Below are positions 1-23,831 of a stretch of 23,831 bases of DNA, one piece after another. The stretch's first letter is position 1. The number at the start of each line of letters is the position of its first letter. A model generated the notes under the pieces. The model worked only from the letters and a program-made list of their open reading frames with translations, did no database searches and had not been told where the DNA came from. The stretch is from a virus: positions 1-23,831 of IMG/VR virus record IMGVR_UViG_3300024261_000154. One strand, written 5' to 3'. Both the position numbers and the translations under genes were made by a program.

Positions 1-27
1 CGCTGCCTTGGTAATATTGACGCTTAA
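1..27 (+). CDS. possible 3' end of an upstream gene (partial)
   Basis: Frame 1 is open from the window edge to a TAA at 25-27 and would encode only RCLGNIDA. It would be the tail of a virion gene upstream of the 109-aa gene. Too little is visible to test coding potential; another frame (2) is also open up to a stop near 36. Confidence 0.2.
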   Translation, partial: RCLGNIDA

Positions 28-47
28 CTTTTTATAGAGGATAGAAC

Positions 48-377
48 ATGATTATTTTTAGTGATTCAGAAATGGCATCAATGATTGCGATTGTTCGTGA
101 TGCAGACATTCAAGGAAGCGCAGCAAGACTGGTAGTCCGTATTGAGGATAAGCTCATTGCGGCTGCGAAACTGGTTCAGGATGATCTCGAACCTGAAACA
201 CTCGTTGGTGATCTTGAATATGAAGTGTCTTTCGATGCCACCGAGCTGGATGCGTTGGTGCAGATGACAGCCTCTATTAAAACAAAGGGTGCTTCAGCCA
301 GAGCCATTGCCAGCATTCAAGAAAAACTTGAACCCGCAGCGCAAGAGGCCGAGCAACAGCTTATAGAAGCTTCATAG
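48..377 (+). CDS. small protein with two helical repeats, probable virion-region protein
   Basis: A 109-aa acidic protein of unknown function. Its start follows an AGAGGA Shine-Dalgarno (SD) sequence at good spacing. The two halves look like an internal duplication: residues about 9-40 and 67-98 share the pattern A-x-hydrophobic, then G-(A/S)-(A/S)-A-R, then I-(E/Q)-(D/E)-KL. No signal peptide, membrane segment or catalytic motif is visible. It lies 15 nt upstream of the large structural gene and reads the same way, so a virion or assembly role is inferred from position only. Confidence 0.75.
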   Translation: MIIFSDSEMASMIAIVRDADIQGSAARLVVRIEDKLIAAAKLVQDDLEPETLVGDLEYEVSFDATELDALVQMTASIKTKGASARAIASIQEKLEPAAQEAEQQLIEAS

Positions 378-392
378 ATGCGTAGGTGAGGT

Positions 393-2096
393 ATGGCGTA
401 TTTTAAGCGCGACAAATTTAGTGGCACCGCTCCCGTAGTCTCACCAAGATTGTTAGCTGATCAGTTTGGGCAGGTAGCAGAGAACGTTGACCTTGAGTCG
501 GGTAGGCTCGTGGCTGTAAAAAATGATGTCGATGCTTATACGCTGCAGAACAGCGCACGTCGCTCAATTTATTACTACCGCGATACGAGCTGGCTAGAGT
601 GGTCGGAAGAAGATGTGTCAGTTGTTGCTGGGCCAATCCCTGGTGACATACTAGACCGATTGTACTTTACGGGCGACGACTACCCGCGCGTTGGTACAGT
701 AACCACTTTAGTTAGCGGGGCAGCAGGTTATCCGGTGAACAGCTACAGGCTAGGCGTCCCGGCACCGTCTGCAGCGCCCGCTGTTGCTAAGTCTGGAACC
801 GCTGACGCGGATGCAACGCCTAATGATGTGAGCTATGTCTACACGTTCGTTACTGAGTTTGGAGAAGAAGGACCACCTAGTAGCCCAAGCGTAATACTTA
901 CGATGACAGATGGCGAAACAGCGACAGTTACTTTGCTTACAAGTTCGCAGCCTTCAGGTAATTATAACTTTGGTTCTGCATCGAAAAAACGCATATACCG
1001 TTCTAACACGGGTAGTACAAATACTACGTTTCAATTTGCGGGAGAAGTTGCCTACACTGCCACCTCTTTCACGGACACTACAGACGCAGCCGCATTAGGT
1101 GAAGTTTTGCCCAGCTCTACTTGGGTTGGCCCGCCTGATGACAATACTTCTTTATACCCTGATGGGATGTTGAAAGGGTTAATTCCCCTCGCGCAAGGCG
1201 TTATGGCGGGCTTCACAGGCAAGCGGTTTTGTCTTAGCGAACCCTTTCTCCCACACGCATGGCCGATTCACTACCGTATAACGACTGAGGAAGACATCGT
1301 TGCTATTGCTTCTACGGCTAACGGTGTTGTGGCGCTAACTGATGGTCAGCCTTACTTCATCACGGGCACCGAACCGAGTGCGATGACCGCGATCCGTGTT
1401 GACTTAGCGCAAGCCTGTGTTAATACACGCAGCGTCGTAGACATGGGTAACTATGTTCTTTATGCAGGGCCAGACGGTTTGTGTGCCGTGGAGTCCGCTC
1501 AAGGTCAGGTGATTACAAAAGGGTTAACCTCTGTAACACAGTGGAACGCGAGTTATAACCCAACAACAATCAGGGCGTTCCAACACGAAGGCACATATGT
1601 GGCGTTTCACGCGGGTGGTGGTTGGGTGTTTGATCCACGCGGGGGGGAGAATGCACTTACGACTTTGACGCTATCGGCTGATGTTCGTGGCGGCTACATG
1701 AATCCGAAAGACGGCGAATTGTATGTCATTGTTGCGAACAAGATTAAGAAGTACAGAGGCGGTAGTGTACAGAAGACTTTGAAGTTCAAGAGTAAGAAGT
1801 TTGTGACTCCTTATCCGGTGAGCATGGGCTGGGTATCTGTTCACGCTGATACCTACCCCGTGACCGTGAAGGTTTGGGGCGACGGGACGCTGCTCGCGCA
1901 TTACACAATTAGTGTGTCGGGGTCAGCGTATACGCAGGCCACAACTGTACCTAGTGGTATTAGTAATGGGACGCTTTACGAGCCGCTTATGCGGATGCCA
2001 GCAGAAATTGCGCAGGAATGGGAGGTGCAGGTCGAAGGAACAGATGTAAACGAGTTTTGTTTAGCTCAATCGATTGACGAGATACGCGGGACATGA
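393..2096 (+). CDS. tail / head-tail structural protein, beta-rich
   Basis: A 567-aa protein with an N-terminus of the type seen in phage tail-stabilising or tail-nozzle proteins: a basic start (MAYFKRDKFSGTAPVVSPRL), then N-V-D-L-E-S-G-R-L. Residues about 130-240 resemble a fibronectin-type fold (YTFVTEFGEEGPPS then KKRIYRS). Later blocks (VVALTDGQPYFITGTEPS, NYVLYAGPDGLC, YVAFHAGGGWVFDP) look like beta-propeller blades. An AGGTGAGGT SD precedes ATG 393. The stop overlaps the fibre gene start (ATGA, 2093-2096), which suggests coupled translation and a part in the same tail-tip assembly. The exact virion position is inferred. Confidence 0.8.
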   Translation: MAYFKRDKFSGTAPVVSPRLLADQFGQVAENVDLESGRLVAVKNDVDAYTLQNSARRSIYYYRDTSWLEWSEEDVSVVAGPIPGDILDRLYFTGDDYPRVGTVTTLVSGAAGYPVNSYRLGVPAPSAAPAVAKSGTADADATPNDVSYVYTFVTEFGEEGPPSSPSVILTMTDGETATVTLLTSSQPSGNYNFGSASKKRIYRSNTGSTNTTFQFAGEVAYTATSFTDTTDAAALGEVLPSSTWVGPPDDNTSLYPDGMLKGLIPLAQGVMAGFTGKRFCLSEPFLPHAWPIHYRITTEEDIVAIASTANGVVALTDGQPYFITGTEPSAMTAIRVDLAQACVNTRSVVDMGNYVLYAGPDGLCAVESAQGQVITKGLTSVTQWNASYNPTTIRAFQHEGTYVAFHAGGGWVFDPRGGENALTTLTLSADVRGGYMNPKDGELYVIVANKIKKYRGGSVQKTLKFKSKKFVTPYPVSMGWVSVHADTYPVTVKVWGDGTLLAHYTISVSGSAYTQATTVPSGISNGTLYEPLMRMPAEIAQEWEVQVEGTDVNEFCLAQSIDEIRGT

Positions 2097-4537
2097 ATCC
2101 AACTGTAACTAAAGTTCCTGGGATACCTAAGCCGCCACCTGACACGTCACCTGCGATGCGGTCTTATCTGGAAGCGCTTGCTGAAGCGATAGAGATACGG
2201 CTTGGCCGTAGAGGCGATCCCGTAGATCGAGCAATCACTTTAAGAGAGCTAATTGATTCTGGCCTAGCAAAGGAACTAAGAAGCAATCCGTTTGATCCAA
2301 ATCTTATCAACGATAGTAATATTGGTTTTCAAGATCCTAACGAGCTTATTAAAACCGATGTCCCTCTTCGACCAACTAGTTTTTCAGTTAATGGTGCTTA
2401 CTCGATCATTAATATGAGTTGGGATTTTCCGCTCTATGAGAACCATAACCAAACTGAGATTTGGTCACATACGTCAGATGTGCTTGGTGACGCAACTCGT
2501 GCGGGGGTTTCAACAGGTATAGTCTTTAGTGATCCGGTAGGGGGTGGAGTTACTCGTTACTATTGGATACGACACGTAAACACAGCAGGAGCAGTTGGGC
2601 CTTGGAACAGTAGTAGTGGCACAATTGGTCAAACAGCGACAGATGTCGCGCATATGCTAACCGTTTTAAGTGCAGCGATAACTTCAAGCGAGTTAGCAGC
2701 GTCTTTAGCGACCCGTATTGATCTAATCGACGCCGACGCTTCCGTGATGTTTTCTGCTGCTTGGAGAGTCGCGCAAGAGGCAACAGCAAGAACAGCAGCT
2801 ATTCTTGCTTTAGTCACTGACATACCTGTCTACGACTCTACCGAGGATTATGCGGTTGGGCAGATCGTTCGCGCTGGAAACACCGACTCAAAACTATATA
2901 TTGCTATCCAAGCAGTATCTGCGAGTGCGAGTATTGCGTTATCTAACACTGCGTACTGGAAATTGTATGGCGATTACGATGCTTTAAAAACCTCAACTGA
3001 TACTTCAGCAGCTGAAATAATCGAAATAAATACTATTAGTGCTACTAGCACTTCCGCCGCTGCTCTGGCGTTACACGCTTTGACTGCTACAGTAGCTACC
3101 GAAGATGCAATTAACGCGGCTGCAATTGTAACTGAGGCGACAACCCGTGCGAATGAGGATACCGCGATTGCAGGTACGGTAACTGCTTTGACTGCTACAG
3201 TAGCTACCGAAGATGCAATTAACGCGGCTGCAATTGTAACTGAGGCGACAACCCGTGCGAATGAGGATACCGCGATTGCAGGTACGGTAACTGCTTTGAC
3301 TGCTACAGTATCTAGTGGTGATACAACTAACGCGGCTGCAATTGTAACTGAGGCGACAACCCGTGCGAATGAGGATACCGCGATTGCAGGCACGGTAACT
3401 ACTTTAGCTGGTACAGTATCTAGCGGTGACTCAACTAACGCGGCTGCAATTGTAACTGAGGCGACAACCCGTGCGACTGAGGATACCGCAATTGCAGGCA
3501 CGGTAACTACTTTAGCTGGTACAGTATCTAGCGGTGACTCAACTAACGCGGCTGCAATTGTAACTGAGGCGACAACCCGTGCGAATGCAGACACCGCGAT
3601 TTCAAATACCGTAACTACTGTAAGCAGCACAGTTGGCAGTCACACGACGTCGATAGCTACTCAGGCCCAGAGCATAAATGGGCTTAGTGGGCAGTACTCA
3701 GTCAAGATCGACACTAATGGTCACGTTGCAGGTTTTGGGCTAAGTAGCACTACCGTATCCGGGACTCCGTCGTCAGCGTTTATTATTCGGGCTGATAAGT
3801 TCGCGATAATTGATCCAGCTAATACGACGACTGGGCTTACAAACTCGCCACCTACCGCCACTATTCCGTTCTTTGTAAGCGGCGGTACAACTTATATTAA
3901 AGCTGCTGCTATTTTAGACGCATCAATAACGGCAGCAAAGATTGGTTCTGTAAACGCAGACACAATAACAACAGGCACGCTGGACGTTACTAACCGAATT
4001 AACGCGGGCACTATTAATGCAGGTAAAATAAATTTAGGTGGTTCGGTACTCGTTGACAATAATGGGGTACTGACGCTTGGCACAACATCGATTACTACTG
4101 CTTATATAGGTACTGCAGCAGTCGGCACACTTCAGGTAGCGGGGAACGCAATCACCGCTACGGGTTATGCAACGAAAGGGTTTAGTACCACTAATAATCT
4201 TACGCTCACGATGACTGCGGCGTCGAACGTCACAACAGGCCAGCCTTACATTTTTGTCATCACGGCCATTGTTAATAACACCTTCGCTAATAACGCAGTA
4301 CTTGGCGGTAGCAATAGCACCTACGATTTAAAAATAACAACTTACTCTAACGGTCAATCAGCACAGTCAACTACTGACTGGCTATATGCGTGGGGCACGG
4401 ACACCCTATCGATACGGCGTACAAGCGCTGCAGCGGGCCACGCGGTGAGCTGCAAAGTTGAGTGCTTTATACACGGTGGTACAACGTCAGTGCCGTCGAG
4501 CCGTATTCAAATAACCGGACATACAGGATTACGATAA
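2093..4537 (+). CDS. tail fibre / host-specificity protein with J-like C-terminus
   Basis: An 814-aa protein. Residues 1-90 are Pro-rich then helical and probably anchor it to the tail. Residues about 93-183 look like a fibronectin type III domain (MSWDFPLY, RYYWIRHVNTAG). Residues 329-508 are five 36-residue repeats built on NAAAIVTEATTRA, predicted to form a long trimeric shaft. From about residue 533 the sequence matches the pattern of the lambda J / DUF1983 tail-tip region: QYSVKIDTNGHVAGFGL, FIIRADKFAI, ITAAKIGS, then ADTITTGTLD. The last 150 residues are probably the receptor-binding tip. It overlaps its upstream neighbour by 4 nt and the next gene by 1 nt. Shaft and tip roles come from family knowledge. 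Confidence 0.85.
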   Translation: MNPTVTKVPGIPKPPPDTSPAMRSYLEALAEAIEIRLGRRGDPVDRAITLRELIDSGLAKELRSNPFDPNLINDSNIGFQDPNELIKTDVPLRPTSFSVNGAYSIINMSWDFPLYENHNQTEIWSHTSDVLGDATRAGVSTGIVFSDPVGGGVTRYYWIRHVNTAGAVGPWNSSSGTIGQTATDVAHMLTVLSAAITSSELAASLATRIDLIDADASVMFSAAWRVAQEATARTAAILALVTDIPVYDSTEDYAVGQIVRAGNTDSKLYIAIQAVSASASIALSNTAYWKLYGDYDALKTSTDTSAAEIIEINTISATSTSAAALALHALTATVATEDAINAAAIVTEATTRANEDTAIAGTVTALTATVATEDAINAAAIVTEATTRANEDTAIAGTVTALTATVSSGDTTNAAAIVTEATTRANEDTAIAGTVTTLAGTVSSGDSTNAAAIVTEATTRATEDTAIAGTVTTLAGTVSSGDSTNAAAIVTEATTRANADTAISNTVTTVSSTVGSHTTSIATQAQSINGLSGQYSVKIDTNGHVAGFGLSSTTVSGTPSSAFIIRADKFAIIDPANTTTGLTNSPPTATIPFFVSGGTTYIKAAAILDASITAAKIGSVNADTITTGTLDVTNRINAGTINAGKINLGGSVLVDNNGVLTLGTTSITTAYIGTAAVGTLQVAGNAITATGYATKGFSTTNNLTLTMTAASNVTTGQPYIFVITAIVNNTFANNAVLGGSNSTYDLKITTYSNGQSAQSTTDWLYAWGTDTLSIRRTSAAAGHAVSCKVECFIHGGTTSVPSSRIQITGHTGLR
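3077..3616 (+). repeat. five 108-bp tandem repeats inside the fibre gene
   Basis: Units start at 3077, 3185, 3293, 3401 and 3509. Units 1 and 2 are identical over all 108 bp. Units 3-5 diverge mainly in their first 35 bp, and unit 5 also at its end. A central stretch of about 40 bp encoding NAAAIVTEATTRA is the same in all five. Each unit is exactly 36 codons, so copy-number change keeps the reading frame. Confidence 0.95.
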
Positions 4538-4932
4538 TGGCGTGGGTTAGCTACGAAAGTTCGGGTGAAATTACCGGGGTTTACGATTACACCCCCGATA
4601 TTTCTTTCGCAGAAGTAAGTGAGATGTATTCCGGTAAGTCTTTTGTGCAAGCGGGGTTCGATGTAAACCCAGAAACACAGTACATTTTAGACGGCGAAGT
4701 GGGCATGAGAGCCGCGCTCACAGCGACATGGAATGCAGAAACTGTGCCCGCTGATGGGTCAGAGATTGTGTTATCGGGGCTACCTGTCCCATGCACTGTT
4801 TATATAGATGAGGAGGCAGTGCTAGTGGATGACGGCAGTTTGGAGTTTTCAGCAGGTGTACCAGGAGAGTATAACGTCCGCGTAAATGAAGCTGCGTTTC
4901 TGGAAAAGGAGTGGTTGATCAATGCCATCTAA
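4537..4932 (+). CDS. small tail-region protein of unknown function
   Basis: A 131-aa acidic protein. ATG 4537 is chosen because it overlaps the fibre stop by one base (TAATG); an in-frame ATG at 4462 would overlap the fibre gene by 76 nt. The N-terminal half has MAWVSYESSGEITGVYDYTP. The C-terminal half (about residues 75-131) alternates strand-like segments with glycines (EIVLSGLPVPCTVYIDEEAV, PGEYNVRVNEAAF) and resembles an Ig-like or carboxypeptidase-regulatory-like fold. Genes just after phage fibres often encode fibre partners or chaperones; that is inference from position. Confidence 0.8.
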   Translation: MAWVSYESSGEITGVYDYTPDISFAEVSEMYSGKSFVQAGFDVNPETQYILDGEVGMRAALTATWNAETVPADGSEIVLSGLPVPCTVYIDEEAVLVDDGSLEFSAGVPGEYNVRVNEAAFLEKEWLINAI

Positions 4933-5131
4933 ATTTAAGGGGAGTAAATCAGAAGAAGCTGTACAGCAAGCTGCGGCGAGGCGAGATGAAATTTTGGTGA
5001 AGACGTATGATGAACTTAGTATGTGGATTGATGCAAACGTTGAGGACATGAGTGACGTTCGCGATTATTTAAAACGGCTATCTAGGGTTGTAAAAGCTAA
5101 TCAAGAGGGTCTAAAAAATGCACGTCGGTAA
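4922..5131 (+). CDS. small helical hypothetical protein
   Basis: A 69-aa charged protein, predicted all-helical (EEAVQQAAARRDEILVKTYD and DYLKRLSRVVKANQEGLKNA). It starts inside the end of the preceding gene, overlapping by 11 nt in another frame, after the SD-like AAAAGGAG. No motif identifies a function. It lies in a run of very small genes ending the rightward transcription unit. Confidence 0.7.
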   Translation: MPSKFKGSKSEEAVQQAAARRDEILVKTYDELSMWIDANVEDMSDVRDYLKRLSRVVKANQEGLKNARR

Positions 5132-5219
5132 AGGTAAGCAGTGTTACCTCAACGAGGGTAACAAGAAAAAGAAAAAAACAAAGAAGAAGCGGAAAACCAA
5201 AACGGGCCGTAGTTATTAG
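5118..5219 (+). CDS. 33-aa Lys-rich basic peptide
   Basis: This short frame encodes MHVGKGKQCYLNEGN followed by a Lys/Arg-rich tail ending GRSY; about half of the second half is Lys or Arg. It overlaps the end of the previous gene by 14 nt. AGAGGG lies 8 nt before the ATG, a usable SD. The composition suggests nucleic acid binding, but no fold is recognisable. Gene density here and the SD support it being real. Confidence 0.6.
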   Translation: MHVGKGKQCYLNEGNKKKKKTKKKRKTKTGRSY

Positions 5220-5231
5220 CGGGAGAGACTT

Positions 5232-5465
5232 ATGGCTACTACAAGAAACTATAAAGAAGAATATAAATATCACGGTACAGCCGCTGAAAAGAAGCGCAGG
5301 GCTGGACGAAACAAAGCACGCCGTGCAGCCCTGAAAAAAGGCACAGTGAAGAAAGGGGATAAAAAAGACGTACACCACAAAGATGGTAACCCTCGGAACA
5401 ATAAGAGCAGTAACACGGCAGTAGTTAGCAGGAAGAAAAACCGAGGGAGCTATAGATTCGCATGA
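5232..5465 (+). CDS. small HNH-endonuclease-like basic protein
   Basis: A 77-aa very basic protein. Residues about 15-40 are Arg/Lys-rich (EKKRRAGRNKARRAALKKG). The segment that follows, KKDVHHKDGNPRNNKSSN then VVSRKKN, has the layout of an HNH core: the HH pair, an Asn after a short loop, then a second Asn. The flanking Cys pairs of zinc-stabilised HNH enzymes are absent. GGGAGAG precedes ATG 5232. Such mini-HNH proteins are common in phages; nuclease activity is inferred, and a purely DNA-binding role is possible. Confidence 0.7.
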   Translation: MATTRNYKEEYKYHGTAAEKKRRAGRNKARRAALKKGTVKKGDKKDVHHKDGNPRNNKSSNTAVVSRKKNRGSYRFA

Positions 5466-5611
5466 AGTGCTGGTATTGTAACTGTGAGTTAATCTGGGGC
5501 GGCGACCATGACATCGATGAAGAAGAGGGCGGTGATTTCTCCATGGTAACGAACCTGAGTTGTCCGAAGTGTGATGCTCACGTTGAGGTATACGCGGCTA
5601 AGGAAGATTAG
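5462..5611 (+). CDS. 49-aa zinc-ribbon protein
   Basis: It encodes MKCWYCNCELIWGGDHDIDE, an acidic stretch, then TNLSCPKCDAHVEVYAAKED. Two CxxC pairs (CWYC near residue 3, CPKC near residue 36) give a typical zinc-ribbon layout. Small proteins with the WGGDHD signature are widespread in phage genomes without an assigned function. The start overlaps the preceding stop (ATGA). Its own stop overlaps the stop of the convergent nuclease gene by 4 nt. A nucleic-acid-binding or RNA-polymerase-binding role is only a guess. Confidence 0.75.
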   Translation: MKCWYCNCELIWGGDHDIDEEEGGDFSMVTNLSCPKCDAHVEVYAAKED

Positions 5612-6051
5612 TGCGTCATTATGGACAGTGGCTCGTATATCGATATACGAGCTTCGGGGTTTCTTCCTAAACAGGTGACTTCGTAGATCCATTGAGCTAC
5701 GTCTTTTCGTGATACGGCGTGCGCCTCAAATCGCTGTTTACTAATATTAGTTGAAAAGCTATCTACTAATATTAATGCAGCATTGTCTACGCCTATTATA
5801 AGCGCTGCATGAGAGGGGCCATTTATACGATTAAGCCATTGGGACTGCAAAGGTGTCAAGGAGTGACTGAGAAGAGTTGTATCTTTTTTTGGTAGTTCTT
5901 TAACGTACTTATACTCAACGAACAACAGATTCTCTGGCCCACAATACATAGCGTCGGGGACGCCTCCTGTATACGTGTCGTGGATTTTCCACTTATATAC
6001 GTCAGGATGAAGATATCGATGGATAGATTTTACAAAACTGTGTTCATTCAT
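5608..6051 (-). CDS. VRR-NUC / PD-(D/E)XK-type nuclease
   Basis: A 147-aa protein with the core of the PD-(D/E)XK fold. GGVPDAM supplies the first catalytic Asp (residue 33). VEYKYVK supplies Glu46 and Lys48. LTPLQSQWL supplies a conserved Gln after the core, as in VRR-NUC and Holliday-junction-resolvase-like nucleases of phages. It is the last gene of the leftward block, downstream of the ssDNA-binding candidate and SNF2 helicase, which fits processing of branched DNA. The C-terminal 15 residues are encoded across the palindrome at 5631-5652. The substrate is inferred. Confidence 0.8.
   Translation of the reverse strand: MNEHSFVKSIHRYLHPDVYKWKIHDTYTGGVPDAMYCGPENLLFVEYKYVKELPKKDTTLLSHSLTPLQSQWLNRINGPSHAALIIGVDNAALILVDSFSTNISKQRFEAHAVSRKDVAQWIYEVTCLGRNPEARISIYEPLSIMTH
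5631..5668 (+). terminator. perfect palindrome, probable end of the rightward unit
   Basis: Positions 5631-5652 form a perfect 22-bp palindrome (GCTCGTATAT, CG, then its mirror). It can fold as a 9-bp stem with a TCGA loop, and is followed by TTCGGGGTTTCTT, a weak T-rich tail. It lies 20 nt after the last rightward stop, inside the 3' end of the convergent nuclease gene. Without a strong T tract, terminator function is moderate confidence. Confidence 0.5.
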
Positions 6052-6126
6052 AAATTGAAGTGATGCGTTTAGGACACGAGTGCATCAAGCTCGCCAAAAA
6101 GGGAGGAAAACCCCTGTCCAGTGGTA

Positions 6127-6813
6127 TTAGCTGTACTGTTCGTACATTGCTTCGGCGGCCTTGTAGTCATCCTCTTGCGCCCAACCGACAAACGAGACTT
6201 CGCAGTTCATGAACGCCTTGCCCATCTTGTTCTCAGTTGGAACGCCGGATACTTTCCAGAGGGCCGCGAACCGATCACCACCCTTCATGCCGATCTGGCT
6301 GTTCCACGCTTTGCTGACGCGCAGCTTAGACGATGCGAAGTCCATGATCGACGGTGCGCGGTCAAGGTTCCCGGTCTTAGGATCTTTGAGCAACAACACA
6401 TGTGAGTGCGTCTCATTAACATCGTATTCACTGGGCTTGTCCTGCTCAGCAACACGCTCATTAGCTTCGCCAAGTGTTGGGAATGCGCCAAGGTAGCCGC
6501 CGCCTACATCGAGCTGACGCCAGACAACGTACTCAGTCTTGAAGGTTAAGCTCAGCGCATAGATGTCAGTACCGTAGTTTTCTCCGGTAACAGTATTAAT
6601 AAACTGCCCTGGCTCACAGCCTGCGACGTGGCTAGCGTGGTGCTTGTCTACTTCGTTAGACATCTTCTGCAAGAGCTTGATGCGTGGGATTTGTAACGCG
6701 CTGCCGACGTTCTCATTGCCGCGACCTACGCCTTCGATAGCTTTGAGGTGAGCGGGTAGAGTGTCAGTGGATGCCACAAGGTTGGTTGATACTGCTGTTG
6801 CTGCTTTACTCAT
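6127..6813 (-). CDS. probable single-stranded DNA-binding protein
   Basis: A 228-aa protein of a conserved phage family. The Asn/Gly-rich segment VGRGNENVGSALQIPRIKL is followed by beta-rich sequence (GQFINTVTGENYGTDIYALS, VVWRQLDVGGGYLG) and a C-terminal basic-aromatic half (KLRVSKAWNSQIG, RFAALWKVSGV). Position beside helicase and nuclease genes and the beta-rich character fit an ssDNA-binding protein; homology is not proven here. It ends AMYEQYS, without an acidic tail. A 19-codon stretch encoding one lies immediately downstream in the +1 frame (see finding). Confidence 0.65.
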   Translation of the reverse strand: MSKAATAVSTNLVASTDTLPAHLKAIEGVGRGNENVGSALQIPRIKLLQKMSNEVDKHHASHVAGCEPGQFINTVTGENYGTDIYALSLTFKTEYVVWRQLDVGGGYLGAFPTLGEANERVAEQDKPSEYDVNETHSHVLLLKDPKTGNLDRAPSIMDFASSKLRVSKAWNSQIGMKGGDRFAALWKVSGVPTENKMGKAFMNCEVSFVGWAQEDDYKAAEAMYEQYS

Positions 6814-6846
6814 AGTTTCTTTCTCTTCTTGGTTAGTTTTGGTTTT

Positions 6847-7212
6847 TTAAAGGGTTCTGAAATTGATTCGTTTTACTTCACGGGGTTGCAGACCAGGAAT
6901 GTCTTCACCAAGCTTTAGCAATTCTTTGTAAGCTGTTGATGACACTCGTCGTTGCAACAAGCTAAAGTCTTCAGTAAAAGTGATATGGGCGTACAGAGCA
7001 TCCCAATCCACCACATCTGGTACGGTGCTTGTGTTGATTGATACGCTGGCTTTGTCGGTAGCAGTACGGGCGAGTCCCTGCTCCTCTAACTTTTGTATGA
7101 GCTGGTAATCCAGATCATCTTTTGCGGCTTGTAAGATCTTGGTTTGCTTTGTCACGTCTTCCATTGACGCTTTTACTTCGGCGCGGGCTTCGATTAGTTC
7201 ATTGATGTTCAT
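6847..7212 (-). CDS. coiled-coil phage protein, replication-region
   Basis: A 121-aa protein. Residues 1-47 have strong coiled-coil character (EARAEVKASMEDVTKQTKIL, AKDDLDYQLIQKLEEQG). The C-terminal part (DWDALYAHITFTEDFSLLQRR, then EDIPGLQPREVKRINFRTL) resembles a C-terminal pattern recurring in small phage proteins of replication regions. AGGAGTAAGC before ATG gives a good SD. It lies between the SNF2 helicase and the ssDNA-binding candidate, so a helper role in recombination or helicase loading is possible but not shown. Confidence 0.75.
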   Translation of the reverse strand: MNINELIEARAEVKASMEDVTKQTKILQAAKDDLDYQLIQKLEEQGLARTATDKASVSINTSTVPDVVDWDALYAHITFTEDFSLLQRRVSSTAYKELLKLGEDIPGLQPREVKRINFRTL

Positions 7213-7221
7213 GCTTACTCC

Positions 7222-8559
7222 TTAGGCTACTTGTTTTAGTTTGTTGAGGATTCCTAGCAGTTCGTCCATGCGCTCGACTTTCCCTGCTAATTTCTGATAC
7301 ACGTCTGGTTCCCACGTATCGCGTGCTGCAATCTGGATAATTTCGGTTTTCTCAGTCTGTCCGACGCGGTAGATGCGCCGATTGAACTGCTGATAATGCT
7401 CAGCGTTGTAGGTCGGTGATGCCCATATGACTGTCTTAGCTTTAGTCATAGTCAGGCCATGACCAGCTGACTGAGGGTGACAGAACACTACCTGCAGCTG
7501 TCCAGCCTGAAGACGATCCACAACTTCTTTGCGTTTGTGAGCAGGCGTGTCACCGTCAATTGTCGCGTGTTTAATCTTGAGCTTGTCTGCAATCTCGACC
7601 ATGCAGCGTTGTTCGTGCTTCCAGTTAAACGCCACAAGTGACTGAGCGCGCTCTTGGACCAGCTGCATAACCAGATCGTAGCGTTCGGTATGAATGTTCT
7701 GCGTCACGCCGTATTCGTCATAGACAGCGCCAGTGCATAGCTGAAGTAGTTTCTTCACCTTGGCACCCGCATGAATTGCGTTGATCGTCGCTTGACCGGT
7801 GTATAACACTGAGTCGTCACTCAATGTTCGGTACTGCTTCATGATCGTTTTTGGCAGCGTGACGTACATGGTCTGTACACTTTGCTCTGGCATGTCGATA
7901 CATTCTTCGAGCATGTATCTAATGTTGATGTCGCTTAACGCTGCTGCAACAGTTTCTTCTGCGTTATCTTTCTGAACCCACTCGTTTGCAAAACCGTTGA
8001 AGCGAGGTGTGCATACAGAACCTCTGAAGCTGTAGAACCTGCGACCAAGGCGTTCACCTTCGTCAACGATAAGCGTTGGATGCCACAGGTCGAGAATGCC
8101 GTTGCTGTTCGGTGTGCCAGACATTGCTATGCGGTACGTGAACTCGTCGGCTATTCGCAACATTGCTTTGCTGCGTTGGCTGTCTTTGTTCTTGAACGCT
8201 GTGAACTCGTCGATGACTAGCGTGTCGAAGCCCGCAAGTATTCCGGGTTGCTTAGCGATCCACTTGACGGCATCGTGATTGGTGATCACAACTTGCGCGT
8301 CACTAGTGAAAGCTTTCTCACGGTTCTTAGCGTAGGCAACTGCGTAGGACAGCTCTGGTGTAAACTTGTCGATGTCGTCGGCCCATGATGCTTCCAAGAT
8401 GGACAGCGGTGCGAGGACCAAGGTCCGCGATTCACGGTCCTTGATCGCGTCTAGTACTGAACGAGTTTTGCCGGTGCCTGGATCGGAGGTAACGAGGCAG
8501 CGTGGAGTGTTCTTGATGTAGTCGGTGGTGACTACTTGGTGTTCAAATGGCTTTAGCAT
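7222..8559 (-). CDS. SNF2-family / SF2 DNA helicase or translocase
   Basis: A 445-aa protein with a two-lobed RecA core: Walker A DPGTGKT (Lys31), motif Ia VLAPLSIL, DExx box VIDEF (about 116-120), motif III MSGTPN, motif V SAGHGLTM and motif VI QFNRRIYRVGQTEK. The RxGQ form of motif VI is diagnostic of SNF2-like ATPases. No accessory domains are present. Start 8559 is chosen because AAAGAG lies 8 nt before it; 8565 and 8634 are in-frame alternatives with worse spacing. A perfect dyad sits 25 nt upstream. Likely role: remodelling forks or displacing proteins during phage replication. Confidence 0.9.
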   Translation of the reverse strand: MLKPFEHQVVTTDYIKNTPRCLVTSDPGTGKTRSVLDAIKDRESRTLVLAPLSILEASWADDIDKFTPELSYAVAYAKNREKAFTSDAQVVITNHDAVKWIAKQPGILAGFDTLVIDEFTAFKNKDSQRSKAMLRIADEFTYRIAMSGTPNSNGILDLWHPTLIVDEGERLGRRFYSFRGSVCTPRFNGFANEWVQKDNAEETVAAALSDINIRYMLEECIDMPEQSVQTMYVTLPKTIMKQYRTLSDDSVLYTGQATINAIHAGAKVKKLLQLCTGAVYDEYGVTQNIHTERYDLVMQLVQERAQSLVAFNWKHEQRCMVEIADKLKIKHATIDGDTPAHKRKEVVDRLQAGQLQVVFCHPQSAGHGLTMTKAKTVIWASPTYNAEHYQQFNRRIYRVGQTEKTEIIQIAARDTWEPDVYQKLAGKVERMDELLGILNKLKQVA

Positions 8560-8584
8560 TTGCATCACTCTTTGATGGTTTATT

Positions 8585-8603
8585 ATAATACTACAGGTAT
8601 TAT
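8585..8603 (-). promoter_or_regulatory. dyad ATAATAC-N5-GTATTAT, operator candidate A
   Basis: Perfect 7-bp arms flank a 5-base spacer (CTGTA on the - strand). It occupies almost all of the gap between the Gp88-like gene and the SNF2 helicase and abuts the upstream stop codon. The same dyad with the same spacer length recurs at 17591-17609, also in a gap just upstream of a leftward gene. The arm nearer the gene contains TATTAT/TATAAT, so it could overlap a -10 element. Confidence 0.55.
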
Positions 8604-9289
8604 CAATGCTCAATAAAAACGACGGGGTTTTCACTGCTCCAACAGTAACCGCATGTCGCGCAGCTGGCTGTTTTACCTGCCTGTTCGGGACACATAATGC
8701 CCCCGGTTGTTGTAGTGTCAGACGCTACATGTGCGCTGAATTCTGTATTCAGATCATCACTGAATCGTATGCGCCAACGGTCGGGCCATAGTCGGTTCAT
8801 GTCAGCGAGCATAGAACCAAGTTCTGACTCGTGTCGGTGATGTGTATAGCCAAACACTCTTAGGTTTTTGAACTTTCGTAACCAGCGTTCCCACTGCCTA
8901 GTGTAGTGCCGACTAAAGAAGTCACCCAGAACGTGTAATCGAATCACAAATCCTTCTGAGTGTTTTTCGTTTAGCTCGGTGATCTGTCTTTCCAGGGCGT
9001 AATAGAATCCAATCTGTGTGTGATCGAACCTGTGACCGAATGGCATGTTGTCTCCGTAGCAGTTATCCCACTGCTCACAATCAGGAGGACACGTAGCGCG
9101 CTCCTCTAACGTCAAAGAGTAGATAGTCATACCCTTCCACATCTTGCCAGTTACTTTGTCACCCAGTTTTGCGTTTTGTTTTCCGCGCTTGAGCATTTTG
9201 TTGCTTGGCGGTTTTACGCTTTTTGGGTATCTTGTCTGCGGGGGCCGAAGATTTTTTACTGGGATTAGGTTCGAGGCTAAGGATGTCAT
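8603..9289 (-). CDS. Gp88-family Cys-rich phage protein
   Basis: A 228-aa protein matching the Gp88 family pattern (mycobacteriophage gene product 88): KMLKRGKQNAKLG near residue 31, IYSLTLEERATCPPDCEQW, then CYGDN. Cys67, 71 and 77, with Cys200, 210, 213 and 216 near the C-terminus (CATCGYCW), look like a metal or Fe-S binding set. HVLGDFF (119-125) resembles a core motif. Function of the family is unknown to me. Start 9289 has AGGAG 7 nt before it but overlaps the upstream gene by 131 nt. ATG 9196 (38-nt overlap) is the alternative but has no SD and would lose the N-terminus. Confidence 0.75.
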   Translation of the reverse strand: MTSLASNLIPVKNLRPPQTRYPKSVKPPSNKMLKRGKQNAKLGDKVTGKMWKGMTIYSLTLEERATCPPDCEQWDNCYGDNMPFGHRFDHTQIGFYYALERQITELNEKHSEGFVIRLHVLGDFFSRHYTRQWERWLRKFKNLRVFGYTHHRHESELGSMLADMNRLWPDRWRIRFSDDLNTEFSAHVASDTTTTGGIMCPEQAGKTASCATCGYCWSSENPVVFIEH

Positions 9290-9455
9290 CGAGGATCTCC
9301 TGTCTGATTTCTGCTGTAATTGATCGATCAAGCTTTACTTTTAAAAAGATCTCTCCTTTTTTTAAGCGGTACGTTGACCAGTAAAGTGCTTCGGCTGGAT
9401 CGGGCGAGAGTGTGTACTCGATAAATTCATCGTGCCGTCTATAGAGCATCTTCAT
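9159..9455 (-). CDS. small protein with basic C-terminal tail
   Basis: A 98-aa protein. Residues 1-60 look like a compact alpha/beta domain (FIEYTLSPDPAEALYWSTYR, then EIFLKVKLDRSITAEIR). Residues 65-98 are a Lys/Arg-rich tail (KIPKKRKTAKQQNAQARKTK), entirely encoded in DNA that also encodes the N-terminus of the Gp88-like protein in another frame. AGGAGAAATCTAGC precedes ATG 9455. The tail could be a by-product of overlapping coding or a DNA-binding extension. Function unknown. Confidence 0.65.
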   Translation of the reverse strand: MKMLYRRHDEFIEYTLSPDPAEALYWSTYRLKKGEIFLKVKLDRSITAEIRQEILDDILSLEPNPSKKSSAPADKIPKKRKTAKQQNAQARKTKRKTG

Positions 9456-9649
9456 GCTAGATTTCTCCTAAGCAGGGAGCGTTGTCCTTCTTCCCACGCA
9501 TAGTCGTAGTCGGTGCATTGTTGGCATACGCCTTCTTCATTCAATGAGTCTGCTGTATGCCCACATTTGTCACACACTTCTTCGTTCCACGGTGCGTTAG
9601 GATCTTCCTCCGCACCCGCTGGGTATTCGTATCCGAAATTAGGATTCAT
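9452..9649 (-). CDS. small acidic zinc-finger-like protein
   Basis: A 65-aa protein with MNPNFGYEYPAGAEEDPNAP, then CDKC (residues 26-29) and CQQC (42-45), a two-CxxC arrangement fitting one zinc site. The rest is acidic. Both ends overlap neighbours by 4 nt (ATGA type), so translation is coupled. Proteins of this layout are frequent in phage early regions with no known role; nucleic acid or protein binding is inferred. Confidence 0.75.
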   Translation of the reverse strand: MNPNFGYEYPAGAEEDPNAPWNEEVCDKCGHTADSLNEEGVCQQCTDYDYAWEEGQRSLLRRNLA

Positions 9650-9936
9650 GGTCGTACTCCAATCCAGCGAAAGGATCGGTATGGGAACTTAGATATTTTG
9701 ACGATGGTTAACTCTTCGCGGTTCATGGTTCGTTTCATGACGAAGAGCGTGATTGAGACAATTAGGCCACCAACCATTGCTGCTAACATGCCGCTGTATG
9801 TGCCAGCGAACGCATAGATCAGTAGCGCTGTTACAGCAATGTCGATAGGTATGTCGTAGGTGATGACACGACGTATGCCAAATTTAAAGATCAGGAACAG
9901 TAGTCCTGTTGCTGAAATTAGACCTGCATAAATCAT
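9646..9936 (-). CDS. small membrane protein
   Basis: A 96-aa protein with two or three hydrophobic segments: residues 1-18 (MIYAGLISATGLLFLIFKFG), 31-45 (IDIAVTALLIYAFAG) and 50-68 (LAAMVGGLIVSITLFVMK). A basic cytoplasmic-like tail follows (KRTMNREELTIVKISKFPYR). Phage proteins of this layout are conserved but unassigned. A holin-like or superinfection-related role is possible, yet the gene sits among replication genes and no endolysin is nearby, so no function is claimed. Confidence 0.75.
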   Translation of the reverse strand: MIYAGLISATGLLFLIFKFGIRRVITYDIPIDIAVTALLIYAFAGTYSGMLAAMVGGLIVSITLFVMKRTMNREELTIVKISKFPYRSFRWIGVRP

Positions 9937-10012
9937 ATGTAATTCCTATTATTGCGGCGATTAGAAGTAGGGCGTCAAGAAGGCTCAGAGCCATTAGTAT
10001 GTTTAGAATCAT
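9884..10012 (-). CDS. possible 42-aa membrane peptide bridging two membrane genes
   Basis: The frame encodes MILNILMALSLLDALLLIAA, then IIGITYDLC and a short polar tail. It has one membrane segment. AGGA lies 7 nt before the ATG. It overlaps the 68-aa membrane gene upstream by 38 nt and the 96-aa gene downstream by 53 nt, and fills the only gap between them. Composition may be biased by the hydrophobic surroundings, so this is uncertain. Confidence 0.35.
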   Translation of the reverse strand: MILNILMALSLLDALLLIAAIIGITYDLCRSNFSNRTTVPDL

Positions 10013-10181
10013 TGGTAATCCTGTGGTAGCAATACCCGACTGCGCACACGGCTGCGAAGAACGCAGCTGCGTAGAAAGCTATTGCTAGCGCTTGGGCGAG
10101 TATTGTTAAAAAAAGAACGGCACCAAGAACAACGCCTATACATAGGAGCGCCTTGGTGCCAAGGGTTTGTATTAGTTTCAT
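9975..10181 (-). CDS. small membrane protein, 68 aa
   Basis: A strongly hydrophobic protein: residues about 9-48 form two segments (TKALLCIGVVLGAVLFLTIL, then AQALAIAFYAAAFFAAVCAV). A polar tail follows (HRITNDSKHTNGSEPS). Start 10181 is preferred over 10205 because AGGAGATCAAA precedes it. No signal-peptidase or catalytic motif is seen. It is the first of two or three membrane-protein genes lying between the Cas4-like nuclease and the zinc-finger gene. Function unknown; holin-like topology is one possibility. Confidence 0.7.
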   Translation of the reverse strand: MKLIQTLGTKALLCIGVVLGAVLFLTILAQALAIAFYAAAFFAAVCAVGYCYHRITNDSKHTNGSEPS

Positions 10182-10218
10182 TTTGATCTCCTGTTTATGT
10201 TCCATGAGGACAATTTGA

Positions 10219-10233
10219 ATTCCCGTCGGGAAT
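10219..10233. repeat. short perfect inverted repeat in an 82-nt gap
   Basis: ATTCCCG-T-CGGGAAT lies between the Cas4-like nuclease stop and the membrane-protein gene. It has no T tract on either strand, so it is more likely a protein site or mRNA hairpin than a terminator. CTACATGTAG, a second short palindrome, lies 12 nt away. Confidence 0.4.
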
Positions 10234-10287
10234 AGGAAGCCTTGCTACATGTAGTCAGCAAAAGTTTCTTGATCGTTTAGGTGGGTG

Positions 10288-11037
10288 CTAGGTAACACCC
10301 CAGCGACATTCGGGTTCGTCGCCTGTTTTGAAATGACACCAGCGACAGCTGTTGCTGTTTGGCGTCGGAGCGAATACTTTTTCAGTTGTCATCTTGATTG
10401 CGCGTCGATGAAAGCCCGGAGCAAATTGCATGGCTTGCTCGCGCGTGTATTGCTTCTTAGTCGTCTCGCCTTTGTCGAGATACCAGAACTCTGTCTGCAC
10501 ATACTGTAAGTGTGGGTATCTGAAGAAGGTGCCGATAGCGTAGAGCAGACCTTGCTGGCCGTGAGCTAACTCGTTACCCCACTTCTTGCCAGTCTTGTAG
10601 TCGATGACTCTGGCGGATGTCTCGTCTTCTTGAACGAGGGCATCGAGCTTGATGCGCGCCCAAGTTTCTTTTTGCATCCAGCCGACTGTTTTCCAGTCGA
10701 GGTCGAAACCCCATTCACCTTCTAGCTCAACTTTTGCGTCGATAAATCCCTGGCGCAGGGCTTCGAACTCGTCTTTAAACTTGAAGAGTTCTTTAGGCAT
10801 CTCACCGGCAGTGCCGTTGACGTAGTCTTCTGCGTATTGGTGAATCTGAGTTCCGCGATCTGCGGCTGGGCCGCTAGGCTCTTTAACACCTTTGACGCGG
10901 CTGATGTAGGTTCGGTAGGGACATTCTTCGTATACTTTAAGCGCGGAGTAACTCCAGGCTCTGACCTCGCCCAGCTTTTCTGGTTTTTCAAAATCGACAA
11001 TTGTGTCAGGGCGTTGGTCAGCAGTTAGTTTAATCAT
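10288..11037 (-). CDS. Cas4 / RecB-like PD-(D/E)XK nuclease with Fe-S cluster
   Basis: A 249-aa protein with the full motif set of the Cas4/AddB-type exonuclease: WSYSALKVYEECPYR (Cys39), RGTQIHQYAE (His66), KLDAL (Asp132), VIDYKTGK (Asp146, Lys148), a QxxxY-like helix (GQQGLLYA), and CRWC-x9-C (Cys231, 234, 244). The four Cys would hold a 4Fe-4S cluster. No helicase domain is attached and there are no cas genes nearby, so this is a stand-alone phage recombination or end-processing nuclease. It is immediately downstream of the primase-helicase gene. Confidence 0.88.
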   Translation of the reverse strand: MIKLTADQRPDTIVDFEKPEKLGEVRAWSYSALKVYEECPYRTYISRVKGVKEPSGPAADRGTQIHQYAEDYVNGTAGEMPKELFKFKDEFEALRQGFIDAKVELEGEWGFDLDWKTVGWMQKETWARIKLDALVQEDETSARVIDYKTGKKWGNELAHGQQGLLYAIGTFFRYPHLQYVQTEFWYLDKGETTKKQYTREQAMQFAPGFHRRAIKMTTEKVFAPTPNSNSCRWCHFKTGDEPECRWGVT

Positions 11038-11076
11038 CCCTATTCCTAAGAATTGCAGAGTATCAGTTTACTAATA

Positions 11077-13581
11077 TTAAGTTAGAGCATCAAGTAGCTT
11101 GCGGTCGCGTTCGTTGAAGTATTTATCTGTAATTTCCTTAAAGAGCGTTTCCTCGAGTTTCCATGTAGTTACAATTCCACGGATGCCGCTTTCTCCTCTG
11201 GGAGCGTTGTGTTCGCGTTTGCGTTCTTTCGTTAACCCACTTCGTTCAGCGCGTTTAGTAAACTCACGCGGAGATAAACGGTCTTCGGTAAGAATGCTGT
11301 AAACGGTTCGCAGGTGTTCAATAGGTATAATTGAGTGAGGGTACTGAGATTCAACAATCCATTGTTTGACTAGCCGTTGTGCCGTGGTTATCTCCTGGCC
11401 TTGCAGGACATTGGTAAGGTTGATATCCAGAACATCTAAGAAGAATAGTAGGTCGCCTTTTTTAACCGCAGAGAAGAATTCTTGCATCACGGACATGGTT
11501 ACCGAAGCCATGTGTGACTTTGCGGTGTTTTCGATAGGCGTTTTAACGAGCCTTTCGTTGTATTTAAAGTTTTGTAAAATCCGTGAAAAAGAATTGAGTT
11601 CATCTTTTAGGTTATTAATATTGTCTATGACTTCTGGATAGACGTGTTCTAATTTTTGTTCTTGTCTCGGGGCGATGTTGTACCGTCTGTCGCCTTCTTC
11701 AATATTTACGGCGTCTTGTCGGTTGGTTAAGAAGATGTAGTTAGTGTAGCTTTGTATCTCTTCGATGTTTGCGCGCATAGCTCGAATATTTATGGTAGGT
11801 TCTGTGATTGCACTTTTGAGTCTGTCAGCTATTTTGGCGGTTGAGGCGGTTGCTGAGTTCATGTGAAACTCATCCACGACTAAGAAAAGAGCTTTCTTCA
11901 TGTAGAGGTTGTACTGCTCTTCAATGTTTTGAAGCGTTTTCATTGGTACGTGTTCGTTGCCAAAGAGCGGCCTTAGTATTTTGTCGTAGAAGACCCCTTT
12001 ACCTGTCCCTGGTACACCTTGGAGTACCCATGCTGTGCCTGATTTTTGTCTTGTTTGGAATATGTATGCAAGCCAGTTAATAAACCGTTCGACCTCTGGG
12101 TCTTGCCCCCCAAGGATATGTTTAACGAGCTTGTAGATAAGGGGGCAGGTTTCTGAAATTTGTCTTGAGTCACCTATGCCGAGCGGCGTTTGTTGTTTGT
12201 CATCTAACCACATTCTCATAAATTTAGTTTGTTTGAACATGTTGATGTAGTACGGGACAGTTCTTAGATTGACGTTGTCATCTCCTGAGACGGGGTCAAA
12301 TACGACGATAGCTTCTGGTACGAAGTCAGGCTTTGTACGGCCATGACTGCGCATGAAACCATCCATGTCGCTTAGTGAGCAAGGTACTAATGGGTATGTT
12401 GTGGTAAATTCGTTGACGTTGGGATCGAAGATGCCGTTGTAGTACGTGGCAGTGTTAAAATCGCGCATAACTACTGGAAAAACAGGTCGTGCATTTTCGT
12501 CGCCGTTTTCTTCGCGCATGTCTTGCAGCTGCTTGTAAAAATCCGGGTCAGCTTTTTCGATGAGCCAGATAGGCTCACCTTTGAAGTTGTACATGTAAGT
12601 GGGGTCGTCAATCTTGAAATAGTAAGCCCCGGAGTCACCACCGTTTACGTTGCATCTTATGAATGGATCGGACTGTTGGGATAGGATCGTGATTGCCATT
12701 CGATCTGGGTTGTCTAGAATTTCTTCGTTTTTTTGCGCGACTGTTGCAATCGTTATTTTATCTTTCTTTTTGTTGAATCCGTTCTCATCTCTGATGCGGT
12801 TCTTGTGCGAGTTCGCGCGTTGAAACACTGCTTCAGGGCTGATGTCGCATATTGCGGCGAGGTCAAGCGTCTCCGTTATTCCCGTTACTCCCACGATCCG
12901 GTCATCTGCTGAACTGAACGGATCGTGGGACGGGTCTTCGAAGGTAGGAGGCGCTACGAAGATTAGTTTAGAATTGTCAGCAACGCTGATATCCAGCGGG
13001 TACTTCAACGTGCTGCCATTGGCAGATAGGTCTAGTTGATCGGCAAACAGCTCTGACTCGTAGTTGCAATTTTGCAGCCACAGCTTTATCGATGCTGCTG
13101 GCATTGCTACTTTAAGCAGCATAAAGATGTGTAGCGATATTTTGTTGCCTTTCATTCCAAGGGACGCAGATGCTTGCGCAATGAAGCTGCAGTCCTGGGC
13201 GGATGGATCTAATTCGCGCAACACGCTCTTTGCTAGAGTTTTTACATTGTCAGCTGTAAAGGTCTTTGGTGCTATGTAGTTCGGTAGCGTTAGGCCATCA
13301 ACGTCTAACACGAGAAGGGCAGAGGGTTCTAGTTTGTTTGTTTTGCCTGCTCTTGATGTGTTTTCAATGTGCCGTTTCAGGTTACCTTTCATCATGCAGT
13401 GACCTTGATCTCCGTGGGTACGGATGAGGTCTTCTAGGTGCGCTAGGCCGGCAGCGTCTGCTGTTACTTGATGTTCATGACTGGTTACGTTTTTTACGTG
13501 AGGGTAGGGGATCGAGCCTTTTGTTGTGTGTCTTTTTGTGAGCTTGACTCCGTTCTCAGATTCTAAAAACGTTATTTGCAT
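11077..13581 (-). CDS. primase-helicase fusion (AEP-like primase + SF3 helicase)
   Basis: An 834-aa protein. The N-terminal part has archaeo-eukaryotic primase signatures: LLVLDVDGL (Asp93, Asp95) and the SxH motif in ISLHIF (Ser149, His151). The C-terminal part is a superfamily 3 helicase: Walker A GVPGTGKG (522-529), Walker B FLVVDEF (Asp570, Glu571), sensor FLTN (Asn620) and arginines at 632-633. A linker and a C-terminal helical part (about 690-834) complete it. It would synthesise primers and unwind the fork for the polymerase encoded upstream. AGGAGGCACG before ATG 13581 is a strong SD. The primase catalytic residues are my reading of motifs. Confidence 0.87.
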   Translation of the reverse strand: MQITFLESENGVKLTKRHTTKGSIPYPHVKNVTSHEHQVTADAAGLAHLEDLIRTHGDQGHCMMKGNLKRHIENTSRAGKTNKLEPSALLVLDVDGLTLPNYIAPKTFTADNVKTLAKSVLRELDPSAQDCSFIAQASASLGMKGNKISLHIFMLLKVAMPAASIKLWLQNCNYESELFADQLDLSANGSTLKYPLDISVADNSKLIFVAPPTFEDPSHDPFSSADDRIVGVTGITETLDLAAICDISPEAVFQRANSHKNRIRDENGFNKKKDKITIATVAQKNEEILDNPDRMAITILSQQSDPFIRCNVNGGDSGAYYFKIDDPTYMYNFKGEPIWLIEKADPDFYKQLQDMREENGDENARPVFPVVMRDFNTATYYNGIFDPNVNEFTTTYPLVPCSLSDMDGFMRSHGRTKPDFVPEAIVVFDPVSGDDNVNLRTVPYYINMFKQTKFMRMWLDDKQQTPLGIGDSRQISETCPLIYKLVKHILGGQDPEVERFINWLAYIFQTRQKSGTAWVLQGVPGTGKGVFYDKILRPLFGNEHVPMKTLQNIEEQYNLYMKKALFLVVDEFHMNSATASTAKIADRLKSAITEPTINIRAMRANIEEIQSYTNYIFLTNRQDAVNIEEGDRRYNIAPRQEQKLEHVYPEVIDNINNLKDELNSFSRILQNFKYNERLVKTPIENTAKSHMASVTMSVMQEFFSAVKKGDLLFFLDVLDINLTNVLQGQEITTAQRLVKQWIVESQYPHSIIPIEHLRTVYSILTEDRLSPREFTKRAERSGLTKERKREHNAPRGESGIRGIVTTWKLEETLFKEITDKYFNERDRKLLDALT

Positions 13582-13606
13582 CGTGCCTCCTACAGCGGGG
13601 TAAATA

Positions 13607-13622
13607 TAATAGCAGACTATTA
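13607..13622 (-). promoter_or_regulatory. dyad TAATAG-N4-CTATTA, related operator or promoter candidate C
   Basis: On the - strand it reads TAATAG-TCTG-CTATTA, with perfect 6-bp arms. It resembles dyads A and B (ATAATAC-N5-GTATTAT) but its spacer is one base shorter. It lies 25 nt before the primase-helicase ATG, the same distance as the others. The gene-proximal arm also makes TGCTATTAT, an extended -10 form, so a promoter is an alternative reading. Confidence 0.4.
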
Positions 13623-13635
13623 CTTAAACGCTAAA

Positions 13636-13824
13636 CTATTTGTTAAAGAAAGCGCCTTGGTCGTATATTTCTTGCCGATCTATTTTTAATGCTGGGTCTG
13701 CTTCGAAGGTTATCCGCACTTGATTGCGATCTATTTTAGAAATCTTAACGGTAGCCAATACGCCTGAATCGTCGTGTATTACAACGGTTTGGTCGATCTT
13801 TCTTGTGAGAACTAATCGTGACAT
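13636..13824 (-). CDS. csrA: CsrA/RsmA-like RNA-binding translational regulator
   Basis: A 62-aa protein with a near full-length CsrA pattern: MSRLVLTRKIDQTVVIHDD, a middle strand (VLATVKISKIDRNQVRITFE), then the C-terminal ALKIDRQEIYD. Bacterial CsrA has the matching LTR at its start and HREEIY at its RNA-contacting end; Arg50 here corresponds to the key Arg44. CsrA dimers bind GGA motifs at ribosome-binding sites. Start 13824 is chosen because upstream codons in this frame lie within the polymerase gene. It has no clear SD and begins 4 nt after the polymerase stop, so translation is probably coupled. Targets are unknown. Confidence 0.82.
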   Translation of the reverse strand: MSRLVLTRKIDQTVVIHDDSGVLATVKISKIDRNQVRITFEADPALKIDRQEIYDQGAFFNK

Positions 13825-13828
13825 AAGA

Positions 13829-15631
13829 TTATTTGCTATAGCAGCGGTCATAACCACCTTCAGCATCCAGAGGTAGATCGGGTGCCCATACTGGGGGTAG
13901 GCACATGTGCTCAATGAGCTTAGCCATTGTAGCATCTGGATTAATAGCGTTGCCAATAATTACAACTTCGTCGTGGATCGTATGCACGACATCCACATCG
14001 AGTCCGGGGTCTTTCTGGATCGATAGCATGGCGTCACCGACGATAATCCTTGATAGGGCTTGAACGACGTTCTCTGCGAGCCGTCCTCCCCATGTGGTTT
14101 CTGGGTTGCGTGCATCGTAGGTCAGCGTTCCGCCTTCAAACCTGAGGTTGTTGTAGTGCAGCGATAAGCCATTTGGCAATTGGATTTTGTTGTCGTCAAA
14201 GGACAAGCCATGCCAGTACTCGTTGTAAGTTGGATTTAGTGTGCTTGCGAGCTTGATTTCTAGTCTTTGCCACAAGGTGGGGATTCCTGGATATGCACTG
14301 CGGTAAGTGTTTACTACGTTCTGTGCTTCTTTGGTTGTGAACTTCATGGGCGGACCCATAGCTCCTGCTTCTAATGTAGCTTGGAACTTTGCTGCGCCCA
14401 TGCCATAGCCAAGGCCAAGTACAGCTGTCTTACCGACGAAGCGCTCTGTCGGGTCATCGACCCTGTTGATTGGGCGCTTGTATATCTCAGTAGCTAGGTT
14501 GCTGTAGATGTCGTCGCCGTTGCGGAACTGATCGAGTAAGCTTTCCTCGTCGGCTAGCCACGCAAGTACCCGCGCTTCGATGTTCGATAAATCAGCGACA
14601 AAGACCAGCTTGCCTTCTGGCGCTAGCAGCGCCGTTCGGAGCGGGGATTTGCGAGGTAGGTTTTGCATGTTGATTTTTTCGATGCCGGTCCATCTGCCAG
14701 TGTGCGCACCGTAGTAGCGAAGCGGTATTGGCATAGTGCCGTCAGGATGAATGGCGTCGATGAAACGCTGTGCTCTCGTCTCGTTGATTCGGCTCTTTGA
14801 AGCTTTACGGCCTGCCCATAACGCTGCGTGTTCGGGGTACATTTTTTGCATCTGGGTGAACGCTTTGTCGTTCTTGCCCAGCGCGGGTATTTCTTTACCC
14901 GTTGTAAGGCTTTTCTTTTTTGGTGGGACTAAGCCCATGCTAGTCAGTAGCTCATCAAACTGCTTGTTTGAACTGAGGACTTTGCGAGGGATGCCTGATG
15001 CTTCGATAGCAGCTTCTGTGCTGCCAATTGCTTCATCACGGAACGTGATTAGTGCTTCACGGTCTGCGACAAACTTTGGTTCGCAGAACATGCGGCAAGT
15101 CATGTCGATCAGATCAAGTTCTGAGACAGGCATGTCCCACACCATTTTGTTATATAGAGCGTAAGTAAGATCAACGTCCTGAATGCAGTAGCCGCCGATA
15201 GCATCGTCAAGCTCGGGGTCGAGATCATAGATGCCTTTAGCGTCGGCTAGTTCGTCGCCTTTTCGCATTGTTTCATCATGGGGGAAGAACCTAATGGCGC
15301 AATCTTTGAGTCGGGCTGACTGGCTGGGTGCTAGTGCTCGGGACATAGCGGCGGTGTCGGTGTAGTAGTGGGGTGTGACCCCGTAGTACCGTGCAAGGAT
15401 GTAGCCATCAAACATAGTGTTGTGGCAGGCCAGGGTAACGATGTCCCAATCGATGTCACGGATCGCGCTCTCCGCTTCGTGCTCACTAAACCATTCGGTT
15501 GGTTCGGTATCGATCTTGATGCCCACGCCCCAGACTTTGAATCTGTCGTTGCGGACGTAGTCCATCGTTGTCATTCTTTTGAGGTTTAGTTTTTGATCGT
15601 AGTATGTTTCGAAATCTAGAGTGACAAGCAT
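13829..15631 (-). CDS. polA: family A DNA polymerase with 3'-5' exonuclease
   Basis: A 600-aa replicative polymerase. Exonuclease motifs: LDFETY (Asp6, Glu8), CHNTMFDGY (Asp75) and YCIQDVDLTY. Polymerase motif A is VADLSNIEARVLAWL (Asp347). Motif B is RFVGKTAVLGLGYG (Arg397, Lys401, Tyr409). Motif C is HTIHDEVVI (Asp554, Glu555). No 5'-3' exonuclease domain is present. The residue equivalent to E. coli Phe762 is Leu405. The start overlaps the upstream stop by one base (TAATG). It works with the primase-helicase encoded two genes downstream. Confidence 0.95.
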   Translation of the reverse strand: MLVTLDFETYYDQKLNLKRMTTMDYVRNDRFKVWGVGIKIDTEPTEWFSEHEAESAIRDIDWDIVTLACHNTMFDGYILARYYGVTPHYYTDTAAMSRALAPSQSARLKDCAIRFFPHDETMRKGDELADAKGIYDLDPELDDAIGGYCIQDVDLTYALYNKMVWDMPVSELDLIDMTCRMFCEPKFVADREALITFRDEAIGSTEAAIEASGIPRKVLSSNKQFDELLTSMGLVPPKKKSLTTGKEIPALGKNDKAFTQMQKMYPEHAALWAGRKASKSRINETRAQRFIDAIHPDGTMPIPLRYYGAHTGRWTGIEKINMQNLPRKSPLRTALLAPEGKLVFVADLSNIEARVLAWLADEESLLDQFRNGDDIYSNLATEIYKRPINRVDDPTERFVGKTAVLGLGYGMGAAKFQATLEAGAMGPPMKFTTKEAQNVVNTYRSAYPGIPTLWQRLEIKLASTLNPTYNEYWHGLSFDDNKIQLPNGLSLHYNNLRFEGGTLTYDARNPETTWGGRLAENVVQALSRIIVGDAMLSIQKDPGLDVDVVHTIHDEVVIIGNAINPDATMAKLIEHMCLPPVWAPDLPLDAEGGYDRCYSK

Positions 15632-15828
15632 TAAAACATATCCGTTTGTTGAGGGGTCTGTTGGTGAGCGTAGATCTCGGCTTCGTCTTTACGGAAGTTT
15701 AGGACTAGTTCCGCATGGATTTCGGGAAAGCGGCTTCGCACAAAGGTTCGGACATAGAGGTCGAACTCTGGGTGCATGTTGTCTTTCTGTAACTCTGGTA
15801 GTGTTTTGAAAAACTCGTGTAGGTCCAT
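15631..15828 (-). CDS. small hypothetical protein upstream of polA
   Basis: A 65-aa protein, MDLHEFFKTLPELQKDNMHP then YVRTFVRSRFPEIHAELVLN. It looks helical with no recognisable motif. Its stop overlaps the polA start by one base, so the two are probably co-translated. AGGAGGACGT precedes the ATG, a strong SD. The tight link to polA suggests a replication-related role, but nothing in the sequence shows it. Confidence 0.7.
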   Translation of the reverse strand: MDLHEFFKTLPELQKDNMHPEFDLYVRTFVRSRFPEIHAELVLNFRKDEAEIYAHQQTPQQTDMF

Positions 15829-15843
15829 ACGTCCTCCTGACGT

Positions 15844-16032
15844 TTATAAGGGATAGCGTTTCTTATCTACTAGTAGCAGTTGTTCTGTTTTTGTCACACA
15901 GACAGCTTCTATTTTAAAATTAGTTTCAACGTGCTTTTTTGCGAGGGCACAAAGGGCTTGTTGATCGTCTGTTTTGTAAACCGCAATGTCGTACCACGCA
16001 GCTACCGTGACGAGGTACAGTGTAGTGATCAC
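15844..16032 (-). CDS. small hypothetical protein, GTG start
   Basis: A 62-aa protein (MITTLYLVTVAAWYDIAVYK ... TNFKIEAVCVTKTEQLLLVD) with a beta-alpha-beta look. It begins with GTG overlapping the stop of the DUF3310 gene (GTGA). There is no convincing SD, so translation likely depends on coupling. The hydrophobic N-terminus is too short and interrupted for a clear membrane segment. Function unknown. Confidence 0.65.
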   Translation of the reverse strand: MITTLYLVTVAAWYDIAVYKTDDQQALCALAKKHVETNFKIEAVCVTKTEQLLLVDKKRYPL

Positions 16033-16358
16033 GCTCGTGGTTTGTTTGTTTCTGATCGCTGCACTACAACAACCTCATTAATGAGTTTATCTAAGTACCA
16101 ACGCGCTTTACGCAGATCTTCGACGGGCGCGGTTTTGTAACGCCAACGGTGTAAGTACTTTTTGACGTTGCCTTCTAGGTAGTAGGTGAATCCATCCCCA
16201 AGGCTGTCTTCTAAATAATCGATACACTCAATTTTATTATTGTTGTAGTGGGGCGGGTGGTTGATGTTATCAGTTGGGGGGATGTCGTAAGGATCAACAA
16301 AAAAGTTTGTTTGATCCCATTCTTTGGGAGTTACTTTGTTGATCTTTTTTGGCTCCAT
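16029..16358 (-). CDS. DUF3310 protein (T7 gp1.7-like)
   Basis: A 109-aa protein. The core INHPPHYNNNKIECIDYLED, then GFTYYLEGNVKKYLHRWRYK and EDLRKARWYLDKLI, is the DUF3310 signature found in many phages and in T7 gp1.7. T7 gp1.7 is reported as a nucleotide kinase; whether this short version has that activity is unknown. ATG 16358 has AGGTG 6 nt before it; an in-frame GTG nine bases upstream is less likely. A promoter-like pair lies just upstream. It opens the replication sub-operon. Confidence 0.85.
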   Translation of the reverse strand: MEPKKINKVTPKEWDQTNFFVDPYDIPPTDNINHPPHYNNNKIECIDYLEDSLGDGFTYYLEGNVKKYLHRWRYKTAPVEDLRKARWYLDKLINEVVVVQRSETNKPRA

Positions 16359-16388
16359 TAAAATCACCTGCTTTTTTAGTAGTTATTA

Positions 16389-16417
16389 ATAGTACCAACG
16401 CTAATATCACTGCTCAA
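16389..16417 (-). promoter_or_regulatory. candidate sigma70-type promoter before the DUF3310 gene
   Basis: On the - strand TTGAGC (16417-16412) and TACTAT (16394-16389) are separated by exactly 17 bases. Each matches the consensus at 4 of 6 positions. Transcription would start near 16382, leaving about 24 nt before the ATG with its SD intact. It lies in a 55-nt gap of an otherwise gapless block. Confidence 0.4.
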
Positions 16418-16641
16418 GTTAAAACTTCCAGTTCAGTTTCGATCCAGACTCTAGCGCCACACGACAACGGTTTTTCTGGGCTGTAGACAATAGTTGCTAC
16501 TTCTGTACCATCTGCAGCTAAGATCGTAGCACTGTTGGTTTTTCGATTGCTTTTGTAATCTTTTACTGTGATCACGGGTAGGTCACTACCCTTGTTGTTG
16601 GCTTTTATATGGTGCTGGTTGATATGAATTCTCGTTTTCAT
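16414..16641 (-). CDS. conserved small phage protein
   Basis: A 75-aa protein, MKTRIHINQHHIKANNKGSD, then PVITVKDYKSNRK and IVYSPEKPLSCGARVWIETE. I recognise this pattern, especially the RIHxNQHxI start and PLSCGARVWIETE end, as a recurring small phage protein without a known function. It is predicted to be a small beta barrel. GAG-rich sequence before the ATG is a weak SD. Its stop lies within the promoter-like region of the DUF3310 gene. Confidence 0.8.
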   Translation of the reverse strand: MKTRIHINQHHIKANNKGSDLPVITVKDYKSNRKTNSATILAADGTEVATIVYSPEKPLSCGARVWIETELEVLT

Positions 16642-16663
16642 CAGCCGTCTCTAGAATTTTCGG

Positions 16664-16891
16664 TTAGGGGTTCGCGGTCCATGCTACCTCCATGTAGTAA
16701 GAGGCTATCGTGGGTGGGGGGGTGGACTTTTGTTTCCTGTTAGTCCACTTTTTTGTGAGCCAATATTGAGCGTTTCCGCACATTGGCTCTGAGCTACGGG
16801 TCATTTTTTCTAAATAGGTTTTCCGGGTTGCCGCCCTCACGGCCCATTCTTCTTTTGTGTAGTCCTGTTTTTTCTTATCGCGTTGATACAT
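16664..16891 (-). CDS. small basic hypothetical protein
   Basis: A 75-aa basic protein (MYQRDKKKQDYTKEEWAVRA, then RKTYLEKMTRSSEPMCGNAQ and a Thr/Pro-rich tail). No motif is recognisable. AAGGAAG lies 6 nt before the ATG, a good SD, and the gene fits between its neighbours with short gaps. A + strand frame overlapping this region has no support. Confidence 0.6.
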   Translation of the reverse strand: MYQRDKKKQDYTKEEWAVRAATRKTYLEKMTRSSEPMCGNAQYWLTKKWTNRKQKSTPPPTIASYYMEVAWTANP

Positions 16892-16905
16892 TAAATCTTC
16901 CTTTA

Positions 16906-17241
16906 TTATTGTGGAATGAGTATGTCAATGGACTTGGTTTCAAAAGTGTTATTTACGATTTCACGGATCTCGTCTTCGAAGTCGCTGATATCGAGGTAGT
17001 CGTTGATATCGAAGGATTCCATAGCCGTGTAATGACACTCACGAATTTCGTCTTCGAAGTCGCTGATATCGAGGTAGTCGTTGATATCGAAGGAATTGAA
17101 GCACCCGTTTATTAATTCTATGACGCGGGCTTCGCTTATTTCTTCGATATTTTTGGGCTTCGCTAAGGCTATTTCGTTGGCTATACGCTGATCGATTAAG
17201 TTTGTTATCCAGGTTTCGATTTGTTCTATTAGTGAATTCAT
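16906..17241 (-). CDS. acidic protein with an internal 26-residue duplication
   Basis: A 111-aa acidic protein. After a helical N-terminus (LIEQIETWITNLIDQRIANE) the block SFDINDYLDISDFEDEIRE occurs twice, 26 residues apart, ending ETKSIDILIPQ. At DNA level, 47 bp are identical between the copies, so the duplication is recent. Strong negative charge suggests a protein-binding or DNA-mimic role, but that is speculation. Confidence 0.75.
   Translation of the reverse strand: MNSLIEQIETWITNLIDQRIANEIALAKPKNIEEISEARVIELINGCFNSFDINDYLDISDFEDEIRECHYTAMESFDINDYLDISDFEDEIREIVNNTFETKSIDILIPQ
16970..17094. repeat. 47-bp identical direct repeat with 78-bp period
   Basis: Copies lie at 16970-17016 and 17048-17094. 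The period is 26 codons and the frame is kept. Between the copies, the DNA encoding CHYTAMES-like sequence has diverged or is unique. Confidence 0.9.
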
Positions 17242-17258
17242 TGTCTAAGTCCTTTAGT

Positions 17259-17438
17259 TTAAGAGTGTGTATATCCGTCTGCTTCGATTGCAAGCCACAT
17301 GTTTCCCCATTTCACAACGGCAGCATCAGCTGCGATCATTGGGGCTACGGTGCGTCTGAACTTCATGAAGGTTAAGTTCTGGCTGTCTTGCTGCCATTTT
17401 CTTAGTAGTGACTTTTGCTGGGGTTTAGTGAGTTTCAT
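17259..17438 (-). CDS. conserved small phage protein, 59 aa
   Basis: It encodes MKLTKPQQKSLLRKWQQDSQ, then FMKFRRTVAPMIAADAAVVK and GNMWLAIEADGYTHS. AGGAGG lies 7 nt before the ATG. Proteins with this PQQKxLLRKWQQ ... FRRTVAP ... MWLxIExDGYTH pattern are frequent in phage genomes and remain unassigned. It is cationic at the start and looks helical then beta. Confidence 0.85.
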   Translation of the reverse strand: MKLTKPQQKSLLRKWQQDSQNLTFMKFRRTVAPMIAADAAVVKWGNMWLAIEADGYTHS

Positions 17439-17440
17439 CG

Positions 17441-17569
17441 TTAATCCTCCTGATTATCTATTACGATTTGAAGCAGCTGAAATAGTGTGACGTTGATGTC
17501 ACCTAGCTCGGCTGCGATAGCCTCAATCGCGATTAATGCTCGCGCTTCGTGTTCGTGTTCGTTGTCCAT
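17441..17569 (-). CDS. 42-aa acidic helical protein
   Basis: The frame encodes MDNEHEHEARALIAIEAIAA, then ELGDINVTLFQLLQIVIDNQ and ED. GGAGG lies 4 nt before the ATG. Its stop is 2 nt before the next gene's ATG, and its last codons contain that gene's SD. Dyad B lies 22 nt upstream, so this gene would be first after a regulated start point. Function unknown. Confidence 0.7.
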   Translation of the reverse strand: MDNEHEHEARALIAIEAIAAELGDINVTLFQLLQIVIDNQED

Positions 17570-17590
17570 GCTTCCTCCAGAAGGTGTTCA

Positions 17591-17609
17591 ATAATACCCA
17601 GAGTATTAT
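17591..17609 (-). promoter_or_regulatory. dyad ATAATAC-N5-GTATTAT, operator candidate B
   Basis: Perfect 7-bp arms and a 5-base spacer (TCTGG on the - strand), the same architecture as dyad A at 8585-8603. TTGATA overlaps its upstream arm in both sites and TATTAT its downstream arm, but the 13-base distance between them is too short for a normal sigma70 promoter. It occupies most of a 69-nt gap. Confidence 0.55.
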
Positions 17610-17638
17610 CAATAGGCAATCCTTTGCAAGTCACATTG

Positions 17639-18055
17639 CTAGCTGAGATCGTGGCTGCCTTCGTACTTCCTGATCGTGATCTCGCCAGTTCCCTTGTCGA
17701 GCGTGCAGGATAGGTTGACGGTAGGAACCCTGCTTTCTGGCTTATCGTCTTCCCCGATCCATTCATAAGATGGTGCTCCATCAATGCCAGAGGCACTGCT
17801 GAACTTCCATTTATCAGCATTGCTAATAACGATTTGGAACTCTGTCTCACCTTCGTCCTGCCACTCCTCGGGGTACTTGGCCATCTCTTCGAGATCGTCT
17901 CGGAGATCCACTTCGTTTCCGAAGGCTCTTTCTATGGAATCGATGGTGTTGGTGAATCTACAGGGTGCGTTCAACTCGCAATTCCGAATTGCTTCGTAGA
18001 GGCTGTCGGCTTGACCCCAGTGGTTTGCTCGTATTACAAAGTATCCTTTTTTCAT
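17639..18055 (-). CDS. hypothetical acidic protein, 138 aa
   Basis: A 138-aa protein, MKKGYFVIRANHWGQADSLY then EEMAKYPEEWQDEGETEFQI and a C-terminal half rich in Gly and Ser. Start 18055 is chosen because AAAAGGAG sits 5 nt before it and it overlaps the upstream stop as ATGA. No catalytic motif is recognised. It is the last gene of a four-junction coupled run. Confidence 0.7.
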   Translation of the reverse strand: MKKGYFVIRANHWGQADSLYEAIRNCELNAPCRFTNTIDSIERAFGNEVDLRDDLEEMAKYPEEWQDEGETEFQIVISNADKWKFSSASGIDGAPSYEWIGEDDKPESRVPTVNLSCTLDKGTGEITIRKYEGSHDLS

Positions 18056-18234
18056 ACAGTCTCCTTTTCGTCGTGTTCTTCTTGCGCAATCTTGCAAGCG
18101 AGGTTCCAGGCCATGAATGCGCAGGTGCTAGCTACTACTTGCTCGCTGCCGCTAAATAGCTGGATGTACCGCTGCAAGGCGTCCATGTCTTCTGGTGTGG
18201 CAAAGATGCCTACGGTTTCATCTTTAAGGCTCAT
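18052..18234 (-). CDS. small helical hypothetical protein
   Basis: A 60-aa protein: MSLKDETVGIFATPEDMDAL, then RYIQLFSGSEQVVASTCAFM and AWNLACKIAQEEHDEKETV. Similar short helical proteins with a GSE-x-A ... MAWNLA pattern occur in phages; no function is known to me. It is joined to both neighbours by ATGA overlaps with GGAG just upstream of each start. Confidence 0.75.
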   Translation of the reverse strand: MSLKDETVGIFATPEDMDALQRYIQLFSGSEQVVASTCAFMAWNLACKIAQEEHDEKETV

Positions 18235-18443
18235 GCCGCTTCTCCTAAAGTTTCGTAAGGAACCTCTATTTCGCCTAACTCTTTCTGGCGTTCTGTAGCG
18301 TAGTCTTCGAGTTCGAGGAACACCTGGATAGTGTCGTCGCCTGTATAAACTCTCAGCTCGTAACGAACGTTTTCAACCATGAGTTCGCAAGAACTCCAGT
18401 CTCGTTCGGTGTGCGTTATTGATAAGTTATGGTCTTTACTCAT
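18231..18443 (-). CDS. small acidic hypothetical protein
   Basis: A 70-aa protein (SITHTERDWSSCELMVENVR, then YELRVYTGDDTIQVFLELED) with alternating strand-like segments and a Glu-rich helix. It may be a small antiparallel beta sheet. Start and stop overlap the neighbours as ATGA. No recognised family. Confidence 0.7.
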   Translation of the reverse strand: MSKDHNLSITHTERDWSSCELMVENVRYELRVYTGDDTIQVFLELEDYATERQKELGEIEVPYETLGEAA

Positions 18444-18982
18444 GCAGTTTCTCCTTTAGAGTCATATACAAGCATGTTCTTCGCCGCGTTAATGCAGAAT
18501 TTGGGCCAATTGTCATGCTTGGATGGTGTATCAATAGCGATAGAGCAAGGATCTAAGCCTGTTTCTGCAGCGTTAATCCAGTATTCGGCCCAGCCAAGAA
18601 AGAAAGCAGACTGTATTTCTTCGCTCATACTGTAAAGTTCAGAGAGATCATCACCGTCGTGCCATTCAAAATCTAGGTCGTGGTTGCCATCTTCATCTAC
18701 GGAATAACCATCAATTGTAAGAACACCATTGTTGCGAGAAATGTCTTCGTAATATGCGACTAAATGCCATTGCCGATCACAATCCTTGTCGCCGCAGCTG
18801 TAAACATGCCATTCACCTGGTTCGCCACCCCAAGTGAAATCTCCTTCTGGGATATGCGTCTTGAGTACTTCAAGGTCGGCACTGCTAAATGGTTTTGGCG
18901 AAGTCCTTTTCCGATTGTTTAATTCACTCCACAGGGCTACCAATTGCCCCTGTTCGTGGTTGGAAGGCTTTTGTAGGCTCAT
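18440..18982 (-). CDS. hypothetical acidic protein, 180 aa
   Basis: A 180-aa protein. Residues about 58-78 (WHVYSCGDKDCDRQWHLVAY) place two Cys four residues apart followed by a His, a possible metal site. The middle is very acidic (DEDGNHDLDFEWHDGDDLSE). A C-terminal helix (SAFFLGWAEYWINAAETGLD, then FCINAAKNML) follows. Start and stop overlap the neighbours (ATGA). No function is assigned. Confidence 0.72.
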   Translation of the reverse strand: MSLQKPSNHEQGQLVALWSELNNRKRTSPKPFSSADLEVLKTHIPEGDFTWGGEPGEWHVYSCGDKDCDRQWHLVAYYEDISRNNGVLTIDGYSVDEDGNHDLDFEWHDGDDLSELYSMSEEIQSAFFLGWAEYWINAAETGLDPCSIAIDTPSKHDNWPKFCINAAKNMLVYDSKGETA

Positions 18983-19998
18983 GCAGCTACTCCGAAGTCT
19001 AAGAATTCGCGTCCTGGGCCTTGTAGGAACTTAGTAAGTTCAATTTCTCTGTTGAGCTGTCGCAAGGGTGCGTTGCCTGCTTTGAGGCTGCGTTCCTGCA
19101 CTTTGGCGTGAGTACTGATGTGAGTGAGGGTGTTGTAGAGCGCCCATTTGGTGTGACCCAAGGCTCGGACTTCTACGTTCCACTGTTCGAGGTACTCTTC
19201 TAAGCGCCTCTCGTTGACCTCTGTTGTGTAGCCTTTCTTAACAGACAGCTTCTCGAAACATTTGGTTGCCGTATCAAAAGATATTTTGTCATTGGCCCAG
19301 CGTTTGTAGAGATCCGCTTTGCCACAGAAGACATCAATTGATTGCTTGATCTTCTCTGCTGCGTGCTCGATCTGCAGGTTCTGCGTGTGTCGGCCAGCAA
19401 AGGTTGTGATGTCCGTGGCACCAACCATTGAGTTTTTACAGATGAGCCTGTCTTCTTGGAAGCGAGCCGAAAACATGCTGCTTGCATCGTAGCTGTTTAA
19501 TAGCAGTGCGGTGAGTCGGATCACGTCTCCCGTTTCGCGGTTCGTGATCGTCTCTTCATATGCCGGGAACGAATACGCGAGGATTGTCTTTGCTCCACCG
19601 GATGCAACAGACACTCGCTTGTAAGCACCCGTGAGATCAATTTCTGATTCAGCGAGCGCTTGGTCGAAGGCCGCGAACACCGTCGCGTTGTTCACGACTT
19701 TATAATTGTGGCCCACGGTTGATACTACTTCGCCAGTGTCTGATCGGATGATCGCTTTGCGGTTTGGCACCTCGACGGATTGACCCTCGTAGGTAGCAAA
19801 CAGTGGCGTTTCGATGGGTTCGAAGAAGTCTGGTGACTCGAGTACGCCCAGGTTCTGGGTGTATTGCTCGCTGAGCGTGGTGTCGTGCTCGGTAGTTCGC
19901 TTTCCGAACCCTGTTTGGGTTTGACGCATCTCCATATTGTTGAGGGTTTTTTCTCTACGCTTCGTGCTCATGTCTAAGACATTGTCTATTATGGTCAT
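18979..19998 (-). CDS. DUF932 phage/plasmid-like protein
   Basis: A 339-aa protein with the DUF932 (TIGR03299-type) pattern: FATYEGQSVEVPNRKAIIRS, TGEVVSTVGHNYKVVNN, LLLNSYDASSMFSARF and RLICKNSMVG, then a helical C-terminal half. DUF932 proteins occur on phages and plasmids; function is not established. ATG 19998 overlaps the previous stop (ATGA) and has AAGGAG 7 nt before it. It is the only well-known large family in the accessory early block. Confidence 0.88.
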   Translation of the reverse strand: MTIIDNVLDMSTKRREKTLNNMEMRQTQTGFGKRTTEHDTTLSEQYTQNLGVLESPDFFEPIETPLFATYEGQSVEVPNRKAIIRSDTGEVVSTVGHNYKVVNNATVFAAFDQALAESEIDLTGAYKRVSVASGGAKTILAYSFPAYEETITNRETGDVIRLTALLLNSYDASSMFSARFQEDRLICKNSMVGATDITTFAGRHTQNLQIEHAAEKIKQSIDVFCGKADLYKRWANDKISFDTATKCFEKLSVKKGYTTEVNERRLEEYLEQWNVEVRALGHTKWALYNTLTHISTHAKVQERSLKAGNAPLRQLNREIELTKFLQGPGREFLDFGVAA

Positions 19999-20381
19999 TT
20001 AATGACTCCTTCTGCGAGTTTTGCGAATTGGGTTTCGATTGAAATATTGATGACAAGAACTGTGTTGCCGTTCTTATCGGTTTTAGTAGTAATTGCTATG
20101 GTGTCACCCGCGTTTGCTTTGTGCTTGATGTCACGTATAGATAGCCTCTTGTCTGAACGATTCTTTGTTCGGTAGAAGTTAATCGTGGTCGGCACTCCGT
20201 CTAAATATTCTGCTTTGATTGTTTTTTTGTCTCCGTTGCTCATTTTTTCGTAATCTACGCCTAGTAGTTTGCTGAGATTACGAACGCTGTTGTTTGCATC
20301 GATAGTGGACTTATCTAACATTGTTTTTGACAAAGTGATGATTGCGGGGTTGTGGCTGTTTAAATCTGATATTTTAGTCAT
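19995..20381 (-). CDS. hypothetical protein, possible small DNA-binding fold
   Basis: A 128-aa protein, MTKISDLNSHNPAIITLSKT, then TINFYRTKNRSDKRLSIRDI and KANAGDTIAITTKTDKNGNT. The segment Y-R-T-K ... K-R-L-S-I-R-D-I-K-x-K-A-N-A-G-D-T-I loosely resembles the effector/B3-like DNA-recognition fold of EcoRII-type proteins; this is a weak suggestion. ATG 20381 has AGAGGAG 8 nt upstream. An in-frame ATG at 20417 also has a GAGGGG SD and belongs to the repeated CGAATCATGA junction family, so a 140-aa form is equally possible. Confidence 0.7.
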   Translation of the reverse strand: MTKISDLNSHNPAIITLSKTMLDKSTIDANNSVRNLSKLLGVDYEKMSNGDKKTIKAEYLDGVPTTINFYRTKNRSDKRLSIRDIKHKANAGDTIAITTKTDKNGNTVLVINISIETQFAKLAEGVIK

Positions 20382-20413
20382 GATTTGATCTCCTCTAGTG
20401 TTTTTTGTGTTAT

Positions 20414-20512
20414 TCATGATTCGCGCCCCTCTTCTTTGGCCGATGTTTTGGCCGATGTTTTGGCCGATGTTTTGGGTTATGAAATATGATCATGTGGATG
20501 ACCATATTTCAT
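20414..20512 (-). pseudogene. tiny broken reading frame with three KTSA repeats
   Basis: ATG 20512, preceded by AGAGGGG, reads MKYGHPHDHIS and then TAA (20477-20479). Read on in the same frame it continues P, three copies of KTSA, then KEEGRES and TGA at 20414-20416. The C-terminal -RES and the stop within CGAATCATGA match the ends of the real genes at this junction family. The simplest reading is a short gene interrupted by one stop. It may instead be non-coding spacer carrying repeats. Confidence 0.35.
20438..20473. repeat. three perfect 12-bp tandem repeats
   Basis: GGCCGATGTTTT occurs three times head to tail (20438, 20450, 20462), followed directly by a 40-bp inverted repeat. The pair resembles an iteron-plus-hairpin layout. 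On the - strand the unit can be read as Lys-Thr-Ser-Ala codons, so a coding origin is an alternative. Confidence 0.9.
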
Positions 20513-20515
20513 AAC
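20476..20515. repeat. 40-bp inverted repeat with 13-bp perfect arms
   Basis: GTTATGAAATATG (20476-20488) pairs perfectly with 20503-20515. After one mismatch the inner TCAT/ATGA also pair around a GTGG loop, giving an almost unbroken 17-bp stem. It overlaps the last base of the preceding small frame's stop. No T tract follows on either strand, so it is not a classic terminator. It could be an operator, origin element or mRNA-stabilising hairpin. Confidence 0.85.
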
Positions 20516-20631
20516 TAGTCCCCTCTCTTTTCTGCGGCTAGCGCGTTAGTCAATAACATCTGTAGAATTTGTTTGATCGTAAGATCAACCCCAAGCTCGT
20601 CCAATTTTATCGCTTGTAGCTGCCTTAGCAT
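20515..20631 (-). CDS. 38-aa helical peptide, start uncertain
   Basis: The frame encodes MLRQLQAIKLDELGVDLTIK then QILQMLLTNALAAEKRGD, an amphipathic helix-turn-helix-like pattern. The expected coupled start (ATGA at 20650, junction family CGAATCATGA) instead opens a different frame that stops after 21 codons at 20585. A one-base shift near 20640, or a start at TTG 20637 or ATG 20631, would be needed. Real gene with damaged start, or re-initiation product; uncertain. Confidence 0.5.
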   Translation of the reverse strand: MLRQLQAIKLDELGVDLTIKQILQMLLTNALAAEKRGD

Positions 20632-20646
20632 CTTCAAATCGATATT

Positions 20647-20838
20647 TCATGATTCGACCTCTCCCATGTGTAAGCCATGGTCAATACGTTTTCTTGCTCC
20701 CGGCGTCTTGCTGTCTACCCATTGGCAAAGGTTGTAAGCAACGCCGCCGTTGTACATAAGATCAATAAGGTAATTGTGTATATCTTCTTGGGTTGGTTGG
20801 TTGTCGAACTCTAGTTCGATGGTTACTTCGTAGCTCAC
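20647..20838 (-). CDS. small hypothetical protein, GTG start
   Basis: A 63-aa protein: MSYEVTIELEFDNQPTQEDI, then HNYLIDLMYNGGVAYNLCQW and a basic end finishing GEVES. The N-terminus looks like a beta strand. GTG start overlaps the previous stop within CGAATCGTGA and has GAGGAGG upstream. One of a run of four genes whose products all end in -ES because the last codons double as the next gene's ribosome-binding leader. Confidence 0.7.
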   Translation of the reverse strand: MSYEVTIELEFDNQPTQEDIHNYLIDLMYNGGVAYNLCQWVDSKTPGARKRIDHGLHMGEVES

Positions 20839-21038
20839 GATTCGACCTCCTCTTTGCTAGGTCTTTCAGCGAGTGCGCTGATCTGTTTATTGGTGCGTTC
20901 GTGCAGCCTATAGAGCAGCTCCCAGCTTTCGGGCGTCATGCTTCCGGTTGCAGCCAGGGCTGCGGTAAACGAGTTGTAATCTCGTAACAGCCGAACGGTG
21001 GTCTTGATCGATCTCCGTTTTCGTAGTCCGTGGGTCAC
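20835..21038 (-). CDS. small helical hypothetical protein, GTG start
   Basis: A 67-aa protein, basic at the start (MTHGLRKRRSIKTTVRLLRD) and helical after (YNSFTAALAATGSMTPESWE, LLYRLHERTNKQISALAERP), ending KEEVES. GTG start lies in the repeated junction CGAATCGTGA with GAGGAGCG upstream. No recognised family. A dimeric coiled coil is possible. Confidence 0.7.
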   Translation of the reverse strand: MTHGLRKRRSIKTTVRLLRDYNSFTAALAATGSMTPESWELLYRLHERTNKQISALAERPSKEEVES

Positions 21039-21235
21039 GATTCGCGCTCCTCTCGGCTCATTTCAACTGGGACGTAACAACCAATACAACCCTTTGTTTC
21101 GAAGGTAAGCCGGTCAGCTATAAATGAGGCTCTATGTAGAGGTAGGTTTCGATCCACCGTTAGGTAACCTAACAGCCTTATTTTTGAGCCAGACAGCCCT
21201 CGTTTAGGTGCCCATGCCACTGCGTAGTTATTCAC
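21035..21235 (-). CDS. small basic hypothetical protein, GTG start
   Basis: A 66-aa protein: MNNYAVAWAPKRGLSGSKIR, then LLGYLTVDRNLPLHRASFIA and RLTFETKGCIGCYVPVEMSR ending EERES. CIGC is a single CxxC. GTG start is inside the junction CGAATCGTGA with GGAGGCCG upstream. It appears beta-rich. Function unknown. Confidence 0.68.
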   Translation of the reverse strand: MNNYAVAWAPKRGLSGSKIRLLGYLTVDRNLPLHRASFIADRLTFETKGCIGCYVPVEMSREERES

Positions 21236-21465
21236 GATTCGGCCTCCACGAACCCTTTCATGAAATCAGCGATAACAGCTTCAGGGCGGTTATCAGGTTC
21301 GATTATTAGGTCGGTTAAATCCAGATCAAAGACACTGAAGTCTGCTTCTTCGAGTCCGTCTTTGTTCCTTATGCTGAAGGTTAACCATTTGGTCGTTTCC
21401 CCCGTATGTTCTTCTACGACTACCTTTGAAGCGTGGTGAATGTTTGTTGTTGTTGTCATTCTCAT
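21232..21465 (-). CDS. small acidic hypothetical protein
   Basis: A 77-aa protein: a short start, then VVVEEHTGETTKWLTFSIRN, EADFSVFDLDLTDLIIEPDN and a helix ending GFVEAES. Acidic, probably a beta sandwich fragment plus helix. ATG 21465 overlaps the previous stop (ATGA) with AAAGGAA upstream; ATG 21459 is an alternative start. It is the first gene of the CGAATC-junction run. Confidence 0.68.
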   Translation of the reverse strand: MRMTTTTNIHHASKVVVEEHTGETTKWLTFSIRNKDGLEEADFSVFDLDLTDLIIEPDNRPEAVIADFMKGFVEAES

Positions 21466-21992
21466 GTTTTGATTTCCTTTATGTTTAAAGTATTTTGTTT
21501 GTAGTGTTCATCGGTATTCTCGTTGAGAACGCTGAACTGTTGGTGGGCTTGTTCTTCTGCTAAGTCCAAAGACTCAGCTTCTATTTCTATAGTTTTAGTA
21601 ATTATTGCTCGGATGATTATTTCGTAGGTTTTATTGTTCGGCGGGTTGAGTACTTTATGTGATCGAAGCAGATCTTCTGCAGCTGCAATAGTGTGATCAG
21701 TTAAAGGCTCGCCTTGGTTCGGCAGGAATCCTGCACCGCTACTGTAGTCCTGTATAAATTCTAGAACATTAGCTACGTTTGCAATGTCGTCGTGGTTTAG
21801 GATTAATGATGTCTCAAGCTCATTAATAAAGCGTTGTAATCCCTCACAATACTGTTCTGCTTCTTGTAGGGTGTCAAAATAAGGTGTTCCTGAAGTGATG
21901 AAATTTAGGGATTCCTCCTCGCGTTGGTATATTGTGTGTAAGTCTAGAACCCTAAGGTAATTGTTGAGGTATTCCAGGGCTTGTTTAATCAT
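21462..21992 (-). CDS. hypothetical helical protein with DpnD/PcfM-like end
   Basis: A 176-aa protein, mostly helical (LEYLNNYLRVLDLHTIYQRE, TLQEAEQYCEGLQRFINELE). Residues about 120-160 (YEIIIRAIITKTIEIEAESL, DLAEEQAHQQ) have the strand-x-EAES-x-EAxEQA pattern of small DpnD/PcfM-like domains of mobile elements. That assignment is tentative. Start and stop overlap neighbours as ATGA. Confidence 0.68.
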   Translation of the reverse strand: MIKQALEYLNNYLRVLDLHTIYQREEESLNFITSGTPYFDTLQEAEQYCEGLQRFINELETSLILNHDDIANVANVLEFIQDYSSGAGFLPNQGEPLTDHTIAAAEDLLRSHKVLNPPNNKTYEIIIRAIITKTIEIEAESLDLAEEQAHQQFSVLNENTDEHYKQNTLNIKEIKT

Positions 21993-22249
21993 TTTATGTC
22001 ACCAATATGGGAGCTGAAGAGACTTTTCTGATGCCCATAAGCAACTTTTGATGTGTCGGTGCAAAAGTCCTGTTCATGGACTTCAATCTCTCCTCCACTT
22101 TCTAAGAAAGCTTTGGTCTGCTCTGCAATTAATTCAGACTCTTCTCTTTTGCTTTTGAGGTTCTTCACTGCGGAGCGTACACCATCAGACCGTCTTGATG
22201 GTTTTACTTTCCAGTGTTTATAGTGAGCCTTGCTATATTTCTTTGTCAT
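21989..22249 (-). CDS. small basic hypothetical protein
   Basis: An 86-aa protein with a basic N-terminal half (MTKKYSKAHYKHWKVKPSRR, SAVKNLKSKREESELIAEQT) and the segment KAFLESGGEIEV, a FLxxGGxI pattern that recurs in small phage DNA- or polymerase-binding proteins. Its start MTKK lies within the 3' end of the Ala-rich paralogue (17-nt overlap), where the DNA is a diverged copy of the paralogue junction. Confidence 0.7.
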   Translation of the reverse strand: MTKKYSKAHYKHWKVKPSRRSDGVRSAVKNLKSKREESELIAEQTKAFLESGGEIEVHEQDFCTDTSKVAYGHQKSLFSSHIGDIK

Positions 22250-22559
22250 TAATTAACTCCTCATACCGTTTAACCCAGTAATCCACCTTATCGGCATCAT
22301 AAGCATCATCATCAGCATCAGCAGCCGAGACCGCAGCAGTAGCCGCCTTATGCAGATGCCACCTCTCCCGAGCAGAAGCATCAGCACGAGCAGCAGCAAC
22401 GTAAGCAGCTTTAGCAGCAGCCTCAGCCTCAGTAGCAACGTAAGCAGCCTCAGCAGTATAAGCCGCCCAAGCTGCATCAGCATTTGCCTTTAGTGCTTCT
22501 ACACTAACTTCTTCTCCTGCTTGCCATCTCTTAACGACTTCTATGTATTTATTTGTCAT
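22233..22559 (-). CDS. Ala-rich tandem paralogue 3 (longest, 108 aa)
   Basis: Conserved head MTNKYIEVVKRWQAGEEVSV and conserved tail VDYWVKRYEELINDKEI surround an Ala-rich centre (AAYTAEAAYVATEAEAAAKA, AAYVAAARADASARERWHLH, AVSAADADDDAYDADK). The centre looks like a long single helix. Compared with its siblings the terminal Lys-TAA has become Lys-Glu-Ile-TAG, extending the overlap with the next gene to 17 nt. It is the most diverged copy. Function unknown; no signal peptide. Confidence 0.8.
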   Translation of the reverse strand: MTNKYIEVVKRWQAGEEVSVEALKANADAAWAAYTAEAAYVATEAEAAAKAAYVAAARADASARERWHLHKAATAAVSAADADDDAYDADKVDYWVKRYEELINDKEI

Positions 22560-22796
22560 TAGTTAACTCCTCATATTTTTTGACCCAGTAAGCAGCATCA
22601 ACATCAAGAGCAGCAGCAGCATAAGCAGCAGCAGAATAAGCAGCATAAGCAGTAGTATAAGCAGCAGTCTTAGCATTTGCCCTTAGTTCTTCGTGACTAA
22701 CAGACTCCTTGTCTACCAACCATTTCTTTACTACTTCGATGTGTTTATTTGTCATTAGTTAACTCCTCGTATTTTTTAACCCAGTAAGCAGCATCA
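22548..22796. repeat. 53-bp repeat at paralogue junctions, third copy near 22236
   Basis: The junction DNA at 22548-22600 and 22744-22796 is identical at 51 of 53 positions. It covers the tail of one gene, its stop, and the start of the next. A diverged third copy occupies about 22236-22280. This is the footprint of tandem duplication by unequal recombination. Confidence 0.9.
22549..22755 (-). CDS. Ala-rich tandem paralogue 2 (shortest, 68 aa)
   Basis: Head MTNKHIEVVKKWLVDKESVS, tail AAYWVKKYEELTNDK, and a centre of Ala and Tyr (YTTAYAAYSAAAYAAAALDV). The gene starts inside the end of paralogue 1 and ends inside the start of paralogue 3. In each overlap ATGACAAATAAA is read as MTNK in one frame and as (N)DK-stop in another. 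GAGTTAACTA before ATG includes a weak SD, so coupling is likely. Confidence 0.8.
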   Translation of the reverse strand: MTNKHIEVVKKWLVDKESVSHEELRANAKTAAYTTAYAAYSAAAYAAAALDVDAAYWVKKYEELTNDK

Positions 22797-23014
22797 GCGT
22801 TCCCTTCAGATGCAGCATCAGCAGCGTACAACACAACATTAGCGGCTTCGGCTACGGCTTCGGCGACACCAAAAGCGTCAAAAGCAGCATCTGAGAGGAA
22901 GGTGGCGGCGGAAAAGGCGTGAAAGGCGTAATCACGGCTGGACGAAAGCTGTTCCTGACTAACGCTATCGTTGTCTGCTAACCATTTCTTTACTACCTCA
23001 ATGTGTTCGTTCAT
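22745..23014 (-). CDS. Ala-rich tandem paralogue 1 (89 aa)
   Basis: Head MNEHIEVVKKWLADNDSVSQ, tail DAAYWVKKYEELTNDK, centre rich in Ala, Phe and Val (FHAFSAATFLSDAAFDAFGV, AEAVAEAANVVLYAADAASE). It is the first of three tandem copies. Its centre differs most in composition, with more Phe and fewer Tyr. ATG 23014 overlaps the upstream stop (ATGA). Function unknown; genes with this layout occur in phages as unassigned Ala-rich proteins. Confidence 0.8.
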   Translation of the reverse strand: MNEHIEVVKKWLADNDSVSQEQLSSSRDYAFHAFSAATFLSDAAFDAFGVAEAVAEAANVVLYAADAASEGNADAAYWVKKYEELTNDK

Positions 23015-23220
23015 AAATCAACTTCCAGGTATGCAGCTTCGTAGTCCGCGACCTGTGCTACGCGCTCCGTGTTAGCGCGGTCTGCCGCTTTTGCTAGCAG
23101 CATTAAGCTTTCTCGTACGAAGCTTTGGGAGTCATAACGTGCGTGCTCGTTTTGCAGCACTGCGATCATAGGGTCGATGAGTGATACCCAGCTAGGGGCG
23201 GCTTTGTATTCTGCGTCCAT
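23011..23220 (-). CDS. small helical hypothetical protein
   Basis: A 69-aa protein: MDAEYKAAPSWVSLIDPMIA, then VLQNEHARYDSQSFVRESLM and LLAKAADRANTERVAQVADY. Mostly helical, acidic. GGAGG lies 4 nt before ATG 23220. Its stop overlaps the first Ala-rich paralogue. No recognised family. Confidence 0.72.
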   Translation of the reverse strand: MDAEYKAAPSWVSLIDPMIAVLQNEHARYDSQSFVRESLMLLAKAADRANTERVAQVADYEAAYLEVDL

Positions 23221-23279
23221 AAATCCTCCGGTTTATTAGCGTTATTCAGGCTTTGTCAACGTTATTCACCAAGCGTGTT

Positions 23280-23600
23280 TTAAAACTCCGTCCAGGTTAT
23301 GTCGTGCTTCTTAAGCCAAGTGGTTAACGGTGCATGAACATGACCCCATTTGTTGGCACGGACGATGATGTTCTCACCAGCACCGCCGTCATTGACGTAG
23401 TGGTCGGAGAAAGGCACTCGAATACACGGCTCTTCCTTTAATAACCACGCTAAGTGCTCGTCGCCACAGTACTCAGCAGTGCAGAAGAGCCACTCAAGCA
23501 GCTCTCTGGCAATACTCAAATCGTCTGCGTTGCGCAGGTTTGTAAACTCCATGCCAGCGTCTGTTGCTGCGGCTCTACTAAAAGCAATATCTAATCTCAT
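23280..23600 (-). CDS. hypothetical protein, first gene of the leftward block
   Basis: A 106-aa protein: MRLDIAFSRAAATDAGMEFT, LLEWLFCTAEYCGDEHLAWL, then RVPFSDHYVNDGGAGENIIV. Start 23600 is preferred over an in-frame ATG at 23660 because GGAG lies 7 nt before it and the upstream codons run through the repeated hairpin region. No motif is recognised. It is the rightmost gene visible and would be the first translated from a leftward early promoter. Confidence 0.7.
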   Translation of the reverse strand: MRLDIAFSRAAATDAGMEFTNLRNADDLSIARELLEWLFCTAEYCGDEHLAWLLKEEPCIRVPFSDHYVNDGGAGENIIVRANKWGHVHAPLTTWLKKHDITWTEF

Positions 23601-23613
23601 TGTGCTTCTCCGT

Positions 23614-23630
23614 GTAAAAATGATTTTTAC
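23614..23630. repeat. small inverted repeat in the leader of the rightmost gene
   Basis: GTAAAAA-TGA-TTTTTAC, perfect 7-bp arms, 14 nt upstream of the last gene's ATG. On the - strand it reads as a hairpin just before the SD. Its right arm is the start of the 45-bp direct repeat. Confidence 0.7.
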
Positions 23631-23725
23631 CTCAAAATGATGATAGTGAAGCAGGCACACTAACCCCCTGCTTCACTGTGTTTTTACCTCAAAATGATGA
23701 TAGTGAAGCAGGCACACTAACCCCC
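23624..23725. repeat. 45-bp identical direct repeat, two copies
   Basis: Copies at 23624-23668 and 23681-23725 are identical and 57 bp apart. Each begins TTTTTACCTC and ends CACACTAACCCCC. The 12 bases between them complete a hairpin with the first copy only. The second copy runs into CCCTTTGGG and the hexamer array. Confidence 0.95.
23643..23685 (+). terminator. hairpin with T tract, probable intrinsic terminator
   Basis: AGTGAAGCAGG (23645-23655) pairs perfectly with CCTGCTTCACT (23667-23677) around an 11-base loop; two more pairs, one a G-T wobble, extend it. GTGTTTTTA follows on the + strand. On the - strand the downstream sequence is only moderately T-rich. It would stop transcription running rightward toward the window end. 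Confidence 0.5.
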
Positions 23726-23732
23726 CTTTGGG

Positions 23733-23831
23733 TTTGACTTTGACTTTGACTTTGACTTTGACTTTGACTTTGACTTTGACTTTGACTTTGACTTTGACTT
23801 TGACTTTGACTTTGACTTTGACTTTGACTTT
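23733..23831 (+). repeat. TTTGAC hexamer array, at least 16.5 copies, cut by window end
   Basis: From 23733 to the last base the sequence is an unbroken TTTGAC repeat: 16 complete units plus TTT, with no mismatch. It is preceded by CCCTTTGGG. No coding frame with a start uses it. True length is unknown because the window ends inside it. Confidence 0.98.

Follow-up and report, generated by a model that had tools for sequence, protein, structure and literature searches.

Tandem growth of small genes and repeated start sequences are both already known in phages. In the cluster K mycobacteriophages, a repeat containing AGGAG (start-associated sequences, SAS/ESAS) is located directly before the starts of many genes belonging to different families, among the non-structural genes and mostly in one orientation (Pope et al. 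2011, PMC3203893). In phage T4, the tifA gene undergoes segmental amplification under toxIN selection, which yields identical copies (PMC9391042).

The locus analysed here consists of three adjacent Ala-rich genes in a viral DNA of 23,831 nucleotides (IMG/VR record IMGVR_UViG_3300024261_000154, positions 1 to 23,831, called the window below). SAS/ESAS is the nearest published likeness to its repeated junctions, several copies containing a Shine-Dalgarno (SD) sequence being found at the starts of genes of different families (8 copies in contig L176 and 6 clustered ones in the window). However, the 13-bp consensus GGGATAGGAGCCC is absent and is replaced by the junction strings GAGGAGTTAACTAATG, AAGGAGCAAGGCGAATGA and GAGGNCGAATCRTGA, the string lies within the upstream gene where it is read as the tail of the protein, the strings vary among viruses, and the Ala-rich array is without counterpart in cluster K. 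As in the case of tifA, a small non-structural phage gene appears to have been multiplied in tandem by recombination (PMC9391042), whereas the copies are here diverged and their centres unrelated. Diversity-generating retroelements (DGRs) resemble this family in that a fixed scaffold holds variable codons whose third base is constant. The likeness to the VIPR vrRNAs, whose repeats also combine two variable bases with fixed ones in alternation, is only formal, as the present tract is protein-coding, shows a helix periodicity and has a period of 3 instead of YNNGG (PMC13142463). No published account of the family, of its dual-coded junctions or of its NNT-restricted centre was found in the open-access literature, and the three are, as far as the searches reach, undescribed.

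A trio of Ala-rich genes and its family

The window is a fragment of a tailed phage. Its plus strand codes for an internal virion protein and a tail fibre, and its minus strand for a DNA helicase, an exonuclease, a primase/replication protein and a family A DNA polymerase, the best match of which (∼36% identity) belongs to the KPP25-like Pseudomonas phages. No near DNA match to the window was found among phage records. The trio sits past the replication genes, among small genes without assigned function (Table 1). Elsewhere, a pure hexanucleotide tract, (GACTTT)16, at 23736-23831 (+) reaches the end of the contig and is adjoined by two exact 45-bp direct repeats (23624-23668 and 23681-23725); this tract may be either biological or an assembly end.

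A previous reading of the sequence alone had reported three adjacent related genes of 89, 68 and 108 aa. These ORFs are present and a search of the 23.8-kb record with copy 2 retrieved both others, at E values of 1.6e-11 and 9.2e-6, indicating from their sequences that the three are true paralogues. Copies 1 and 2, as well as copies 2 and 3, overlap by exactly 11 nt. The proposal that each gene starts inside the end of its neighbour by means of a 12-base string applies to copies 2 and 3 and fails for copy 1, the start of which shares only ATGA with the preceding unrelated gene. On the other side of the trio, the product of the gene started by the last array junction matched the SutA RNA-polymerase-binding domain PF20661 in the Pfam search (E = 1.4e-7, 31.2 bits for a cut-off of 29.3) and is a candidate modulator of host transcription. 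A role of this SutA-RBD gene as functional partner of the arrays was rejected, as it was seen in the window only among 102 array neighbours.

Iterated searches and a head/tail profile revealed 108 members on 54 IMG/VR contigs, the window included, a few of these contigs being near-duplicates of one virus and two of the member lists belonging to a single contig. The members measure ∼49 to 134 aa and the relatives carry 1 to 8 copies. Arrays of 2 to 8 copies were found 22 times, one 21-kb contig harboring an 8-copy array plus a separate 3-copy array; single-copy records are many and often lie at contig edges. Single-copy genes of constant length in all relatives, which the sequence-only reading had named as contrary to its view, were thus not observed in IMG/VR. 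All the neighbouring pairs (47/47) overlap by exactly 11 (19 pairs), 4 (19) or 8 (9) nt.

Searches of 50,697 phage records, 84,980 GTDB species genomes and 72,556 plasmids revealed no member of the family; the genome and IMG/VR scans depend on short peptide patterns, so that distant relatives may have been missed. With three full or head queries, tblastn against cultured phages gave a best E value of only 2, and genome scans with two alignments returned 49 chance pattern matches and zero relatives. The Ala-rich proteins gave no match in the PDB, a best value of 0.0019, under the cut-off, in Pfam, and only weak matches, none of them trusted, among the PHROGs. For phrog_38757, 6/81 members match positions ∼85-150 of 170 (E = 6.7e-6 or weaker), most family members and the entire window being without match, and this result may reflect the Ala-rich composition since control archaea match too. 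Defence models applied to the array neighbours gave generic helicase/ATPase matches only.

Table 1. Coordinates of the trio, its flanking genes and the two types of junction in the window.
Feature	Position	Strand	Description	Basis
Copy 1	22745..23014	-	89 aa, MNEHIEVVKKW...AAYWVKKYEELTNDK; head/tail profile 65.7/46.7 bits	ORF
Copy 2	22549..22755	-	68 aa	ORF
Copy 2 head	22672-22755	-		Alignment boundaries
Copy 2 centre	22591..22671	-	Variable, Ala-rich, between head and tail	Alignment boundaries
Copy 3	22233..22559	-	108 aa, C-terminal end INDKEI	ORF
Upstream neighbour	23011..23220	-	69 aa, no family; 4-nt ATGA overlap with copy 1	
Putatively coupled downstream gene	21989..22249	-	86 aa	Pfam SutA-RBD at residues 32-57
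Junction 1	22748..22768	-	Copy 1 end and copy 2 start; GAGGAG (SD) TTAACTA ATGACAAA	Exact 21-mer match
Junction 2	22552..22572	-	Copy 2 end and copy 3 start	Exact 21-mer match
Junction 3	22242..22262	-	Copy 3 end, starts non-family gene 21989-22249; GAGGAGTTAATTAATGACAAA	
Second junction type	20647..20661	-	GAGGTCGAATCATGA	GAGGNCGAATCRTGA search
Second junction type	20835..20849	-	GAGGTCGAATCGTGA, starts gene 20647-20838	GAGGNCGAATCRTGA search
Second junction type	21035..21049	-	GAGCGCGAATCGTGA, starts gene 20835-21038	GAGGNCGAATCRTGA search
Second junction type	21232..21246	-	GAGGCCGAATCGTGA, starts gene 21035-21235	GAGGNCGAATCRTGA search

Junctions between the copies

The string ATGACAAATAA(A) is read as MTNK in one frame and as NDK-stop in the other. 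The 51/53 identity previously reported for the junction DNA was reproduced in the best 53-nt segment across junctions 1 and 2, and the junction 21-mer GAGGAGTTAAYTAATGACAAA occurs 3 times in the window for 0.00 expected from shuffles. The EEL codons of YEELTNDK are GAGGAGTTA, and the next ATG is found 7 nt after GAGGAG. In the family, GAGGA(G/A) is located ∼7 nt ahead of the start in the 11-nt overlap class and in most of the 4-nt class. Other viruses have AAGGAGCAAGGCGAATGA at the junction, where it is read as KEQGE-stop; this string is present 8 times within one 2.7-kb stretch of L176 (0.03 expected), where it precedes three family members plus unrelated genes. In L127, an upstream unrelated DUF551-like gene has the C-terminal end LEELTNAK and, in L112, GAGGAGTTAACTGATG is retained while a change of frame makes it PRGVN-stop in the last copy. 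A second junction type, GAGGNCGAATCRTGA, was matched 7 times in the window with at most 2 mismatches (0.25 expected), and 6 of these 7 matches cluster at 20378-21246 (-), before unrelated small genes.

As the codons of EELTNDK also provide the next gene with its Shine-Dalgarno sequence and start region, this peptide need not be a binding surface, and the occurrence of similar repeated junctions ahead of unrelated genes also indicates that the tail is not purely one. The conservation of EELTNDK therefore no longer speaks for the suggestion that the fixed ends are binding surfaces. It may still hold for the head (27 codons) and for YWVK(K/R)Y: both lie upstream of the SD and are kept beyond what an SD and a start codon require, and YWVK(K/R)Y is retained in arrays with different junctions. 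On the basis of their sequences, these two segments are candidates for a constraint at the protein level.

A second family, with a fixed N-terminus (IIDNAPEGATHVD) and a variable remainder, was observed at L174:1500-4700 (-), and its start junction is the same as that of the Ala-rich members.

The variable centres

Within contigs, nucleotide identity reaches 0.96 in the heads and 1.0 in the tails, whereas the centres are unalignable, with an identity of 0.53 compared to 0.52 after codon shuffling. The centres are 14 to 92 residues long and contain 51% Ala, 10.5% Asp, 8.3% Tyr and 0.3% Pro, Pro and Gly being nearly absent. The spacing of their non-Ala residues is enriched at 3, 4 and 7 in comparison with shuffles (z = +7.6, +5.0 and +3.8, respectively) and that of the aromatic residues also at 10, 11 and 14, a periodicity which points to selection for one-sided helices.

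The AlphaFold models are moderate and agree with the helical centre proposed earlier. In copy 2, four helices are predicted (4-14, 21-32, 38-50 and 54-66; pLDDT 77.5, pTM 0.64) and, in copy 3, a short, a long and a last one (4-13, 20-82 and 86-105; pLDDT 86, pTM 0.45); for each of the two copies the agreement concerns 2/5 models, so that the fold is provisional. Fold searches with these models matched no known fold.

Words of 6 codons are repeated 202 times in the centres against 65 expected, a threefold excess, and the 12-mer repeats inside the centres are in codon register in a ratio of 2413 to 0, with periods that are multiples of 3 (12, 21, 30 and more). These in-register repeats and the excess of 6-codon words indicate that block duplication operates in the centres.

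The same repeats are compatible with a neutral by-product, an explanation which is doubtful but has to be considered seriously. According to it, a (GCT)n-rich frame slips and the copies recombine at repeated start sites without any diversifying function, the fixed ends being a ribosome-binding site. The tail codons, which serve as such a site and are found at unrelated genes too, the GCT runs of up to 9 and the block repeats in register are in agreement with this view. However, it does not account for the helical periodicity, for the near absence of Pro and Gly, for a head conservation which extends over 27 codons, well past the overlap, or for the maintenance of YWVK(K/R)Y upstream of the SD across differing junctions. 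Furthermore, adjacent Ala codons do not exceed the expected homogeneity (670 compared to 655), and a simple slippage of pure Ala runs was rejected because these codons are not unusually alike.

Copy turnover

The proposal that the cassette increases in number and varies its centre was supported by the copy numbers, lengths and unalignable centres given above and by the comparison of syntenic sites. One such site carries 3 copies in C27883 and 2 in C20358, the flanking proteins being 81-94% identical; variable copy number at a syntenic site is a trait of a recombining array of coupled paralogues. In C25860, C1352/C9467 and C20187, a shared site holds copies of 49, 69 and 96 aa between genes with 80-100% protein identity and, in C27996 and C9426, the copies measure 73 and 134 aa, respectively, next to a downstream gene which is 97.8% identical. 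Point differences between close relatives are very few. In addition, the nearest head was found in the own contig group for 34/68 members, compared to 4% expected, as predicted by duplication or gene conversion. Erf-like annealing proteins are coded at most 900 nt from four arrays.

L001 and L003, which originate from two metagenomes, are identical save one base over more than 1 kb downstream; their divergence begins within the tail of the preceding copy and is complete from there. The whole data set consists of metagenome assemblies, in which a chimaeric join at a repeat could in some cases imitate a single breakpoint of this kind. That the arrays as such are an assembly artefact, in which the repeated ends of different genes have been joined, is very unlikely: the junctions are indeed repeats and L001/L003 split at one of them, but the 47/47 junctions are exact and frame-consistent in many independent assemblies, and the same arrays were recovered in separate assemblies (C27883/C9544 and C22925/C22929).

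Two chimaeras were observed. At L121:2598-2822 a family head is fused to the interior of another gene, and at L149:1248-1463 (+) an unrelated N-terminus is followed by an Ala-rich centre and a YWVERYEA tail. The C25860 copy (L195 near 8860, -) is apparently without in-frame ATG, which suggests that some copies may be dispensable; this copy may be dying or use another start.

Codon usage of the centres

Codons ending in T represent 0.81 of the codons in the centres, compared to 0.30 in the heads, 0.21 in the tails and 0.30 in 88 neighbouring genes, and 90% of the NNY codons of the centres end in T compared to 0.59 in the heads. The share of GCT among Ala codons is 0.88 in the centres and 0.38 in the long ORFs of the same contigs, and the corresponding values are 0.93 and 0.61 for GAT, 0.90 and 0.52 for TAT, 0.87 and 0.34 for GTT, and 0.87 and 0.49 for AAT. 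In the window trio, GCT reaches 0.72 against 0.27. Across the family, the frequency of third-base T increases at codon 26 and drops again where the YW of the tail is reached, and in one member (C9426_32) 0.99 of 173 codons end in T. All sixteen NNT codons are present in the centres which, being nearly all NNT, have a fixed third base and two variable first bases.

Shared ancestry of one centre tract was rejected as the cause of this rule, as the longest common substrings between centres of different contigs are no longer than in shuffled sequences (13.8 and 13.7, respectively). The mRNA structure per nt is -0.276 for the actual sequences, -0.428 for random synonymous ones and -0.206 with A at every third base; part of the NNT bias can be put down to weak mRNA structure, but not the preference of T over A.

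The centres could be a natural NNT codon library, in which both the first two bases and the codon number vary free of stops and frameshifts, and recombining coupled copies would serve to make and try out many versions of a helical protein that binds host targets as these change; this we regard as unlikely. A targeted mutagenesis of the DGR type, which would vary the first two bases and leave the third one fixed, is scarcely credible. The contrast in NNT and NNY codons between centres and heads and the use of the sixteen NNT codons would suit it, but a reverse transcriptase (PF00078) was detected in 0/36 records, window included, these records being fragments and the control giving matches in 3 genomes; the length of the centre varies as well, and its commonest codon, GCT, is devoid of adenine, the base that DGRs mutate. 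It is equally hard to credit that NNT is kept because the +1 frame of each gene encodes a second, hydrophobic (Leu/Met) protein. NNT does turn each +1 codon into a stop-free, hydrophobic NTN (0.68 LIVMF) and the +1 runs stop inside the tail, but just 27% of the members have a run that covers 70% or more of the protein, and copy 1 of the window has none.

Proposed explanation

The explanation that we favour, and hold to be probable, is a translationally coupled cassette array which recombines at its junctions and whose helical centres are rebuilt by in-register block changes. The trio would be one array of a family of small helical proteins, whose genes in a tailed phage lie among the non-structural ones. 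A unit would be a self-contained translational cassette in which an Ala-rich centre separates a fixed head of 27 codons from the tail, and ribosomes would pass from copy to copy because the last codons of the tail carry the Shine-Dalgarno sequence and the start codon of the next unit. The near-identical ends and junctions would provide the homology by which units are gained, lost or swapped by recombination. The centres should be altered by duplication, deletion and replacement of codon blocks in register, an amphipathic Ala-rich helix being maintained. The conserved helices of the head and of YWVK(K/R)Y would serve to close a small bundle, inside which the centre can differ in length. The variation may serve the binding to changing targets of the host or of rivals. 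That the arrays act on the host or its defences is a guess, which fits their place among small non-structural genes and their fast turnover. The interpretation of the sequence-only reading is partly supported.

Most of the viral dark matter consists of small phage genes to which no role has been assigned, and here an entire family bears the signs of fast remodelling, with fixed ends, replaced centres and shifting copy number. It also appears from the junctions that the conservation of a protein tail can be due to its use as a ribosome-binding site. The NNT rule, in which the third base is fixed and the first two are variable, reverses the usual pattern and calls for an explanation. In some uncultured viruses of microbes, small overlapping genes thus stand in rows of one to eight, with constant ends and rebuilt Ala-rich middles, which suggests a little-known means by which a virus can remake a protein again and again. 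Should these proteins bind targets of the host or of its defences, the contest could be read from the arrays.
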